The translations under genes and the position numbers were made by a program. 64,000 bases of DNA, from the NCBI GenBank assembly GCA_006969625.1, contig CP030885.1, positions 2,181,430-2,245,429 of the forward strand, given 5' to 3'. Below the pieces are notes generated by a model. That model had not been told where the DNA came from, ran no database searches, and saw nothing but the letters and a program-made list of their open reading frames with translations. The stretch's first letter is position 1; each line of letters begins with the position of its first letter. The stretch is from Rhodospirillaceae bacterium (GTDB lineage Bacteria; Pseudomonadota; Alphaproteobacteria; Kiloniellales; DSM-21159). Of this stretch, positions 1 through 64,000 are shown one piece after another.

Positions 1-363
1 AGTCCTTGCGCAGGCAGGGCAGGGGCACGGCGGCGCGCGCCGCCTGCAGGTGCGCATCCTCGCCCTGGAAATACGGCGTGTCGGTCAGCACCGACAGGCA
101 GGCGGCCCCACCCTCGCGGTAGGCTCGGGCGAGGTTGGCGGGATCGAAATCGTCGCGAATCAAGCCTTTGGAGGGTGAGGCTTTCTTGATCTCGCAGATG
201 AGCGCCGGGGTGCCGGCTGCTGCCTTGTCCTCCAGCGCCCGGCGGAAGCCGCGCGGCGCGTCCGCTGCCGCTGCCGCTGTCTCGAGCTCGGCCAGAGGCC
301 GCGCCGCCTGGCGCGCCGCCACCGCCGCGCGCTTGTCGGCGCAAATCCTCGCCAGCACGTCGC

Positions 364-367
<4 letters not shown>
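1..367 (-). CDS. trpC: Indole-3-glycerol phosphate synthase, N-terminal part (cut by window edge)
   Basis: Cytoplasmic enzyme of tryptophan synthesis that closes the indole ring of CdRP. Only about the first 122 codons are in the window; the rest lies beyond position 1. The visible N-terminus has the family's helical lead-in followed by the conserved strand [11 protein letters not shown] at about residues 55-65, whose lysines bind the substrate carboxylate, then the FDP segment of the TIM barrel. The ATG at 367 overlaps the trpD stop by four bases (ATGA), so translation is probably coupled. The order trpG-trpD-trpC is the usual alphaproteobacterial arrangement, with trpE elsewhere. Confidence 0.95.
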
Positions 368-1425
<1,058 letters not shown>

Positions 1426-1435
1426 GCGCGGAGGT

Positions 1436-2014
1436 TTACGCGTTGCGGCCGCTCAGGCGCAAGAAGTTGGCGAGCAGCGCGTGGCCGTGCTCCGAGGCGA
1501 TGGATTCGGGATGGAACTGCACGCCGTAGACCGGCAGCTCGCGGTGGCGCATGCCCATGACGATGCCGTCTTCGGTCTCGGCGGTGACCTGCAGGCTGTC
1601 CGGCAGGTCCTCGCGCGCGACCACCAGGGAATGGTAGCGCGTCGCCGTGAAGTCCGCCGGCAGTCCTTCGAAGAGGTCGCTGCCGGCGTGACGCACGCGG
1701 CTGGTCTTGCCGTGCATCGGCACCGGGCCGCGCACCACGCGCCCGCCGAAGGCCTGGCCGATCGCCTGGTGGCCCAGGCAAACACCCAGGATCGGCACCT
1801 GTCCGGCGCCCTGGCGTATGACCTCCAGGCAGATGCCGGCGCGGTCCGGATCGCACGGCCCGGGCGACAACACGATGCCCTCCGGCCGCATCTCGAGGGC
1901 CTCCTCGGCGCTCAGGGCGTCATTGCGCCGGACCTCGATCTCCGCGCCAAGTTCGCCGAGGAAGTGGTACAGGTTGTATGTGAAGCTGTCGTAGTTGTCG
2001 ATAAGCAGAAACAT
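1436..2014 (-). CDS. trpG: Anthranilate synthase component II (glutamine amidotransferase)
   Basis: 192 residues. It releases ammonia from glutamine and supplies it to TrpE. Class I amidotransferase signs are clear: the start [15 protein letters not shown], the oxyanion strand SPGPCDP, the nucleophile loop GVCLGHQ with the catalytic Cys, and the late HPES carrying the catalytic His and Glu. The start at 2014 is set by homology; the frame stays open far upstream but that extension is antisense to copA and is not credible. No strong ribosome site precedes the ATG. It is the first gene of trpGDC and faces copA across a 159-bp gap. No trpE is in the window. Confidence 0.96.
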
Positions 2015-2136
2015 TTCAGGATCTTGTGCCAAGGTTCTCGTGCCGCTTCGCGAAGCGTTCACCCTCAAGGTAGCACCGCCGCAGACAACCTCACAGACCC
2101 CAATGCCGCACAGTGCCGGCCCTGATTCGCCAAGTC

Positions 2137-2167
2137 TTGACCTTCCGGTTACTAGAACCTCCATGTT
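2137..2167 (+). promoter_or_regulatory. CueR/HmrR-type copper promoter-operator for copA
   Basis: A -35 element TTGACC (2137-2142) runs into the half-site ACCTTCC, followed by an imperfect opposite half at about 2150-2160 and a -10-like CATGTT at 2162-2167. The spacer is 19 bp, the over-long spacing typical of promoters twisted by MerR-family activators. It resembles the E. coli copA operator, sharing the first ten bases TTGACCTTCC. The expected transcript start falls at or next to the copA ATG (2174), implying a nearly leaderless mRNA. The adjacent CueR-like protein is the obvious regulator. Confidence 0.75.
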
Positions 2168-2173
2168 GGGGCG

Positions 2174-4720
2174 ATGGCACAGGCTTCGCTCGAAACCGAT
2201 CGTCACGACAGCGCATTGCGCACCCTGGTGCTGCCCGTCGAGGGCATGCACTGCGGCGGCTGTGCGGGGCGCGTCAAGCGCGCCCTCGAGGAGCTCGAGG
2301 GCGTCGCCCGGGCCACGGTCGATCATGCCCAGGGACGCGCCGAGGTCAGCCTGCTTCCAGACGGTCCGTCGCGGGCCAGTCTGTCCGTGGCGGTGAGCGC
2401 TGCAGGTTATCGGGTTCCGGATCTGCCCGAGACGCCGACGCCGGAGCCCGATGGGACCAGTGCCGAAACGGCGCCAAAGGATTGCGACGGCGTCGCGCGA
2501 GAGCGGGTGCCGGAGGTGCGCGAACGGCAGACCCTCGACCTTGCGGTGACCGGGATGACCTGCGCGTCTTGCGTGCGCAGCGTCGAGGGGGCGCTCTCTG
2601 CCGTGCCGGGCGTGACCGAGGCACAGGTGAACTTCGCCACCGGGCGGGCGCGGGTCAGCGCCGCTCCCACCGTCGCCCTGGAGGACCTGACCCAAGCGGT
2701 TCAGCGGGTCGGCTACGGCGCCGAGCCGCTCTCGGCGGCCGGCGAGGCCGAGCCGTCGCAGGCCGGCGACTGGTGGCTCTTCGCCCTCTGCGCGGCGCTG
2801 ACCGTGCCGCTGGTCGGGCAGATGCTGCTGCCGCTGTTCGGCAGCCATGCCGTGATCCCGCCGCTGGCCCAGCTTGTGCTCGCCACGCCGGTACAGGCGC
2901 TCGCCGGTGCGCGCTTCTACCGCGGCGCCTTCGGCGCGCTGCGTCATGGCCAGGCCAACATGGACCTGCTGGTGGCGCTCGGGACCTCGGCCGCGTTCGG
3001 CCTGAGCCTTTGGATGATGGCCGAAGAGCCGGCCACGCTGCTCAGCACCCGGGCGCCGCACCTCTACTTCGAGGCGGCGGCGGCGATCCTGACGCTGGTG
3101 CTGCTCGGGCGCCTGCTGGAAGAGCGCGCCAAGCGCCGCACCTCCGCCGCCCTGCGCGCGCTGCAGAAGCTGCGGCCGGACACCGCGCGCGTCGAGCGCG
3201 ACGGTGGGATCGAGGAGGTGCCGGCGAGCCTGCTGCAGCTCGGCGACCTGGTAGTGGTGCGGCCGGGCGAGCGGATCCCCGCCGACGGCACGGTCGCCGA
3301 AGGGCGCAGCGAGGCCGACGAGTCGATGCTGACCGGCGAGAGCCTGCCGGTCGAGAAGGAGCCGGGCGACAAGGTGATCGGCGCCACGCTCAACGGCTCC
3401 GGCCTGCTGCGGGTGACCGTCACCGCGGCGGCGGCGGACTCGGCCCTGGCGCGCATCGTCGAGGCGATGCAGTCGGCCCAGGCCAGCAAACCGGCGGTGC
3501 AGCGCCTGGTCGACCGGATCTCCGCCGTCTTCGTGCCGGCGGTGGTGGTGCTCGCCCTCGTCACCAGCTTCGGCTGGCTGCTGGCCGGCGCCTCGGCCGA
3601 GACCGCGATCGTGAATGCCGTTTCCGTCCTCGTCATCGCCTGTCCCTGCGCCCTGGGTCTCGCCACTCCTATCGCCATCGTCATGGGTACCGGCGTGGCC
3701 GCGCGCCGCGGCGTGCTGATCAAGGAGGCGGAGGCGCTCGAGCGCGCCCGCGACCTGACCACCGTCGTGTTCGACAAGACCGGCACCCTGACCGAGGGGC
3801 GGCCGGAGCTGATGCACCTGCAGCCGGCGGACGGCACCACCCGCAGCGAGCTGCTGCGCCTGGCCGCCGCCGCACAGCAGGGCAGCGAGCACCCGCTCGC
3901 TCACGCGCTGCGCCGGGCGGCCTCGGAGGACGGCGTCGGCCTGCCGAGCCTCACGGATTTCCGCGGCTTGCCGGGGCGCGGGCTGCAGGCCACCGTCGAG
4001 GGACGGACCCTGCTGATCGGCAGCCGCCGGCTGATGCAGGAGCATGGTGTCGCGACCGGCACGCTCGACGCCGCGGCGGAGGAGCAGGAGGGTCAGGGGC
4101 GCAGCGTCGGCTGGATCGCGGAGCAGACCCCAGGGGCGAGCGTGCTGCTCGGCCTCGCCGCCTTCGGCGATCAGCCGCGGGCCGGCTCGGCCGAGGCCGT
4201 GGCGCAGCTCAAGCGCCTGGGGCTCGAGGTCGTGCTGCTGACCGGCGACAACCGCCGCGCGGCCGAAGCCATGGCCGGCACGCTCGGCATCGACCGGGTC
4301 GTGGCCGAGGTGCTTCCGGAAGACAAGGCCGGCGAGATCGCGCGTCTGCGCGCCGAAGGCCGCTCGGTCGCCATGGTCGGCGATGGTGTCAACGACGCCC
4401 CGGCGCTCGCCGCCGCCGACCTCGGCATGGCGATGGGCGAGGGCAGCGACGTGGCGCTCGAGGCCGCGGCCGTCGCCCTGCTGCGCTCCGACCCGTTGCT
4501 GGTGCCGGAGGCCGTGGTGCTGGCCCGCGCCACGCGCGCCAAGATCCGCCAGAACCTTTTCTGGGCCTTCATCTACAACACGCTGGGCCTGCCGCTGGCC
4601 GCCTTCGGGCTGCTCTCGCCGGTGGTGGCCGGAGCGGCGATGGCCGCCTCCTCGGTATCGGTGGTGGGCAACACGCTGCTGCTGGGTCGGCTGAGCCGCG
4701 GCGTGCTGAATCGCGGGTAG
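2174..4720 (+). CDS. copA: Copper(I)-exporting P1B-type ATPase with two HMA domains
   Basis: 848-residue inner-membrane pump that exports Cu(I) using ATP. It has two N-terminal heavy-metal-binding domains, GMHCGGC (Cys27/Cys30) and GMTCASC (Cys130/Cys133). Helical membrane segments follow, then the TGES actuator loop, the CPC metal site in the sixth transmembrane helix (about 490-492), the phosphorylated Asp in DKTGT (Asp534), an HP dipeptide in SEHPLA, and the hinge [10 protein letters not shown]. The CPC motif and the pairing with a CueR-like regulator indicate monovalent copper or silver. It is transcribed away from trpG and is followed after 9 bp by the regulator. The ATG at 2174 has a GGGG tract upstream, but see the near-leaderless promoter. 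A GTG start just before HMA1 is possible. Confidence 0.96.
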
Positions 4721-4729
4721 GAGGGTGCA

Positions 4730-5158
4730 ATGAACATCGGCGAGGCCGCGGCGCGCTCTGGCGTTCCGTCCAAGACCATTCGCTACTACGAGTCGGTGGG
4801 CCTGATTCCGCCCGCCCACCGGACCGCCTCGGGCTACCGCATCTACACCGAGGCGGACGTCCAGACGCTGCGCTTCGTCAGCCGGGCGCGCGGACTCGGC
4901 TTCTCCGTCGCCGATTGCGCCAATCTCCTGGCCCTGTGGCAGGACACCGCGCGGGCGAGCGCCGACGTCAAGGCCCTGGCCCGCCAGCAGGTCGACCGCA
5001 TCGAGGCGAAGGTCGCCGAGCTTCAGTCGATGAAGGAGACCCTTGAGGATCTGATGGAGCGCTGTCACGGCGATGCCAGACCGGACTGCCCGATCCTCAG
5101 CGATCTCGCCGGCAGCGCAAGTCGGTGCCATGTCCAGGAAACCCGAAAGACAGCTTGA
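4730..5158 (+). CDS. cueR: MerR-family copper-responsive regulator (CueR/HmrR type)
   Basis: 142 residues. The N-terminal winged helix starts [21 protein letters not shown], the MerR signature, followed by the wing GYRIY and a long dimerisation helix at about residues 75-115. The C-terminal loop CHGDARPDC has two Cys separated by seven residues, as in the Cu(I) site of CueR, then CPIL. It senses cytoplasmic Cu(I) and activates the copA promoter by DNA distortion. A strong ribosome site (GGAGG, 7 bases before ATG) follows 9 bp after copA, so it is probably co-transcribed with its target. Confidence 0.92.
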
Positions 5159-5248
5159 TCCGGCGCTGCCCAAGCGCTTTGACTGACACTTCGGACCGTT
5201 TCGGGTAGTGTCGCGCGATCCGCACGGCCCAAGCGAGGTGGGGGGCGG

Positions 5249-6595
5249 TTGAGCCGGAAGACCCGTCAGCACGAACTCGAGCTGCCGTTCCGTTCGGTGC
5301 GGCGGACCCGTGCGGCCGTGCGTCGGACCCGCCGCGCTGCGGGCCTGCCGCCGGACACGCTGGCCGAACGGACGGGCGCCACGCTGCGCCGCCTGGCCGG
5401 CAGCCAGGGCGTTCGGCTTGGCGGGCTCTGGTCCGCAGCCCTTGCGGTCGGTGTCGCGGGCGGCGTCTGGCTCGGGCTGGAACGCCCGCAGGGCGCCGAC
5501 GACCGGGTGTCCCAGGCGCTGCGCGCGCAGCTCACCGTGGCGCGGCTGGGTCCGCCGGCGCCTGAGATCGCCCTTCCGGCGCAGACACAGCCGCCGGCGG
5601 AGCCTGAGGACGCGCCGCTGGCCGAGGCCGGTGACGGACCGACACCCAGCAGGGCCTTAGCCGTCGCCGCAAGGGCGGCCGCCGCCGAAATCCCCTACGC
5701 GCCGGCCGCCGTGGCGGAACCCGCGGCGCCCGCCCCGCCGCCGCTGCGTCTGGTCAGCCTGCCGGTGCCGGCGTCCCCCGAGACCGACGACGGCGCCGAG
5801 CCGGCCTGGCAGGTGAATGCGGTGCCGGTCGCGCTGACGCCGGACGACCGCCCGATGATCGCGGTGGTGATCGATGACCTGGGACTGAAGCGTGGCGCAA
5901 CCCGCCAGACCGTTGCCCTTCCAGGACCCTTGAGCCTGTCGTTCCTCGCCTATGCCGAGGACCTGCCGGCACAGATGACCGCCGGGCGCGCCGCCGGCCA
6001 CGAGCTGCTGCTGCACACGCCGATGGAGCCGCTCGGCGACCAGGACCCCGGGCCGAACGCGCTGATGGCCGAGCTGCCGGCGGCTGAGAACCTGCGCCGC
6101 CTCGCCGCTGCTCTGGAAGCGGCGCCGGGGATCGTTGGGATCAACAACCACATGGGCAGCCGCTTCACCGCGTCCGCCGAGGCGCTGCGGCCGGTCATGG
6201 CGGAGCTGCAGCGTCGCGGCTTGTTGTTCGTCGACAGCCGCACGACCGCGCAATCGCTCGCCCAGCAGGTGGCGACGCGGATGGGCGTGCCGAGCGTCGC
6301 GCGCGATGTCTTCCTCGACCACGACGTCGAGGCTGGCCGCCCCTACGTGGAGGCACGTCTGGCGCAGGTCGAGGCCGTGGCGCGCAGCCACGGCATGGCC
6401 GTTGCCATCGGCCATCCGCACGTGGATACGCTGGCCGCTCTGCGCGTCTGGCTGCCGCAGCTCGCCGCGAAGGGTTTTCAGCTCGTGCCGGTATCCGCCG
6501 TAGTACGGGCGCGTATGGTGCGGCAGCTCGCGGCCGCCGAGGCGGGTCAGCCGCTCAGCACCTCCGAGAGGGGTCTGAAGGGCCTTCGCTGGTAG
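5249..6595 (+). CDS. Divergent polysaccharide deacetylase family protein (YibQ/DUF610)
   Basis: 448 residues. A basic N-terminus and one membrane segment (about residues 53-75) lead to an Ala/Pro-rich linker of about 100 residues, then a periplasmic NodB-like domain. Family marks are IAVVIDDLG (metal-site Asp pair), [20 protein letters not shown] and AIGHPH. YibQ proteins in alphaproteobacteria usually lie near ctpA-type peptidases and nudix genes; their substrate is not established. The start is TTG at 5249, preceded by GAGGTGGGGGG; no in-frame ATG near it keeps the membrane segment. The 3' end overlaps the converging alanine-dehydrogenase-like gene by 49 bp. Confidence 0.85.
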
Positions 6596-7644
6596 CGCCC
6601 GGTTTCCTCCAGGATCAGCGCTCCGTCCAGGCAGGTCAGGCCGCGCGCCAGCCAGGGATCGCGCCGGCAGGCTTCCGGCACGCCGTATTCGCCGATCGCC
6701 AGCAGGAATGGCAGGATGGCCCGGGCGTAGCCGGCCGAGGCCGCGACCGGGACGGCGCCGGGGATGTTGTCGACCGCGAAGTGCAGGATGCCTTCGGCGC
6801 GATAGGCCGGCGCCTCCCACGAGGTGGGGCGGCTGGTCTCGATGGCGCCGGCCTCGTCGCAGGAGACGTCGCAGATCACCGCGGTGCGCTTGAGCTTTGC
6901 GAGGTCCGCGCGGGAGACCAGGTGGTCGCGGCGGCTCTTGTCCCAGCGCACGCAGTTGACCAGCAGGTCCAGCTCGGGCAGCAGGCCGGGCAGGGCTTCG
7001 ATCCCCGCCGTGTCCAGCCCTTCGTGCGCCAGCGCCAGGCTGGCCCGGTAGCGCGCGCCGGTGTCCTGGTCGAGGCCGACGACCCGGCAGCCGAGCCGGC
7101 ATAAGACGCGCGCCGCGCCGAGACCGGCGCCGCCCAGGCCAACCACCACCGCACTCACCGGCGACGCGCCGTAGTGCCCGACGAAGTGGCGCCCGCTGCC
7201 GCCGAAGGGCGCGAAGCACAGGCGCAGTCCCTCCAGCGCGCCGACCTCGCCCGCGAGGGGCGAGTTCGGCGTGCCGTAGCGGTGCATTTCCTCGGCCGAA
7301 AGGGCAGTCAGGCCGACCTCCAGCAGGCGGTCGGTCAGCGGGCGGTTGAGCGCCGTGTGCAGATTGGTGAAGACGATGTGCCGGGGTTCCAGCAGCGGGT
7401 ACTCGGGCGGCAGGATCTCCTTGACCTTGACGATCAGCTCGGCCTCGCCCCAGAGCGCTGCCGGCGTTCCGACCAGGCGGGCGCCGGCCGCCGCATAGTC
7501 GTCGTCCTCCGCGCCGCTGAGCCGGCCCGCATCCCGCTCGACCAGGACCGTATGGCCCGCCTCCACCAGGCTGCGCACCTGCTCCGGTAGAAGCGCGACA
7601 CGGCCCTCCTGGGGCTTGATCTCGCGGGCGAGGCCGACTCGCAT
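6547..7644 (-). CDS. Alanine dehydrogenase/PNT-family NAD(P)-binding oxidoreductase
   Basis: 365 residues. The N-terminus MRVGLAREIKPQEGRVALLP is that of alanine dehydrogenase and transhydrogenase alpha subunits. The conserved KVKE lysine (about 74) and His in NLHTALN follow. The Rossmann glycine motif GLGGAGLGAA is at about 170, then DVSCDEAGAIETSRPT and the NIPGAVP segment near the active site. It probably oxidises L-alanine or a related amino acid with NAD+, but the central region departs from classical Ald (EEMHRYGTPNSPLAG), so substrate is uncertain; a lysine- or saccharopine-type dehydrogenase is an alternative. It lies 28 bp downstream of the GNAT gene in the same direction, and its 3' end overlaps the yibQ-like gene. 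Confidence 0.8.
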   Translation of the reverse strand: MRVGLAREIKPQEGRVALLPEQVRSLVEAGHTVLVERDAGRLSGAEDDDYAAAGARLVGTPAALWGEAELIVKVKEILPPEYPLLEPRHIVFTNLHTALNRPLTDRLLEVGLTALSAEEMHRYGTPNSPLAGEVGALEGLRLCFAPFGGSGRHFVGHYGASPVSAVVVGLGGAGLGAARVLCRLGCRVVGLDQDTGARYRASLALAHEGLDTAGIEALPGLLPELDLLVNCVRWDKSRRDHLVSRADLAKLKRTAVICDVSCDEAGAIETSRPTSWEAPAYRAEGILHFAVDNIPGAVPVAASAGYARAILPFLLAIGEYGVPEACRRDPWLARGLTCLDGALILEETGRYQRRPFRPLSEVLSG

Positions 7645-7672
7645 GCCTCCGGCCTTTCGTCTCGGGCTCGGC

Positions 7673-8659
7673 TCAGGTGGGAATCAGCCCAGAGCGCCGC
7701 GGGTCGTCGATGACCTTGCGCTCTTGGGCATACGGCACGAAGCCCATGCGCTGGTAAAGCGGCAGGGCCTTCGGATGGTCCAGCGTGTTGGTGTTGACCC
7801 ACAGCCGCGTCGGCTCTTGGGTCCAGGCGATGTCGATGGCGCTGGCCAGCAGGTAGGGGCCAAGGCGGCGGCCGATGAACTCCGGCATCAGCCCGAAGTA
7901 GGCGAGCTCGGTCTCCGGCATCTTGCGGCGGTCGAGCTCGGCGTAGCCGGCCGGCTGGCCCTCGACGTAGAGCACGTAGATCTCGACCAGGTCGTCCTGG
8001 ACGATCTCGGCCAGCTCGGCGTCGTTCAGCACCCGCCGTTCCCACCAGAGCCATGGGGCGCCCACCGTATCGTAAAGGAAGCGGTAGAAGGCGACCGTCG
8101 GCCTGTGGCAGCGCATCAGGGCGACGGAAAGGTTCGAGGGCGGGTGCGCCGGCGGCAGGCTGGGCCGGCTGCGCATCTCCAGGTAGGTGATCGTGTTGAC
8201 CAGTTTGCCGTCTTCCGGCCCGGCCTCGGCGCTGGTGTCCGGCACTGCCATGGGCGTGCGGTCGAGGCGCCGGACCTGCACGGTCGCCGGCGCGGCGAGA
8301 TAGCCGATCGCCGGCCCGACCCGCCGGGCGTCGTCGTCGGCTGGACCGAGCAGGACGCGCGCCTCCTCGGCACCGCGCGCCTGCAGCCAGTCCTCGCCGG
8401 CGCGCATCAGCCGCCGCGCGACGCCTTGGCCGCGCAGTTCCGGCAGCACCGCGAGCTTCAGCAGCCAGCCCGTCGCCCCCTCCAGGCGCGCGGCCACGCA
8501 GCCCTCGACGCGCCCTTCGAACCGGGCGACGAGCAGGCAGCCGGCGGCGCCGTCGTGGCCGGGCACGTCGTCGGGCAGACCGCAGAGCCGCCAGAGGGCG
8601 CGGCACTCCTCCAGATCGGGTTCGCGCGCTTCGCCGATGTCGGGGGTGGGCGACGCCAC
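7673..8659 (-). CDS. Double GNAT-domain N-acetyltransferase
   Basis: About 328 residues with two GNAT folds in tandem. The first (about 10-150) has the acetyl-CoA loop in LAVLPELRGQGVARRL. The second (about 175-310) has LMPEFIGRRLGPYLL and the late NTNTLDHPKALPLYQRMGF. Each half resembles free-standing acetyltransferases, so this looks like a fusion; the acceptor is unknown. The start is taken as GTG at 8659, 12 bp after the sulfurtransferase stop, because an earlier start would overlap that gene heavily. It appears co-transcribed with sseA and the alanine-dehydrogenase-like gene. Confidence 0.8.
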   Translation of the reverse strand: MASPTPDIGEAREPDLEECRALWRLCGLPDDVPGHDGAAGCLLVARFEGRVEGCVAARLEGATGWLLKLAVLPELRGQGVARRLMRAGEDWLQARGAEEARVLLGPADDDARRVGPAIGYLAAPATVQVRRLDRTPMAVPDTSAEAGPEDGKLVNTITYLEMRSRPSLPPAHPPSNLSVALMRCHRPTVAFYRFLYDTVGAPWLWWERRVLNDAELAEIVQDDLVEIYVLYVEGQPAGYAELDRRKMPETELAYFGLMPEFIGRRLGPYLLASAIDIAWTQEPTRLWVNTNTLDHPKALPLYQRMGFVPYAQERKVIDDPRRSGLIPT

Positions 8660-8670
8660 GGTCGTGCCCG

Positions 8671-9543
8671 TCAGGCCGTCTCGCCCGGCCCGGTCTCGAC
8701 CGGCGTATCCGACTCCGGCAGGCCCCACTCGGCCCAGGAGCCGTCGTAGACGGCGACGTCGCGGTGGCCGATGACGGCGAGGCCGAGGGCAAGGACGCAG
8801 GCAGTGACGCCAGAGCCGCAGGTGGTGGCGATGGGCCTGCCAAGGTCGAGGCCGGCGGCGGCGAAGCGCTGGCGCAGCTCCGGTTCGGGCAGCAGCGTGC
8901 CGCTCGGCTGGTCGATCAGGTCGGTGAAGGGCAGGTTGCGCGAGCGCGGGATGTGCCCCTTGCGCCGGCCTGGCCAGATCTCATCGGCCGAGCCGTCGAA
9001 GCGGTTGGCGGCACGCGCGTCCACGAGCTGGTCGCGACCGGTCTCGATGTTGCGCAGGATCTGGCCGAGGTCACGCACCTGGGTGCGGTCGAAGCGGGCG
9101 GTGAAGTGGCGTTCGTCCGGATGGACCGGCCGGTCGTCGAGCGGTCGTCCCTCCGCCTTCCACTTCGGCAGGCCGCCGTCGAGCACGGCGACGTCGCGGT
9201 GGCCCATGACCCGGAAGGTCCACCAGACGCGTGGCGCCGAGCGCAGGCCATGGCGATCGTAGACGACGACGCGGTTGCCATCGCCAAGGCCCAGCCGGCG
9301 AACCCGCGAGGCGAATTTCTCCGGGCTCGGCAGCATATGGGGCAGCGGCGAGGTCTCGTCCTTGATCTCGTCGATGTCGAAGAAGACGGCGCCGGGGATG
9401 TGTTCGGCCTCGTAGTCGGCGCGCGCGTCGCCGTCTTCGACCGGCAGGTAGTAGCTCGCGTCGACGATGCGCACATCGGGCGCGTTCATGTGCTCGGCGA
9501 GCCAGTCGGTCGAGACCAGGGCGGAGGTGTCGGGACGCAGCAT
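8671..9543 (-). CDS. sseA: 3-mercaptopyruvate / thiosulfate sulfurtransferase
   Basis: 290 residues with two rhodanese domains. The N-terminal, inactive one ends in YDRHGLRSAPRVWW, and the C-terminal one carries the active loop CGSGVTA with the persulfide Cys at about 242. The CGSG(V/T)TA form is typical of mercaptopyruvate sulfurtransferases rather than thiosulfate-specific rhodaneses. It moves sulfane sulfur from mercaptopyruvate to thiol or cyanide acceptors in the cytoplasm. The neighbours alaX and cysK are in the same direction, which suits a cysteine-metabolism cluster. Confidence 0.93.
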   Translation of the reverse strand: MLRPDTSALVSTDWLAEHMNAPDVRIVDASYYLPVEDGDARADYEAEHIPGAVFFDIDEIKDETSPLPHMLPSPEKFASRVRRLGLGDGNRVVVYDRHGLRSAPRVWWTFRVMGHRDVAVLDGGLPKWKAEGRPLDDRPVHPDERHFTARFDRTQVRDLGQILRNIETGRDQLVDARAANRFDGSADEIWPGRRKGHIPRSRNLPFTDLIDQPSGTLLPEPELRQRFAAAGLDLGRPIATTCGSGVTACVLALGLAVIGHRDVAVYDGSWAEWGLPESDTPVETGPGETA

Positions 9544-9584
9544 CGGTGTGGATTCCTCCCTGGGGTGGTGGTTCGGCCGGCGGC

Positions 9585-10292
9585 TCAGCCGGCGAAGCGG
9601 ATGTTGATCCGCCGGTTCTGCTTGCCCTTGTTCTCGATCTTGCCGATCTCGACGGCGCCGATTTCGCCGGTGCGCGCGACGTGGGTGCCGCCGCAGGGCT
9701 GCAGGTCGACGCCCTCGATTTCGAGCAGGCGCACGCGCCCGGCGCCGCTCGGCGGTTTCACCGACATGGTCCGCACCAGCTCCGGCTTTGCGGCCAACTC
9801 GGCGTCGGTGATCCAGACCGGCCGGACCGGGTGGTCCTCGCGGATCAGGCGGTTGAGCTCCTCGGTCAGCCAGGCCTTGTCCGGGCTGCCCTCGGGCAGG
9901 TTGAAGTCCAACCGGCTCTTCTCGGCCCCGACCTGGCCGCCGGTCACCTCGCCGTGCACCAGGCTGCACAGCAGGTGCATGCAGGTGTGCATCCGCATGT
10001 GGGCGTAGCGGCGCGCCCAGTCGATCTCGGCGGTCACGGTCTCGCCGGGGACGGGCAGGGCGGCGCCTTCGGCCGGGATCAGCACCACCTCTTCGTGGGT
10101 CTCGCCCTTGCGGCTGTCGACGATGACGACCTCGCCCCCGTCCGCCGTGCGCAGCACGCCGGTGTCGCCGGGCTGGCCGCCGCCTTCCGGATAAAAGACG
10201 GTCCGGTCGAGGCGGATGCCCTCCGGGCCGGCCGAGACAGTCTCGGCCTTGCAAGAGGTCAGGTAGGCGTCGTCGCGGAACAGCAGCTGCAT
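9585..10292 (-). CDS. Alanyl-tRNA editing protein AlaX
   Basis: 235 residues, the size of the AlaX-M class. It hydrolyses mischarged Ser- or Gly-tRNA(Ala) in trans. Zinc ligands are visible in HMRMHTCMHLL (HxxxH class motif) and in the late CGGTHV. The N-terminal beta-barrel part has FYPEGGGQPGDTG. The ORF covers the whole editing module and lacks the aminoacylation and C-Ala domains, so this is a stand-alone factor. It lies between cysK (19 bp away) and sseA, all minus strand. Confidence 0.93.
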   Translation of the reverse strand: MQLLFRDDAYLTSCKAETVSAGPEGIRLDRTVFYPEGGGQPGDTGVLRTADGGEVVIVDSRKGETHEEVVLIPAEGAALPVPGETVTAEIDWARRYAHMRMHTCMHLLCSLVHGEVTGGQVGAEKSRLDFNLPEGSPDKAWLTEELNRLIREDHPVRPVWITDAELAAKPELVRTMSVKPPSGAGRVRLLEIEGVDLQPCGGTHVARTGEIGAVEIGKIENKGKQNRRINIRFAG

Positions 10293-10311
10293 GGCTTGTC
10301 GCCCCTCGCTC

Positions 10312-11316
10312 TCAGCGGTCCATCCAGGGCGGGACCGGCAGGCCCTTCTCGCGCAGGAAGGGTGGGTTGAACATCTTCGAGGCGTAGCGCATGCCGCCGT
10401 CGCAGAGGATGGTGACGATGGTCTTGCCCGGCCCCAACTCTTGGGCCAGGCGGATGGCGCCGGCGACGTTGATGCCGCTGGAACCGCCGAGCAGCAGGCC
10501 CTCGTGCTGCAGCAGGTCGTAGGCGATCGGCAGCGCCTCCGTGTCGGGGATGCGGTAGGCGTGGTCGACCGGCGCGCCCTCCAGGTTCGCGGTGATGCGG
10601 CCCTGGCCGATGCCTTCGGTGATCGAGGTGCCCTCCGCCTTCAGCTGGCCTTGCGCGTAGTGGCCGTAGATGGCCGAGCCGCCGGGGTCGGCCAGGCCGA
10701 TCTGTACATTGGGGTTGCGCTCCTTCAGCGCCATGCCGGTGCCGGCCAGGGTGCCGCCGGTGCCGACCGCGCAGATGAAGCCGTCGACCGTGCCGTCGGT
10801 CTGCGTCCAGATTTCCGGGCCGGTCGTCTCGTAGTGCCCCTTGCGGTTGGCGACGTTGTCGAACTGGTTGGCCCAGATGGCGCCGTTCGGCTCGCTCTTG
10901 GCCAACTCTTCGGCCAGGCGCTGCGAGACGTGCACGTAGTTGCCGGGATCCTTGTAGGGGACCGCCGGCACTTCGCGCAGGTCGGCACCGCACAGGCGCA
11001 GCGTATCCTTCTTCTCCTGGCTCTGGGTCTCGGGAATCACGATGACGCAACGATAGCCGCGCGCGTTGCCGACCAGCGTCAGGCCGATGCCGGTGTTTCC
11101 AGCAGTCCCTTCGACAATGACGCCCCCAGGCCGCAGCAGCCCCTTTTCCTCTGCGTCCTTGACGATGGCCCAAGCGGCGCGGTCCTTCACCGATCCGCCG
11201 GGATTGAGGAATTCGGCCTTGCCGAGGATGGTACAGCCGGTGGCCTCGGAGGCCGCCCTCAGCTTGATGAGCGGCGTCCTGCCGATCGCGTCGATGAAGC
11301 CGTCGCGCGTGTCCAT
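10312..11316 (-). CDS. cysK: Cysteine synthase A (O-acetylserine sulfhydrylase)
   Basis: 334 residues, PLP-dependent. It makes L-cysteine from O-acetylserine and sulfide. The Schiff-base lysine lies in NPGGSVKDRAA (about residue 44); the substrate loop is EGTAGNTGIG; the phosphate-binding loop is GTGGTLAG; the late GGSSGINV closes the site. The slightly long C-terminus (PPFLREKGLPVPPW) is common in alphaproteobacterial cysteine synthase A. ATG at 11316 is the only start before the conserved DAIGRTPLIKL. It heads the run cysK-alaX-sseA-GNAT-ald. Confidence 0.94.
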   Translation of the reverse strand: MDTRDGFIDAIGRTPLIKLRAASEATGCTILGKAEFLNPGGSVKDRAAWAIVKDAEEKGLLRPGGVIVEGTAGNTGIGLTLVGNARGYRCVIVIPETQSQEKKDTLRLCGADLREVPAVPYKDPGNYVHVSQRLAEELAKSEPNGAIWANQFDNVANRKGHYETTGPEIWTQTDGTVDGFICAVGTGGTLAGTGMALKERNPNVQIGLADPGGSAIYGHYAQGQLKAEGTSITEGIGQGRITANLEGAPVDHAYRIPDTEALPIAYDLLQHEGLLLGGSSGINVAGAIRLAQELGPGKTIVTILCDGGMRYASKMFNPPFLREKGLPVPPWMDR

Positions 11317-11411
11317 GGCGCCCGGCGCCCCCTCCCGGTTCCCGATTTCTGCCCTTGCGAGCGCGTCTGCGGCGCGACTGTATGCCGAGCCGAAAAGCCG
11401 CCGCAAGCCGG

Positions 11412-12029
11412 CTAGCCGATCCAGGCTTCGCGCACGCGCCCGGAGTTCAGCTTCAACCACTGCAGGGCCATGATCGCCGGGGTGTTCTGGATGCGCCCGG
11501 CCTCGACCAGCGCGTAGGCCTCCTCTAAGGGACCGGCGACCGCCTGGATGTCCTCGTGCTCCTCGTCGAGCCCGTGCAGGCCGCCGGCTTCGGCCAGGTC
11601 GGCGCGGCCGATGAAGAGCTCGACGCTCTCGGTGCTGGCGCCGGCCGAGGTCATGAAGCGGAACAGGTGCCAAAGCCGGTCCACCGCGACCCCGGCCTCC
11701 TCGAGCGTCTCGCGGCGAGCCACCTCCTCGGCGGGCTCGTCGCTCTCGATGATCCCGGCCACCGGCTCGATCTGCCAGGCCGGCGCCCCGGCGAGCAGGG
11801 CCGGCAGGCGTACCTGCCGGATCAACAGTACGCGGTCGTGGTGCGGATCGTACGGCAGCACCGCAGCCGCGTGGCCGCGCTCGAAGACCTCGCGCCGAAC
11901 GACGTGGGACCAGCCGCCGCCGAACAGGCGGTGGCGGAAGCGGTAGACATCGACCTTGAAGTAGCCGTCGAAGCCGCATTCGTGCTCGAGGATTTCAATG
12001 TCGCCGGGTCCGAAGCCGTCGTCGAACAT
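11412..12029 (-). CDS. NUDIX hydrolase, ADP-ribose pyrophosphatase type
   Basis: 205 residues. The Nudix box is complete: GIIESDEPAEEVARRE followed by TLEEAG, matching GX5EX7REUXEEXGU. The N-terminal beta domain (YRFRHRLFGGGWSHVVRREVFERG) is that of the NudF/TrgB ADP-ribose pyrophosphatases, which cut ADP-ribose to AMP and ribose-5-phosphate. The gene is divergent from the hydrolase-OsmC fusion (117-bp gap). Substrate is inferred from domain shape only. Confidence 0.88.
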   Translation of the reverse strand: MFDDGFGPGDIEILEHECGFDGYFKVDVYRFRHRLFGGGWSHVVRREVFERGHAAAVLPYDPHHDRVLLIRQVRLPALLAGAPAWQIEPVAGIIESDEPAEEVARRETLEEAGVAVDRLWHLFRFMTSAGASTESVELFIGRADLAEAGGLHGLDEEHEDIQAVAGPLEEAYALVEAGRIQNTPAIMALQWLKLNSGRVREAWIG

Positions 12030-12146
12030 GGGGCAGGGGCTCGCTGTCTCGTGATCGCGCCGCGACGCCGGCTATGGCACCCTGGGACGTCCGAGGCAAC
12101 GGGCAATGCGACGGACAGGAACCGAGCACGGCGACGGGGAGACGGG

Positions 12147-13376
12147 ATGCGCAGCGAAAAGTTCACCTTTCCCGGAAGCGATGGCCATCGATTGGCGGCA
12201 CGGCTGGATCTCCCGGTCGGTGCGCCGAAGGCCTATGCGCTGTTCGCCCACTGCTTCACTTGCACCAAGGACATCTTCGCCGCACAGCGGATCTCGGAAA
12301 GCCTGACCGCCGAAGGATTCGCGGTGCTGCGTTTCGACTTCACCGGCCTCGGCCACAGCGAAGGCGAGTTCGCCAACACCAACTTCTCCTCCAACGTCGG
12401 GGACCTGCTGGCAGCGGCCGACCATCTGCGGCGCGAGCGTCAGGCGCCCGCCCTGCTGATCGGCCACAGCCTGGGCGGCGCCGCCGTGCTGGCGGCGGCG
12501 GGCGAGGTACCGGAGTGCAAGGCGATCGCGACCATCGGCGCCCCGGCGGAGCCCAGCCATGTGGAGCACCACTTCACCCAGCAGCGGGCGGAGATCGAGG
12601 AAGCGGGCGAGGCCGAGGTCCTGTTGGCGGGCCGCCCTTTCCGGATCAAGCGGCAGTTTCTCGAGGATATCGCCAAGCAGCGGCTGGCCGAGCGGGTGGG
12701 CCGCCTGCGACGTGCGCTGCTGATCTTCCACGCGCCGCTGGACCAGACGGTGGGGATCGACAACGCGACCCAGATCTTCGTCGCGGCCAAGCACCCGAAG
12801 TCCTTCGTTTCGCTCGACGACGCCGACCACCTGCTGAGCCGCCGTCGCGACGCTGTCTATGTCGCCGAGGTGATAGCCGCTTGGGCGGCCCGCTACGTCG
12901 AAGGCATCGAGCCGCACCCCGAGCGCGCCGACGAGCGGGTGGACGAAGGCACCGTGCTGGTCCGCGAGACCGGCGAAGGCCGCTTCAGCCAGCATGTCCT
13001 GGCGGGCCGGCATCGCCTGCGCGCTGACGAACCGGCTCAGATGGGCGGCGACGACACGGGGCCGACTCCCTACGACCTGCTGCTCGCCGCCCTCGGCACG
13101 TGCACGAGCATGACGATCCGCATGTACGCCAATCGCAAGAAATGGCCGCTGACGCGCACCCAGGTCAGCCTGACTCACGAAAAGGTGCATGCCGAGGATT
13201 GTGCCGACTGCGAGGAGCGGGACCGCAAGATCGACCGCATCGTCCGCCAGATTCGTCTCGAGGGAGAGCTGGACGACGCGCAGCGAGCGCGCCTGTTGGA
13301 GATGGCCGACCGCTGTCCGGTGCACCGCACCCTGCACGGACGAATTGAGGTACAGACAGTGGCCGAGGCTCCCTAG
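12147..13376 (+). CDS. Alpha/beta hydrolase fused to OsmC-like protein
   Basis: 409 residues in two parts. Residues 1-250 are an alpha/beta hydrolase with nucleophile elbow GHSLGG and a late HLLS histidine. Residues 275-409 are an OsmC/Ohr-type domain with the first Cys in GTCTSMT and the second in CPVHRTL. OsmC proteins reduce organic hydroperoxides with such a Cys pair. This fusion is known in proteobacteria but its substrate is not. Between the Cys positions a further CADCEE occurs. ATG at 12147 with GGGGAGACGGG upstream. It is a single-gene unit divergent from the NUDIX gene. Confidence 0.88.
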
Positions 13377-13879
13377 CTGTCGTCCCCGGCCAATAGGCGC
13401 CAAGCCATGGGGTGTGGTGACAGAGAGGGCCCGAATGGCGGTTTTACGCAACTCCCCGTCGGATTGCGGCAACTTGCGCCTTGGGCAGGGCCGGAAACTC
13501 TGATAGCGTCATTGTATTGAGTTTTGTTTGAAGCTCGCAGGGCCAAACGCGGGCAAACAAAAGAATACCCGGGACGGCAGGCGCGCCAGACCGGGAGCAG
13601 GGAAGGCGATGACACGGCGTCGCGGTGGGGTGTACCGGAAGGATCGCGCATTGGTGGTACCCTGGGCAGGGCCGGCCAGGCATTGGCACGAGTGCCGCCT
13701 GGCGAGCCTCGTCGTGACCAGCCGCAAGGGCCCCGTCTGAGTGGTACGCCGCCGATCCGGCGCCATTCCTTCCCGAAGCTGTGCGGAGCGTCGTCGGCCC
13801 TTGGCCGCGGTGCAGATGAAGTTCAATCGCGGGCCGTAAGCGACGAACGGCGGCGGCCGGCAACGTTAGGGAGACGAGC
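13377..13879 (+). other. Intergenic region upstream of the peptide ABC operon
   Basis: About 500 bp with no credible gene; short open frames here lack homology and ribosome sites. The stretch around 13500-13550 (cattgtattgagttttg) is AT-richer and could hold the operon promoter, but I see no clear -35/-10 pair. The ribosome site of the binding-protein gene (AGGGAGA) closes the region. Confidence 0.5.
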
Positions 13880-15565
13880 ATGGCCAAGAAAGACCTTCGG
13901 GACGAGAACGGCAAGCGTATCCATCCGTACATCCCCGAGTTGTGCGAGCAGTTGCGCACCGGTGACTGCGACCGGCGCGAGTTCCTGCGCACCGCGAGCC
14001 TGCTCGGCGTCTCGGCCACGGCCGCCTATGCGATGGCCGGCAAGATCCTGGGCGAGGAGGCGCCGGTGAAGTCGGCGGCGGCGCAGGAGCCGAAAATGGG
14101 TGGCACCCTGCGCTCGGCGATGGCGGTACAGCGCATGGACGATCCCTCGACCTACGACTGGGAGGAAATGTCCAACCAGACACGGTTCATTTGTGAGTTC
14201 CTGACGCGGACTGGCACTGACAACGTCACGCGGCCCTACCTGGCCGAGAGTTGGGAGGCCTCCGATGATCTGAAGACCTGGACCTTCAAGTTGCGCCAGG
14301 GCGTCAAGTGGTCGAACGGCGACGACTTCAACGCCGACGACGTGGTCCATAACTTCACACGCTGGCTCGACCCCGAAGTCGGTTCTTCCAATATCGGCCT
14401 GTTCTCCGGCATGGTCGAAGAGACTGCCGACGGCGGCAAGAGGATGATCGACGGCGCGGTCGAAAAGATCGACCAGCACACCGTGCGCCTGAACCTCTCG
14501 GCGCCCAATCTGGCGGTCCCAGAGAACCTCTACAACTACCCGACGGCGATCGTGCACCGTGGCTTCGGCGTCGACTACGAAGCTGATCTTGCTTCCAACC
14601 CTATCGGGACGGGGCCCTACGAGCTGTCCGAGTTCCGTGTCGGCGAGGTGTGCCGCTTGCGTAAGCGCGCGGGTTACTGGGCCGGCGACGTGTTTCTCGA
14701 CGAGATCCACTACATCGACACGGGCGACGATCCGAGCGCTTCGATCGCTGCGTTGGCGTCGGGCCAGGTGGATCACGTCCACGAGGTCGATATCAGCGCC
14801 ATCGACCTGATCGAGCGCATTCCCAACGCGGTTTTGCACGAGGCGGTGACGGCGCAAACCGGCGTGGCGCGCATGCAGGTGGACAAGGCGCCGTTCGACA
14901 ACCTCAAGGTTCGTCAAGCGGTCGCTGCCTGCATGGATCACGCCAAAGTCCTGGAGGTGGCCTACCGCGGACGCGGCAAGATCGGCGAAAACCATCACGT
15001 CTGCCCGATCCATCCTGAGTACTTCCAGCTTCCGGCGCTGACCCGCGACGTCGAGAAGGCGAAAGCGCTGCTTGCCGAAGCGGGCGTCGAGCTGCCACTG
15101 CGTCTCAAGATCGACCTGGGTCAGGCCGACGCTTGGCACTTGGCGGCGATGCAGGAGTTCAAGCAGCAACTCGAGCCGGCCGGCATCATCCTTGAACTGA
15201 ACCCGATGCCGGGTGCCTCCTACTGGGACATCTGGGACAAGACGCCGTTCGGCTTCACATCCTGGACGCACCGTCCGCTCGGCGTGATGGTGCTGAATCT
15301 CGGCTACCGATCGGGCGTGCCCTGGAACGAGTCGAACTACGCGAACCCGGCGTTCGACGCCGCGCTCGACGAGGCTTCGGCGACCCTCGGCGCCAAGGAG
15401 CGTCAAGCCAAGATGGAGAAGGTCCAGAAGATCCTGCAGGACGACGCCGTGATCGCCCAGCCGCTGTGGCGCTCGGTGTTCTCGGCCACCACCAGCATGG
15501 TCAAGGGCTACAGCATTCACCCGACGCTGTACCACCAGTTCGAAGGCGTCTGGCTAGATACCTAA
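13880..15565 (+). CDS. Peptide/opine-type ABC transporter substrate-binding protein (SBP family 5), Tat-exported
   Basis: 561 residues. The N-terminus carries a twin-arginine signal DRREFLR at about residues 34-40, after an unusually long n-region, then a hydrophobic stretch and AAAQ cleavage region. The mature part is a family-5 binding protein (PYLAESWEASDD, FKLRQGVKWSNGDDFNADDV). Tat export suggests folding in the cytoplasm. It binds a di/oligopeptide, opine or similar solute for the two permeases and fused ATPase downstream. A 16-bp-stem hairpin follows it. Substrate cannot be told from sequence. Confidence 0.9.
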   Translation: MAKKDLRDENGKRIHPYIPELCEQLRTGDCDRREFLRTASLLGVSATAAYAMAGKILGEEAPVKSAAAQEPKMGGTLRSAMAVQRMDDPSTYDWEEMSNQTRFICEFLTRTGTDNVTRPYLAESWEASDDLKTWTFKLRQGVKWSNGDDFNADDVVHNFTRWLDPEVGSSNIGLFSGMVEETADGGKRMIDGAVEKIDQHTVRLNLSAPNLAVPENLYNYPTAIVHRGFGVDYEADLASNPIGTGPYELSEFRVGEVCRLRKRAGYWAGDVFLDEIHYIDTGDDPSASIAALASGQVDHVHEVDISAIDLIERIPNAVLHEAVTAQTGVARMQVDKAPFDNLKVRQAVAACMDHAKVLEVAYRGRGKIGENHHVCPIHPEYFQLPALTRDVEKAKALLAEAGVELPLRLKIDLGQADAWHLAAMQEFKQQLEPAGIILELNPMPGASYWDIWDKTPFGFTSWTHRPLGVMVLNLGYRSGVPWNESNYANPAFDAALDEASATLGAKERQAKMEKVQKILQDDAVIAQPLWRSVFSATTSMVKGYSIHPTLYHQFEGVWLDT

Positions 15566-15575
15566 GGCGTCGTCC

Positions 15576-15613
15576 GACCCGGCCGCACCGGCAGGTTCCG
15601 GTGCGGCCGGGTC
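15576..15613 (+). repeat. Long perfect hairpin between binding protein and permease genes
   Basis: A perfect 16-bp inverted repeat (arms 15576-15591 and 15598-15613, loop CAGGTT) begins just after the binding-protein stop. There is no T-run, so it is more likely an mRNA-stabilising or attenuating structure than a full terminator. Such hairpins commonly keep binding-protein mRNA above permease mRNA in ABC operons. Confidence 0.75.
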
Positions 15614-15697
15614 GGGTCGTCGTCACGATCCAGTTTCGGGCTCCGGCCGCCGGGCAGTTCGCTTGCTTCGGCCGCCAGGATCGGGGGGAGCCGCTAG

Positions 15698-16630
15698 ATG
15701 TTGATCTTCATCACCCGCCGCGTCGCCAGCATGGTGCTGACCATGATCGCGGTCTCAATGCTGCTGTTCGCCGCCTTGGAGGTGAACATCGAGAACGTGG
15801 CGGTGAAGGTTCTGGGGCCGTACTCGTCGCTGGAACAGCGCGAGATCTGGCTCGAGCGCAACGGCTACTTCGACCCGATCTACGTGCGTTATGCCCGCTG
15901 GCTCGGCGACTTCGCGGTGGGCGACTTCGGCGAGTCCATCCGCTTCAAGACCGAAGTCTCGGAGGTGATGGTACCGCGGCTCATCAACACCGCGATCCTG
16001 GCCCTGTGCGTCTTCGCCGTGGTGATCCCCGTCGCCCTCGTGCTCGGAGTCCTCTCGGGCATGCGCGAGGGCTCGAAACTCGACCGAAGTATCTCGGTGA
16101 CGTCGATCGTCACCACCTCCGTCCCCGAGTTCGCCTCCGCCCCGCTGCTTTCGGTAGTCTTCGTGTTCTGGCTGGGCTTGCTGCCGGGGACCAGCGGCAT
16201 GGCGGCCGGTTTCGATCCCATCCAGTTGATCCTGCCGGCGGCGGTGCTGATCATCTACGACTTCGGCTACGTGACTCGCATGACGCGGGCGTCGATGGCC
16301 GAGGTGATGACCACGAACTACATCCGCACGGCCGTGCTCAAAGGTCTGCCCTACCGACGGGTGATCGTGCGGCATGCCCTGCGCAACGCCCTGATCGCCC
16401 CCTTTACGGTGATCATGCTGCAGGTCAACTGGCTGCTCTCCGGCGTGATCGTGGTGGAGTACTTCTTCGCCTACAAGGGCTTCGGGGCGTTGTTGCTGGA
16501 GGCGTCGCTGAACCAGGACATCTACCTGATCGAAGCCTGTGCCATGGTTGCGGTCTTCGTTGCGGTGATGACCCAGGCGTTGGCGGACATCGGCTACACC
16601 TACCTCAACCCGCGCATCCGCTTCAGTTAG
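15698..16630 (+). CDS. ABC transporter permease, DppB type
   Basis: 310 residues, inner membrane. It has the N-terminal helix MLIFITRRVASMVLTMIAVSML, a periplasmic loop with the DPIYVRYARWLGDFAVGDFGES region typical of DppB/OppB proteins, and five further helices. The EAA-like loop lies near MTRASMAEVMTTNYIRTAVLKGL. It forms the channel with the next gene. The distance of 132 bp from the binding-protein gene includes the hairpin. Confidence 0.93.
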   Translation: MLIFITRRVASMVLTMIAVSMLLFAALEVNIENVAVKVLGPYSSLEQREIWLERNGYFDPIYVRYARWLGDFAVGDFGESIRFKTEVSEVMVPRLINTAILALCVFAVVIPVALVLGVLSGMREGSKLDRSISVTSIVTTSVPEFASAPLLSVVFVFWLGLLPGTSGMAAGFDPIQLILPAAVLIIYDFGYVTRMTRASMAEVMTTNYIRTAVLKGLPYRRVIVRHALRNALIAPFTVIMLQVNWLLSGVIVVEYFFAYKGFGALLLEASLNQDIYLIEACAMVAVFVAVMTQALADIGYTYLNPRIRFS

Positions 16631-16646
16631 GGCAGGGATCGGCAGT

Positions 16647-17672
16647 ATGACCGACGCAACCGCAAATCAGGGCGCCGGGGGCCGGGCGCCACGGGTCACC
16701 CCCTCCCGCCTGTCGCGCGTCGTCGCCGGCATCGCGCTCTTGCGCGAGAGCACGGTCGGCATGGTCGGTGTCGGCCTGGTGCTGCTGTGGATCACCATGG
16801 CGTTGTTGGCCACTCTCAACAGCCTGCTCGTCGAGGCGGGCGTCCTGCAACTCGGATTCGTCTTCCCGCCGAACGCCACGCTGGCGCCGCTGATGCCACC
16901 GATGTCGGACTTCGTCGTGCGCGCCGGCGCGACCGTGAACGAACTTCCGGTCGAGCAGATCTGCAGCGAAATCACCAGCGGCGAGAACCAGGGTTCCTAC
17001 AGCTGCGGCACCTTCTGGCTGGGCACCGACCACCTGGGGCGGGACATCTGGAGTCGCATCTTCTACGGCTCCCAAACGGTTCTGACCTGGGCGCCGATCG
17101 CCACCTTTTGCGCCTACGCCGTCGGCATTCCGATGGGCCTGGCGGCCGGCTACCGCGGCGGCTGGGTGGACGACTTCCTGTCGTTCGTCGCCAACGTCAT
17201 CCTGTCCTTCCCCGTCCTGGTCCTCTTCGTCCTCTTCATCACCCTGGTCGGCGCCTCGGCCATCAACATCGTGGTCGCCATCACCTTCGCCTCGGCGCCC
17301 GGCATCATGCGCATCGTGCGCGGCCTGACCCTCGATCTGCGCACCCGCGAGTACGTCTTCGCGGCGCAGACGCGCGGCGAGCCGACTTGGTGGATCCTCT
17401 TCGTCGAGATTCTGCCGAACGCACGCGGGCCGTTGATCGTCGATTCGATGCTGCGCCTGGGCTACGTCATCATCACGATCGGCGTGCTCGGCTTCCTCGG
17501 CCTGGGGCTGCCGCCGCCAGATCCGGACTGGGGCGGCATGATCAACGAGACCCGTCAGATGGCCATGTCCTTCCCCTGGATGGTGATCTTCCCGTGCCTG
17601 GCGATCTCATCGCTGGTGCTGGGCTTCAATCTGCTGGCCGACGGCCTGCGCGAGATCTCTCTGCGTGACTAG
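16647..17672 (+). CDS. ABC transporter permease, DppC type
   Basis: 341 residues, the second channel subunit. After a short cytoplasmic tail and first helix there is a longer-than-usual periplasmic stretch (about residues 65-125, including ICSEITSGENQGSYSCGTFW with two Cys) before the conserved FWLGTDHLGRDIWSRIFYGSQ segment. Five more helices and an EAA loop follow (RTREYVFAAQTRGE). It starts 16 bp after the first permease and ends 22 bp before the ATPase. Confidence 0.93.
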   Translation: MTDATANQGAGGRAPRVTPSRLSRVVAGIALLRESTVGMVGVGLVLLWITMALLATLNSLLVEAGVLQLGFVFPPNATLAPLMPPMSDFVVRAGATVNELPVEQICSEITSGENQGSYSCGTFWLGTDHLGRDIWSRIFYGSQTVLTWAPIATFCAYAVGIPMGLAAGYRGGWVDDFLSFVANVILSFPVLVLFVLFITLVGASAINIVVAITFASAPGIMRIVRGLTLDLRTREYVFAAQTRGEPTWWILFVEILPNARGPLIVDSMLRLGYVIITIGVLGFLGLGLPPPDPDWGGMINETRQMAMSFPWMVIFPCLAISSLVLGFNLLADGLREISLRD

Positions 17673-17694
17673 GAACCGGTAAGGAGGCCACCCG

Positions 17695-19806
17695 ATGCGT
17701 CCGAAGGACCAGCAGTTCGGGGACGTGGTCCTCGAGTGCAAGAACCTGTCGATCTCCTACTTCACGCGGGCCGGCGAAATCCCGGCCGTGATCGACTTCA
17801 ACATGACCCTGCGCCAGGGCGAGTCGATCGGCCTCGTCGGCGAGTCCGGCTGCGGGAAGTCGACGGTCGCGCTCGCCGTCATGCAGTACATGGGCAAGAA
17901 CGGCGGCATCGTCGGCGGCGACATCCTCTACAAAGGCCGCAGCCTGACGAGCTTCAGCAGCGAAGAGTTGCGGCAGCTCCGCGGCAACGAGATCGCCATG
18001 GTCTACCAGGAACCCATGGCCTCGCTGAACCCCTCCATGCTGATCGGCACGCAGCTCATGGAGGTGCCGCTCTACCACGACAACGTCACCGAGGCCGAGG
18101 CGCGCGAGCGCGCGCTGCAGATGCTGGACGACGTCAAGCTGCCGGATCCCGAGCGCGTCATGCGCTCCTATCCGCACCAGATCTCCGGCGGCCAGCAACA
18201 GCGCGTGGTGATCGCCATGGCGCTGCTCTCCAAGCCATCGCTGCTGGTGCTCGACGAGCCGACGACGGCCCTCGACGTGACGGTCGAGGCGGGCATCATC
18301 GAGCTGATCGGCGAGATCGCCGGCAAGTACAACACCTCGATGATTTTCATCTCGCATAACCTGGGATTGATTCTCGAAACCTGCGATCGGGTCAACGTGA
18401 TGTACTCCGGCCAGGTCGTGGAGGAGGGGCCGGTCGATGAGGTCTTCGACCGCATGCGCCATCCCTACACCCAGGGCCTGTTCGGTTGCATCCCGCTGCC
18501 CGGTGCCGACAAGACGGCGCGGCCCCTGGTGCCGATTCGCGGCCAGCTTCCGCTGCCGCACATGCGCCCCAATGGTTGCTATTTCGGACCACGCTGCGAC
18601 CACTTCGTCGAGGGTACCTGCGACGGCGGCCTGATCGAGATGGAGACGGTCTCCAGCAACACCCATCACCAGGTGCGCTGCCCCCGCTGGGACCAGATCG
18701 ACTGGTCGAGCTACTCGCCCGAAGGCCTGTCCGGCGAGGCGTTGCAGGCCGGCGAGCCGGTGCTCAACATCCGCGGCATGCGCAAGTACTACGAGGTGCG
18801 GGACAGCTCGATCTCGGCGCTGATCAGCGGCAAGCGCGTTCGCTACGTCAAGGCGAACGAGCGGGTCGACTTCGATGCGAAGGAGTGCCAGACCGTCGCC
18901 ATCGTCGGCGAATCCGGCTGCGGCAAGTCGACCTTCGCCAAGGTGATGCTGGGCCTGGAGACGGCGACCGACGGCGAGGTGGTGTTCCAGGGCAACGACC
19001 TAGCCAACAAGCCGGTCCAGTCGCGCAGCCCGCAGGAGATCGGCTCCGTCCAAATGATCTTCCAGAACCCCTTCGACACGCTGAACCCGAGCCATACCGT
19101 CGGCGGGCAGTTGGCGCGGGTGATCAAGAAGTTCGGCGTCGAAAGCGATCCGGAGAAGGTGCGCCAGCGCGTCTTCGAGTTGCTGGACCTGGTCAAGCTG
19201 CCGCGCGACTTCGCCAAGCGCCGTCCGCGCCAGCTCTCCGGCGGCCAAAAGCAGCGCGTCGGCATCGCACGCGCCTTCGCCGGCAATCCCAAGATGGTCG
19301 TGGCGGACGAGCCGGTCTCGGCGCTCGACGTCTCGGTGGCGGCAGCGGTGACCGGCTTGCTGATGGACATCCAGCGCACCTACCGCACCACGCTGCTTTT
19401 CATCAGCCACGACCTCAGCCTGGTGCGCTACCTGGCCGACCGCGTGGTGGTGATGTATCTTGGCAACATCGTCGAGCAGGGCACGACCGACGAGGTCTTC
19501 GCGCCGCCCTACCACCCCTATACCGAGGCGCTGCTGTCGGCCGTGCCGATCGCCGATACCTCGATCGAGAAGAAGCGCATCATTCTCGAGGGTACCTTGC
19601 CGTCGGTCCTCAACCCGCCGAAGGGCTGCCCCTTCAACACCCGCTGTCCGCGCAAGATCGGACGGATCTGCGAGACCGACGTGCCGCCCGTCATCGAGGA
19701 TCGCCCGGGGCACCTGATCGCCTGCCACATCCCGATCGAAGAGCTGCGCGAGGTCGACCCGGTAATCGTGCAGACCGGCAGCGACGACAAGACCGCTGCC
19801 GAGTAA
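17695..19806 (+). CDS. Fused dipeptide ABC transporter ATPase (DppD-DppF)
   Basis: 703 residues with two nucleotide-binding domains in one chain. Domain 1 has Walker A GESGCGKST from residue 49, signature SGGQQQR and Walker B LLVLDEPTT. Domain 2 has Walker A from residue 405, signature LSGGQKQR and Walker B VVADEPVS. Each half ends in an oligopeptide-transport C-terminal extension with clustered Cys (GCYFGPRCDH; GCPFNTRCPR). It energises uptake through the two permeases. A Shine-Dalgarno AAGGAGG precedes ATG. Separate DppD and DppF chains are the more common arrangement. Confidence 0.94.
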   Translation: MRPKDQQFGDVVLECKNLSISYFTRAGEIPAVIDFNMTLRQGESIGLVGESGCGKSTVALAVMQYMGKNGGIVGGDILYKGRSLTSFSSEELRQLRGNEIAMVYQEPMASLNPSMLIGTQLMEVPLYHDNVTEAEARERALQMLDDVKLPDPERVMRSYPHQISGGQQQRVVIAMALLSKPSLLVLDEPTTALDVTVEAGIIELIGEIAGKYNTSMIFISHNLGLILETCDRVNVMYSGQVVEEGPVDEVFDRMRHPYTQGLFGCIPLPGADKTARPLVPIRGQLPLPHMRPNGCYFGPRCDHFVEGTCDGGLIEMETVSSNTHHQVRCPRWDQIDWSSYSPEGLSGEALQAGEPVLNIRGMRKYYEVRDSSISALISGKRVRYVKANERVDFDAKECQTVAIVGESGCGKSTFAKVMLGLETATDGEVVFQGNDLANKPVQSRSPQEIGSVQMIFQNPFDTLNPSHTVGGQLARVIKKFGVESDPEKVRQRVFELLDLVKLPRDFAKRRPRQLSGGQKQRVGIARAFAGNPKMVVADEPVSALDVSVAAAVTGLLMDIQRTYRTTLLFISHDLSLVRYLADRVVVMYLGNIVEQGTTDEVFAPPYHPYTEALLSAVPIADTSIEKKRIILEGTLPSVLNPPKGCPFNTRCPRKIGRICETDVPPVIEDRPGHLIACHIPIEELREVDPVIVQTGSDDKTAAE

Positions 19807-19981
19807 CGCGGCAGGCTTATCGCCGTCGCAAGATCGCCGGGTATCCGAACTTCTGGAGGTTGGCTCGGCCGGGGAAATGCCCGCGCCGCGACCGGATAGT
19901 CGGCCAAGCTGCAATTAAAAGTCGTAGCATTGCCCTATTTTTCTGCTCACCTAGATTGAAATCTTGCGGGCGCCACCCGCT

Positions 19982-20548
19982 ATGACGAAACTCTTTCAAA
20001 GCTACACAACAGCGATTCCCATGCACACGATCCAAGAGCAATCGTTGCAGCAGCTATATGCCTATTGGGCGGCGAAACGGCACGGACGCCGCATGCCGTG
20101 TCGGTCCGACATCGATCCCGTCGATATCCCGCGTCTCCTGCCGAACCTCATGCTGCTCGACGTCGTCCCGGCGGCGTCGCCTTCGGTTCCCGTGCATCGC
20201 TACCGTTTCCGCTTGGCGGGCACGGCGATTTGCCAGGTCGCTGGCTTCGACCTGACCGGATGTTGGCTCGACGAGCTACTCCGCCCCGGATCCTATACGG
20301 ACTACGTCATGGGGCTGGCCGATCAGGTCGTGTGCTCCGGCTGTGCCTCGTACAGCCGGACGACGCTGATCCTGGAGGGCGGCTCGCGGCGCTCGACCGC
20401 GCGCATGATCTGTCCACTCGGCAGCGGCGAGCGCGCCAGCATGCTCCTGGCGGCGCAAGTCTTCGACGCAATACCGCGTTGGGCACCGCTCTCGGAGGCG
20501 GACACCGACTACGAGTTTGTCGAGCTTGCCCGAGACCTCTTGCCCTAG
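19982..20548 (+). CDS. PAS_5 domain protein
   Basis: 188 residues. The pattern LYAYWAAKRHGRRMPCRSDIDP with DIPRLLPNLMLLDV, then YRFRLAGTAI, is that of the PAS_5 family, common in many copies in Rhodospirillales. These are short cytoplasmic single-PAS proteins of unknown signal. No effector domain is attached. An alternative start is the ATG at 20021, just before the conserved block; the first ATG has no clear ribosome site. It stands alone between the ABC operon and the IS481 element. Confidence 0.75.
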   Translation: MTKLFQSYTTAIPMHTIQEQSLQQLYAYWAAKRHGRRMPCRSDIDPVDIPRLLPNLMLLDVVPAASPSVPVHRYRFRLAGTAICQVAGFDLTGCWLDELLRPGSYTDYVMGLADQVVCSGCASYSRTTLILEGGSRRSTARMICPLGSGERASMLLAAQVFDAIPRWAPLSEADTDYEFVELARDLLP

Positions 20549-20574
20549 AGCGCGATCGACGAAGCGGCTCTCGC

Positions 20575-20609
20575 GAAAAAATGGCCCCGCCGGGGATGCG
20601 CGCGGGGCC
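20575..20609 (-). terminator. Probable minus-strand terminator without a partner gene
   Basis: Arms GGCCCCGC (20583-20590) and GCGGGGCC (20602-20609) flank an 11-base loop. The T-run lies on the minus-strand side (AAAAAA at about 20575-20581 on plus). It would terminate a leftward transcript, yet no leftward gene now ends here. It may have served a gene displaced when the IS or island arrived, or act bidirectionally for the PAS gene. Confidence 0.45.
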
Positions 20610-20767
20610 GAGGGGAGGGATGGAGGAGACGGGATGTCTCTGACACTCCCAAGGTGGGCCTGCCGCACTGCCGCCGCAGTGACACGGATCACAGCCTCGC
20701 GCGCCCAAGGCCCGGAAGCCTTCGCCCCAGACTGCGCCGCAACCAAATCCGGATGAGTGCCCAACCC

Positions 20768-22041
20768 GAGACATAGGTGACGGAACGTACCGGACACATG
20801 GGTAACACTTTCCGCTTTGCGCGGGGGGTGTCGATGCCATGGAGAGAGAGTTCGGTTATGGACGAGCGTCTGCGTTTCGTTGCCCGCCTGCTCGACGGCG
20901 AGCGGATGAGCGACGTCTGTCGGGAGTTCGGGATTTCCCGCAAGACCGGCTACAAGATCTATGCGCGCTACCGCGAGGAGGGGGCCTACGCCCTGTGCGA
21001 CCGGTCACGGCGGCCGGTGCGCTACGCCAACCAGCTACCGGCGCCGGTCGAGGCGCTGATCGTTTCGACCAAGCGCGACAAACCGCATTGGGGCGCGCGC
21101 AAGATCCGCGAGTTGCTGATCCGGCGCCTGGCCGGCGACGTGCGGATCCCGGCGCAGAGCACGGTGCACGCCGTGCTCGACCGTCACGGCCTGGTCCAGC
21201 GCGCGCGCAAACGCCGCAACGCGGCCAAAGGAACGCCGCTGTCGGCCGCGCACGCGCCCAACGATCTGTGGTGCGTCGATTTCAAGGGCGAGTTCAAGCT
21301 CGGCAACGGCCGCTACTGTTACCCTTTGACGGTGACCGACCAGGCCTCGCGCTACATCCTCGCCTGCGATGCCCTCGAGAGCACCAAGGAGCCCGGTGCC
21401 TTCGCGGCCTTCGAGCGCCTGTTCTCCGCGCACGGCCTGCCCCAGGCGATCCGCAGCGACAACGGCCTGCCCTTCGCCAGCCCCAACGGGCTCTACAATC
21501 TCTCGCGCCTGTCGGTCTGGTGGCTCAGGCTGGGCATCGCGATCGAACGCATCCCGCCCGGCAAGCCCCAGCGCAACGGACGCCACGAGCGCATGCATCT
21601 CACGCTCAAGACGGAAACCACCAAGCCGGCACGCCACAATGTCCTGCAGCAGCAGGCACGCTTCGACGATTTCGTCCGCGAATTCAATGCCCAACGGCCG
21701 CACGAAGCGCTCGGCATGCGCACGCCGGCAGAGCTCTACCGCCCCTCCACAAGGCTCTATCGCGGATTGGACGAGATCGTCTATCCCTTCCACGACCGTG
21801 ACGTCCTAGTCACCGCCTGCGGGCGCATCTGCATGCACCGCAAGAAGATCAAACTCTCGACCGTGCTCGCCGGGCAGCGGCTGGGACTCAAGGAAGTCGA
21901 CGAGGAAATCTGGCTCGTCTCCTTCCTGCACTACGACCTGGGCTACATCGACCTCGAACAGAGGACCCTACAAACCATCGACACCCCATTCGGCACGAGG
22001 GTGTCACCCATGTCTTAGGAACGATCCGTTACCCATGTCTC
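20768..22041 (+). mobile_element. IS481-family insertion sequence
   Basis: About 1.27 kb with imperfect terminal inverted repeats of about 41 bases (33 of 41 matching) starting GAGACAT at 20768 and ending ATGTCTC at 22041. Each end holds two direct copies of ACATGGGT(A/G)AC, a common layout for transposase binding in IS481 elements. One transposase gene fills the element. No target duplication is evident. Its right end is 20 bp from the island boundary, on the chromosomal side. Confidence 0.85.
20834..22018 (+). CDS. IS481-family transposase
   Basis: 394 residues. An N-terminal helix-turn-helix (RMSDVCREFGISRKTGYKI) is followed by an integrase-core DDE domain: Asp in WCVDFKGEF, Asp in RSDNGLPF, Glu in NGRHERMH. 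A C-terminal extension after the core (about residues 300-394) is typical of this IS481 subgroup. ATG at 20834 is preferred over an upstream in-frame ATG at 20777 that lies inside the terminal repeat. The frame is intact, so the element may still be active. Confidence 0.93.
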   Translation: MPWRESSVMDERLRFVARLLDGERMSDVCREFGISRKTGYKIYARYREEGAYALCDRSRRPVRYANQLPAPVEALIVSTKRDKPHWGARKIRELLIRRLAGDVRIPAQSTVHAVLDRHGLVQRARKRRNAAKGTPLSAAHAPNDLWCVDFKGEFKLGNGRYCYPLTVTDQASRYILACDALESTKEPGAFAAFERLFSAHGLPQAIRSDNGLPFASPNGLYNLSRLSVWWLRLGIAIERIPPGKPQRNGRHERMHLTLKTETTKPARHNVLQQQARFDDFVREFNAQRPHEALGMRTPAELYRPSTRLYRGLDEIVYPFHDRDVLVTACGRICMHRKKIKLSTVLAGQRLGLKEVDEEIWLVSFLHYDLGYIDLEQRTLQTIDTPFGTRVSPMS

Positions 22042-22060
22042 CGGGCTGGACAGTTCCAGG

Positions 22061-22195
22061 GTGGCGGAGACGGAGGGAGAGAATTTAAACACCCTCTTCG
22101 AAACTCTGGCCGAATACGAAGCCCAGCTAGAGCCGCTTCGCCACGAATTTGCCGCCGACCATGACAAGGTAGAACCGGTAGGGCCGCAGCTATGA
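22061..22195 (+). pseudogene. Detached C-terminal coding segment of the island's serine recombinase
   Basis: An open frame runs from the att core to TGA at 22193-22195 and has no start codon or ribosome site of its own. Its 44 residues (ending DHDKVEPVGPQL) are charged and helical in character. The frame matches that of the recombinase gene across the shared TGGCGGAG at 42624: both read xTG-GCG-GAG. The stop overlaps the mobC ATG as ATGA. I infer it is the native recombinase tail, separated from the body by integration. It is presumably untranslated in the integrated state. Alternative: remnant of an unrelated gene cut by the IS. Confidence 0.65.
22062..22069 (+). other. attL core of the island
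   Basis: TGGCGGAG matches the 3' end of tRNA-Ser at 42624-42631. The following bases ACGGAGGGA align with GGGGTGGGA at the other end (14 of 17 overall). Position is fixed by reading-frame continuity as well as by the repeat. Serine recombinases exchange at a 2-bp core, which should lie within these 8 bases. Confidence 0.7.
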
Positions 22196-22617
22196 GCGCT
22201 CCCGCCTCCAAGTCATTCGCCAGCGCTGCGGCATCCTCTGCCGCTTCCGGCAAGCAGCAACGCCCTGCGCCGTTCTCGATCCGCCTGAGCGCCGAAGAAC
22301 GCGCGGCTCTCGAACGCAAAGCCGGGAGCCGTCCGCTCGGGGCGTACATCCGCTCCAAGCTGCTGGATGGCGAAGAGTCACGCCGTAAGCCTGCCCGCAC
22401 CGCCTCGATAGACTACGCGCTGCTGGGCCAGGTACTTGGCAAGCTTGGTAAGTCCGAACAAACCACCTGCCTGTTTCTGCTGGCCGTGGCCGCCGAAGCC
22501 GAGCGAGTCGCCATGGGCGAGGAAGAGCGCGCCGCTCTGGATCGGGCTTGCGCCGATGTGCGGGAGATGCGGGCGCTGCTGATCAAGGCTCTTGGCCTGC
22601 GGGTCGAAGAGCCGTGA
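22192..22617 (+). CDS. mobC: MobC-like relaxosome accessory protein
   Basis: 141 residues. A low-complexity N-terminus leads to PFSIRLSAEERAALERKAG followed by PLGAYIRSKLL, the ribbon-helix-helix-like block of MobC accessory proteins, then helices. MobC proteins bind oriT and help the relaxase open the nick site. The ATG overlaps the preceding partial frame (ATGA), and its stop overlaps the relaxase GTG (GTGA). In the integrated state it has no obvious promoter of its own: 130 bp upstream is the island edge. Confidence 0.85.
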   Translation: MSAPASKSFASAAASSAASGKQQRPAPFSIRLSAEERAALERKAGSRPLGAYIRSKLLDGEESRRKPARTASIDYALLGQVLGKLGKSEQTTCLFLLAVAAEAERVAMGEEERAALDRACADVREMRALLIKALGLRVEEP

Positions 22618-23948
22618 TCCTGGTCGGCAATCAGCGCGGCGGCGGGCGCGATCTGGCCCGGCATTTGATGAAGACCGAGAACGAACAGGTCGAAGTGGCC
22701 GAGCTGCGCGGCTTTGTGGCGGGCGATCTCGATGGCGCGTTCCGGGAGACCTATGCGATCAGCCGGGGCACTAGATGCAGGCAATATCTCTTCTCACTGA
22801 GCCTCAACCCGCCCAAGGGCGCGGAAGTTTCAGACAAAGCGTTCTTCGGCGCAATCACACAGGCCGAGACCAAGCTCGGTCTTGAAGGGCAGCCCCGCGC
22901 TGTTGTCTTCCATGAAAAGCGCGGCGATGACGGGGCGCTCCGCCGCCACGCCCATGCGGTGTGGAGCCGGATCGATACAGACGAGATGAAGGCGATCCCG
23001 CTGCCGCACTCAAAGCGCAAGCTCCAGGATGTGGCGCGTGATCTCCATCTTGAGCATGGCTGGACCATGCCGCGCGGCCTGGCGGTCAGTGGTCAGCGCG
23101 ATCCACGCAACTTCACCCTGGCCGAATGGCAGCAGGCACGGCGGATCAAGGAAGACCCGCGAGAGATCAAGACGGCGTTTCAGGATGCCTGGGCGATCTC
23201 CGATTCCAAAGCAGCTCTCACCCATGCCCTGCAAGAGCGGGGCTACTGGCTCGCCAGAGGCGACAAGCGCGGCCATGTCGCCGTGGATCGTCACGGCGAG
23301 GTGCACAGCATCGCCAAGCGCGTGGGTGTGAAGACGGCTGCCGTGCGCGAACGGCTGGGCGATACGGACGCTCTGCCTTCCGTAGCAGATGCCAAGATCG
23401 AGATCGCACGGGCGATGCAGGCCAAGATGGAGGCCTACCAGCGCGAGGTCGAGGAGAAGGAGGAACGCGAAAAGCAGGAGGCCATCCGCAGGCGCGAAGC
23501 CTTGAAAGCCCGTCAGGAGGCCGAGCGGCGAACGGCTCAAGAGGCGGCGCAGCGCAAGCAGGAGGCGGAAGAGCGCGAACGTCAGGCCCGCCTGCGCGGC
23601 GGCTTGCTGGGCCTGTGGGACAGGCTACGCGGTGAACGCAAGCGGACATTGGAGCGCAATGCCCAGGAGGCCGCGCTTGCCCGCCAGCGGGATCGGGTTG
23701 AGAGAGACAAGCTCACCGCCGCTCAGCTCGCCCAGCGCCGCGAAGTGGTCAAGGAACGGGCGCAGCAGCGCGAGACGAACGAGGCCGTCACACGCGATCT
23801 CACGGAAGACGCCAAGGTCTTCCGACAAATGGAGAGTGACGCCGATGCCGAGCGCGACGCCCGCAAAGAGGCTTTCAAGGAACGCAGGCGCAGCGAAGAC
23901 CGTCCGCGCCGCCGCTCAAGGCAACGCGAAGGGCCGAGCTTGGAGTGA
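22614..23948 (+). CDS. Relaxase / mobilization nuclease (MobA/VirD2-like)
   Basis: 444 residues, GTG start within GTGA. The N-terminal about 200 residues form the relaxase: the opening ILVGNQRGGGRDLARHLM, tyrosine-containing helices (ETYAISRG), and the metal-binding HUH-type cluster RRHAHAVWSRID at about residues 115-126. It nicks oriT and stays bound to the 5' end for transfer. Residues about 260-444 are a long, highly charged, probably coiled-coil tail rich in R/E/Q. Combined with MobC upstream and the coupling protein at 38.3 kb it makes the element mobilizable. The nucleophilic Tyr is not assigned. Confidence 0.85.
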   Translation: MILVGNQRGGGRDLARHLMKTENEQVEVAELRGFVAGDLDGAFRETYAISRGTRCRQYLFSLSLNPPKGAEVSDKAFFGAITQAETKLGLEGQPRAVVFHEKRGDDGALRRHAHAVWSRIDTDEMKAIPLPHSKRKLQDVARDLHLEHGWTMPRGLAVSGQRDPRNFTLAEWQQARRIKEDPREIKTAFQDAWAISDSKAALTHALQERGYWLARGDKRGHVAVDRHGEVHSIAKRVGVKTAAVRERLGDTDALPSVADAKIEIARAMQAKMEAYQREVEEKEEREKQEAIRRREALKARQEAERRTAQEAAQRKQEAEERERQARLRGGLLGLWDRLRGERKRTLERNAQEAALARQRDRVERDKLTAAQLAQRREVVKERAQQRETNEAVTRDLTEDAKVFRQMESDADAERDARKEAFKERRRSEDRPRRRSRQREGPSLE

Positions 23949-24220
23949 TAGCCGATAGGAATTGGAAGGCAGGGTGCGTCTCGCACCCCTGCCTCTCTGG
24001 CGAAGAGTGGGGTAGCAAGGGCAAGGAGGTTCCGAACGAGGGTCCGCGCCCGATAAGGGCGTGGAGACGTTTGGATGCCTTGCCCGCGCGAGGGGCGAAG
24101 CCCCTTAGCAATCGACTCAAAGGGCCGCGCCAGGTGCTCTCCACCTCCTTTACCCAACCTGCGTTTTGCACAGCCTGACTGAACCTTTCCAACCGTCTTC
24201 AAAGTGGGGCCGGTCAGTTT
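23949..24220 (+). other. Intergenic region after the relaxase with two hairpins
   Basis: No credible gene. A hairpin with 11 paired bases and one bulge (arms 23968-23978 and 23982-23993, loop TCT) follows the relaxase stop by 20 bp and probably ends or protects its mRNA. A second, GGGGC-GAA-GCCCC followed by TT, is near 24094-24106. A 20-bp sequence at 24063-24082 recurs exactly at 26382-26401. Confidence 0.55.
24063..24082 (+). repeat. 20-bp direct repeat, copy 1
   Basis: GGAGACGTTTGGATGCCTTG is present here and again, identical and in the same orientation, at 26382-26401. The two copies bracket the Fic gene and the IS5-type element. Confidence 0.85.
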
Positions 24221-24314
24221 TGGGTACTTTCGGATATGTTTTTGGGTACTGTGCTGTGCGCCTATTACTACCCAATCTTGCATTTTTGGATATTTATGGG
24301 TAAAATTATGGGTA
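24221..24314 (+). promoter_or_regulatory. Cluster of five TGGGTA/TACCCA motifs upstream of the Fic gene
   Basis: TGGGTA occurs at 24221, 24243, 24297 and 24309, and its complement TACCCA at 24269, within 94 AT-rich bases that end at the fic start codon. Spacings are 22, 26, 28 and 12. The density suggests an operator array, perhaps bound by the winged-helix C-terminus of the Fic protein itself. Confidence 0.5.
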
Positions 24315-25366
24315 TGAGTTTGAATATCGAGTCATTGTTGATCACGCCGCAATTCCTCTCGCTGATTGCCGAGCTGGACGAGTTCAAGGGCGCCTGGAGG
24401 GCGCTGGGCACGCTGGCCCCCGAACGCCTCTCGGCCCTGCGCCATGTCGCGACCATCGAGAGCATCGGCTCCTCGACCCGTATCGAGGGCGCGAAGCTCT
24501 CGGACCGCGAGGTCGAACGCCTGCTTTCCAATCTCGAAGTCCGGCCCTTCGAGACCCGTGACGAGCAGGAGGTGGCGGGCTATGCCCAGACGATGGAAAC
24601 GGTGTTCGCCCATGCGGACTCCATCGCCTTGAGCGAGAACCACATCAAGCAGCTTCACCGCGACCTGCTGCGCCATAGCGCCAAGGATGAGCGCCACCGC
24701 GGCGAGTACAAGACCGCGCCGAACCATGTCAGCGCCTTTAATGAAGAAGGGCGCGAGATCGGGGTGATCTTCGAGACCGCCAGCCCCTTCGATACGCCAG
24801 TGCGCATGCGCGAGCTGGTCGAATGGACAAAGCAAGCCCTGGAGGACCGTTCGCTGCACCCGCTGCTGGTGATCGGGGTCTTCACGGTGGTCTTCCTGGA
24901 GATCCACCCTTTTCAGGACGGCAACGGCCGTCTCTCGCGCATCCTGACCACACTGCTGCTGCTGCGCGCGGGCTATGCCTATGTGCCGTATTCCTCGCTC
25001 GAGAGCGTCATTGAGCAGAGCAAGGAAGGCTATTACCTGGCCCTGCGCCAGACCCAGGCGACCATCCGCACGGACGCGCCGGACTGGCAGCCCTGGCTGT
25101 CCTTCTTCCTCAACAGCCTGCGCCAGCAAAAGCTGCGCCTGGAAAGGAAGCTGGAACGCGAACGCATCACAGCCGCCGCGCTGCCTGCCCTTTCCCTCGA
25201 AATCCTGGAGCTCGCCAAAGAGCACGGCAGGCTCACGATCAGCGAAGTCGTCACGCTGACCGGCGCCAACCGCAACACGGTCAAGAAGCACCTGCAGGCA
25301 CTCGTCGCCGCCAATCACCTGGCCCAGCACGGCAGGGGCAAGGGCACATGGTACGGGCGAGCATAA
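24314..25366 (+). CDS. Fic family protein with C-terminal winged helix
   Basis: 350 residues. It has an N-terminal Fic_N-like region with the inhibitory motif STRIEG (Ser54-Gly59; class II, helix before the Fic core). The catalytic loop HPFQDGNGRLSR starts at His198 and is complete, so AMP-transfer chemistry is plausible. The last 70 residues (GRLTISEVVTLTGANRNTVKKHL) form a winged helix for DNA binding. Such stand-alone Fic-wHTH proteins are widespread in mobile elements; targets are usually unknown. ATG at 24314 is chosen, but in-frame ATGs at 24308 and 24296 are possible and none has a strong ribosome site. GC content is higher than the upstream region. Confidence 0.88.
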   Translation: MSLNIESLLITPQFLSLIAELDEFKGAWRALGTLAPERLSALRHVATIESIGSSTRIEGAKLSDREVERLLSNLEVRPFETRDEQEVAGYAQTMETVFAHADSIALSENHIKQLHRDLLRHSAKDERHRGEYKTAPNHVSAFNEEGREIGVIFETASPFDTPVRMRELVEWTKQALEDRSLHPLLVIGVFTVVFLEIHPFQDGNGRLSRILTTLLLLRAGYAYVPYSSLESVIEQSKEGYYLALRQTQATIRTDAPDWQPWLSFFLNSLRQQKLRLERKLERERITAAALPALSLEILELAKEHGRLTISEVVTLTGANRNTVKKHLQALVAANHLAQHGRGKGTWYGRA

Positions 25367-25400
25367 TTTGGATGCTCTGCTCGCCTATCAGCGAGCACCT

Positions 25401-26167
25401 CTAGGCCATGGACTCGTAAGTTCGCAGCCAGATTTGGATGGCGGCGAGCTTGAGCATGGCGAGGTAGTTGGCGGCGTGTTTTTCGTAGCGCGTGGCGAGG
25501 CGGCGGAAGTGTTTGATGCGGTTGAAGAATCGCTCGATGCGGTTGCGCTGGCGGTAGAGTCGCGGGCTGAAGCAGGGTTTCCACTTGCGGTGCGGCATCG
25601 CCGGGATGTTGGGGGCGGCGCCGGGCGCCTCGATGGCCCGTCGCAGCCAGTCGGCGTCGTAGGCCTTGTCCGCCAGCAGGATCGTGCCCGGCTGCAGGCG
25701 GTCGAGCAGGTCGGCGGCGCCGGGGCAGTCGCCCGCCTGTCCCGGGCTCAGGGTGAGGATCAGCGGCAAGCCGCGCGCGTCGGTGAGCGCGTGCACCTTG
25801 GTGGTCAGGCCGCCGCGCGAGCGGCCCATACAGCGATCCGGGTGGCTTTTTTTGAGTTCGCCGCGTGCTGATGAACGCGCACCGAGGTGGTGTCGATCAT
25901 CTGCACCTCGCCGTCGTAAGCTTCTGTGATCGCAGCCATAATTCGGTCGAACACACCGGCCTTGCGCCACCGCACGAAGCGGTTGTAGCAGGTCGTGTAG
26001 GGGCCGAAATCCTTGGGCAGAGCGCGCCATGGCGCGCCCGTGCGCAACACCCAAAAGATCCCGTTCAGAACCCGCCGGTCGTCGACCCGCGGAACCCCGC
26101 GCGGCTTGTTCGGCAGCAGGGGTTGGATCACCGACCACTCGAAATCCGTCAGCGCGTAGTTCGCCAT
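25401..26167 (-). CDS. IS5-family transposase, produced by -1 frameshift of orfA and orfB
   Basis: The first frame runs from ATG 26167 (MANYALTDFEWSVIQPLL) to 25805 and carries the DUF4096-like N-terminus and the first catalytic Asp region (QMIDTTSVRVHQHAA). The second frame carries GGLTTKVHAL, DKAYDADWLR and the DDE end RNRIERFFNRIKHFRR, to 25401. The switch point is a run of seven A (plus-strand T at 25847-25853), where a -1 slip joins the two. Programmed slips of this kind are known in the IS427 group. ATG 26167 has a good AGGAG site. The stop TAG lies in the terminal CTAG. Confidence 0.85.
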
Positions 26168-26240
26168 GGCAAATCTCCTTTGCCATGGTGAATCATGCCA
26201 CGCCGCGTCGCTCAAAGACTTTTATGAGTGTATGGCCTAG
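25401..26240 (-). mobile_element. IS5-family element (IS427-like, two-frame transposase)
   Basis: About 840 bp. The ends read CTAGGCCATGGACTCGTAA at 25401 and the near-complement ending ATGGCCTAG at 26240, so inverted repeats of about 15-19 bases are bordered by CTAG, which may be the target duplication. It contains one transposase split over two frames at a run of seven A on the coding strand. It lies 34 bp after the Fic gene. Confidence 0.85.
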
Positions 26241-26524
26241 GGTACCGGGGAGACACTAGCGAATAGCTGGGTCGGCGACCGCTAATCCGATTTACGACAC
26301 CGAGCATCTCTGGCAGCATTCCTATGCGCGAAGCACATCCGTAGGATGCACAGGTGAGAAATGCTGTACGAACGTCCGCGCGGAGACGTTTGGATGCCTT
26401 GTCCTTGCGGTACATAAAATCCTCTATGCGATTCCGAAATCGCAACAATAGCGCAGGATGTTATTTATTGTGTTACAATTATACATGTGAATTCGAGGCG
26501 CAATCAAAAATAAGGAGATAAACT
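26241..26524 (+). other. Region upstream of hamA
   Basis: No gene seen. GC drops sharply from about 26400. Contains the second copy of a 20-bp repeat (26382-26401), an inverted repeat GCGATT-CCGA-AATCGC (26428-26443), and an AT-rich stretch (26460-26490, with TACAAT and TATACA) that probably holds the Hachiman promoter, although no well-spaced -35 is clear. Confidence 0.5.
26382..26401 (+). repeat. 20-bp direct repeat, copy 2
   Basis: Exact second copy of the sequence at 24063-24082, same orientation. The similarity does not extend past the 20 bases. Confidence 0.85.
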
Positions 26525-27472
26525 CTGCCGCAGATACTAGCAAGTGATTTATACAGTATTGTTGCGGGCGACCCTGAAGAGTTGGGTGTTCATCTCCAAC
26601 TCGTGGAAAGAGATGTGGCAGTCGAAGACTGTGCCGCTCGATTGCATTGTCATTGTCTGACGGTCGATGGCAATGGACGCGTCAAACCCGAGCGGTTGGC
26701 CGAATTTATGCGGAACGCCATTGTCGATTATGCAATTCCAAAATCCAGAATGGATGACGCGCGTGCTCGCGATGCAAAGCATAAATCCGGAAGTGCTGTT
26801 GCCGCCCTGCATCATGAGGCAATCGGAACATTCACTGACCTAAGTAACACAGGTGAAGGCGGTGAAATGCTGCTCTACCTGCTCGCTGAGCGTTTTCTCA
26901 AAGTACCGCAAGTGCTGTGCAAGATGGACCTTAAGACCGACTCTCACATGCATTACCACGGGGCAGACGGTGTCTATGCCTCTGTAAACGAAGACGGGCT
27001 ACTAAAACTATTCTGGGGTGAATCCAAAGTCTACGCGAACCCCACTGATGCGATCCGAGATTGCTTGAAATCGCTTGCTCCGTTCTTGATAGAAATTGAT
27101 CACGAAGGCGCCGGGCGGGAACGTGACCTCGTTCTCTTGAGCGATAAAGCCGATTTGAACGATCCAGAGCTGACGGCTGCGTTCAAGAAATATTTTGACC
27201 GCACATCGCCACTATCCAATCGTGTAGAGTATTGCGGCATCGCTTTAATTGCATTTGATGCCGACTTCTATCCTAAAGACGGTGTCAAAGCTATAGCTGA
27301 TAAAATCGCATCGGCAGCAAAATTAGAAATGAAAAAATGGATCAAGAACGTCAAAAATAGAGTCTCTGCGGAAAAGTTGGAGAGCTTCGATATTCAGTTC
27401 TTTTGTGTTCCACTGCCATCCGCAGACGGGTTTCGTGAATCATTCCTTAAGGCACTTGGAATCGATAAATGA
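26525..27472 (+). CDS. hamA: Hachiman anti-phage protein HamA (DUF1837 nuclease)
   Basis: About 315 residues if started at the CTG at 26525, which sits 7 bases after a perfect AAGGAG; the first standard start in frame is TTG at 26582, which lacks a ribosome site and would lose conserved-looking sequence (DLYSIVAGDPEEL). The domain is DUF1837, the effector of Hachiman defence. A PD-(D/E)xK-like site is visible: Asp in HGADGVY, then GESK (Glu166 and Lys168 counted from the CTG). In studied systems HamA is a DNA nuclease held in check by the HamB helicase. The stop overlaps hamB by ATGA. Low GC relative to the chromosome marks it as acquired. HamB is interrupted, so function is doubtful. Confidence 0.82.
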   Translation: MPQILASDLYSIVAGDPEELGVHLQLVERDVAVEDCAARLHCHCLTVDGNGRVKPERLAEFMRNAIVDYAIPKSRMDDARARDAKHKSGSAVAALHHEAIGTFTDLSNTGEGGEMLLYLLAERFLKVPQVLCKMDLKTDSHMHYHGADGVYASVNEDGLLKLFWGESKVYANPTDAIRDCLKSLAPFLIEIDHEGAGRERDLVLLSDKADLNDPELTAAFKKYFDRTSPLSNRVEYCGIALIAFDADFYPKDGVKAIADKIASAAKLEMKKWIKNVKNRVSAEKLESFDIQFFCVPLPSADGFRESFLKALGIDK

Positions 27473-27813
27473 AGGATACAGAGCTTTTTGATTGGTTGGT
27501 TCACGAGGCTCTGCAGGCAGACATAGCCAAGCTCACGCAGCTCACTGTTGTAAGGGAAATCACAAATCTGGAAGAAAGTTTTGTGTGCGAAAATCCACAG
27601 CAGGAGTTCAATTGGCAGGAGCTTTTGCTTGCTGGAAGTCTGCTAGCCAGATCGGATCAGCGCGAGCATCAGGAGGCTGCGCTGCGGATTGCGACTGCGG
27701 CGGTCACGCTGGAAAATGCACGAGATACCCAAGACGCTGGAGCCATTCTCCTAGAGAAGCTTTCCAATCATCGGGCCGTTGAGCTGAACACCCGCAAAAA
27801 CCTAGCCCGATAG
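27469..27813 (+). pseudogene. hamB: N-terminal fragment of Hachiman helicase HamB, cut by IS
   Basis: 114 residues beginning MKDTELFDWLVHEAL, linked to hamA by ATGA as expected for hamB. The helical sequence (REITNLEESF, LLLAGSLLARSD, AALRIATAAV) resembles the N-terminal region of HamB-type helicases as I recall the family. The frame ends at TAG just as the inserted IS begins, and the helicase motor resumes after the IS in another frame. I infer one original hamB gene split by insertion. The alternative, a small independent gene, cannot be excluded without homologue comparison. Confidence 0.6.
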
Positions 27814-29030
27814 GGCGTGTCATGATTCACTGCTCTCGGTGATTTTCCGGGAGGGTTTGATGCGTCAGCGTGGCTTTTTCAGTTTGTCGGAGCATCTTGA
27901 GGCTTTGAGCCGGGACGGCGATCCGTTGGAGGTTCTCGATGCGACGGTGGACTTCGAGTATTTCCGGGGCTGGCTGGTCGATGGGCTCGGCTATGGCGAC
28001 GGCGCCAAGGGCGGTCGCCCTCCGTTCGACCCGGTCTCGATGTTCAAGGTTCTGATCCTGCAGGCGCAGCATAATCTGAGCGACGCGCGGATGGAGTTCA
28101 TGATCCGCGACCGGCTATCCTGGATGCGCTTTCTCGGGTTCGATCTTGGCGGGCCGACGACGGACGAGAACACGATCCGCCTGTTCCGCAACAAGCTGAC
28201 TGAGACGGGCACGCTGCGGCGTGTGATGAAGGCCTTCGACTGGCAACTCCACAAGAAGGGCTACATTCCGATGTCCGGCCAGATCGTGGATGCCAGCCTG
28301 GTCCCGGCACCGAAGCAGCGGAACACCGACCCGGAGAAGGCGGCGATCAAGGAAGGTAAGAGCGCCGAGGAGATCTGGCCCGATGAGCCCAACAAGGCTG
28401 CGCAGAAAGACACGGACGCGCGCTGGACGCTGAAGGTCGGCGGCAAGGTCCGATATCGTCCCGACGGCACGCCGCTGCCGATGATCGCTCTACCGGTCTT
28501 CGGCTATAAATCGCACATCGCCATCGATCGCCGGTTCGGCTTCATCCGCGGACAATCCGTCACGTCGGCCTCCTCACCAGATGGTCGGCAGTTGCGGAAT
28601 GTCCTCAGCACCGACAACACGTCCGCCGAGGTCTGGGCCGACAGCGCCTATCGATCACAACGCAATGAGAAGTGGCTGTCGAGCCGGATGCTCGTCAGCC
28701 GCATCCACCGCCGTAAACCGGCAGGCAAGCCGATGCCAACGACGACCGCGCGGGCCAACGCGAAGAAGTCCGCGATCCGAGCCTGTGTCGAGCATGTCTT
28801 CGCCCATCAGAAGAACCGCTACGGTCTGTCTATCCGCACCATCGGGATCAAACGCGCCGAAGCCAAACTGACGCTGGCCAATCTCGCGTACAACATGGAC
28901 CGGCTGATCTTCCATGAACGCCGCGCTGCCGCAGGATGAGTCTGTCCGGACCTGCTGTTCACGGCCTCTCACGACGCAAAATCGAGGCGTCAGGGGCCGA
29001 AATGCAACCCAAAGTTCGTCATGACATCGA
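27814..29030 (+). mobile_element. IS5-family element inserted in hamB (ends approximate)
   Basis: GC-rich block in low-GC surroundings, holding one transposase. The only inverted match near both edges is TGTCATGA at 27818-27825 and TCATGACA at 29019-29026, so the ends are approximate. No convincing target duplication is seen. If the right repeat is correct, the IS end supplies the ATG (29021) from which the truncated helicase could be translated. Confidence 0.55.
27860..28939 (+). CDS. IS5-family transposase
   Basis: 359 residues, DDE type. It starts MRQRGFFSLSEHLEALS, followed by the DUF772-like N-terminal region (FDPVSMFKVLILQAQHNLSD), first Asp in GQIVDASLV, second Asp in VWADSAYRS, and the Glu in CVEHVFAHQKNRYGL. 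ATG at 27860 follows GGGAGGG and is preferred over the in-frame GTG at 27839. The frame is intact, so the element may be mobile. It separates the two parts of hamB. Confidence 0.9.
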   Translation: MRQRGFFSLSEHLEALSRDGDPLEVLDATVDFEYFRGWLVDGLGYGDGAKGGRPPFDPVSMFKVLILQAQHNLSDARMEFMIRDRLSWMRFLGFDLGGPTTDENTIRLFRNKLTETGTLRRVMKAFDWQLHKKGYIPMSGQIVDASLVPAPKQRNTDPEKAAIKEGKSAEEIWPDEPNKAAQKDTDARWTLKVGGKVRYRPDGTPLPMIALPVFGYKSHIAIDRRFGFIRGQSVTSASSPDGRQLRNVLSTDNTSAEVWADSAYRSQRNEKWLSSRMLVSRIHRRKPAGKPMPTTTARANAKKSAIRACVEHVFAHQKNRYGLSIRTIGIKRAEAKLTLANLAYNMDRLIFHERRAAAG

Positions 29031-31318
29031 AATCATCGCTGAAGCGCCAAAATCGAACGGTTGATACGGGTGTCCAGCTGGCACAGAAGCGAAACAGGGT
29101 CGCGCCTGGCCTAGAAAGCAGGCTTGGCGTAGCTTTGCGTCTCGAAGCAAATAGAAGACGCTTCGAAGACTCTATTCTTCTTGAATCAAGCGGTGATTGG
29201 ATAAGCGTCAATTATTTTCAGCGCGAACTATGGAAGGGCGCATCATCTGGTGGAGGCTGGCTATCGGCATCTGCTCCCACGGCGTCCGGTAAAACATTTC
29301 TGTTGCTTCAGTGGCTACTGGATCATCTGCACACTACTGAAACACGAGTCGCGGTCTATATGGCACCAACGCGTGCACTTGTTAGTGAAATTGAGCTGAG
29401 CTTAAAAACTATATGCCGTTCAGATGCAGAAATAGAAATTTCTTCGCTGCCCCTTACTGAAGTATATATTTCAGCGACTGGGGTTGGAAAGAAAGCCATT
29501 TTTGTATTTACCCAGGAGCGGCTACATCTATTGGCGAATTTGCTTGAGGAGAACGTCAAAGTCGATCTTCTGGTCATTGATGAAGCACACAAGATCGGTG
29601 ACAACCAGCGTGGTGTAATTTTAGAGGACGCTATTGAGCGAATTGCACGAGTAAATCCGTCGATGAAAGTCATTTTTATTAGTCCTTCAACGCAGAACCC
29701 CGGTGAACTTCTTGAGGATGCACCAGAGAGCGCGACAAAATCATCGATTGATAGCGATATGCCAACTGTGTTGCAAAACGTCATTCTGGCAGAACAAGCT
29801 CCGCGCAAACCGAAAGACTGGAATCTCGACCTTGTCAGAGGTGACACACATATACGTCTTGGTACTTTAAAGCTGGAAAATAAACCCGCTGGGCTTAAGA
29901 AGCGACTGGCTTTCATAGCGGCAGCCGCTGGAGGGCGCGGCGGCACTCTGGTTTACTGCAATGGTGCGGCAGAAGCAGAAGACGTTGCCCTTCTTATTAG
30001 CCAATTGGAAGGCGACCAGAAGATTGACGATCAAGAGTTGCTTGATCTGGCTGACTTGGCGCGGAAAGGCGTTCACCGAAACTACCAGCTTGCGCCGCTG
30101 GTGGAACGGGGCGTGGCCTTTCACTACGGCAATATGCCCTCGCTCATCCGTACTGAAATCGAGAGGCTCTTCCGCATCGGCAAGATCAGATTTCTGGCTT
30201 GCACGTCGACTCTCATTGAAGGTGTGAACCTGTCATGTAGGACCATAGTGGTGCGCGGCCCACGAAAAGGTCGGGGTCACCCTATGGAGCCGCATGATTT
30301 CTGGAACCTTGCAGGCCGTGCAGGTCGCTGGGGCAATGAATTTCAGGGCAATATCATTTGCATTGATCCACGTGACGAAAAGGCTTGGCCGATTGGCGTG
30401 CCAAAGCGGTCACGCTATCCGATCAAGAGAGAAACTGACGCCGTTTTGGCGTCACCTGACAAACTTGCAGAGTATTTGGAGAGCCGAAATGTCGAGACTC
30501 TGAGCGACCTGCAACAGGGTGAGGAATTTGAACAGGTCGGAGCGTATCTCCTAAGCACCTACATTCGGCTCGGTTCGCTATCGAAAGCCACGTTCGCTAA
30601 GCGCCACTCCGAAGAAGTGCTTCAGAAGCTGGAAAAGAGCCTTCAGAATATTTCAGAATTAATCAGTATCACACAAGAAACTTTGATCAGGCACCCTGGC
30701 GTCAGCGCCGTTGGATTACAGCGCCTTCTTGAGAGCTTCCGAAAGTATGAAGGGAACGTGGAGAATCTTCTGCTCGCCCCATCTGAGAGTGTTGACGCCT
30801 ATGACAGATATATAACAGTCATGCGTGGGATAAATGAAAACGTGTATCCAGTGTTTTTGCCAGATGGCTTGATCCCTCTGCACGCTCTCATCGTTGTTGA
30901 ATGGCTAAGAGGGTTTTCGCTTTCTACTATTATTAGGAGGCGAATCGAATACCATCAAAGGAATAATAAAGCATTCAAGCTGCCAGTTTTGATTAGAGAC
31001 ACTATGGCAATAGTAGAAGAAACAGCCAGGTTTAAGGCACCAAAGTATATTTCCGCTTACGTTGACGTTTTGCGAATTTTTCTCGCGGAAATTGAGCGGG
31101 GCGATCTGATAGATGAAGATTTTGATGTCGGTGTTGCTCTTGAATTCGGTGTGTCCAGCAAGACACTGCTTTCATTGATGGAGCTCGGATTGTCGCGCAT
31201 GTCTGCGGTGGCGCTCTACGAAAAAATCGCGCGAGACGATTTGGACCGGGATGGTTGCCTTTTGTGGATCAATGAGCATGCGCCAAACTTTGCGGGTATG
31301 GATGTACAGAGAGGGTAA
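29021..31318 (+). CDS. hamB: Hachiman helicase HamB, motor part (5'-truncated)
   Basis: 765 residues of a superfamily 2 (Ski2-like) helicase. Walker A is APTASGKT with Lys91; the DEAH box is IDEAH at 186-190; motif III-like SPST; motif V TSTLIEGVNLS; motif VI NLAGRAGRWG (432-436). The long helical C-terminus continues to 765. In Hachiman, HamB binds HamA and restrains its nuclease until DNA damage or phage DNA is sensed. All motor motifs survive, but about 110 N-terminal residues lie beyond the IS. Translation could restart at ATG 29021, which has no good ribosome site. The next IS begins 4 bp after the stop. Confidence 0.8.
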   Translation: MTSKSSLKRQNRTVDTGVQLAQKRNRVAPGLESRLGVALRLEANRRRFEDSILLESSGDWISVNYFQRELWKGASSGGGWLSASAPTASGKTFLLLQWLLDHLHTTETRVAVYMAPTRALVSEIELSLKTICRSDAEIEISSLPLTEVYISATGVGKKAIFVFTQERLHLLANLLEENVKVDLLVIDEAHKIGDNQRGVILEDAIERIARVNPSMKVIFISPSTQNPGELLEDAPESATKSSIDSDMPTVLQNVILAEQAPRKPKDWNLDLVRGDTHIRLGTLKLENKPAGLKKRLAFIAAAAGGRGGTLVYCNGAAEAEDVALLISQLEGDQKIDDQELLDLADLARKGVHRNYQLAPLVERGVAFHYGNMPSLIRTEIERLFRIGKIRFLACTSTLIEGVNLSCRTIVVRGPRKGRGHPMEPHDFWNLAGRAGRWGNEFQGNIICIDPRDEKAWPIGVPKRSRYPIKRETDAVLASPDKLAEYLESRNVETLSDLQQGEEFEQVGAYLLSTYIRLGSLSKATFAKRHSEEVLQKLEKSLQNISELISITQETLIRHPGVSAVGLQRLLESFRKYEGNVENLLLAPSESVDAYDRYITVMRGINENVYPVFLPDGLIPLHALIVVEWLRGFSLSTIIRRRIEYHQRNNKAFKLPVLIRDTMAIVEETARFKAPKYISAYVDVLRIFLAEIERGDLIDEDFDVGVALEFGVSSKTLLSLMELGLSRMSAVALYEKIARDDLDRDGCLLWINEHAPNFAGMDVQRG

Positions 31319-31321
31319 TCG

Positions 31322-32544
31322 CCTGACAGTCCCGCCAGCGCTGGGGTCAGGCAGCTTTTGGTTCGGTTGAGCTCTCGGGTGTCTTCACCTCCTTCCTGGT
31401 TGGGGTCTTCGGCAGACCGTCCTTGAAGGCCTGGGCCGGGGTCCGGCCGTTCATCCCGCGGCCCTGGTGCGGGCGCTTGTGATTGTAGCCGTCCAGGTAG
31501 CTATCCAGCGCCGCCTGCATCTCCTCCACCGTGTCGAACCAGGTCCGCCGGCCCTCGACCCGAAAGTGCTCGTCCAGCAGCGTGCGGTGCAGGCGCTCCA
31601 CGATCCCGTTCGATTGCGGCCGCTTCACACGTGTCGTGCGGTGCTCGATCTCCTCGAGCTGCAGGAACAGCTCGTAGGGATGCCGGTCCGGCCGCCCGCA
31701 GAACTCCCGGCCGTTGTCCGAGAGCACCACCTCGATCGTCGCATCCGCCGCCTCGAAGGTCGGCAGAACGTCGTTGTTCATCAGATGCACCGCCGTGATC
31801 GGCAGCTTGGATGTGTTCAGCCGCGCCCAGGCGTAGCGGCTGTGGCAGTCGATCGCCGTCTGCAGATAGATCCGGCCCACGCCCTTCAGCACGCCGACGA
31901 AGAAGGTGTCCACCGCCACCAGCGCGCCGGTGTGCGGCGCCTCGATGTGACGCTCGCGGAACTCCGGCGAGAAGCGCTCCAGCAATCGGATCTGTTCGTC
32001 GCTGAGCGCGATCTTCTGCTCCGCCGTCGCCTTCTCCAGCCGCAGCAGGCGCTCGTGCTTGGTCAGCAGCCTGTGGCGCTGCCACACCCCGCGCACTCCG
32101 CCGGCCGATACCTGCAACCCGCGCAGCCGGAGCTCCTGCTCCACCCGCAACGCCCCGTGGCACGGATGTGCCAGCGCGTGATCCAGGATCGCCGTCTCGA
32201 TCTCCGACGACACTCGGTTCGGATGCGGACCCCGCGCCCCTGGCAGCCGATCGATCAGGCCTTCGGCACCGTAGGTCTGGAAGTTCCGGCGGATCTCGTA
32301 GAACTGTTGGCGGCTGTAGCCCATCACCCGGCAGGCCCGGCTGACGTTGTCCAACTCCTGCGCAAGCTCCAGCAACGACAGCTTGCGCCGTGCTACCTTC
32401 TCTTTCGTGGTCATCTCGTGCTCCTGAGGTCGAATGGGGGTCTAGCAACTCCATCCTGAACCCAGGCTGGCGGGGTGGCCACGCCCCTGAGGCGCGCACG
32501 ACTCTTGACGGTCACGCGTCTCAGCGGCTCCACAAACTGTCAGG
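31322..32544 (-). mobile_element. IS481-like insertion sequence after hamB
   Basis: About 1.22 kb. Ends match as inverted repeats: CCTGACAGT at 31322 and ACTGTCAGG ending at 32544, with weaker similarity further in. One transposase on the minus strand. It sits 3 bp after the hamB stop, so it does not damage that frame. No target duplication is obvious. Confidence 0.8.
31347..32414 (-). CDS. IS481-family transposase
   Basis: 355 residues. The N-terminal HTH region (ELDNVSRACRVMGYSRQQFYEIR) and a second helical domain precede the integrase core, with Asp in VAVDTFFVG, Asp in LSDNGREF and Glu in SNGIVERLHRT. A short basic tail rich in Pro/Thr/Glu ends the chain. ATG at 32414 is preceded on the minus strand by CAGGAGCACGAG. 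Intact frame. Confidence 0.92.
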   Translation of the reverse strand: MTTKEKVARRKLSLLELAQELDNVSRACRVMGYSRQQFYEIRRNFQTYGAEGLIDRLPGARGPHPNRVSSEIETAILDHALAHPCHGALRVEQELRLRGLQVSAGGVRGVWQRHRLLTKHERLLRLEKATAEQKIALSDEQIRLLERFSPEFRERHIEAPHTGALVAVDTFFVGVLKGVGRIYLQTAIDCHSRYAWARLNTSKLPITAVHLMNNDVLPTFEAADATIEVVLSDNGREFCGRPDRHPYELFLQLEEIEHRTTRVKRPQSNGIVERLHRTLLDEHFRVEGRRTWFDTVEEMQAALDSYLDGYNHKRPHQGRGMNGRTPAQAFKDGLPKTPTRKEVKTPESSTEPKAA

Positions 32545-32666
32545 GCAATACCGTCTCACCACAGTATGGATTTGCCCAACCTCATTGTGCGAGAGACGTT
32601 GGAAGTAACTGGTATTGCAAATTCTGTCGATAACCAGGAAACACTTGAATAAAGCGCGGAGTCAAC

Positions 32667-32954
32667 ATGCCTGCAAAACCAGTCAAAATTGGATCACTTT
32701 TCTTCACTAGCAAGAAGGACGCAAATCAATTCTTTAGAAAAATGCTGTATAAATATAATTTAGGGGATAAAGTCTCTGCTGATGACGCGGTGCATTTAAA
32801 TAATCTTCTGAGTATGCATCCCGAAGCCGATCATAAGATAGGTTCTGGAGTTGACAGCTTCAGCGTGAGATCTGCTGACTTTGGAACACGTTGCTTTTGG
32901 GTAAACAGAACTGATGGAAGCACAGAAAAATTCTCTTTTAAGGCGTGTTATTAA
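32667..32954 (+). CDS. DUF3223 (DCL-like) domain protein
   Basis: 95 residues. The pattern IGSLFFTSKKDANQFFRKML, then HPEADHKIGSGVDSF, then FGTRCFWVNRTDGS matches the DUF3223/DCL family as I know it; elsewhere the domain is found alone or fused to HNH nucleases. Function is unknown. Low GC, like the Hachiman genes. ATG 32667 follows GGAG. It lies between the IS481-like element and a gene-free region, so it may be cargo of the same defence patch. Confidence 0.7.
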   Translation: MPAKPVKIGSLFFTSKKDANQFFRKMLYKYNLGDKVSADDAVHLNNLLSMHPEADHKIGSGVDSFSVRSADFGTRCFWVNRTDGSTEKFSFKACY

Positions 32955-33404
32955 ATTCAACTAACGCATTATAAAGTGGGTAATTTTGTAAAATTATATT
33001 GCGCCTAAGCCGATTAGTATTTCGAGTTTTAGAGCGCTTGCGCTCCTGCTAAATGAAGAGGGTAAGTTTTTGTAGGAAAATATGTCTTACTCGCACCGGC
33101 GCCTGCTTCCAGCCAGAGGCTTTTCCCTCTCTCAATAGCATTGAGAGCAGTGGTCGGACTTTGTGAGTGATTCACCGGCTGTGTGATCGAACTGGCTTGC
33201 AGGAGCCACCAGGCAGGGGATTGCACAAGGGGCGGCACGCCCCTTTGCCGAGGGCTGCGCCAGCGGCCCGAGCAGATGGCGCGGTAGTACCGCGCACATC
33301 TTGCGCGTAGCGCGTTCTGCGATTTGGGCGGCTTTTGGTCGAGGGTGGCCAATGGCACCTGGTTTTGCCTGCGGCTTGCGCTCCTGCACAGAGAGCACTG
33401 ACGC
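32955..33404 (+). other. Gene-free convergent region
   Basis: About 450 bp with no supported gene. It separates the rightward DUF3223 gene from the leftward small gene at 33405. A short sequence CTTGCGCTCCTGC occurs at about 33037 and again at about 33369. Holds a terminator-like hairpin at 33226-33247. Confidence 0.5.
33226..33247. terminator. Terminator-like hairpin
   Basis: Perfect 8-bp stem AAGGGGCG / CGCCCCTT (33226-33233 and 33237-33244), loop GCA, followed by T. Symmetry (AA before, TT after) allows it to act in both directions between converging genes. Confidence 0.6.
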
Positions 33405-33653
33405 CTAGGTGCCTTCCTCGTTCATGAAGGCCGCAACCATCTCTCGGATCGCCCTGGCTTCCTGACCTTTGTCATGCTCTTGCGCATCCAGCGCCTGTTG
33501 CACCGGATGGACACCGAATCCTATCGCTGCGAACTCGGAGACGATCTGCCAGACAAATTCGAGGTATTCGCGCTTAGCCTCTTCCGTCATGTCGGTGCCG
33601 TCGAGGAAATGCATGAATTCGCTCGGATCGAAGGTCGCGTCGTGTTTGTCCAT
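33405..33653 (-). CDS. Small protein paired with a serine resolvase (HPVQQA family)
   Basis: 82 residues, acidic. Its core KREYLEFVWQIVSEFAAIGF then HPVQQAL closely resembles a protein at 40746 (KREFLETMWNLIVEFMSLGF then HPVQQAQ). Both lie next to serine recombinase genes on the same strand, here 15 bp downstream of the resolvase. No known domain recognised. A role as accessory or directionality factor is inference from position only. Confidence 0.7.
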   Translation of the reverse strand: MDKHDATFDPSEFMHFLDGTDMTEEAKREYLEFVWQIVSEFAAIGFGVHPVQQALDAQEHDKGQEARAIREMVAAFMNEEGT

Positions 33654-33668
33654 GAGCCCCGTCCCGAC

Positions 33669-34271
33669 CTAACTCGTCTCTAAGCCGCTGCGCACGAACC
33701 CTCGCCCGATGGTGCGGGGGTGGACGCCGAAGCGGGCGGCCATGTCCTCGATGCTGGTCGCGCCCTGCAAGACCTGCCTGTGGATGGCGGCCAAGTCGTC
33801 GAGGCTAAGCTTCGGACGTCTTCCGAGCCGTTTGCCGTTGTTGCGGGCGGCCTCGATCCCGGCGCAAGTGTTCTCCACGATGATGTCGCGGGGGAACTCC
33901 GCCACGGCGCTGAAGATGTGGAAAACCAGCTTCCCGCCCGGCGTCGTTGTGTTGATCCCCTCGGAGAGCGAGACGAAGTGCACGCCGCTTTCCTGGAACC
34001 GTACGAGGAGATCGGCCAGGTGAAGGACGGAGCGGCCCAGCCGGTCGAGCTTGAAGACCACCACGCTATCCCCCGGCTGTAGTGCTTCCAGCATGGCGTC
34101 CAGGCCGGGACGCGAGCCTTTTGCGCCCGAGACGCCGTGATCCTCGAAGATGAGGTCGCACTTCACGGCCTCCAGCCCTTCGCGCTGCATCCGGAGCTTC
34201 TGGTCTTTGGTGGAGACGCGGGCATAGCCGATCAGGCGGCCCGAACATGCGATCTGCGGCCAAACGCTCAT
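33669..34271 (-). CDS. Small serine resolvase/invertase
   Basis: 200 residues. The catalytic N-terminus reads RLIGYARVSTKDQ with Ser20; DRLGRSVLHLADLL carries the conserved Arg cluster; the C-terminus has a Hin-type helix-turn-helix (TSIEDMAARFGVHPRTIGR). The E helix reads AEFPRDIIVENTCAG where relatives usually have EFERDLIxERTxAG, losing some conserved charged residues. ATG 34271 is chosen; the open frame continues upstream without homology. Acts on DNA crossover sites, perhaps cointegrate resolution. The AT-rich region upstream (34390-34460) may hold a res site. Confidence 0.88.
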   Translation of the reverse strand: MSVWPQIACSGRLIGYARVSTKDQKLRMQREGLEAVKCDLIFEDHGVSGAKGSRPGLDAMLEALQPGDSVVVFKLDRLGRSVLHLADLLVRFQESGVHFVSLSEGINTTTPGGKLVFHIFSAVAEFPRDIIVENTCAGIEAARNNGKRLGRRPKLSLDDLAAIHRQVLQGATSIEDMAARFGVHPRTIGRGFVRSGLETS

Positions 34272-34460
34272 GAGGCACCGCCTTTCCGGGCCCCTGGCCC
34301 CGCGACAGAAATGATCCTTTCTGTCCGCGCCAGCCAAGCCGGGAGCCAGCGTGCCGTCGTATCCCCGCCCTTCGCCAAGAATGCGGGAATTCCGCCAAAA
34401 ATCAAGTTTTGATTCTGTAAAACAGTCATATCATATCCTTTCTGACAAAAATCATCAATT

Positions 34461-34853
34461 ATGTCTGGCAGAGACTTGCCCATTAGAGCAAGTATACTCT
34501 CTACTTTTACAGTCTGTTTTCCACAGAAATTCGCTCTATGTCTAGCGATTGCCTTGCTGGCCCTGGGACTGACCTTAACAGGAGGCGCAGCGGCGCAGAG
34601 CTTCACCAGTGAGGAATTCCTAGCCTGGCCCGAGGAAAGCCAAAGCTTCTATTTCCGTACATCCGTTGGTATGGCCGCCGTCGTTGCCTCTCAAATGGAT
34701 GGGGCGCAGGCTGGCTGTATCTCTGAGTGGTACTTTGCCGATCCCTCAGCCCGGCACGCCGCCATGATCGACACGATGAGCAAGAACGGCAGCTTTCACC
34801 CTCAAGCTGTGATTCTCGCAACGCTCCAGAGGCAGTGCGGGGAATTCAGGTAA
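34461..34853 (+). CDS. Small secreted protein of unknown function
   Basis: 130 residues. The hydrophobic stretch FALCLAIALLALGLTLTGGAAAQ at about residues 24-46, ending with an AxA site, is a Sec signal, so the mature protein of about 85 residues is periplasmic. The mature part has two Cys (AGCISEW and RQCGEF) which could form a disulfide. It vaguely resembles Rap1a/Tai-like small proteins but lacks enough Cys to assign. The ATG at 34461 gives a rather long n-region; no better start is seen. It converges with the next gene. Confidence 0.6.
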   Translation: MSGRDLPIRASILSTFTVCFPQKFALCLAIALLALGLTLTGGAAAQSFTSEEFLAWPEESQSFYFRTSVGMAAVVASQMDGAQAGCISEWYFADPSARHAAMIDTMSKNGSFHPQAVILATLQRQCGEFR

Positions 34854-34857
34854 GGCG

Positions 34858-35601
34858 CTATAAATTCGGCAGTGGCCCAGCCGCAAATCCGAACTCGGAG
34901 TCGGGAACCTCGGCGCGCATATTGTTCATTTGAAGCGCCTCAGGTGCCTTGCTCTCGATGTCCTCTTGTATGCGCTCCAGCTCTTTTGCGCTGGGCGGAT
35001 TATCCTCGTCCGTAAGGCGCTCGCGTGCTTGGCCCAGCACGTCGGTCTGATAGCGCCGCCATGACTCGATGCTATCTTCGGCAGCACTCACCGCGTCTCT
35101 TGCGGCTTGATAGTCCTCGTAGGAGGGCTCATCCCCTTGCCAGAGGATGGCATCGAGATCGGCGCCGGTAACGCGCTTGCCTGCGGCGGTCACAACGTTG
35201 CCGTCCGCATCGCGGAAGACCTTCGTCCCGTCCGGCAGGGCGGCGGCCCGCTCCGTGATGTCCTGCAACTCCTGCGCGGCGCTTTCCAGCGCGTTTCGGG
35301 CGGCGGTCAGCGCAGCTTCGGTGGCGCGCTCGGCATCCCGCAGCTTGTCGAAGGTTTCGTTGTAGAGGGCGGCATAGTCAGGGTCGGCCAGGAGCGCGCT
35401 CAGCGTTGCTAGCTGCGCTTCATTCTGCCGGGCCTTGCGGGCGCGGCCCTCGCGAGAATCCGGGTTGCTGGCATGGTCACCCGGCAAGGCATCATACCGG
35501 TATCCGGCCTTTACCCCGGCCAGCTCCGCATTGTGATCGTCCAGCTTGCTTGCGGCTGTCTTATTGCGCTCAACCCGCTTGTCGTCTTCGTTTGCCCCCA
35601 T
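34858..35601 (-). CDS. Hypothetical charged helical protein
   Basis: 247 residues, acidic, with no signal peptide or membrane segment. The region of about residues 60-120 is rich in A/E/L heptads, probably coiled coil, followed by a short basic-acidic mixed region (KVFRDADGNVVTAAGKRVTGADLDAILW) and more helix. No family recognised. ATG 35601 is chosen because AGAGGT lies 8 bases upstream; an in-frame ATG at 35619 lies before it. A good sigma-70 type promoter is just upstream. Confidence 0.65.
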   Translation of the reverse strand: MGANEDDKRVERNKTAASKLDDHNAELAGVKAGYRYDALPGDHASNPDSREGRARKARQNEAQLATLSALLADPDYAALYNETFDKLRDAERATEAALTAARNALESAAQELQDITERAAALPDGTKVFRDADGNVVTAAGKRVTGADLDAILWQGDEPSYEDYQAARDAVSAAEDSIESWRRYQTDVLGQARERLTDEDNPPSAKELERIQEDIESKAPEALQMNNMRAEVPDSEFGFAAGPLPNL

Positions 35602-35627
35602 GAATACACACCTCTTCAATTCTCATA

Positions 35628-35657
35628 ATTATACCATTTTCGGGGGTAAAATCGCAA
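35628..35657 (-). promoter_or_regulatory. Sigma-70-like promoter for the 34858-35601 gene
   Basis: On the minus strand TTGCGA (35657-35652) and a perfect TATAAT (35633-35628) are 18 bp apart, about 30 bp before the ATG at 35601. The -10 is exact consensus; the -35 matches in its first three bases. Confidence 0.65.
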
Positions 35658-35723
35658 ATTTATGAACACTGAAGGATGTTCCAGCTTTTAAATTTCAAGA
35701 AAATGATGCGGGTTTCGGTATAA

Positions 35724-36821
35724 TCAGTTAAAAGCCTGGCCGTCACTATACAGGGTAGAGATTGACTTGCCGCTACAATCCGGAAAGGCATCGCCGGTAA
35801 CGGAATCAAAACTGCCATCCGAATTAAATCTGATATATCTACTGGTCATGCCTTGATGATTATATACTACATCACCTGCGCCTGTTCCTGATGCTATACT
35901 GTGTAACTCCATGATCCAGTAGTCACCATTTGAACCCTGGCACATAATGTTATCCGGCCAGCCATCGACCATGCTGGAAGCGCTGCCAGAGCCGCCGCCG
36001 ATGAAGTTGAAGGCGCGGTCGTTGGCGTAAAGGTCGGAAATAGACCACGCGTTGGTCACGCAATCGTATCCAGCCATCGTTGTGTTATAAGAGTATGCGC
36101 CAGCCGAAGTGAAGCCGACCTCAATTTGTTGAGTATTAACAACGTTCCTATATACATAAGCACTATTGTTCGGCAGCATGCTCGCAAACATGACCCGGGT
36201 TATCGTACCGTTAGAACAAACAATCGCATCCGGCCAACCATCGATTATGCTGGAGGCGCTGCCACTTCCGCCGCCGGAGCCACCGCCCATTAAAGGAATC
36301 CAACGAACATTAACGGTATCAGAGCAATCACCGGCTCCATTTAACACAGTGACGCGCCAATAATCACCATTTTTCACAGGCATGGTGAAACTGTTGTCAG
36401 AAACTATGCTTGCTGACGTCACATCTTGGATCGCAGCCGTTACGACTTCAGTTGTTGGCGGGTTGGCAGAGTCTGTAGACCCTCTTATAGAACATCTATC
36501 CCCGGGACTGACGTAGACCTTTGCCACCACTAACCCATCTGTATCTGCCTGATACACGGTGCCAAGGGTCTTTCCTTCCCATGTTCCAAGTAAGTCACCG
36601 CCGCCATTACTCGTTCCGGCAGCAATCCAGTTCGTACCGTCGCAAATCAGAACGACATCCTTGCCGTCGAAATCGCGGTCGGCAATCAGCATGGAGGCCC
36701 CTTGCGGAAAGGTGGAACAACTGTCGCCCGGGGACGGATCGGCCGGATCGCTGGTTTCAAGCTGCGCAAAGGCGGCATGGGGAAGGAGTAGCAGCAGGGC
36801 AAGAAATAAAATGAGGCGCAT
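35724..36821 (-). CDS. Secreted Gly/Ser-rich protein with duplicated GWPD domain
   Basis: 365 residues. An N-terminal signal peptide (MRLILFLALLLLLPHAAFAQ) is followed by a Cys-containing domain (about 30-170). Two related C-terminal units follow, each preceded by a GGGSGSASS linker: one starts IIDGWPDAIVC and ends SDLYANDRAFNF, the other starts MVDGWPDNIMC and ends STLYSDGQAFN. Each unit has two Cys in similar places. It looks like a surface or appendage protein; no Pfam family recognised. Low GC and low similarity in base use to neighbours suggest recent transfer. A TATAAT lies about 11 bp before ATG, so the mRNA may be nearly leaderless. Confidence 0.65.
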   Translation of the reverse strand: MRLILFLALLLLLPHAAFAQLETSDPADPSPGDSCSTFPQGASMLIADRDFDGKDVVLICDGTNWIAAGTSNGGGDLLGTWEGKTLGTVYQADTDGLVVAKVYVSPGDRCSIRGSTDSANPPTTEVVTAAIQDVTSASIVSDNSFTMPVKNGDYWRVTVLNGAGDCSDTVNVRWIPLMGGGSGGGSGSASSIIDGWPDAIVCSNGTITRVMFASMLPNNSAYVYRNVVNTQQIEVGFTSAGAYSYNTTMAGYDCVTNAWSISDLYANDRAFNFIGGGSGSASSMVDGWPDNIMCQGSNGDYWIMELHSIASGTGAGDVVYNHQGMTSRYIRFNSDGSFDSVTGDAFPDCSGKSISTLYSDGQAFN

Positions 36822-36876
36822 TACAATATTGTATTATAATTTTTCTTAAAAAAGAATAAAAATTGTTAGATACTTC

Positions 36877-37566
36877 TTAGATACTGCCGCGCTCTGCAAT
36901 ATGGCGAAGGATGGTTTTGTACAATTCGTTGAGTGTGTTTGGGCCCTCCACAAACATGCTGGATTTGATGGCCCCGTTCTCGACCGTGCTGGAGGCCATG
37001 CGCGCGGAAAGCACTATGGTGACGTGGTACATGCGCAGACGGAAATTCTCGGTGGGGTCCGCGCTCTTCTCGCGGGAGAGGCCTATCAGCACCTGATAAT
37101 AGGCGCGCACCGTCTCGATCCGCTCAAGCAGCGATGCGACGATCTGCGGAGTGAGGACGCCCTGTAAGAGTTCCGAGTGGCGGACGGGGCAATGGCGACA
37201 CTGGCGCTCGGCGCGTTTGCTGTAGCGATAGTTCCGAAAGCATTCCTCATCGAAGTAGCACTCCGCGAAGCAGCGCCAGATTTCCGCCTCTACGCGCTCT
37301 GCGTCCCTGAACTCGTAGACCGGCAGGAGATCGAAGTTGTGCCACTTGCGGTACCGGGGGTCGGTCAGCAGCGCACGGATCGCCTTGTAGAGCTCCCGCA
37401 CGGTTTTGACGGATAGCCCGGTGCGCCTGGCGACCACCGGTACGGGCACGCTCTGGCAAAAGCCGAGGCACACGCCCGGAATCTTGTTCCAGCCGATCTT
37501 GGAGCGTGGCCGGATCGGCTTGGCCGAGCGGAAGAACTCAGGCGGGCTTAGCGCTGATGCCTTCAA
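36877..37566 (-). CDS. Putative DNA-binding protein with Cys cluster, possible frameshifted N-terminus
   Basis: About 229 residues from a TTG at 37566 (the frame stays open to a TTG at 37656). A helix-turn-helix-like stretch VPVVARRTGLSVKTVRELYKAIR is followed by a Cys/His-rich block (CFAECYFDEECF ... CRHCPVRH) that could hold zinc, then a helical C-terminus. It may be a regulator or part of a transposition or replication protein; no family assigned. An overlapping 53-codon frame with a good ribosome site (37538-37699) ends near its start, so the true gene may be one frame longer and interrupted by a single-base change. Confidence 0.55.
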   Translation of the reverse strand: MKASALSPPEFFRSAKPIRPRSKIGWNKIPGVCLGFCQSVPVPVVARRTGLSVKTVRELYKAIRALLTDPRYRKWHNFDLLPVYEFRDAERVEAEIWRCFAECYFDEECFRNYRYSKRAERQCRHCPVRHSELLQGVLTPQIVASLLERIETVRAYYQVLIGLSREKSADPTENFRLRMYHVTIVLSARMASSTVENGAIKSSMFVEGPNTLNELYKTILRHIAERGSI

Positions 37567-37699
37567 AGCTCGGCCTCTGAGCGATCTCTTGGATTTCAGG
37601 GAGATAGAGTAAGCGCGCCTCCGGCTTCTTCCAAATCTGTGTAGAGGCGCAGGCAAGCCCGTTGCGGGTCGTTGACGGCGGCTTCATCCTCATAGGCAT
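37538..37699 (-). CDS. Short ORF overlapping the start of the Cys-cluster gene
   Basis: 53 residues from ATG 37699 (in-frame ATGs also at 37693 and 37686), preceded by GAAGGGGG and, further up, AAGGAGG. The C-terminal part (KPEARLLYLPEIQEIAQRPS) looks protein-like. It ends at TGA 37538-37540, inside the next frame, at a point where a one-base shift would continue into PEFFRSAKPIRPRSK. Either a real short coupled ORF or the authentic N-terminus of the 36877 gene after a frameshift. Confidence 0.45.
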   Translation of the reverse strand: MPMRMKPPSTTRNGLACASTQIWKKPEARLLYLPEIQEIAQRPSFEGISAKPA

Positions 37700-37713
37700 C
37701 CCCCTTCGAAAAA

Positions 37714-37803
37714 CCTCCTTCCAAAGCCGCTCAGCGATTTGAAGCGGGACTCCGTCCCGTCCTTCGGATCGCTGAGGCGAATGGCTCTAACAAGGAAGGA
37801 GGT
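37714..37803. repeat. Nested inverted repeats between divergent genes
   Basis: An outer repeat ACCTCCTTCC / GGAAGGAGGT (about 37713-37722 and 37794-37803) contains the mirrored ribosome sites of both divergent genes. Inside is a long hairpin, 37730-37776: CTCAGCGAT, GAAG, CGGGAC, loop TCC, GTCCCG, CTTC, ATCGCTGAG, with only two small interruptions. It lies at the head of the coupling-protein operon. Confidence 0.75.
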
Positions 37804-37807
37804 AGCC

Positions 37808-37948
37808 ATGTTCACCAAGCTCAAGCCCGTCCGCGACATCAACGTGCGCGGGCGTCAGTACAAGAAGGTGATCGACTGGGAGGCCGTCGGGGGCGCGATC
37901 ATCCTCGCGGTGCTCGCCGTCCTCGCCCTCAACGCCTTCATCGGCTGA
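37808..37948 (+). CDS. 46-residue single-pass membrane protein
   Basis: A short basic N-terminus (MFTKLKPVRDINVRGRQYKKVIDW) is followed by one membrane helix (AVGGAIILAVLAVLALNAFIG). A very strong ribosome site, AAGGAGG, lies 6 bases before the ATG. It is followed by a strong terminator. It heads the coupling-protein region; function unknown. Confidence 0.7.
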   Translation: MFTKLKPVRDINVRGRQYKKVIDWEAVGGAIILAVLAVLALNAFIG

Positions 37949-37957
37949 CGCATCCGG

Positions 37958-37988
37958 CCCCCGGCGGTTTCCCGCCGGGGGTCTTTTC
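37958..37988 (+). terminator. Rho-independent terminator
   Basis: A 10-bp perfect stem CCCCCGGCGG / CCGCCGGGGG (37958-37967 and 37972-37981) with a 4-base loop is followed by TCTTTTCG. It separates the 46-residue gene from the coupling-protein genes, which therefore need readthrough or their own promoter. Confidence 0.8.
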
Positions 37989-38014
37989 GCTTTCTGTGCT
38001 TGGGAGATTTTCCG

Positions 38015-38332
38015 ATGTCCGATGTCTACAACAACCGCGCCGCGTCCGGCGGCCCTGAAGGTGGCCCACCGGGGCAGGACCTGCTGGTCGTCACGCTGGC
38101 GCTGCTCGCATCCGTGCTGGGCACGCCGTATCTCTTCCACTTCGCAGGCCCCTTCGTCGAAAAGCTGGTCTACGGGGCCTACGGATCGCGCGATCTGGCG
38201 AGCCTCATGTACTTCGCAAGCTTCGCGCTCTCCGGGGTCGTGATCTTCGCCGTGTGCCGCATGGCGCTCTGGTACGCCATTGCCGGGGTCGTTGCCTTCG
38301 GCTCGATGCGCATGGCCGGTCTGGCGATCTAG
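38015..38332 (+). CDS. Small inner-membrane protein, probable membrane partner of the coupling protein
   Basis: 105 residues with three hydrophobic segments (about 22-48, 62-83, 85-103). It ends 3 bp before the coupling-protein ATG. VirD4/TraG proteins normally carry N-terminal membrane helices, and the one downstream lacks them, so this protein may supply the membrane part as a separate chain. No family recognised. Start at ATG 38015 is preferred over the upstream frame start. Confidence 0.65.
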   Translation: MSDVYNNRAASGGPEGGPPGQDLLVVTLALLASVLGTPYLFHFAGPFVEKLVYGAYGSRDLASLMYFASFALSGVVIFAVCRMALWYAIAGVVAFGSMRMAGLAI

Positions 38333-38335
38333 GCC

Positions 38336-39952
38336 ATGGCCGCGCCTTCCGATAGCGGCGCGGCCCCTTACGGCTCGGCGCGGTTTGCGACCTCCCAGGA
38401 GATCGCCCGCGCCGGGCTGTTCGCCCGCCAGCCGCACTCGCTGCTGATCGGCTTCTTCGAGGGCCGCGCGCTTTGGTATTCCGACATGGGCGGCGGCATG
38501 TGCGTCGCCGGTCCGCGTTCCGGCAAGCTGCGCGACCTGCTCGCCTACAACATCTGCGCGGGCATCCACGCCCCGACCATGGCCGTCCTGGACGTCAAGG
38601 GCGAGCTGGCCAGCGTCGCGCGCGATCAGACGCAAGACCGCAAATTCTGCCTGCACTGGAACCCGCACCGGCTGCACGGCCTGCCGCAGGACCGGATCAA
38701 CCCGCTCGACTACCTGCGCAAGGATAGTCCTTCGCTGATCTCCGATACGAAGCGCTTCGTGGAGAACGCGCTGCCTGCGAGCGGCAGCCCGCACAGCGTC
38801 TACTTCGAAGGCCGGGCAAGAGAGTTCGTCGAAGCGCTCTGCCTGGCGCTCGTCTTCCGGGACGGCGTGCTGACCTATCCGGCGCTCTACCGCGCGATCA
38901 ACCTCCTGGTGATGGGCGGAGAGGACTGGCTCGATCTCGCCTTCGAGCTGGCGGATAGCGACATCGAATTCCTGCGCCGCATCGAAGGCGAGATCGCGCA
39001 ATCCCGCGACGACAGCTCGGGCGGCTTCCGGGGGATCCTGGGCGAGATCACCAAGGCCTTCGCGTGCCTGTCCGATCCCGTGCTGATGGACTCGGTCTCG
39101 CCGCCCTTCACCGCCTCGCTCGGCGATCTGTGTTCGAGCGACCGGGCCTATCAGCTCTACCTCATGCCGCCGGGCGATATGGTCGAGCCCTGGGCGCCAA
39201 TCATCAAAAGCGTCTTCGTGGCCGCGCGCACCTATAAGGCCCGCGCGCCTGCCGCGCCGCGCCAGACCTGGGTGCTGGACGAAATCGGCAATCTCGGCGC
39301 CTTCCCCCAGGCCGTGCAGCTCTTCACGCGCGATGCCGGGCTCGGCATCCGGCCCTGGGGCTTCTGGCAGTCCACCCAGCAGATGGCCGCGCTCGGCCCC
39401 GGCGCCGAGAAGATCATTCCGGCCTCGGCGGGTTTGCAGAACTGGTTCGGCGTGCGCGACCTGGAGACCGCCACCACGCTCTCGCGCATGCTGGGCAACC
39501 GGACGCTGCGCTACACCGACGAACAGGCGCGCGAACGATCCCTACACGCCAAGCGGCAAGCCGCCATGGCGGCCTTCAGCGGGCGCGATCCCTTCCGGGC
39601 GGCTTTTGAGGCGGCCCACCACGCCCGCATGGCGGAGCTGCCTGCGCTTAAGGCCCTGCCGCTGATGTGTCCCGACGAAGTGCTCGGCCTGCCGCAAGGC
39701 AAGCAGATCGTCTTCGTGGACGGGCTGGCGCATCCGGTGCTGGCCGACCGCGTCCCGTACTACGCCATGCCCTTCATGGCGGGGCGCTATCACCCCAACC
39801 CGTACTTCCCGCCGCAAGACCGCGTGCAGGTCATGACCCCGCGCGGCCCGGCCTGGCGGCGGGTGATCGTCGAGCCCGTGCCGCGGCGCTTCGCGCACTA
39901 CCCGCAATACCGCAACGGACTCTGGAGCCGCATAGGGAGCCGCATCGCATGA
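38336..39952 (+). CDS. Type IV coupling protein (VirD4/TraG family), soluble form
   Basis: 538 residues. It lacks the usual N-terminal membrane helices. An N-terminal TraG-like segment (YGSARFATSQEIARAGLF) leads to Walker A GPRSGKL (Gly59-Leu65), where relatives usually have a small residue after Lys, then the fold LLAYNICAGIHAPTMAVLDVKGEL, and Walker B WVLDEIGNLG (Asp315-Glu316). TraG-type motifs STQQMAALG and NWFGVRD are intact. It would link the relaxase-DNA complex to a transfer channel supplied by another element. Its stop overlaps the next gene by ATGA. Confidence 0.85.
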   Translation: MAAPSDSGAAPYGSARFATSQEIARAGLFARQPHSLLIGFFEGRALWYSDMGGGMCVAGPRSGKLRDLLAYNICAGIHAPTMAVLDVKGELASVARDQTQDRKFCLHWNPHRLHGLPQDRINPLDYLRKDSPSLISDTKRFVENALPASGSPHSVYFEGRAREFVEALCLALVFRDGVLTYPALYRAINLLVMGGEDWLDLAFELADSDIEFLRRIEGEIAQSRDDSSGGFRGILGEITKAFACLSDPVLMDSVSPPFTASLGDLCSSDRAYQLYLMPPGDMVEPWAPIIKSVFVAARTYKARAPAAPRQTWVLDEIGNLGAFPQAVQLFTRDAGLGIRPWGFWQSTQQMAALGPGAEKIIPASAGLQNWFGVRDLETATTLSRMLGNRTLRYTDEQARERSLHAKRQAAMAAFSGRDPFRAAFEAAHHARMAELPALKALPLMCPDEVLGLPQGKQIVFVDGLAHPVLADRVPYYAMPFMAGRYHPNPYFPPQDRVQVMTPRGPAWRRVIVEPVPRRFAHYPQYRNGLWSRIGSRIA

Positions 39953-40251
39953 CCAGTTTCGCCAAGACCGTCTCGGCCACGCCCATCGACGCGCCGTCCG
40001 CGCGCCGGGGCTTCGATAACGCGCGTAGCGAGCCCGCTGCGCAGGACAAGGAGCGCGGCTCCGTCATGGTGGCCAGGGACAGGCCGCACCCCGTGCCGCG
40101 TCCTTCGCCGGACATGGCCTCGGACTCTGATCGCGCGGCCTTCAACGCCGCCTGGGCGCGCGAACAGCGCCGCGCCGCCTTTATCCAGGAGCGCACCGAC
40201 CCCAAGACCGGCGGGCGGGTGCGCGTCCTGAACAAGAGATTCAACCGCTGA
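39949..40251 (+). CDS. Hypothetical small protein after the coupling protein
   Basis: 100 residues, highly charged, Pro/Ser-rich N-terminal half and basic C-terminal half (WAREQRRAAFIQERTDPKTGGRVRVLNKRF). No membrane segment or known domain. ATGA overlap with the coupling protein indicates translational coupling. It is probably a mobilization accessory, judging by position only. Confidence 0.65.
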   Translation: MTSFAKTVSATPIDAPSARRGFDNARSEPAAQDKERGSVMVARDRPHPVPRPSPDMASDSDRAAFNAAWAREQRRAAFIQERTDPKTGGRVRVLNKRFNR

Positions 40252-40267
40252 AGAAGGAGAGACCCCG

Positions 40268-40609
40268 ATGGATAGAGACACCCGCAATCAATCCCGCGAA
40301 GACGACGCGCCGGAGCGCCCGGCCGACACGATCCGCGACGGCAGCCTTAAGGCCAGCATCTGGCGCAATGAGGGCGACAAGGGGCCGTACTACGCCACCG
40401 AGTTCGCCCGCACCTACACGGACGCGGACGGCAATCCGCGCGACAGCCGCAGCTTCGTCGGCGGCGATCTGCTGAAGCTCTCCGAACTCGCCCGCAAGGC
40501 ATACGACCGTACGACAGAGCTCCGCCGCGAGGACCGGGAGCAGGACCGCGCGGACTTCCGCGAAGCGAGGCGCAGCGGCCAGGTGCGGGCGCCGCGTCGG
40601 GACCGATAA
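40268..40609 (+). CDS. Hypothetical conserved protein of transfer regions
   Basis: 113 residues. The central block IRDGSLKASIWRNEGDKGPYY then ATEFARTYTDADGN resembles small proteins that, from memory, accompany traG and relaxase genes in alphaproteobacterial mobile elements; I cannot name a Pfam family. The C-terminal third is charged helix. GAAGGAG lies 7-8 bases before the ATG, and the gene follows the previous one by 16 bp. Function unknown. Confidence 0.7.
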   Translation: MDRDTRNQSREDDAPERPADTIRDGSLKASIWRNEGDKGPYYATEFARTYTDADGNPRDSRSFVGGDLLKLSELARKAYDRTTELRREDREQDRADFREARRSGQVRAPRRDR

Positions 40610-40633
40610 CCGAAGACTTCGCGCAACTTTTTC

Positions 40634-40678
40634 TTGTGCTGCGGCAAGTGATCGACTATAAATGTTCTGTATTTGTTC
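40634..40678 (+). promoter_or_regulatory. LexA (SOS) box overlapping the recombinase-operon promoter
   Basis: GTTC at 40664-40667 and GTTC at 40675-40678 are separated by exactly seven bases, the GTTC-N7-GTTC LexA box of alphaproteobacteria. It immediately follows a -10-like TATAAA (40657-40662), which is 17 bp from a weak -35 TTGTGC (40634-40639). LexA bound here would block transcript start at about 40669. First gene downstream is the small protein at 40746, then the serine recombinase. Confidence 0.7.
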
Positions 40679-40745
40679 TGTCGCGCGGCAAAGGAAAGGA
40701 GGCGGGTCGACGAACGAGAATTCGAGCGAAGAAGGAGACGGCGCG

Positions 40746-41102
40746 ATGACCGAACGCAGCGACGACAACACGACCCCAGAGACGCAGAAGGCACGGCCCG
40801 TCATCGCCTTCGACTACGAACTCTACGAGCACTACCTCGCCGATACCGACCTCAGCGAGGACCAGAAGCGCGAATTCCTCGAAACCATGTGGAATCTCAT
40901 TGTCGAGTTCATGTCGCTCGGCTTCGAGATTCACCCCGTCCAGCAAGCCCAAAACGCCTGTGGAAAACTTTCCGAAAGTCGCAGTAAACCGCCAATTTCA
41001 GGCGGTTCTGGGGTACAATCGAAAGGTAAATTTCCAGGTACCGATTTTAGCGATGCCGCCAAGGGGAGCGCCCCAGAAGCGGCGGAAAGAATTCGAAAAT
41101 GA
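40746..41102 (+). CDS. Small protein coupled to the large serine recombinase (HPVQQA family)
   Basis: 118 residues. The core KREFLETMWNLIVEFMSLGF then HPVQQAQ matches the 82-residue protein at 33405. A divergent Ser/Gly/Lys tail of about 45 residues follows. ATG 40746 has AAGGAG 8 bases upstream. The stop overlaps the recombinase ATG (ATGA), so the two are translated together. Its 3' part contains an inverted repeat AACCGCC / GGCGGTT (40987-41007) followed by TACAAT (41014), possibly an internal regulated promoter. Role unknown; an excision or control factor is a guess. Confidence 0.75.
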   Translation: MTERSDDNTTPETQKARPVIAFDYELYEHYLADTDLSEDQKREFLETMWNLIVEFMSLGFEIHPVQQAQNACGKLSESRSKPPISGGSGVQSKGKFPGTDFSDAAKGSAPEAAERIRK

Positions 41103-42730
41103 AGAACGATTCAAACCAAGCCAGAGCCGTCATCTATTGCCGCGTCTCCAGCGCCGCCCAGGTGGCCAAGGGCGCGGGAAACGCCAGCCAGGAAACCCGT
41201 TGCCGCGAATTCGCCCGGATGAAGGGCTACCGCGTGGCGGAAGTCTTCGCCGATGAGGCGGTTTCCGGCGGGATTATCGACCGGCCCGGCATGCTGGCGA
41301 TGCTGGCCTATCTCAAGGCGCATAGGCGCGAGGGCGAGCATGTCGTTCTCATCGACGACATCAGCCGCCTTGCCCGCTCGATCCGGGGGCACCTCGATCT
41401 GAGGGAAGCGATTTCCGAAACGGGGGCACGGCTGGAAAGCCCGTCTGTCGAGTTCGGCGAGGACTCGGATTCCATCCTGGTCGAGAACCTGCTCGCGTCC
41501 GTCTCGCAGCATCAGCGCCAGAAGAACACCGAACAGACCGCCAACCGCATGCGCGCGCGGCTGCTGAACGGCTATTGGACGTTCAGTTGTCCGCCGGGCT
41601 ACCGCTACGAAGCGCGGCCCGGCGAGGGCAAGATGCTGGTGCGCGCCGAGCCCCTGGCCTCGATCATCGCCGAGGCGATGGAAGGCTATGCCTGCGGACG
41701 CTTCCAAACTCAGGCCGAGGTGAAGCGGTTTTTCGAGGGCTTTCCGGCCTTCCCGAAGACAAGGTACGGCACGGTGACGAACGAGAACGTCAACCGCATC
41801 CTGACCCGCGTCCTCTACGCGGGCTATCTGCATCGTCCCGAATGGGGCGTATCCCTGCGCCGCGCTCGGCACGATGGGCTGGTCTCGCTGGAAACCTTCG
41901 AGCGCATCCAGGAGCGTTTGAACGGCAAGGCTAAGCTTCCGGCCAGGGCCGATCTAAACGCGGATTTTCCGTTGCGGGGCTTCGTGCTCTGCGGTGACTG
42001 CGAACAGCCGCTCACCGCTTGTTGGTCGAAGAGCAAGACCGGCAGAAAGCACCCGTACTACATGTGCTTCAATCGCTCCTGCGAGAGCCACCGCAAATCC
42101 ATCCGCAAGGATGAAATCGAGGGGCGCTTCGCCGCCTTGCTGGAAGGCCTCCAGCCTTCGCCCACCATGGTCGAGATGGTGCGCGATATGGCCGGGCGTG
42201 TCTGGGACCGGCTGGGCCAGCAGGCGCGGGAGATAGGCCTACAGACCAAGCGCCGCATGGCGGAGATCGAAAAGCAATCCACGGCGCTGCTGGACCGGAT
42301 TGTCGAGGCTTCCAGCCAGCCGCTCATTACACGCTACGAACAGCGCCTTGCCGAGTTGGAGCGCGAACGTCTGGTGATGGCCGAGAAGCTCGAAAGCCAA
42401 GCCAAGCCGCGCAAGACCTTCGGGGAGATGTTCGAACTCACCCTGAGCTTGCTCGCAAACCCCTATAATATCTGGGAAAATGGGTCTCTGGACCGCCGCC
42501 AGGCGGTGCTGAGAGTGACCTTCGAAGACCGCCTCGTTTACTGCCGGAATGGAGGGTTTCGAACCCCGAAAACATCCATTGTTTTCAGGATATTAGATCA
42601 GTTTTCCGGGCAAAAAGAGGTAATGGCGGAGGGGGTGGGATTCGAACCCACGAGGGGCGTAAACCCCTGCCGGTTTTCAAGACCGGTGCATTCGACCGCT
42701 CTGCCACCCCTCCGCTATCGGGCTGTCTAG
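41099..42730 (+). CDS. Large serine recombinase of the island, C-terminus chimeric with tRNA-Ser antisense
   Basis: 543 residues as integrated. The catalytic domain starts AVIYCRVSSAAQ with nucleophile Ser17; IDDISRLARS carries the conserved Arg residues. A recombinase domain (about 165-270), a zinc ribbon with Cys298/Cys301 and CFNRSC, a coiled-coil segment (about 370-420) and a C-terminal LSLLANPYNIWENG block follow. The frame crosses the att core at residue 509 and continues for about 34 residues read from the strand opposite tRNA-Ser (MAEGVGFEPTR...). Joined to the left island end, it would instead continue for 43 residues and stop at mobC. It catalyses integration and, probably with a partner, excision. 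Confidence 0.9.
   Translation: MKNDSNQARAVIYCRVSSAAQVAKGAGNASQETRCREFARMKGYRVAEVFADEAVSGGIIDRPGMLAMLAYLKAHRREGEHVVLIDDISRLARSIRGHLDLREAISETGARLESPSVEFGEDSDSILVENLLASVSQHQRQKNTEQTANRMRARLLNGYWTFSCPPGYRYEARPGEGKMLVRAEPLASIIAEAMEGYACGRFQTQAEVKRFFEGFPAFPKTRYGTVTNENVNRILTRVLYAGYLHRPEWGVSLRRARHDGLVSLETFERIQERLNGKAKLPARADLNADFPLRGFVLCGDCEQPLTACWSKSKTGRKHPYYMCFNRSCESHRKSIRKDEIEGRFAALLEGLQPSPTMVEMVRDMAGRVWDRLGQQAREIGLQTKRRMAEIEKQSTALLDRIVEASSQPLITRYEQRLAELERERLVMAEKLESQAKPRKTFGEMFELTLSLLANPYNIWENGSLDRRQAVLRVTFEDRLVYCRNGGFRTPKTSIVFRILDQFSGQKEVMAEGVGFEPTRGVNPCRFSRPVHSTALPPLRYRAV
42624..42631 (+). other. attR core inside the tRNA-Ser 3' end
   Basis: TGGCGGAG, the antisense of the tRNA acceptor end CTCCGCCA, repeats the sequence at 22062. 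The core keeps the tRNA 3' end intact after integration. Confidence 0.7.
42624..42713 (-). tRNA. tRNA-Ser (anticodon UGA)
   Basis: 90 nt including encoded CCA. The acceptor stem GGAGGGG pairs with CCCCTCC; the D-arm follows with GCAGAGCGGTCGAATGC; the anticodon stem CCGGT/ACCGG brackets the loop with TGA; a long class II variable arm (about 17 nt) precedes the T-arm with GGTTCGAATCC. The T-arm and CCA confirm orientation. Its 3' end is the island's integration site, and the gene appears intact. Confidence 0.95.
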
Positions 42731-42888
42731 CAAAGGCGGGCGCTGGGGCAAAGGCACAGCGCCGCGGCCCGGCATGGAGCGACGGGCAGGCTGACGAGCC
42801 CTTGCGGCCCGCCGCCCCGAAGTGGGACCGTGCCGCCAACCGCGCCAGATGCGTGCCGTGTCTGCCACCCTGGGGAGCCGTGCCAAGG

Positions 42889-43173
42889 ATGACCGAACGC
42901 CTGCTGGGCTACGCCCGCGAAGTCCACCCGCTGGTCGAGAAGCTGCGCCAGACCTTCTTCTGGTGGCACCTTATCGCCGACTTCGCCGCCGGTCTCTGCT
43001 TCGTCATCGGCAGCGTGTTCTTCTTCTACGACAGCCTGCTGTACGCCGGCACCTGGCTGTTCCTGATCGGCAGCCTGCTGTTCGTCGCCAAGCCGGCGAT
43101 CCGGCTGGTGCACGAAATCCGGCGCAAGCGGCTGGTGGCGCGCCTGGCCGACGTGCTCGAATCGGAGCTGTGA
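42889..43173 (+). CDS. YrhK-like small membrane protein
   Basis: 94 residues. Two membrane helices (about 28-47 and 53-70) follow a short amphipathic N-terminus containing WWHLIADFAAGLCFVIGS, and the pattern matches the YrhK domain of unknown function. The chain ends in a basic helix. ATG 42889 follows AAGGA. It is the first chromosomal gene after the tRNA. Confidence 0.7.
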   Translation: MTERLLGYAREVHPLVEKLRQTFFWWHLIADFAAGLCFVIGSVFFFYDSLLYAGTWLFLIGSLLFVAKPAIRLVHEIRRKRLVARLADVLESEL

Positions 43174-43299
43174 CAAGTACGGAACGCACGCGGCCTGGGA
43201 CCTGTTGGACTGGATAGAAAGGCGCACGCGAGCGGCTGAGCCGAATGGGCCGCCGTACGCGCTGCAGGTTCGACTTCGAGCCACGAAAGGAGGTCCAGC

Positions 43300-43707
43300 A
43301 TGCAGGTCCGCGACGTGATGACCCCATCGGTCCGGGTGGCCGATCCGAAGACGACGATCAACGAGGCGGCACGGCTGATGCGCGACGAGGACGTCGGCGC
43401 CCTGCCGGTCGGCAGCGAACGCCTGGAGGGCATGGTCACCGACCGGGACATCGTCGTGCGCGCACTGGCCAACGACGTGGATCCGGTCTCCACGCCGGTC
43501 GAGAAGCTGATGAGCGACGAGGTGCTCTACTGCTTCGACGATCAGGACATCGAGGAAGTCGCCCGCAACATGGGCGAGCAGCAGGTCCGACGCCTGCCGG
43601 TGGTCGATCACGACAAGCGGCTGGTCGGCTTCGTCTCGCTCAGCGATTTGGCCCGCGGCGCCGATGCCGCCTCGATCGAGGCCGCTTTCGAGCAGATTGC
43701 CCGGTAG
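43300..43707 (+). CDS. Two-CBS-domain protein
   Basis: 135 residues: two CBS repeats (MQVRDVMTPSVRVADPKTTI and VEKLMSDEVLYCFDDQDI), each with the DxxxR/GxVSxxDL-type nucleotide-contact ends (GMVTDRDIV; GFVSLSDLA). CBS pairs bind adenosine nucleotides and usually regulate a partner. No catalytic domain is attached. Strong ribosome site AAAGGAGG 8 bases before ATG. A single gene unit. Confidence 0.92.
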   Translation: MQVRDVMTPSVRVADPKTTINEAARLMRDEDVGALPVGSERLEGMVTDRDIVVRALANDVDPVSTPVEKLMSDEVLYCFDDQDIEEVARNMGEQQVRRLPVVDHDKRLVGFVSLSDLARGADAASIEAAFEQIAR

Positions 43708-43824
43708 ACCTCAGCCGAGCCGGAGCTTCGAAGGACGAGGAGTCGTAGCCAATCGAGGTTGCGGCCCTTCTTCTGAGTCCGGCCGGGTATGCGTGCCGGG
43801 CGGCGGCAGGCTGCAGACTGTGCT

Positions 43825-44661
43825 ATGGCTTGCATCGTGCCGCTTGACGCGCTTGGTCGCCTCCTCTGGGGTCTCCTCAACCCCGCCACCCTGCTGCTGC
43901 TACTGCTGCTGGCGGGCCCGCTGCTGTTGCTGCTCGGCCGTCGCCGGACGGGCACGTCCTGCGTGGTGGCTGCGGCCGGTCTGGCGCTCGCCGTCGCGGT
44001 CACGCCGCTCGACCGGTGGCTCTTGGGGCCGCTCGAACGGCGCTTCGCCCAGCCCGACCCGATGCCGGCACGGATCGACGGGCTGGTCGTGCTCGGCGGC
44101 GGGCTCGACATGCGCAGCGCACTCGCCGGACCCGACAGCGCGCTTACGGGAGCCGGCGACCGGCTGCTGGCGGCGGCACGTCTGGCCCGGCGTTATCCCG
44201 AGGCGCGCCTGGTCTACGCCAGCGGAGCGCAGTGGCCGGTGCCGGGCGCCGTCAGCGAAGCGGCGCTCGCCGCCGGCCTGCTGCGCGACCTCGGCATCGC
44301 CGACGGACGCCTGGTGCTGGAGCAGCGCTCGCGCAACACCCGAGAAAATGCCGTCTTCGCCAGGCGGCTGGTCGATCCGGCACCCGGCGAGACCTGGCTG
44401 TTGGTCACCAGCGCCGTCCACATGCCGCGCGCGCTCGGCAGTTTCCGGGCGGCGGGCTGGGATCTCGTGCCCTACCCGGTGGATCGACTGGTGGTGCCGG
44501 CGAGCCGATTGGACGACGGCGGGCTGGGCTGGTTCGACGGCGGGCTGGCCGACGGCCTGGTTTTCGTCCATATCGCGCTCAGGGAGTACGTCGGGCTGCT
44601 GGGCTATCGCCTGCTCGGCTACACCGAAACCCTGTTTCCTGCCCCGAAATCGTCACGCTGA
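43825..44661 (+). CDS. YdcF/ElyC-family (DUF218) membrane protein
   Basis: 278 residues. Two N-terminal membrane helices (about 12-32 and 40-60) are followed by a cytoplasmic or periplasmic DUF218 domain with VVLGGGLDMR, YASGAQ, LEQRSRNTRENAVFA and the late VTSAVHMPRALGSF. In E. coli the ElyC relative affects envelope homeostasis and lipid carrier metabolism. ATG 43825 is preferred over an upstream ATG at 43789. Followed after 26 bp by the lytic transglycosylase gene, consistent with envelope work. Confidence 0.87.
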   Translation: MACIVPLDALGRLLWGLLNPATLLLLLLLAGPLLLLLGRRRTGTSCVVAAAGLALAVAVTPLDRWLLGPLERRFAQPDPMPARIDGLVVLGGGLDMRSALAGPDSALTGAGDRLLAAARLARRYPEARLVYASGAQWPVPGAVSEAALAAGLLRDLGIADGRLVLEQRSRNTRENAVFARRLVDPAPGETWLLVTSAVHMPRALGSFRAAGWDLVPYPVDRLVVPASRLDDGGLGWFDGGLADGLVFVHIALREYVGLLGYRLLGYTETLFPAPKSSR

Positions 44662-44687
44662 GGCACGATTGTCGCGACTCGCCGGCC

Positions 44688-45941
44688 ATGGCAGAGAGTG
44701 ACCGTCACCGCTTCGAACGGACCCGCCGCAGCATGCGCCGCCTCAGTCTGACGCTCCTCCTCCTGATGATCGGGCTCACGCCCGCGGCGGCGGCGGAGCA
44801 GCCGTTTTCCGCATGGTTGGCCGACTTCCGTGCCCGCGCCGAGGCCCAGGGCATTCCACCGGCGACCCTCGAGCGCGCCTTTGCCGGGGTACAGCCGATC
44901 CCGCGCGTCATCGAGCTGGATCGCCGGCAGCCGGAGTTCGTCCTCAGCTTCTGGCGCTACCTCGGCAATGCGGTGACCGAACAGCGGGTCGCGCAGGGCC
45001 GCGAGTTGCTGGATACGCACGCCGTGCTGCTGGATCAGGTCGCCCGCACCTACGGGGTGCCGGCGCGCTTTCTTGTTGCCTTCTGGGGGCTGGAGACGAA
45101 CTACGGCGCCACCTTCGGCAGCTTTCCGGTGATCCACGCGCTGGCGACGCTGGCCTGGGACGGGCGACGGCGCAACTTCTTCGAGACAGAGCTGTTGACG
45201 GCGCTGCGCATCGTCGCCGCTGGCGATATCGAGCCGGCGCGCATGGAAGGCTCCTGGGCCGGCGCCATGGGGCACCTGCAGTTCATGCCCACGACCTTCT
45301 GGGCGCATGCGCGCGACGGTGACGGCGATGCCCGCCGGGATATCTGGGGCTCTTTACACGACGTCTTTGCGTCCGGCGCCAACTATCTGTCCTCGCTGGG
45401 TTGGCAAGCCGACGAGACCTGGGGCCGGGAGGTGCGGCTGCCGGCCGACTTCGACTATGCGCTCGTCTCGATCGCCACGCGGCCCGAGGTGGTCAAGCCG
45501 CTGGCAGACTGGACGGCGCTCGGCGTGCGGCGGGCCGACGGTGGGCCCTTGCCCCAGGCCGACATGCGCGGCGGCCTGATCCTGCCGGCGGGCGCCGAGG
45601 GGCCCGCCTTTCTCGTCTACGAGAACTACCGGCACATCCTCTCGTGGAACCGCTCGATCCTCTATGCGGTGGCGGTCGGGCACCTGGCCGACCGGCTGAT
45701 CGGCCTGCCGCCGCTGAGCGCGCAACCGCCCGCAGGCGACCAGCGCCTGGCGGTCGAGGAGGTGAGGGAGATCCAACGCCGCCTGGGCAGGCTCGGCTTC
45801 GATGCGGGCGAGCCAGATGGACGGGTCGGCCCGATGACCCGCGAAGCCATACGCGCCTTCCAGAGGTCGATCGGCGTGCCCGCCGATGCCTTCGCCTCTC
45901 CGGCCTTGCTGCAGGAGCTGCGCCGGCGCGAACGTGGATGA
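44688..45941 (+). CDS. MltB-type lytic murein transglycosylase with peptidoglycan-binding domain
   Basis: 417 residues. Signal/anchor segment at about residues 17-36 (LSLTLLLLMIGLTPAAAAEQ). The catalytic domain has WGLETNYG with Glu136, MGHLQFMPTTF and the GSLHDVFASGANYL segment of family 3 lytic transglycosylases, which cut glycan strands. A C-terminal peptidoglycan-binding domain (VREIQRRLGRLGF ... VGPMTREAIRAFQ) ends the protein. ATG 44688 gives a basic n-region; ATG 44733 just before MRRLSLT would also give a good signal peptide. An IS1595 element begins 29 bp after the stop. Confidence 0.92.
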   Translation: MAESDRHRFERTRRSMRRLSLTLLLLMIGLTPAAAAEQPFSAWLADFRARAEAQGIPPATLERAFAGVQPIPRVIELDRRQPEFVLSFWRYLGNAVTEQRVAQGRELLDTHAVLLDQVARTYGVPARFLVAFWGLETNYGATFGSFPVIHALATLAWDGRRRNFFETELLTALRIVAAGDIEPARMEGSWAGAMGHLQFMPTTFWAHARDGDGDARRDIWGSLHDVFASGANYLSSLGWQADETWGREVRLPADFDYALVSIATRPEVVKPLADWTALGVRRADGGPLPQADMRGGLILPAGAEGPAFLVYENYRHILSWNRSILYAVAVGHLADRLIGLPPLSAQPPAGDQRLAVEEVREIQRRLGRLGFDAGEPDGRVGPMTREAIRAFQRSIGVPADAFASPALLQELRRRERG

Positions 45942-46027
45942 ACCGCGGCGGTGCATTTTCCTTCGTAATTATCCCCTTGACCTACGTAAGCCCGATCCCC
46001 ACATTCGGTGGCAGGAGGGATCGAGCG

Positions 46028-46903
46028 ATGGCCAAGCACAGCGAAAGCAAACTGATCACGGTGCAGCAGTTCTTCCGGCAGTTCCCGGACGACGACACCT
46101 GCCTTGATCACCTGATGCTGGTCCGCTTCGGTGAGACGATGGACTGCCCCAAGTGCGGTAAGCACGGGAAGTTCCACCGCCTGCGCAAGGAGCCGGCCTA
46201 TTCGTGCCAGTGGTGCGGCCACCACGTTCACCCGATGCAGGGCACGCCGTTCGAGCGCACCCGCACGCCGCTCCAAAAGTGGTTCTACGCCATGTATCTG
46301 TTCACCACGACGCGCCACGGCGTGCCGGCGAAGGAGCTGCAGCGCCAGCTTGGCGTGACCTACAAAACGGCTTGGCGCATGGGCCACGAGATCCGCAAGT
46401 ACATGGGCGCCGTTGACGGCGACGACGGGCTGTCCGGCCATGTCGAAGTCGACGAAACCATGATCGGCGGGCGCCGCTCCGGCGGTAAGCGCGGTCGCGG
46501 CGCGCCGGGCAAGACCACCGTCATGGGCATGCTGGAGCGCGGCGGCTCGGTCATGACCCAGGTTGTCGAGAACGTGCGCCGCGTGACGCTGGAGCGGCAC
46601 ATCCTGGCGAACATCCAGGCCGGTGCGCAGATCAGCACTGACGAACTGTCGTCCTACGCCAAGCTGTCGCAGCACGGCTACCGGCACCGCTCGGTCAACC
46701 ACCGCCTTGACCAGTGGGTTGACGGCGACTGCCACACGAACGGGATCGAGGGCTTCTGGTCGCAGATCAAGCGCAGCGTTCGCGGCACTCATATCCACGT
46801 CTCCCGCAAGCACCTGCCGAAGTACCTCGGCGAGTTCGAGTTTCGGTACAACATGCGAGCTACTCCGGCTCTGATGTTCCCGCGTCTGCTGCTGAGCTTC
46901 TAG
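46028..46903 (+). CDS. IS1595-family transposase
   Basis: 291 residues. The N-terminal zinc ribbon (CPKCGKHGKFH ... CQWCGHH) and a helix-turn-helix-like region (LQRQLGVTYKTAWRMGHEIR) precede the catalytic domain: EVDETMIGGRR, DELSSYAKL and the late HTNGIEGFWSQIKR, the DDE/N signature of ISXO2-like transposases. Frame intact with GGAGGGATCGAGCG before ATG. Its 3' end overlaps the oppositely transcribed small passenger gene by 44 bp. Confidence 0.93.
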   Translation: MAKHSESKLITVQQFFRQFPDDDTCLDHLMLVRFGETMDCPKCGKHGKFHRLRKEPAYSCQWCGHHVHPMQGTPFERTRTPLQKWFYAMYLFTTTRHGVPAKELQRQLGVTYKTAWRMGHEIRKYMGAVDGDDGLSGHVEVDETMIGGRRSGGKRGRGAPGKTTVMGMLERGGSVMTQVVENVRRVTLERHILANIQAGAQISTDELSSYAKLSQHGYRHRSVNHRLDQWVDGDCHTNGIEGFWSQIKRSVRGTHIHVSRKHLPKYLGEFEFRYNMRATPALMFPRLLLSF

Positions 46904-47042
46904 GCGGCCTGCCCTTTGCCATCGCATCCAGCAGGCGCGTGAAGGCCTCGGCGTCGCCCTCGCTCTGATGCTCGGCGCAGAACTGGTCGAGCCGGCCGAG
47001 CTTGCGGGCTTCCTCAAGGCTCAAGTGCTTGCCGCGGGACAT
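46860..47042 (-). CDS. Small passenger protein of the IS1595 element
   Basis: 60 residues starting MSRGKHLSLEEARKLGRLDQF, charged and helical. Similar small proteins accompany ISXO2-like transposases in other alphaproteobacteria, as I recall. Strong ribosome site AAGGAGG, and a TGATG overlap with the upstream passenger gene. Function unknown, perhaps transposition control. The 3' end runs antisense into the transposase. Confidence 0.65.
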   Translation of the reverse strand: MSRGKHLSLEEARKLGRLDQFCAEHQSEGDAEAFTRLLDAMAKGRPPRSSAADAGTSEPE

Positions 47043-47722
47043 CAGCGCCACCTCCTTATCTCTCGAATTGCGCGCCTCAAATCGGATCGACGCACTCTCA
47101 GGTCGTCGAAAACGGGGTCGTGTTTTCCGTGAAGGGAAAGCGACGATACCCCCTCAGGGAAGTGATACATCCCCATGTCTTTTTGAGGGATTATCTCAAA
47201 TTCTGAGTCCGGGTTACGCTTGCCAAACAGATCGAGACCAACACCAGAACCAGTTAACGCATAGGCATAATATTGAAGAATTCCAGCATGGCCATTTTGC
47301 TGATTTTCGGCGATCTCTGCCGCCTTCGACTTTATTGTCTTCTTGTACACGATACGGCTAGCTTCTTTCAACGGAACGAGCTTTGAGAAAGGCCTGATCT
47401 TTCTGTGCCCATTTGGAAGCCGCCAATTGCAGACCCATTCATCCGGCATAGGCGTGCCGAAGTAGGCCGGCTTTGGTCGAGATAGGGTTACGCGAAGAAC
47501 TGTGTAATGAATAAAAATAACGGCAAATATGCCAAGGCCCGCTATTATAAACCACAAATCTATAGATGGCGCTGTCAGCCATTCTGGTGGAGCGCTTTCA
47601 CTAAAAATCTCCCACCACGCAAGGATATTTGACCTTGCGTCTTGCGGAGAAACTCCAGCCGCCGCCATCATCAACGTGGCCAAGCCGCCAAGGAACCAGT
47701 AGATGCGAGAGCGCAAACGCAT
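47042..47722 (-). CDS. Passenger two-helix membrane protein in the IS1595 element
   Basis: 226 residues. Two hydrophobic helices (about 7-24 and 55-77) flank a short loop of about 30 residues; about 150 residues of soluble C-terminus follow (WRLPNGHRKIRPFSKLVPL ... HDPVFDDLRVRRSDLRRAI). No family recognised. Its lower GC differs from the flanking chromosome. It lies between the transposase and the right inverted repeat, so it moves with the IS. Translation is coupled to the small protein after it. Confidence 0.65.
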   Translation of the reverse strand: MRLRSRIYWFLGGLATLMMAAAGVSPQDARSNILAWWEIFSESAPPEWLTAPSIDLWFIIAGLGIFAVIFIHYTVLRVTLSRPKPAYFGTPMPDEWVCNWRLPNGHRKIRPFSKLVPLKEASRIVYKKTIKSKAAEIAENQQNGHAGILQYYAYALTGSGVGLDLFGKRNPDSEFEIIPQKDMGMYHFPEGVSSLSLHGKHDPVFDDLRVRRSDLRRAIREIRRWR

Positions 47723-47870
47723 ACCCCCGACTCTGGCCGCGCGGCACTACCTAGGTCAAGGGGATAGTCACGTTTTCCTTAGCCACGACGCGGGGTCAGC
47801 GGTTATAGGCGTAACGGTCCCGGTGCCTGACGGCGGTGCCGGCGTGGCGAACAAGGGAGCGTTGCGTGCG

Positions 47871-48881
47871 ATGATGCCTGCCTTCGCGCGGTGGCGCCTG
47901 GGTGGCCTGCGGGCCGCGGGGTCTGGGGTGCGGCGTCGCTTAGCCCTGGCGGTGGCCGGCTTGGCCGTGTCCGGTTTGGCCGCTTGCGGCAGTACCGACC
48001 CGCATCCGGAGCCGGGCAAGCCATCGACCGCGACCAACGTGCTCAGCAAGGGCTACTACAAGGTCGGCCGGCCGTATCGGGTCGCCGGCGTGTGGTATAC
48101 GCCGGCGGTCGACTATGGGTACGACGAGACCGGCATCGCCTCCTGGTACGGACCCGGCTTCCACGGGCGGCAGACGGCCAACGGGGAACGCTACGACCAG
48201 TACGACCTGACCGCGGCACACCCGACTCTGCCGATGCCCTCCCTGGTGCGCGTCACCAACCTGGAGAACGGGCGGCAGATCGACCTGCGCGTCAACGACC
48301 GTGGCCCCTTCAAGAACGGCCGCATCCTTGACGTCTCCAAGCGAGGCGCCGAACTGCTGGGGTTTCTGCGCCAAGGCACCGCCAAGGTCCGGGTACAGGT
48401 GCTGGAGCGCGAGAGCCGCCAGCTCGCCGCCTTGGCCCGCAACGGCGAGATCGCCGGCAGCGACCTGATCGCCAAGGGTCCCGGCGGACAGGTGCCGGCT
48501 ATGGTTCCGCCCGGCGAAGTGAGCGAGGCACCCGCCGCACCGGTGCCGACGGTCAGTGCCGAGCCGCTGCCGGCGCCCGAGGCGGTCCGCGTCACTCGGG
48601 TCGCTACCGCTCTACCGTCTTCGCCGACCGTGACCCAGGTTGCGGTGCAGCCCTCGCGCCTGTTCGTCCAGGCAGGCGCCTTTTCCGAACAGGTCAATGC
48701 GGTACGCTTGGCACAGCGTCTCGACCCCTTCGGCGCGCCGCAGATCAGCGAGACAGAGGTGGGGGGCCAGCGCTTCTGGCGGGTTCGCATCGGGCCGCTC
48801 GACGGCGTGGCCGAGGCCGACAGTGTCCTGACGGCCTTGATCGACGGCGGCTTCACGCAGTCGCGCGTCGTGGTCGACTGA
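47871..48881 (+). CDS. rlpA: RlpA-like septal lipoprotein with SPOR domain
   Basis: 336 residues. A lipoprotein signal ends LAACG (Cys about 40). The double-psi barrel of RlpA has GIASWYGPGFHGRQTANGE, the AAHPTLPMPS block and the catalytic Asp in RVNDRGPF. A linker of about 90 residues rich in P/A/V leads to the C-terminal SPOR domain (RLFVQAGAFSEQVNAVRLAQ ... WRVRIGPLDG) that binds denuded septal glycan. RlpA trims such glycan during cell separation. ATG 47871 (or the next ATG, 47874) is chosen; the upstream open frame runs into the IS. Next to a PBP5-type carboxypeptidase, as usual. Confidence 0.9.
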   Translation: MMPAFARWRLGGLRAAGSGVRRRLALAVAGLAVSGLAACGSTDPHPEPGKPSTATNVLSKGYYKVGRPYRVAGVWYTPAVDYGYDETGIASWYGPGFHGRQTANGERYDQYDLTAAHPTLPMPSLVRVTNLENGRQIDLRVNDRGPFKNGRILDVSKRGAELLGFLRQGTAKVRVQVLERESRQLAALARNGEIAGSDLIAKGPGGQVPAMVPPGEVSEAPAAPVPTVSAEPLPAPEAVRVTRVATALPSSPTVTQVAVQPSRLFVQAGAFSEQVNAVRLAQRLDPFGAPQISETEVGGQRFWRVRIGPLDGVAEADSVLTALIDGGFTQSRVVVD

Positions 48882-48970
48882 CGGCCGCGCGCCTGCGACA
48901 GCCATAGTTCGGGCGCATTCCGCCGCTATGCGGGCGCCGCGAAACGCCAGTCCCGACGGAGCTTCTGCCG

Positions 48971-50119
48971 ATGATCCGCCCGCTCTCCGGTCTTGCCCAT
49001 AGACTGCTCGTCGTCGCTGTCGTCTTCGCGGCCCTCGCCGCGCAGCCGGCCTTGGCGTTCGAGACGGCGGCCGAGGAAGCGATCCTCATCGACCTGACGG
49101 CCGACACCGTGCTGTTCGAGAAGAACCCGGACCGGCCGATCCCGCCGGCCTCGATGAGCAAGATCATGACCGCCTACATGGTTTTCGAGCGCCTGAAGTC
49201 CGGCGACCTGAGCCTCGACGACACCTTTCTGGTCTCGGAGAAGGCCTGGCGGAAGGGCGGTTCCAAGATGTTCGTCGAGGTCGGCGACCGCGTCGCCGTT
49301 CGCGACCTGCTGCGCGGCATGATCGTGCAGTCGGGCAACGATGCCTCGATCGTGCTGGCCGAAGGCATCGCCGGCTCGGAGGCGGCCTTCGCCGAGCAGA
49401 TGAACGCGGCGGCGCGCGAGCTGGGCCTGGACGATTCGAACTTCGCCAATGCGACCGGCTGGCCGGACCAGGAGCACCGCATGTCGGCGCGCGATCTGGC
49501 CACGCTGGCCAGCGTGTTGATCCGCGAGTTCCCCGAGTACTACGACCTCTATGCGGAGACCGAGTTCACCTGGCACGACATCAGCCAGACCAACCGCAAT
49601 CCGCTGCTCTACCGGAACATCGGCGCCGACGGCCTGAAGACCGGCCACACCGAGGAGGCCGGCTACTGCCTGACCGCCTCGGCGGAGCGCAATGGCCGGC
49701 GCCTGGTGATGGTGGTGACCGGCCTGGACAGCGCCCGTCAGCGCGCCGAGGAGTCGGAACGCCTGCTGGAATGGGGCTTTCGCGAGTTCGCCGCCGAGCG
49801 GCTGTTCGAGGTCGGCGAGGTGGTCGAAGAGGCGGAGGTCTGGCTGGGCGAGCAAACCATGGTGCCGTTGGTGGTCGCCGAAGATGCGGTGATGGCCCTA
49901 CGGCGCGACGCCCGCGACGAACTGGAAGTCCGGGTCAGCTACGAGGGCCCGATCCCGGCGCCGATCGAGCAGGGGGCGCGGCTCGCCACCCTGACGGTCG
50001 AGGCACCCGGAATGCCGGCGCGCAGCTTTCCCCTGCTGGCCGGCGAGAGCGTCGAACGGCTCGGGCCGATCGGCCGCCTGCTGGCCGGCGTGAAGCACTT
50101 GATCCTGGGCCAGCTCTAG
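48971..50119 (+). CDS. D-alanyl-D-alanine carboxypeptidase (PBP5/6 type)
   Basis: 382 residues. Signal peptide ends at about residue 29 (PALAF). The penicillin-binding motifs are SMSK (Ser61, Lys64), SGN in VQSGNDAS, and KTGHT. A beta-rich C-terminal domain and a terminal amphipathic helix (GRLLAGVKHLILGQL) match the membrane-attached PBP5 family. It removes the terminal D-Ala from peptidoglycan stem peptides in the periplasm. It lies 89 bp after rlpA and 15 bp before tmk, a common alphaproteobacterial layout. Confidence 0.95.
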   Translation: MIRPLSGLAHRLLVVAVVFAALAAQPALAFETAAEEAILIDLTADTVLFEKNPDRPIPPASMSKIMTAYMVFERLKSGDLSLDDTFLVSEKAWRKGGSKMFVEVGDRVAVRDLLRGMIVQSGNDASIVLAEGIAGSEAAFAEQMNAAARELGLDDSNFANATGWPDQEHRMSARDLATLASVLIREFPEYYDLYAETEFTWHDISQTNRNPLLYRNIGADGLKTGHTEEAGYCLTASAERNGRRLVMVVTGLDSARQRAEESERLLEWGFREFAAERLFEVGEVVEEAEVWLGEQTMVPLVVAEDAVMALRRDARDELEVRVSYEGPIPAPIEQGARLATLTVEAPGMPARSFPLLAGESVERLGPIGRLLAGVKHLILGQL

Positions 50120-50134
50120 GCTCCCCTGCCGGGT

Positions 50135-50770
50135 ATGCAGCCACGCGGTCGCTTCATCACCTTCGAGGGCGGGGAGGGCGCCGGGAAGTCCACGCAGGTG
50201 CGGCGGCTGGCCGACCGGCTGAGCGCGGCCGGGCTGGCGGCGGCGGCCACGCGCGAGCCGGGCGGTAGCCCCGGCGCCGAGGAGATCCGCGAGTTGCTGA
50301 TCCACGGCGAGACGGCCCGCTGGGACGCGACGACGGAAACGCTGCTCCACTTTGCTGCTCGGCGCGATCATCTGACCAAGACCGTCTGGCCGCAGCTCGA
50401 GCGCGGCTGCTGGGTCGTCTGCGACCGCTTCGCCGACTCCACCCGCGCCTATCAGGGCGCCGCAGGGGCCGACCCGGCCCTGATCGAAACGCTCTATGCG
50501 CGCACTGTCGGCGACTTTGCACCCGACCTGACCCTGATCCTGGATCTGCCCGTCGACCTCGGCCTCGCCCGGGCCGCCGCACGGCAGGCCGGCGGTGCGC
50601 GCTACGAGGCGATGGGCGCGGCGTTTCACGAAGACCTGCGTCGCCGCTTCCTGGCCATCGCCGAGGCCGAGCCCGATCGCTGCCGCATCATCGATGCGAG
50701 CGGCGGTGCGGAGACGGTCGCAGAGCGGGTCTGGCAGGCGGTGGCGTCCCGGCTACCGGTGCCGCGGTGA
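50135..50770 (+). CDS. tmk: Thymidylate kinase
   Basis: 211 residues. It phosphorylates dTMP to dTDP. P-loop GGEGAGKS (12-19), the DR motif in VCDRFADSTRAYQG, and TREPGGSPGAEEIR for dTMP binding are all present. The lid region (RQAGGARYE) lacks an Arg-rich class I pattern but is within family range. The stop overlaps the holB GTG (GTGA), so the operon is tightly coupled. Confidence 0.96.
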   Translation: MQPRGRFITFEGGEGAGKSTQVRRLADRLSAAGLAAAATREPGGSPGAEEIRELLIHGETARWDATTETLLHFAARRDHLTKTVWPQLERGCWVVCDRFADSTRAYQGAAGADPALIETLYARTVGDFAPDLTLILDLPVDLGLARAAARQAGGARYEAMGAAFHEDLRRRFLAIAEAEPDRCRIIDASGGAETVAERVWQAVASRLPVPR

Positions 50771-51897
50771 GCCCGGCAGCCGCAAAGGCGACGGACGAGG
50801 CGCAGCGGAGCTGGCCTGAACCGCGCGCCAATCCCCGCCTGCTCGCGCAAGAAGCTGCGGAAACCGCGCTCCTTGCGGCCTACCGCAGCGGCCGGCTGCC
50901 GCATGCCTGGCTGCTGACCGGCCCGCGGGGTGTCGGCAAGGCCACCCTGGCCTATCGCTTCGCGCGCTTTCTGCTTGCCGAGCAAGGCGGCGACGCCGAG
51001 GTGGGGCCCGGGCTGTTCGGGGAGACGCCGCCGCCGCCAACCAGCCTCGCCATTGACGCTGAGGCGCCGATCTTCCGCCGTGTCGCCGCCGGCGGGCATC
51101 CGGATCTAGTCACGCTGGTGCGCACGCCGAACCCGCAGACCAAGAAGCTGCGCGGCGACATTGTCGTCGACGACGTGCGCGCCGCGACCGGCTTCCTGCG
51201 CCACACCTCCAGCGAGGGCGGCTGGCGGATCTGCATCGTCGATGCAGCCGACGAGATGAATATCAATGCAGCCAATGCCTTGCTGAAGGTTCTTGAGGAG
51301 CCGCCGCAGCAGGCACTGCTGCTGCTGCTGGCCCACGCGCCCGGACGGCTGTTGCCGACGATCCGTTCGCGCTGCCGCCCGTTGGCCTTGACCCCCTTGC
51401 CCGAGACCACGGTAGTCGATCTGCTCGCCGACTTCGCACCAGAGCTGTCGGCCGAAGACGCTCTGGCCCTGACGCGGCTGTCCGAGGGCTCGATCGGCCG
51501 GGCGCTCGACCTGGCCGGCGAGGGCGGGCTGGAGCTGTACCGGGAGATGCTGGAGCTGCTGCAGGGCCTGCCACGGCTGGACGTGGCGCGCCTGCACGGC
51601 CTCGGCGAGCGGCTGGCGCGCGACCAGAGCGGAACGCTGTTCCGCACGCTCGGGGCGCTGCTTTCGGGCTGGATCGGCCGGCTGGTGCTGGCGCGGGCCG
51701 AGGGCACCGCGCCGCTGGAGGTGGTGCCGGGCGAGGCGCGCCTGCTGGCCGAACTCGGCGCCGGGCGCAGCCTTGCCTCCTGGTTAGACCTGTGGGAGAA
51801 CCTGCGCCGCCGCTTCGCCCAGGCCGAGGCCGCGTCGCTCGATCGCAAGCAGGCGCTGATCGCCGCCTTCCTGGAGATCGAGACGCTGGCGTCGTGA
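50767..51897 (+). CDS. holB: DNA polymerase III delta' subunit
   Basis: 376 residues with GTG start inside GTGA. The AAA+ clamp-loader fold has Walker A GPRGVGKA (52-59), the DIVVDDVRAA and FLRHTSSEGGWRICIVDAADEMN region, then ANALLKVLEEPP and the sensor-like SRCRPLAL. The C-terminal half is helical, as in clamp-loader delta'. It is part of the complex that loads the sliding clamp. The zinc-binding Cys of other delta' proteins are not seen in the P-loop region, which is typical of alphaproteobacteria. Confidence 0.93.
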   Translation: MSPAAAKATDEAQRSWPEPRANPRLLAQEAAETALLAAYRSGRLPHAWLLTGPRGVGKATLAYRFARFLLAEQGGDAEVGPGLFGETPPPPTSLAIDAEAPIFRRVAAGGHPDLVTLVRTPNPQTKKLRGDIVVDDVRAATGFLRHTSSEGGWRICIVDAADEMNINAANALLKVLEEPPQQALLLLLAHAPGRLLPTIRSRCRPLALTPLPETTVVDLLADFAPELSAEDALALTRLSEGSIGRALDLAGEGGLELYREMLELLQGLPRLDVARLHGLGERLARDQSGTLFRTLGALLSGWIGRLVLARAEGTAPLEVVPGEARLLAELGAGRSLASWLDLWENLRRRFAQAEAASLDRKQALIAAFLEIETLAS

Positions 51898-51951
51898 TCC
51901 TTGCGTCCTGTGCCGGGCGGCCTACCTGACCGCCAGGAGCAGACCGGGACC

Positions 51952-53517
51952 ATGTCCGAAGAGCGTACGCGCTACTACCTCACGACGCCGATCTACTACG
52001 TGAACGACGTGCCGCACCTGGGGCACGCGTACACGACGCTCGCGTGCGATGCGCTGGCGCGCTTCATGCGGCTGGACGGGCGCGACGTGATGTTCCTGAC
52101 CGGTACGGACGAGCACGGCCAGAAGGTCGAGAAATCTGCGCAGCGCGCCGGCAAGGACCCACAGACCTTCACCGACGAGGTGAGCCAGAACTTCCGCCAG
52201 CTCGCCGCGGACATGAACTACTCGAACGACGATTTCATCCGCACGACCGAGCAGCGCCACCTGCGCGCCAGCCAGGCGATCTGGTCGAAGCTGGTCGAGT
52301 CCGGCGATATCTACCTCGACAAGTACGCCGGCTGGTACGCGGTGCGCGACGAAGCCTTCTACGGCGAGGACGAACTGACGCGTACGGACGACGGCCGGCT
52401 GGTCGCGCCGTCGGGCGCCGAGGTGGAGTGGGTCGAGGAGCCCAGCTACTTCTTCCGCCTGTCCGCCTGGCAGGGCCGGCTGCTCGAGCTGTACGACTCG
52501 CGGCCCGACTTCATCCTGCCGGAGAGCCGGCGCAACGAGGTGGTGTCCTTCGTCAAGGGCGGCCTGCGCGACCTCTCGGTCAGTCGCACGACCTTTTCCT
52601 GGGGCGTGCCGGTGCCCGGCGACGACGCCCACATCATGTACGTCTGGCTGGATGCGCTGACCAACTACATCACTGCGGTCGGCTATCCGGACACCGACAG
52701 CCAGACGTTCAGAACGTACTGGCCGGCCGATGTACATATGGTCGGCAAGGACATCCTGCGCTTCCACGCGGTCTACTGGCCGGCCTTCCTGATGGCCGCC
52801 GGGCTGGCGCCGCCGAAGCGGGTCTTCGCCCACGGCTGGTTGCTGAACCGCGGCGAGAAGATGTCGAAGTCGGTCGGCAACGTGCTGCGCCCGCAGGAGA
52901 TGGTGGCGCGCTACGGCCTGGATCCGGTGCGCTACTACCTGCTGCGCGAGGTGCCCTTCGGGCAAGACGGCTATATCAGCCACGAGACTATGGTCGGGCG
53001 GATCAACAACGACCTGGCGAACGACTTCGGCAACCTGTCCCAGCGCGTGCTCTCTATGGTCGCCAAGAACTGCCACACCGTGGTGCCGCAGCCAGGGGAC
53101 TTCGCCGAGGCCGACGAGGCCCTGCTGGAGCAGGCGCGCACCCTGCACGGCAAGCTCGTCGAGCTGTACGAGGTGCAGGCCTTCCACCGCGCCCTTGAGC
53201 AGACCTGGCAGGTGGTGGGCGCGGCCAACCGCTACGTCGACGAACAGGCGCCCTGGGCGCTGCGCAAGACCGATCCGGCGCGCATGGCCACCGTGCTCTA
53301 TGTGCTGATGGAAGCCGTACGGCGCCTGGCGATCCTGACCCAGCCGGTCATGCCGCAGGCGATGGCCACCATGCTGGACCAACTCGCCGTGCCCGGCGAG
53401 CACCGCGCCTTTGCCGACCTGGAGCGCCGGCTCGAGCCGGGCACGCCGCTGCCCCCGCCGCAGCCGGTATTTCCGCGCTATGTCGAACCCGAAACGCAGG
53501 CGGAGACCGCGCCCTGA
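51952..53517 (+). CDS. metG: Methionyl-tRNA synthetase
   Basis: 521 residues. Class I synthetase with HLGH (22-25, the HIGH motif) and KMSKS (303-307). The methionine pocket motif YVWLDALTNYITA and GKDILRFHAVYWPAFLM are typical. The chain is short and lacks the four-Cys zinc knuckle and C-terminal dimer domain of E. coli MetG, which fits the MetG2 type common in alphaproteobacteria. The start ATG 51952 gives the conserved YYLTTPIYYVND. Its stop overlaps tatD (TGATG). Confidence 0.96.
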   Translation: MSEERTRYYLTTPIYYVNDVPHLGHAYTTLACDALARFMRLDGRDVMFLTGTDEHGQKVEKSAQRAGKDPQTFTDEVSQNFRQLAADMNYSNDDFIRTTEQRHLRASQAIWSKLVESGDIYLDKYAGWYAVRDEAFYGEDELTRTDDGRLVAPSGAEVEWVEEPSYFFRLSAWQGRLLELYDSRPDFILPESRRNEVVSFVKGGLRDLSVSRTTFSWGVPVPGDDAHIMYVWLDALTNYITAVGYPDTDSQTFRTYWPADVHMVGKDILRFHAVYWPAFLMAAGLAPPKRVFAHGWLLNRGEKMSKSVGNVLRPQEMVARYGLDPVRYYLLREVPFGQDGYISHETMVGRINNDLANDFGNLSQRVLSMVAKNCHTVVPQPGDFAEADEALLEQARTLHGKLVELYEVQAFHRALEQTWQVVGAANRYVDEQAPWALRKTDPARMATVLYVLMEAVRRLAILTQPVMPQAMATMLDQLAVPGEHRAFADLERRLEPGTPLPPPQPVFPRYVEPETQAETAP

Positions 53518-54308
53518 TGCTGGTCGATTCCCACTGCCATCTGGACTACCTGGAGCGCGACGGCGACCTGGAGGAGGTCGTCGCCCGCGCCCGGCGTGCC
53601 GGGGTCGGGCGCATGGTCACCATCTGCACCAAGCTGAGCGAGTTCGAGCGGGTGCGGGCCATCGCCGCGCACTTTCCCGATGTCGTCTGCAGCGTGGGAG
53701 TCCATCCTCACGAAGCCGGGGAGGAGGGGGTGGACAGCCCCACGCCGCTGGTCGAGCGCGCCCAGGATCCGCTGGTCGTCGGCATCGGCGAAACCGGTTT
53801 GGATTACTTTTACGAGCACAGCCCGCGCGCGGCCCAGGCGATCTCCTTCCGCGCGCACGTGCAAGCGGCGCGGCAAACCGGGCTGCCGCTTATCGTGCAT
53901 GCGCGCGACGCCGACGACGACACCGTGGCCATTCTGCGCGAGGAGCGGGCAGCGGGCGGACCCTTTCCCGGGCTGATCCACTGCTTCACCGCCGGACCCG
54001 GGCTCGCCGCGGCAGCTCTGGAGCTGGGGCTCTACATCTCGCTCGCCGGCATCGTCACCTTCAAGAAGGCCGAGGAGCTGCGCCGCACCGTTGCCGAGGT
54101 CCCCTTGGACCGGCTCCTGGTCGAGACGGACTCGCCCTACCTGGCGCCGGTGCCGCACCGCGGCAAACGCAACGAGCCGGCGAACGTCGTCCATACGGCC
54201 GCGGCCCTGGCGGACCTGAAGGGCGTGCTGGCCGAGGAGCTGGCAGAAGTCACCACCGAGAACTTTTTCCGTCTGTTCGGCAAGGTCGAGCGGCCGGTCG
54301 CGGCATGA
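53517..54308 (+). CDS. TatD-family metal-dependent DNase
   Basis: 263 residues. The metal ligands are in MLVDSHCHLD (His6, His8), GIGETGLDYFY, PLIVHARDADDD, GLIHCFT and ETDSPYL. TatD/YcfH proteins are TIM-barrel exo- or deoxyribonucleases. It overlaps metG by one base and the MBL gene by ATGA. The trio metG-tatD-MBL is a conserved alphaproteobacterial string. Confidence 0.94.
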   Translation: MLVDSHCHLDYLERDGDLEEVVARARRAGVGRMVTICTKLSEFERVRAIAAHFPDVVCSVGVHPHEAGEEGVDSPTPLVERAQDPLVVGIGETGLDYFYEHSPRAAQAISFRAHVQAARQTGLPLIVHARDADDDTVAILREERAAGGPFPGLIHCFTAGPGLAAAALELGLYISLAGIVTFKKAEELRRTVAEVPLDRLLVETDSPYLAPVPHRGKRNEPANVVHTAAALADLKGVLAEELAEVTTENFFRLFGKVERPVAA

Positions 54309-55096
54309 AGGTCACGATGCTGGGATGCGGCGGCTCGGGCGGTGTCCCGCTGGCAAGCGGCGCGCCGGGCGGACACTTTGGCGAAGGGGTCGATCCCGAC
54401 GAGCCGAAGAACCGCCGGCGCCGCGTCTCGGTGCTGGTGGAAGCTCAAGGCCGCAAGATCCTGATCGATTGCTCGCCCGACCTGCGTGCGCAGATCCTCG
54501 ACTTCGGGATCGACCGGTTGGACGCCGTGCTCTTTACCCACGCGCACGCCGACCACTGCCACGGCCTGGACGAGCTGCGCGCGCTTTCCTATGCCCAGAA
54601 GCGACCGATCCCGGCCTACATGAGTGCTGCCACGCGCGCCGCCCTGACTGGACGGTTCGACTATGCCTTTTCCTCGAGCCACGGGCAGTCGCAGCTCTAC
54701 CCGGCAATCATGGAGGACCACGAGTTCGACGGCGCGTTTAGGGCGGCGGGCGTGTCGGTCGTGGCCTTCGACCAGAAGCACGGCCGTGTCTTCAGCAGCG
54801 GCTTCCGGATCGGCGACTTCGCCTACTCGACGGACTGCGCGGAGCTCGACGAGCAGGCCTTCGTGGCGCTGGAAGGCGTCGATACCTGGATCGTCGATTG
54901 CCTTCGCTTCGCGCCGCACCCGACCCATGCCCACTTCGAACGGACAATGGCCTGGATCGAACGGGTGCGGCCACGCCGCGCCGTGCTGACCCACATGAAC
55001 CACACGATGGACTATGCGACCGTGGCCGCGCGCTGCCCCGCGGGCGTCGAGCCGGGCTATGACGGCCTGGTCCTGGACCTGCCGGAGGCGCCATGA
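54305..55096 (+). CDS. MBL-fold metallohydrolase (PhnP-like)
   Basis: 263 residues. The start MKVTMLGCGGSGGVPLASG with DCSPDLRAQI and the zinc motif THAHADHCHG is that of the PhnP/LipB-associated subgroup of beta-lactamase-fold phosphodiesterases. Further ligands are STDCAELDE and LTHMNHTMDY. It may hydrolyse cyclic phosphodiesters, by analogy with PhnP, but its real substrate here is unknown. Coupled both sides by 4-bp overlaps. Confidence 0.9.
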   Translation: MKVTMLGCGGSGGVPLASGAPGGHFGEGVDPDEPKNRRRRVSVLVEAQGRKILIDCSPDLRAQILDFGIDRLDAVLFTHAHADHCHGLDELRALSYAQKRPIPAYMSAATRAALTGRFDYAFSSSHGQSQLYPAIMEDHEFDGAFRAAGVSVVAFDQKHGRVFSSGFRIGDFAYSTDCAELDEQAFVALEGVDTWIVDCLRFAPHPTHAHFERTMAWIERVRPRRAVLTHMNHTMDYATVAARCPAGVEPGYDGLVLDLPEAP

Positions 55097-55524
55097 TCCT
55101 CGACCTGCAACGGCTCAAGCCGCCGAAACGCCCCAACTGGTGTCTGAAGGTGCCGCACGGCTGGGCCCAGCCGCACGCCCAGGGCCGCACGCCACGCTTC
55201 GACGTGCCGGTGGAGGTGTTGCGCGAGGCCCTGGTCGCCGTCGCAGCGCAGCAGCCGCGTTGCCACCTGCTGAAGCTGGACAAGGACGCGCGGCAGGCGG
55301 AATTCGAGCAGAAGAGCCGTCTGTTCGGCTTTGCCGACCGCATCGTCGTCGAGTTCGTGCCGCTCGGGCAATCCGCTTCGACCCTGGCGATCTACTCGCG
55401 CTCCGTGACCGGCTACTGGGACCTCGGTGTCAACGGCAAGCGGGTGGAGCGCTGGCTGGCCGTGCTGCCGGAACAGGTCTCTCGCCTGCGCAACGCCGCG
55501 CCGCGCGACAGCGAGGACTACTGA
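55093..55524 (+). CDS. DUF1499 family protein
   Basis: 143 residues. The pattern PKRPNWCLKVPHGWAQ followed by FGFADRIVVEFVPLG, TLAIYSRSVTGYWDLGVN and KRVERWL is DUF1499, usually last in this alphaproteobacterial operon. Function unknown; no signal peptide is seen. ATGA overlap with the MBL gene; the stop overlaps the converging GNAT gene by 7 bp. Confidence 0.9.
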   Translation: MILDLQRLKPPKRPNWCLKVPHGWAQPHAQGRTPRFDVPVEVLREALVAVAAQQPRCHLLKLDKDARQAEFEQKSRLFGFADRIVVEFVPLGQSASTLAIYSRSVTGYWDLGVNGKRVERWLAVLPEQVSRLRNAAPRDSEDY

Positions 55525-56060
55525 GCGACGGCGCGCCAGTCGGGCCAGACGATGCGGTAGGTCTCGGCCGCGTGGCCCATCAGGTCCTCGACCGCGCGCG
55601 CAGCGATGCGCCCGCCGAGCCGCTGGTAGAAGCGGACCGCCGCTGCGTTCTCGGCGAAGACGAGCAGATGCATGCCGCTGTAGCCGCGCGCTTGCAGCAT
55701 CGGGACGGCCGCCCGCATCAGGCCTTCGCCGAGGCCTTGGCCGCGCAGCTCCGGCCGGACGTGCAGGTTGTCGAGGTAGGCGCTGGCGTCGCCCGGCGTC
55801 TCCTCGGCGGCGTAGAAGAAACCGCTCAAGACACCGGCCGGGCTCTCGGCCACCAGCAAGAGCGCGCGCGGATCCGGAGAGTCGATCAGCTTGCCGCGCC
55901 ACTTCGCCACAAGGTCGTCAGCCAGCGCACCGTCCAGATAGGCGTCGGGCAACAGCCCGCGGTAGGCGTCCCGCCACGAGGCGAGTTGCAGCGCGACGAC
56001 GGCCTCCAGATCCTCGGCCGTCCCCGCGCGCAGCGTGGCTTGCGGCGCCTCGGCACTCAC
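55518..56060 (-). CDS. GNAT family N-acetyltransferase
   Basis: 180 residues with a GTG start. The GNAT acetyl-CoA loop is LHVRPELRGQGLGEGLM, the fourth strand YLDNL, and the late NAAAVRFYQRLGG. Acceptor unknown. The GTG overlaps the binding-protein stop (GTGA), so the two form one transcript. Confidence 0.9.
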   Translation of the reverse strand: MSAEAPQATLRAGTAEDLEAVVALQLASWRDAYRGLLPDAYLDGALADDLVAKWRGKLIDSPDPRALLLVAESPAGVLSGFFYAAEETPGDASAYLDNLHVRPELRGQGLGEGLMRAAVPMLQARGYSGMHLLVFAENAAAVRFYQRLGGRIAARAVEDLMGHAAETYRIVWPDWRAVAQ

Positions 56061-58051
56061 CGGCGGGCCGCCGGTTCCATCCAGAAGGTCTCGGTGCGGT
56101 AGACGCCGAACTGTGCGCCCGGATCCCAGTTGTAGATCGCCTGCTCCGGGACATTGTGCAAGCCGTTACGCACCACGATCGGCTGCGGGATCTTGGCGAC
56201 CAGGCCGAAGGTGAAGACTTGTTCGGCGTTGATCTCCAGGATCCGCTCCCAGGCTTCGCGCCGCTGGGCCTTGGACGGCGCGGTCTGCCAATCCTCGTAG
56301 AGTTCCATAAGCTCTTCGGCCTCCGGCATGTCCGGTGCACCGCCGGATTGGCCCTTGGTCTCGAAGTGCTGCCCCCATTTCGGCCAATGATAGCTGTGCT
56401 GGCGCACCGGCACGAACTCGCTGGGCGGCAGGTCGGCGGTGGGAATGCCGTTCTCGTAGCCGTACCACATGGCCATCAGGGTATCGCCGGCGAAGATGCG
56501 GTTGCGCAGGACTTCGCGCTGCAGCGGCTTGATGAACATCTTGACGCCGATCTGGCCCCAGGTGTCCTGGATCAGTTCCAGCACGTCGGTTTCCTGCAGG
56601 TTCTCGCCGGCCGTCTCGACGACGATCTCCATCGGTCGGCCGTCCGGCAGCAGCCGGATGCCGGCATCGTTGCGCTCGGTCAGGCCGACCTCGTCGAGCA
56701 GGGCGTTGGCGCGGTCCAGGTCGAACTCGGCCCAGGCCGTGCGCAGCCCTTCCTCGTACAGCGGGGAGGCCGGCAGCACCGACTGGTTGCCGGTCAGGCC
56801 CAGCCCGAAATAGACGACCTGGTTGATCAGGTCGCGGTCGATGGCCAGCGAGAGCGCCCGGCGCACCCGGGCGTCGCGCAACAGTTTGCGCCACTCCGGG
56901 TCGTTGGCGTTCAGGTTAGGGTAGAGCGCCAGTTCGGAGGGGCGCACCGTGTCCCACAGGCGCACGCTGTAGCCGCCGCGCTCTTCGCCTTCCTTGAGGA
57001 AGGTGTAGTCGGAGAAGTTCAGGCCGCGGGACTGCAGATCGCTGTCGCCCGCACCGGTCTTGACCGGCAACAGCGAGCCGGCCACCACGTCCATCACGAA
57101 GCGGTCGAGGTAGGGCAGTTGCAGGCCGTTCGGGTCGACCCGATGGAAGTAGGGATTGCGCTCGGCCACGAAGCGCTGGCTCGGCGGCGCGGTGACCAGG
57201 CGCCAGGGCTGCAGCACCGGCAGCTCCGGATTGTTGAAGTCGTAAAGGTCGTCGAAGCGGTTGTGGAGCTGCGCCCAGTTGCGCAGCCCCAGCTCCTCGG
57301 CCTTTACCTGCACCTGCTGTGGGTCGGTGTGCGCCGGATGAAACTGCTTCAGGTAGTGGCTCGGGGCGTAGATGAAGAGCGGGCGCGCGCCGGCGAGCGC
57401 CGGCAGGAAGAAGGGGTTGGGCGCCGACCAGGTGTAGCGCACGGTCTGCGCATCCAGCACCTCGAAGACCGGCGGCGCGTCGTCGACGAGCAGTCGGGCA
57501 GGGGGGCCGGCGGGGAAGCGCTCCGGATTGTTCGCCATGTCCTCCCACCAGTAGCGGAAGTCCTCGGCGGTGAATGGCGCGCCGTCCGACCACTTGTGCC
57601 CGGGCCGGAGGTGCAGGGTGAAAATGCGGCCGTCCTCGACCTCGACTCGCTCCAGCAGATCGGGGACGAGGTCGAAGTTCTCATCAAAGCCGACCAGCCG
57701 GGCGTAGCCGTAGACCGTGAAGAGCCGCATGTCCTTCTCGCGACCGACCAGCATCAGCAACCTGCCGCCGGGCTCGCCGAGGCTCTTGCCCTCGCCGAAG
57801 TCCACCACGAGCGGGCGCTCCGGCAGCCGTGCCTCGACCGGCGGCAGCTCGCCGGCGGCCACCGGCTCTTCGAACATCGGCGGCTCGGAGAAGCCGGCCG
57901 GCATGGGGGCATCCTGGCGTTCCAGCACGTCGGTCTGGGCGGCGATCGCGACCGTCGGTGTGGCGCCGGCCGTCAGCAGGGCGGCGAGCAGGCTGGCGGC
58001 CAGGTGGCGGGCGCCCGCCGGCAGCGGGAAGCGAAAGGTCGCGGTGGTCAT
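56057..58051 (-). CDS. Orphan SBP-family-5 substrate-binding protein
   Basis: 664 residues, about 100 longer than the other family-5 protein in this window. Sec signal peptide at about residues 14-38 (ending VAIAAQ). The body has family-5 marks (GHKWSDGAPFTAEDFRYWWED; DARVRRALSLAIDRDLINQVVYFG; TWGQIGVKMFIKP). No permease or ATPase genes lie nearby; it is followed only by a GNAT gene. It may serve a transporter encoded elsewhere, as the proteins of the YejA/microcin C type do. Solute unknown. Confidence 0.88.
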   Translation of the reverse strand: MTTATFRFPLPAGARHLAASLLAALLTAGATPTVAIAAQTDVLERQDAPMPAGFSEPPMFEEPVAAGELPPVEARLPERPLVVDFGEGKSLGEPGGRLLMLVGREKDMRLFTVYGYARLVGFDENFDLVPDLLERVEVEDGRIFTLHLRPGHKWSDGAPFTAEDFRYWWEDMANNPERFPAGPPARLLVDDAPPVFEVLDAQTVRYTWSAPNPFFLPALAGARPLFIYAPSHYLKQFHPAHTDPQQVQVKAEELGLRNWAQLHNRFDDLYDFNNPELPVLQPWRLVTAPPSQRFVAERNPYFHRVDPNGLQLPYLDRFVMDVVAGSLLPVKTGAGDSDLQSRGLNFSDYTFLKEGEERGGYSVRLWDTVRPSELALYPNLNANDPEWRKLLRDARVRRALSLAIDRDLINQVVYFGLGLTGNQSVLPASPLYEEGLRTAWAEFDLDRANALLDEVGLTERNDAGIRLLPDGRPMEIVVETAGENLQETDVLELIQDTWGQIGVKMFIKPLQREVLRNRIFAGDTLMAMWYGYENGIPTADLPPSEFVPVRQHSYHWPKWGQHFETKGQSGGAPDMPEAEELMELYEDWQTAPSKAQRREAWERILEINAEQVFTFGLVAKIPQPIVVRNGLHNVPEQAIYNWDPGAQFGVYRTETFWMEPAARR

Positions 58052-58101
58052 GCGGCGGTTCCTCGACTTGCGCTGCGACGGACACGGGGGGCCGCCGTCA
58101 C

Positions 58102-58135
58102 GCGAACGACTTCAGGCGAACGGCTTCAGGCGAAC
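58102..58135. repeat. 14-bp tandem repeat at the methyltransferase 3' end
   Basis: GCGAACG(A/G)CTTCAG occurs at 58102-58115 and 58116-58129, with a third partial copy to 58135. It includes the stop codon (58112-58114) and last codons of the minus-strand gene, so slippage could alter the C-terminus. Confidence 0.8.
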
Positions 58136-58978
58136 ATACGTCATACCGGAGGGCGGATTGTAGCGTGTGATCGCCGTAAGGTCGGGCAGCATCACCAGCT
58201 TGTCGATCCGGCGCGCGACGTCCAGTGTATCTTTTCTTTCAAAGCGGTAGCGGTAGGTCTTCCCACGCCTGCGCCAGACCAGGGTCTCGCCGTCCTGCAG
58301 CTCGGGGTCGAGGGCCATGGCCAGGGTGGGGATCGGCGGGCCGCCGGTGGCGTATAGGTTCTCGGCCGGGAAGTTGTCGTCCAGCAGGATGTGGCGGAAG
58401 CCGCGCGCGTGGGCCTCGGCCAGGCGCCGGCAGTGGTCGATGTGGTCGTCGAACCAGGCCAAGGCTCGCTCGGACGCGAAGTCCGGCAGCTCTACATCCG
58501 TCCAATCGCGCTCGCAAAAGCGCACCCCCTCGGCGCGGTGGCGGAGCTGGCCGAGGTCGACGTCACAGGAGACGATCTCCGCCTGCGGCAGGGCCTGGCG
58601 CAGCAGCCAGGCCGAATGCCCCCGAAAACTCCCGCTTTCCAGCACGAAAGCCGGCCGCAGGAAGCGGGCGACCAGGTACAGGCACAGCGAGTCGTTGAAC
58701 TGCATCCCGCCCTTGTTGGACACCACAGGGCGTGTCGGATACAGGTCCTGAAAGTCGGTGACGGCACACGCCACCGGCTCGGCCATCTCCGGCTCCGGAC
58801 GCTCGGCAATCGCCGCGATCGCCGGGGTCAAGGCGACGGCGAGATGGCGACCGCGCTTTTCCCTTAGGCTGAGTGAGACGAGGTCGGCGCGGTCCTCGCG
58901 GGCGTGCTCCGGCCGTTCGGCGGGTGGGCCGCACTCGGGGGGCGCAGGTGTGACGGAGATGCGTGGATCGGCGGGCAT
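58112..58978 (-). CDS. Methyltransferase-like protein (class I SAM fold, CmcI/FkbM-like)
   Basis: 288 residues. The central block VLESGSFRGHSAWLLRQAL followed by AEIVSCDVDL is a SAM-binding-type motif with its acidic residue. AWFDDHIDHC and HILLDDNFP recall the cephalosporin hydroxylase/CmcI-like branch. Neither Pfam family nor substrate can be fixed from sequence alone. The N-terminal 55 residues are Pro/charged and lack fold signatures. ATG 58978 is chosen over TTG 58990. A tandem repeat crosses its stop. Confidence 0.6.
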   Translation of the reverse strand: MPADPRISVTPAPPECGPPAERPEHAREDRADLVSLSLREKRGRHLAVALTPAIAAIAERPEPEMAEPVACAVTDFQDLYPTRPVVSNKGGMQFNDSLCLYLVARFLRPAFVLESGSFRGHSAWLLRQALPQAEIVSCDVDLGQLRHRAEGVRFCERDWTDVELPDFASERALAWFDDHIDHCRRLAEAHARGFRHILLDDNFPAENLYATGGPPIPTLAMALDPELQDGETLVWRRRGKTYRYRFERKDTLDVARRIDKLVMLPDLTAITRYNPPSGMTYVRLKPFA

Positions 58979-59153
58979 GATGCCGCGCAATCTAACGAAG
59001 CCTTGGGCTGGGCGCGACAGTCCAAAGACTTACTTAAGTGCGGTAACGTTCACGCTTGGCGCTCCTCCGTTTCGTCTGGAAGATCGGCGTTGTGCGTGGT
59101 GAGTCGTGGCGGCAGCGACGACCTGCAAGCCGCCGCGTCGAGTGGAGCAACGC

Positions 59154-59288
59154 ATGGAGCACCGTATCGCCGAGCCCAAACGGCCAGACACGCAGGGGCT
59201 GGCCGCCCGCAAGCGACGTGACCGGCTGATGCTGGCGATCGGGGCGGCGATCGGCTTAGCCTTCTTCGCTTTGCTGGTGAACATCTGA
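59154..59288 (+). CDS. Small basic single-pass membrane protein
   Basis: 44 residues: a charged N-terminus (MEHRIAEPKRPDTQGLAARKRRDR) and one membrane helix (LMLAIGAAIGLAFFALLVNI). ATG 59154 follows GTGGAGCAACGC. Small proteins of this shape occur near cytochrome oxidase genes, but no such genes are here. Function unknown. Confidence 0.5.
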   Translation: MEHRIAEPKRPDTQGLAARKRRDRLMLAIGAAIGLAFFALLVNI

Positions 59289-59599
59289 ACGTCGTTCAGC
59301 TCTGGCGCGCCACCGCCGGAGCTTTCCCTTTCGTGGCGCGCGAGCCGGCAGCTCGCGCGTCCGTAGGCATGGCCCAGGCGGGGGGCCTGCTGGTCCTCGT
59401 GAGCAGAGGCGATGCTCGTCAGCAGCCTGGAGGCCCTACCGTCAGGGTCGCAAGCCGACCTGCTTTCCCGCTGTAGAATATATTTTCCATAATATAAATT
59501 ATGCGAAAAAGTCTGTTGAAGATCGCGAGAGAACGCTCTCCCGCGCCTGCTTGGGTTCCATCCCACGCCCTACCGCCCCACGCCCTACCGCCCCACGCC
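59289..59599. other. Gene-free stretch with AT-rich and repetitive parts
   Basis: About 310 bp without a supported gene. At 59471-59505 GC falls sharply, with an inverted repeat TATATT / AATATA around TTCCAT (59479-59496). The right end contains a three-copy 15-bp tandem repeat (59562-59605). Confidence 0.5.
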
Positions 59600-59605
59600 C
59601 TACCG
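59562..59605. repeat. 15-bp tandem repeat overlapping the AI-2E transporter stop
   Basis: CCCACGCCCTACCGC is repeated nearly three times (59562, 59577, 59592). The minus-strand transporter stop TAG (59600-59602) lies in the last copy. Confidence 0.85.
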
Positions 59606-60823
59606 AATCGCCGCGCCTGGGCTGGCGCTCTCGTGCCTCGTTTCGTCGCGCTCTCGCATCGTCGCGTCTGACGAAGACGGCTCAGCGGATCGCGCATGAG
59701 CCGACGCCCCGGGCTGGCGCCGCCGGCGCGGCGGGTGCGGGCTGAGCAACTCCCGCAAAACATAAAGCCCCGGAACTTTTTCGCTGACGATCTTGATGCT
59801 GACCAGCAAAGGTACGGCGATCAGCATGCCGGCGATGCCCCAGACCCAGCCCCAGATCATCAGGAAAAGAAACACCGCGATTGGGTTCAGGGCCAACCGC
59901 CGCCCGACGATGGACGGCGTCACGAAGTTGCCCTCGAAGGCGTTGAAGGCCAGGAAGACGGCCGGTGGCAGCAGCACCGACCAGGGATCGGCGAAGGTCA
60001 GCAGGGAGGCCAACAGAATCGCCGAGGCGGTGACGATGCCGCCGAGATACGGCACGAAGTTGAAGACGGCTGCGGTCGCCCCCCACAGGAGCGGGTTCGG
60101 CATGCCCAAAAGGTACATCGCGCCCGCGGTGCAGATGCCGAGGCAGATGTTGATGGCGGTGACCGTCAGCAGGTAGCGCGACACCTCCTGCCGCAGGGCG
60201 TTCCAGACGCCGACCGCCAGCCGTTTCGCCCGCAGGCTCGGCAGCACGTGTACGGCCTTGCGCAGCAGCATGTTGCCGTTGACCAGCATGAAATACAGCA
60301 GCACCAGCATCAGCGCGATGGTGACCAGAACCTCGCCCGTCCCGGTCGCCAACAGCTCCGCCAAGCTGGGGCCCTGCACCACCACCTTCTCGGCGTCGCC
60401 GGCCTGGTCGGACAGCTCGGCCACCTTCTGCGTGGTCTTCTGCATGTCCTCAAGCGTGCCGATCATGTTGCGGAACACCCAGCGTGCCCGGTTCACCGCT
60501 TGTGGGATGCGCGCGAGCCATTCGCCGGCAGGGTTGATCAGGCGGTCGAGCAGCAGCAGCAGGACACTGAAGCTGAGAAGCACCGCCACCGCTGCCCCGA
60601 CGCCGCGTGGCACGCCCAGCCGCTTCAATCGCGCGACGATCGGCGACAGCACCATCGCCAAGAGGATCGACAGGGTGATCGGGACAAGGACGGCCTGCGC
60701 GTACTCCAACATCAGGATGGCGGCGCACCCGGCAAGGACCAGCGATGCGATACGCAGGCTTACCAGAGTCTTGCCGATCGCCGGAGACCAAGGTTCGGGC
60801 GAGGCAGGCGGCTGGAGGGGCAT
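59600..60823 (-). CDS. AI-2E family transporter (PerM/YdiK type)
   Basis: 407 residues of an inner-membrane protein. N-terminal helices (about 20-60), LLAMVLSPIVARLKRLGVPRG, a large amphipathic loop (about 100-200) and C-terminal helices containing MPNPLLWGATAAVFNFVPYLG and NPIAVFLFLMIWGW follow the PF01594 pattern. The final 40 residues are a hydrophilic Ser/Arg-rich tail. Family members export small molecules or ions; AI-2 transport should not be assumed. ATG 60823 fits the first helix; the longer open frame upstream lacks homology. Confidence 0.88.
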   Translation of the reverse strand: MPLQPPASPEPWSPAIGKTLVSLRIASLVLAGCAAILMLEYAQAVLVPITLSILLAMVLSPIVARLKRLGVPRGVGAAVAVLLSFSVLLLLLDRLINPAGEWLARIPQAVNRARWVFRNMIGTLEDMQKTTQKVAELSDQAGDAEKVVVQGPSLAELLATGTGEVLVTIALMLVLLYFMLVNGNMLLRKAVHVLPSLRAKRLAVGVWNALRQEVSRYLLTVTAINICLGICTAGAMYLLGMPNPLLWGATAAVFNFVPYLGGIVTASAILLASLLTFADPWSVLLPPAVFLAFNAFEGNFVTPSIVGRRLALNPIAVFLFLMIWGWVWGIAGMLIAVPLLVSIKIVSEKVPGLYVLRELLSPHPPRRRRQPGASAHARSAEPSSSDATMRERDETRHESASPGAAIR

Positions 60824-61250
60824 CGGGGCACGCTGGATCCGGTTCGGGGTTCCGCTCTGCCCGGCGCGGCACGAAGCACGCTGTCGGACTGACCTGTCGA
60901 AGCGAACCCCGGCGGAAGACCGGAGTTCCCTGGCAGGCGGTTCAGATGCCGGCGCCCCCGCCCCGGCCCCTGCTGGCAGGTTGCCGACAGGCCGCCGACC
61001 GCCGCCTGTAAGGACGCCGAGGGTTCGCGCGGCATCGCCAGTCGAGCCAGTCCCGTCCCTCTGCGATGCGCCGGGCACCGCCCGTGTCCCACAGGATCGG
61101 CTACAGGACACTCGAAGTCTGTGGGCATCCGGCACGCGCAGGCTGTGACCAGTCTGTGGTCAGGTAACAGCCACGGCGACAGAAACGAGAAAGGGCGGCC
61201 GCGCGCAGGCGACCGCCCTCTCGCCTCGCTCGAGGCTACGTTGGCCAGGC
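60824..61250. other. Intergenic region between AI-2E transporter and dctP
   Basis: About 430 bp. No real gene is seen; open frames are extensions of the transporter frame. It should hold the transporter promoter and the dctP terminator (61193-61218). Confidence 0.5.
61193..61218 (-). terminator. dctP terminator
   Basis: Arms GGGCGG and CCGCCC (61193-61198, 61213-61218) with inner CGC/GCG pairing. On the minus strand the stem is followed by TTTCTCGTTTC. It lies 33 bp after the dctP stop. Confidence 0.7.
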
Positions 61251-62282
61251 CTAGTTCATCTTCTTCTCGGCCTGCTCGATCTCCTGCTCGAGGCTGTTCA
61301 GCACCTCGGCACCGCTGTCGCCGGTCATCTCCAGGAACTTCTCGCGCGCTTCCCCGGCGCGCTCCTCGAAGGCCGCCCGCTCCTCGTCGGTCAGACGGAT
61401 CATCGTCAGCTCGGGCTTGGAATCCTTGATCTTCTCGAGACGGGTCTCGTTGAACTCCCGCTGGGTCTCGAAGATGAAGTCGACCAGCTCGGCCACCGTC
61501 TCATCGATCATGGTGCGCTGCGCGTCGCTCAGGCTCTCGTACCAGTCGTTGTTGGTGACCACCGTGGTGGTGAAGGTCTGCTGGCCGGCCCAGATCATGT
61601 AGTCCTGAACCTCGTAGAACTTCATCTCCTGGATCGCGAAGATCGGGTTGACCTGGCCGTCGATCTGCTTGAGCTGCAGCCCGCCGTAGACCTCCGAATA
61701 GGGCATCGGCGTCGGGTTGGCGCCGAACGCCTGGTAGGCCTCCGTCAGCATCGGCGAGACCATGGTGCGCATCTTGAAGCCGTCGAAATCCTCGGGGTTG
61801 CGGATCTCGCGGTTGGCGGTCCAGACCATCTCGCCCTCGGGGTACATGGTCAGCAGCTCGAGATTCTGCTCCTCGAAGTCGTCCTCCAAGTTCTGGTAGA
61901 GGGTCTCGCTGTTGGCCAGAACCTCCTTGTTCACCTGGTCGTTCTGGCTCAGCAGGTAGGGCACCGAGAAGACCTGGATCTCCGGGATCAGGGTGCCGAG
62001 GTGGCCTGGCGAGGCGTTGGCGAACTGGATGGCGCCGTTCGCCACCAGCTCGGTCAGGTCGGCCGAAGTGCCGAGCGTGCCGTAGGGATAGACGGTGACG
62101 GTGATCTCGCCGCCGGACTTCTCCTCGATCCGCTTGGCGAACTCCTGGGCGTAAGCGTCCTGGACGCTGCCCTTGATCTCCTCGATGGCAAACTTCCACT
62201 CGGCCGCCGCGGCGCCGGGCGCCTGGGCGCCGAGCGCCAGCGCGAATGCCGTGCCCGCGGCGAAAAGCAGTTTGCGAGTCAT
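61251..62282 (-). CDS. dctP: TRAP transporter substrate-binding protein (DctP family)
   Basis: 343 residues. Sec signal peptide ending AAAAE (about residue 27). The mature DctP fold shows GSVQDAYAQEFAKRIEEKSGGEITVTVYP and the conserved Arg stretch FDGFKMRTMVSPM, which holds the substrate carboxylate, then VYGGLQLKQIDGQ. It binds an organic acid for the DctQM permease encoded divergently. The ATG 62282 is set by the signal peptide. The C-terminus is acidic and helical. Substrate is not determined. Confidence 0.92.
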   Translation of the reverse strand: MTRKLLFAAGTAFALALGAQAPGAAAAEWKFAIEEIKGSVQDAYAQEFAKRIEEKSGGEITVTVYPYGTLGTSADLTELVANGAIQFANASPGHLGTLIPEIQVFSVPYLLSQNDQVNKEVLANSETLYQNLEDDFEEQNLELLTMYPEGEMVWTANREIRNPEDFDGFKMRTMVSPMLTEAYQAFGANPTPMPYSEVYGGLQLKQIDGQVNPIFAIQEMKFYEVQDYMIWAGQQTFTTTVVTNNDWYESLSDAQRTMIDETVAELVDFIFETQREFNETRLEKIKDSKPELTMIRLTDEERAAFEERAGEAREKFLEMTGDSGAEVLNSLEQEIEQAEKKMN

Positions 62283-62492
62283 CTCGATAGAGCCTCCGTG
62301 TCCGGGTGATTGTGCAGGCCAGTGTCGGTCCTGCAGGGCGTTCCTGCCGAATTCTCCGGTTCGGCGGGCGCCACATCGCGTGCAGGCGGACGACGGCGGG
62401 CACCGCTGCAGGTGCGATCCGCCGCACCGCCGGATTGCCTTGACGCTAGCGCATTCCCGGCCGGTTTGCAAATTAGCGCCGAAAAACCCGAA

Positions 62493-62508
62493 ATATCCGC
62501 GCGGATAT
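62493..62508. promoter_or_regulatory. 16-bp perfect palindrome between dctP and dctQM
   Basis: ATATCCGCGCGGATAT is a perfect palindrome in the 451-bp gap between divergent dctP and dctQM. Symmetry and position suggest the binding site of a dimeric regulator (LacI or GntR type) of the TRAP system, but the regulator is not in the window. The rest of the gap (62283-62733) shows AT-rich sequence but no gene. Confidence 0.6.
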
Positions 62509-62733
62509 GTGAGTAAATCATCTCCTGAGGATAAAAATGCTGAACGCAGAACGGGTGACTCGGGTTCCTACTCGGCTGATGATCGAGAAAAGTTTCCTTT
62601 GTGTTTTCGGACTAAATACCCTTTGTTCGAGACGAATATCACAAGATGGTTCGATGACAATTTATTGGCGTATCCCGCTTTCTTTTCGAAAGCCGATGTG
62701 CTTGGCTTTGCTCGCAACGAAGGTGGATGCAGA

Positions 62734-63390
62734 ATGAGTCACCAACCGCCCCCGGGGAATCCTCCGCCTGAATCCGGGGATTCCTCCCTGAAACGGGCCG
62801 TGCCGAGTCCGCCGCCGGCTGGCCGGCCGCGCGGCGGGTTCGGCGGCGCGCTCAGTCTCCTGGACCGGGTTCTGGAGCGGTTCGAAGCCTTCATCCTCGC
62901 CTATGGCATCATCCTGATGGCCATCAACGTCGTCGCCAACGTGATCGGCCGTCAGCTCATCGGGCAGTCGATCTACTTCTCCGAGGAGCTCAACCAGTTC
63001 CTCATCGTTCTGGTGACCTTCGTCGGGCTCGGCTACGCCGCACGGCGCGGCCGGCACATCCGCATGTCGGCGGTTTACGACAATCTGAGCGATCCGCTGC
63101 GGAAGGCCCTGATGGTGCTGATCGCCGCCTCCACCGCGGCAATCATGTTCCTGCTCGCCTGGTACGCCTATCAGTACGTCGCCAATGTCGCCGAACGCGG
63201 GCGCGTCACGGCGGCGCTGCGCATCCCGCTTTACATCACCTATCTCTGGGTGCCGCTCGGCTTTTTCATCACCGGCATCCAATACAGCCTGACGGTGGTG
63301 CGCAACCTGACCAGCAGCGAGATCTGGGTCTCCTACTCCGAACAGGACGTCTACGAGGAGGAGGATCCGACGGTGGGGAGCGGAACATGA
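62734..63390 (+). CDS. dctQ: TRAP transporter small permease (DctQ)
   Basis: 218 residues. A Pro/Gly-rich cytoplasmic N-terminus of about 45 residues precedes four membrane helices. Motifs EELNQFLIVLVTFVGLGYAARRGRHIRM, AASTAAIMFLLAWYAYQ and YITYLWVPLGFFITG are DctQ. It pairs with DctM to form the permease. The start ATG 62734 is preferred because the open frame upstream crosses the palindrome. ATGA overlap with dctM. Confidence 0.9.
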   Translation: MSHQPPPGNPPPESGDSSLKRAVPSPPPAGRPRGGFGGALSLLDRVLERFEAFILAYGIILMAINVVANVIGRQLIGQSIYFSEELNQFLIVLVTFVGLGYAARRGRHIRMSAVYDNLSDPLRKALMVLIAASTAAIMFLLAWYAYQYVANVAERGRVTAALRIPLYITYLWVPLGFFITGIQYSLTVVRNLTSSEIWVSYSEQDVYEEEDPTVGSGT

Positions 63391-64000
63391 CCGAAGCCGT
63401 CGTCGCCGTCATGATCGTGCTGCTGCTGCTCGGGTTCCCAATGATGATCCCGTTGATCGCGGCGGCGCTCGTCGGGTTCTTCTTCTTCTTCGGCGGCATC
63501 AATCCGGAAATCATGATCCAGCAGATGATCGGCGGCGTGAAGCCGACGGCCCTTATCGCCGTGCCGATGTTCATCTTCGCCGCCGACATCGTCACCAAAG
63601 GGCATGCCGCCGACCGGCTGCTCGACCTGGTGATGCGCTTCGTCGGCCATCTGCGCGGCGGGCTGGCGATCACGGCGGCGGCGACTTGCACCTTGTTCGG
63701 CGCCGTCTCCGGCTCGACGCAGGCGACCGTGGTGGCGATCGGCGGGCCGTTGCGCCCGAAAATGCTGAAGGCCGGCTACAAGGACAGCTTCGTCATGGCG
63801 CTGACGATCAACGCCAGCGACATCGCCCTGCTGATCCCGCCGTCCATCGGCATGATCATCTACGGCGTCGTCTCCGGCAGCTCGATCGGCGAGTTGTTCA
63901 TCGCCGGCATCGGGCCGGGGCTGCTGATCCTGTTGCTGTTCTCGATCTATTGCTACATCGCCGCCTGGCGCCAGGGCATCCCGCTGGAGATCCGCGCGAG
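63387..64000 (+). CDS. dctM: TRAP transporter large permease (DctM), cut by window edge
   Basis: The first about 204 codons are in the window. Several membrane helices and the conserved MQMIGG-like region (IMIQQMIGGVKPTALIAVPMFIFAADIV), GHLRGGLAITAAATCTLFGAVSGS and NASDIALLIPPSIGMIIYG are DctM hallmarks. Sodium-driven uptake with DctP. ATGA overlap with dctQ. Confidence 0.95.
   Translation, partial: MTEAVVAVMIVLLLLGFPMMIPLIAAALVGFFFFFGGINPEIMIQQMIGGVKPTALIAVPMFIFAADIVTKGHAADRLLDLVMRFVGHLRGGLAITAAATCTLFGAVSGSTQATVVAIGGPLRPKMLKAGYKDSFVMALTINASDIALLIPPSIGMIIYGVVSGSSIGELFIAGIGPGLLILLLFSIYCYIAAWRQGIPLEIRA

What the first reader, a model, noticed from the sequence alone, without database searches (positions are those of the whole stretch)
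22061..22195. Excision would rebuild the recombinase gene and fuse it to the mobC-relaxase operon
Seen: the island ends share TGGCGGAG, at 22062 and 42624. The serine recombinase frame reads through the right copy as ATG-GCG-GAG. At the left end an open frame reads GTG-GCG-GAG in the same phase and runs 43 more codons to a stop that forms ATGA with mobC; mobC forms GTGA with the relaxase. Joining the ends, as in an excised circle, gives one uninterrupted recombinase of about 552 residues in a translationally coupled operon with mobC and relaxase. When integrated, mobC has no visible promoter. Inference: mobilization genes are expressed only after excision, so integration itself is the off-switch. 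Promoter gating by circularisation is known for some ICEs; a coding fusion across attP with relaxosome genes is, to my knowledge, not described for this type.
Basis: partly seen in the sequence, partly recalled or inferred. Interest (0 to 1): 0.95.

Follow-up and report, generated by a model that had tools for sequence, protein, structure and literature searches.

The report
Excision rebuilds a split recombinase-transfer operon
In this bacterial genomic island the recombinase gene runs across the island's edge, and a matching tail for it lies in the same reading frame at the other edge, joined to transfer genes, so cutting the island out would rebuild one operon and likely switch the transfer genes on.

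Summary
The island (22062-42631) sits at the 3' end of tRNA-Ser(TGA). Its large serine recombinase reads through TGGCGGAG into the tRNA; the left end carries 43 codons in the same phase, ending in ATGA with mobC. A homologous 'tail' frame precedes mobC in 72 of 81 loci (80 relatives plus the window), and in 69 of 72 its stop overlaps a start codon in the mobC frame. In 34 of 34 scored islands (37 paired), recombinase and tail match in phase at the core: 30 in one phase, 4 in another. The tail behaves as coding (pN/pS 0.29; 1.03 and 1.43 in the other frames). It also carries T[CT]GAA 5 bp farther out than the tRNA does, the known attP/attB offset of serine integrases. Five remnants show recombinase and tail joined in one frame. 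The coding fusion across attP is thus well supported. The off-switch is inference: the promoter scan had no power, and an IS transposase points at mobC here. No circle or intact fused gene was seen. A 2011 Dehalococcoides paper guessed at something similar.

The parts
22062..22069 (+). left copy of core TGGCGGAG (attL)
22061..22195 (+). detached 3' end of the recombinase gene ('tail', 43 codons after GTG, then TGA); its start would also be the tRNA-side arm of attP
22192..22617 (+). mobC-like gene, start overlaps tail stop (ATGA)
   Evidence: no Pfam or NCBIfam hit, so the name rests on position before the relaxase
22614..23948 (+). relaxase, MobA/VirD2 type (PF03432), GTGA overlap with mobC
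38000..39952 (+). small gene (38000-38332) and VirD4/TraG-like coupling protein (38336-39952)
40662..41102 (+). small gene whose stop overlaps the recombinase start (ATGA)
41099..42622 (+). large serine recombinase up to the core (508 codons): PF00239, PF13408
42624..42631 (+). right copy of core TGGCGGAG (attR), inside the tRNA 3' end
42632..42730 (+). replacement C-terminus of the integrated recombinase, read antisense from tRNA-Ser and just beyond
42624..42713 (-). tRNA-Ser(TGA), integration target

Best explanation
The recombinase gene of this likely mobilizable island runs across the island's att core at the tRNA, so integration is predicted to cut off its last 43 codons together with the downstream mobC and relaxase genes, and excision would rejoin them as one translationally coupled operon. 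Shown by sequence: matching phase at the two ends, ATGA and GTGA overlaps, a tail frame under protein-level selection in relatives, a 5-bp motif offset that fits attP against attB, and the same joint in remnants elsewhere. Inferred: the place of crossover (within the shared TGGNG[CG]) and the existence of the circle. Predicted and untested: while integrated, the recombinase carries a tail read from the tRNA and mobC-relaxase lack the island's own promoter; after excision the promoter upstream of the recombinase (possibly upstream of the coupling-protein gene) drives recombinase, mobC and relaxase from one message, and the native tail is restored for re-integration.
For: Tail HMM hit upstream of the relaxase in 72 of 81 loci, and in 4 of 4 further relatives fetched from plasmids or a viral contig (L190, L216, L217, L218; a fourth plasmid hit, H4, was not fetched). 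Tail stop overlaps or abuts a start codon in 70 of 72, in the mobC frame in 69 of 72. Phase at TGG equal at both ends in 34 of 34 scored of 37 pairs, 30 in one phase and 4 in another; L013 and L014, unscored there, match. pN/pS 0.29 in frame against 1.03 and 1.43 in the other frames, 21 pairs chosen by me; over all pairs, columns 10-29, pS 0.82 and pN 0.39 in frame against 0.53/0.46 and 0.31/0.52. Leu15, Trp18 and Leu22 of the HMM kept in 72, 70 and 71 of 72, third-position entropy 1.58 and 1.80 bits at the two Leu. T[CT]GAA at +18 in 33 of 34 tRNA ends and at +23 in 46 of 65 anchored tails, background 14 of 3185; a 5-bp zinc-domain motif shift is reported for serine integrases in PMC3783163 (passages). 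Recombinase-tail-mobC joints in L042 and L036; three more recombinase-tail joints.
Against: No intact fused gene was seen: the five joints are fragments or carry stops. A protein-database search with the L042 tail gave 7 candidates and 0 hits; 0 of 120 listed homologs match the tail HMM; 0 of 31 places in 23 of 385 class genomes run beyond residue 107 of the 148-residue joint query. The four phase-2 islands may be one or two lineages. Nine of 81 loci lack the tail, five of them with ample upstream sequence (L032, L073, L078, L084, L085). In three tails the mobC start is not in the expected place or frame (L031, L068, L075). No expression data; the promoter scan is uninformative; an IS transposase is aimed at mobC here. 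The empty site could not be shown.
Confidence: 0.78

Rival explanations
1. The coding fusion is real but does not gate transfer: mobC and relaxase are transcribed in the integrated state from flanking chromosomal or IS promoters, or from a promoter of another type inside the tail; the fusion serves only the recombinase.
For: IS481-like transposase 20777-22018 (+) ends just left of the core; the promoter scan covers only a sigma-70 consensus and found nothing on the + strand upstream of the recombinase either; a Shine-Dalgarno-like stretch in the tail end could let mobC be translated from any message (my reading of the sequences).
Against: About 130 bp of coding and attP sequence leaves little room for a conserved promoter; the upstream flank is chromosome and differs between islands; the ATGA overlap is kept in 65 of 72.
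Confidence: 0.3
2. The left frame is an independent small gene or leader peptide of mobC that starts at the core ATG or GTG, unrelated to the recombinase.
For: Of the 52 tails aligned at the first HMM column, 51 have Met (39) or Val (12) there. Seven loci whose genome gave no recombinase match at E 1e-20 still have a tail: L017, L037, L054, L062, L068, L086, L089; most of these are draft MAGs.
Against: 11 of 72 tails have no in-frame ATG, GTG or TTG before the conserved Trp; a ribosome site for a start at the core would lie in the chromosome; phase follows the recombinase; natural joints.
Confidence: 0.06
3. The frame is open only because attP DNA is conserved; no protein is made from it.
For: The first part of the tail carries the attP-like motif (T[CT]GAA at +23) and varies less at third positions there (columns 8-9).
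Against: Amino acids are kept beyond the motif (columns 11-23) and pN/pS is low only in this frame.
Confidence: 0.04
4. Chance: a short shared word and a chance open frame.
For: A 44-codon open frame alone is not rare in GC-rich DNA (general knowledge).
Confidence: 0.01

Closest known systems
DsiB serine recombinase of Dehalococcoides ssrA genomic islands (PMC3146451; passages only)
   Same: Serine recombinase gene always overlaps the att site at its 3' end and reads on into the target or the next island; the authors suggest it may be fully functional only on the circle or next to an island that carries the 3' fragment.
   Different: Target is ssrA, not tRNA; in the passages I saw the stop codon is left unclear, no conserved 3' fragment is shown and no fusion to mobC-relaxase is mentioned.
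Integration-dependent immunity of mycobacteriophages (PMC9262239; passages only)
   Same: attP lies inside a gene and integration changes that protein's C-terminus, so integration is the switch; target is a tRNA gene.
   Different: The altered protein is a repressor, the recombinase is a tyrosine integrase, and the switch sets lysogeny. [quoted passage not shown]
Archaeal 'suicidal' SSV-type integrases (PMC8371274; passages only)
   Same: The att site lies in the integrase gene and integration splits it; related elements can restore it.
   Different: Tyrosine recombinases; the gene is split into two parts judged inactive. [quoted passage not shown]
Circularisation-gated ICE transcription, as in Tn916 (recalled, not read for this point)
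   Same: Transfer genes are transcribed across the att joint only in the circle.
   Different: Promoter read-through, not a coding fusion of the recombinase with the relaxosome operon.

Membership tests
Large serine integrases | Resolvase catalytic domain plus zinc-ribbon domain | tested here: met
   PF00239 and PF13408
Large serine integrases | Fold like solved serine integrases, with coiled coil | tested here: met
   Tested on the relative P0241, not on the window protein: mean pLDDT 81.9, pTM 0.61, long helices 355-401 and 405-431; the ten best PDB hits are serine integrase chains, TM-scores 0.19-0.41, low perhaps because domains move
Large serine integrases | Zinc-domain motif 5 bp farther from the centre in attP than in attB | tested here: met
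   +23 in 46 of 65 tails, +18 in 33 of 34 tRNA ends; one half-site only, and that this motif is the zinc-domain site is inferred (rule from PMC3783163)
Large serine integrases | Directionality set by a recombination directionality factor | not testable with these tools
   No factor identified; small gene 40662-41102 is only a candidate
Integrative mobilizable elements | Own relaxase and integration module, no full conjugation apparatus | tested here: inconclusive
   Relaxase and coupling protein found; 19 frames scanned with Pfam, not every frame of the island
Suicidal (SSV-type) integrases | Tyrosine recombinase split into inactive parts by integration | tested here: not met
   Serine recombinase; catalytic and zinc domains stay on one side of the core
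Integration-dependent immunity | attP inside a repressor gene next to a tyrosine integrase | tested here: not met
   The core lies in the recombinase gene itself, serine type

The most novel reading that the evidence does not exclude
The recombination reaction rewrites its own enzyme and its own operon: the circle encodes a native-tail recombinase that integrates, the chromosome encodes a tRNA-tailed isoform that excises, and this tail swap sets direction while the same joint switches the relaxosome genes on. One att site would thus control direction of recombination and transfer at once, across a widespread family.
Probability: 0.3. Interest if true: 0.92.

Novelty: new variant of a known kind. 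Interest (0 to 1): 0.8.

Why it matters
It would be a self-contained genetic switch in which a site-specific recombinase changes its own C-terminus, and probably the expression of the mobilization genes, by the act of recombining, at many tRNA genes and in many bacteria. It also means that database entries of this recombinase family often end in translated antisense tRNA: of the 120 best homologs listed (of 2410), at least 98 show the GFEP-type pattern and none carries the tail, so their likely true C-terminus lies at the far end of the island. It offers a testable case of how islands may keep relaxases silent in the chromosome, and a natural example of tail-dependent integrase behaviour.

Tried and rejected
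Core detection by tRNA end or, failing that, longest common word scored 36 pairs and gave 29 phase matches. The seven others were L020, L027, L031, L070, L092 (a T-loop or other word taken for the core) and L075, L077 (a second core copy farther upstream). One of the 29, L035, rests on a spurious word and I do not count it; L058 found no core there. Re-anchoring on the tRNA CCA or T-arm scored 34 of 37 pairs, all matching; L013 and L014 had no TGG in the search span (both match) and L035 had no tRNA. In L019 and L020 the left anchor shares only TGG and is weak. In L027, L031 and L070 the fourth core base differs between the ends. Two right ends (for L028 and L074) are partial recombinases.

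The tail search used stop-to-stop peptides, so openness of that frame is by construction; the phase, selection and coupling tests are not. Its misses: L032, L039, L041, L044, L052, L073, L078, L084, L085; L039, L041 and L044 have under 320 bases upstream of the relaxase, L052 about 560. The weakest accepted hit is L068 (20 bits). The 21 pairs were chosen by me as relatives and overlap. In L217 the tail lies about 130 bases before mobC and no relaxase is annotated next to it.

A protein search for fused proteins found none. Viral contigs gave 0 and one relaxase locus. Plasmids gave no recombinase for the window at E 1e-30 and two partial ones for P0241 at E 1e-20. In some searches two short matches that cross the core (G110:C56, G076:C2) were not counted as joints. 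Alignment A2 mis-placed the short tails and was dropped. The tail part of the model (helix 516-531, block pLDDT about 44-53) is too uncertain to interpret. The empty site could not be shown: the left neighbour gene was found in 9 of 11 relatives, but the flank after it is not conserved in those read. Ten paper searches did not list a paper that I could see describes a recombinase-mobC-relaxase coding fusion; I saw listings, and passages of five papers.

Full report
What is there. The island occupies 22062-42631 between two copies of TGGCGGAG. The right copy is the 3' end of tRNA-Ser(TGA), minus strand. It carries, left to right, a mobC-like gene, a MobA/VirD2-type relaxase, a Fic protein, IS elements, a Hachiman defence pair (HamA, and HamB interrupted by a transposase gene), a resolvase, a VirD4/TraG-like coupling protein and, at the tRNA, a large serine recombinase. 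No drug-resistance gene appeared among the frames scanned (19 with Pfam, 10 with NCBIfam). The genome is one contig of 4.62 Mb. Named relatives of the proteins are alphaproteobacteria such as Oceanibaculum, Marivibrio and Thalassobaculum, so the host is probably one too.

The recombinase frame runs through the right core as ATG GCG GAG and on through the tRNA, antisense, to 42730. The left core opens in the same phase as GTG GCG GAG and runs to a TGA at 22193 that overlaps the mobC ATG; mobC overlaps the relaxase GTG. By arithmetic an excised joint would encode 552 residues.

Reading into a tRNA is a habit of the family. Of the 120 best of 2410 homologs, 98 carry a GFEP-type antisense tRNA translation after residue 480, and two shorter ones (P0026, P0057) carry it earlier. 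None matches the tail HMM. The other 20 have other C-termini that I did not resolve.

Is the left frame a real piece of the gene? Within 1 kb upstream of the relaxase, 72 of 81 loci (window included) hold a homologous peptide before mobC, consensus roughly M[AV]xxxGESSNxLFETLADWEHQLKHxxIDF..EGPxP. Its stop forms ATGA (65), GTGA (3) or TAATG (2) in 70 of 72, and that start is in the mobC frame in 69 of 72. In 11 of 72 there is no ATG, GTG or TTG in frame before the conserved Trp, so there the tail cannot be a separate gene by usual start codons.

Phase test. For 37 islands, window included, both ends could be paired. Anchored on the CCA of the target tRNA, 34 were scored, and in 34 of 34 the recombinase frame and the tail frame have the same phase at the core and both are open to it. 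Thirty are in one phase and four (L028, L066, L069, L072) in another, matched at both ends. The four may share ancestry, so this is few independent events. Targets called include tRNAs for Ser, Arg, Thr, Leu, Met, Val and, in an unscored pair, Lys. In 32 of 34 the ends share TGGNG[CG] (L019 and L020 share only TGG at weak anchors); the crossover presumably lies in those bases.

Selection. Over 21 chosen pairs, pN/pS of the tail is 0.29 in the proposed frame and 1.03 and 1.43 in the other two. Leu15, Trp18 and Leu22 of the HMM are kept in 72, 70 and 71 of 72 tails; third positions of the two Leu codons have entropies of 1.58 and 1.80 bits. So the tail is very likely translated in some state.

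DNA function of the same stretch. T[CT]GAA lies at +18 from the core in 33 of 34 tRNA ends (the T-loop) and at +23 in 46 of 65 anchored tails, against 14 of 3185 background positions. A 5-bp outward shift of the zinc-domain motif in attP relative to attB is reported for serine integrases (PMC3783163, passages). The tail start thus probably doubles as the tRNA-side arm of attP. The ten best PDB hits of the model of relative P0241 are serine-integrase chains.

Natural joints. In L042 a decayed recombinase of one island runs in frame through the core into the tail and mobC of the next island, whose own recombinase and tRNA-Arg lie farther on. In L036 a recombinase fragment does so with no stop, again before an island with both ends. 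Of 70 genomes searched with the L036 joint, three more remnants were found: two in G081, one of them at the left end of L066, and one in G083. Such arrays would recreate the attP joint. No intact fused gene was found there, in 385 class genomes or in the protein database. That fits a rare circle but is also the main gap.

Mechanism. Shown: the two ends fit one gene, and the coupled mob genes lie with its tail. Inferred: the circle re-forms the operon. Predicted: mobC and relaxase are silent when integrated. The sigma-70 scan found nothing in 21900-22400 but also nothing on the + strand upstream of the recombinase, so it cannot decide. In this strain the IS481-like transposase aims at mobC and may leak. 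The recombinase itself overlaps the stop of an upstream small gene (ATGA); 25 of 52 recombinase loci show the same. A terminator-like hairpin of 12 pairs at 37956-37983 precedes the coupling-protein genes, though such sites are no more frequent than in shuffles (3 found, 5.0 expected); the message may start near 38000.

Known and new. The closest precedent is DsiB in Dehalococcoides, whose authors guessed at full function only on the circle (PMC3146451, passages). Integration-dependent immunity (PMC9262239) and archaeal suicidal integrases (PMC8371274) place attP inside a gene but with tyrosine enzymes. I file this as a new variant: a serine recombinase's own conserved tail is lost and regained, together with the relaxosome operon.

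Noticed in passing
27469-27813, 27839-28939, 29021-31318: The HamB helicase of a Hachiman defence pair is interrupted by a DDE transposase gene: about 112 first residues match HamB before it, the rest after it.
   Followed up: no
24236-25366: Fic protein matching the PADLOC SoFic profile.
   Followed up: no
40662-41102 and 33405-33653: Small protein with an LGFEIHPVQQA-like motif next to the recombinase; a match to it (E below 1e-4) lies within the fetched stretch in 43 of 52 recombinase loci, and 25 of the 52 have an ATGA overlap at the recombinase start. Candidate directionality factor. A similar short frame lies at 33405-33653 (by eye).
   Followed up: partly
20777-22018, inverted arms 20790-20806 and 22028-22044: IS481-like element next to the island's left core, transposase pointing towards mobC; exact ends not settled.
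   Followed up: partly
L050, L074, L075, L077 left ends: A second copy of the core lies upstream of the tail, suggesting older accretion events.
   Followed up: no
L073, L078, L085 (Nitrosomonas): Related mobC-relaxase modules without the tail; in two of these three draft genomes no recombinase of this family was found at E 1e-20.
   Followed up: partly
P0013, P0015, P0020, P0021, P0092 and others: Homologous recombinases with C-termini that are neither GFEP-type tRNA translations nor this tail.
   Followed up: no
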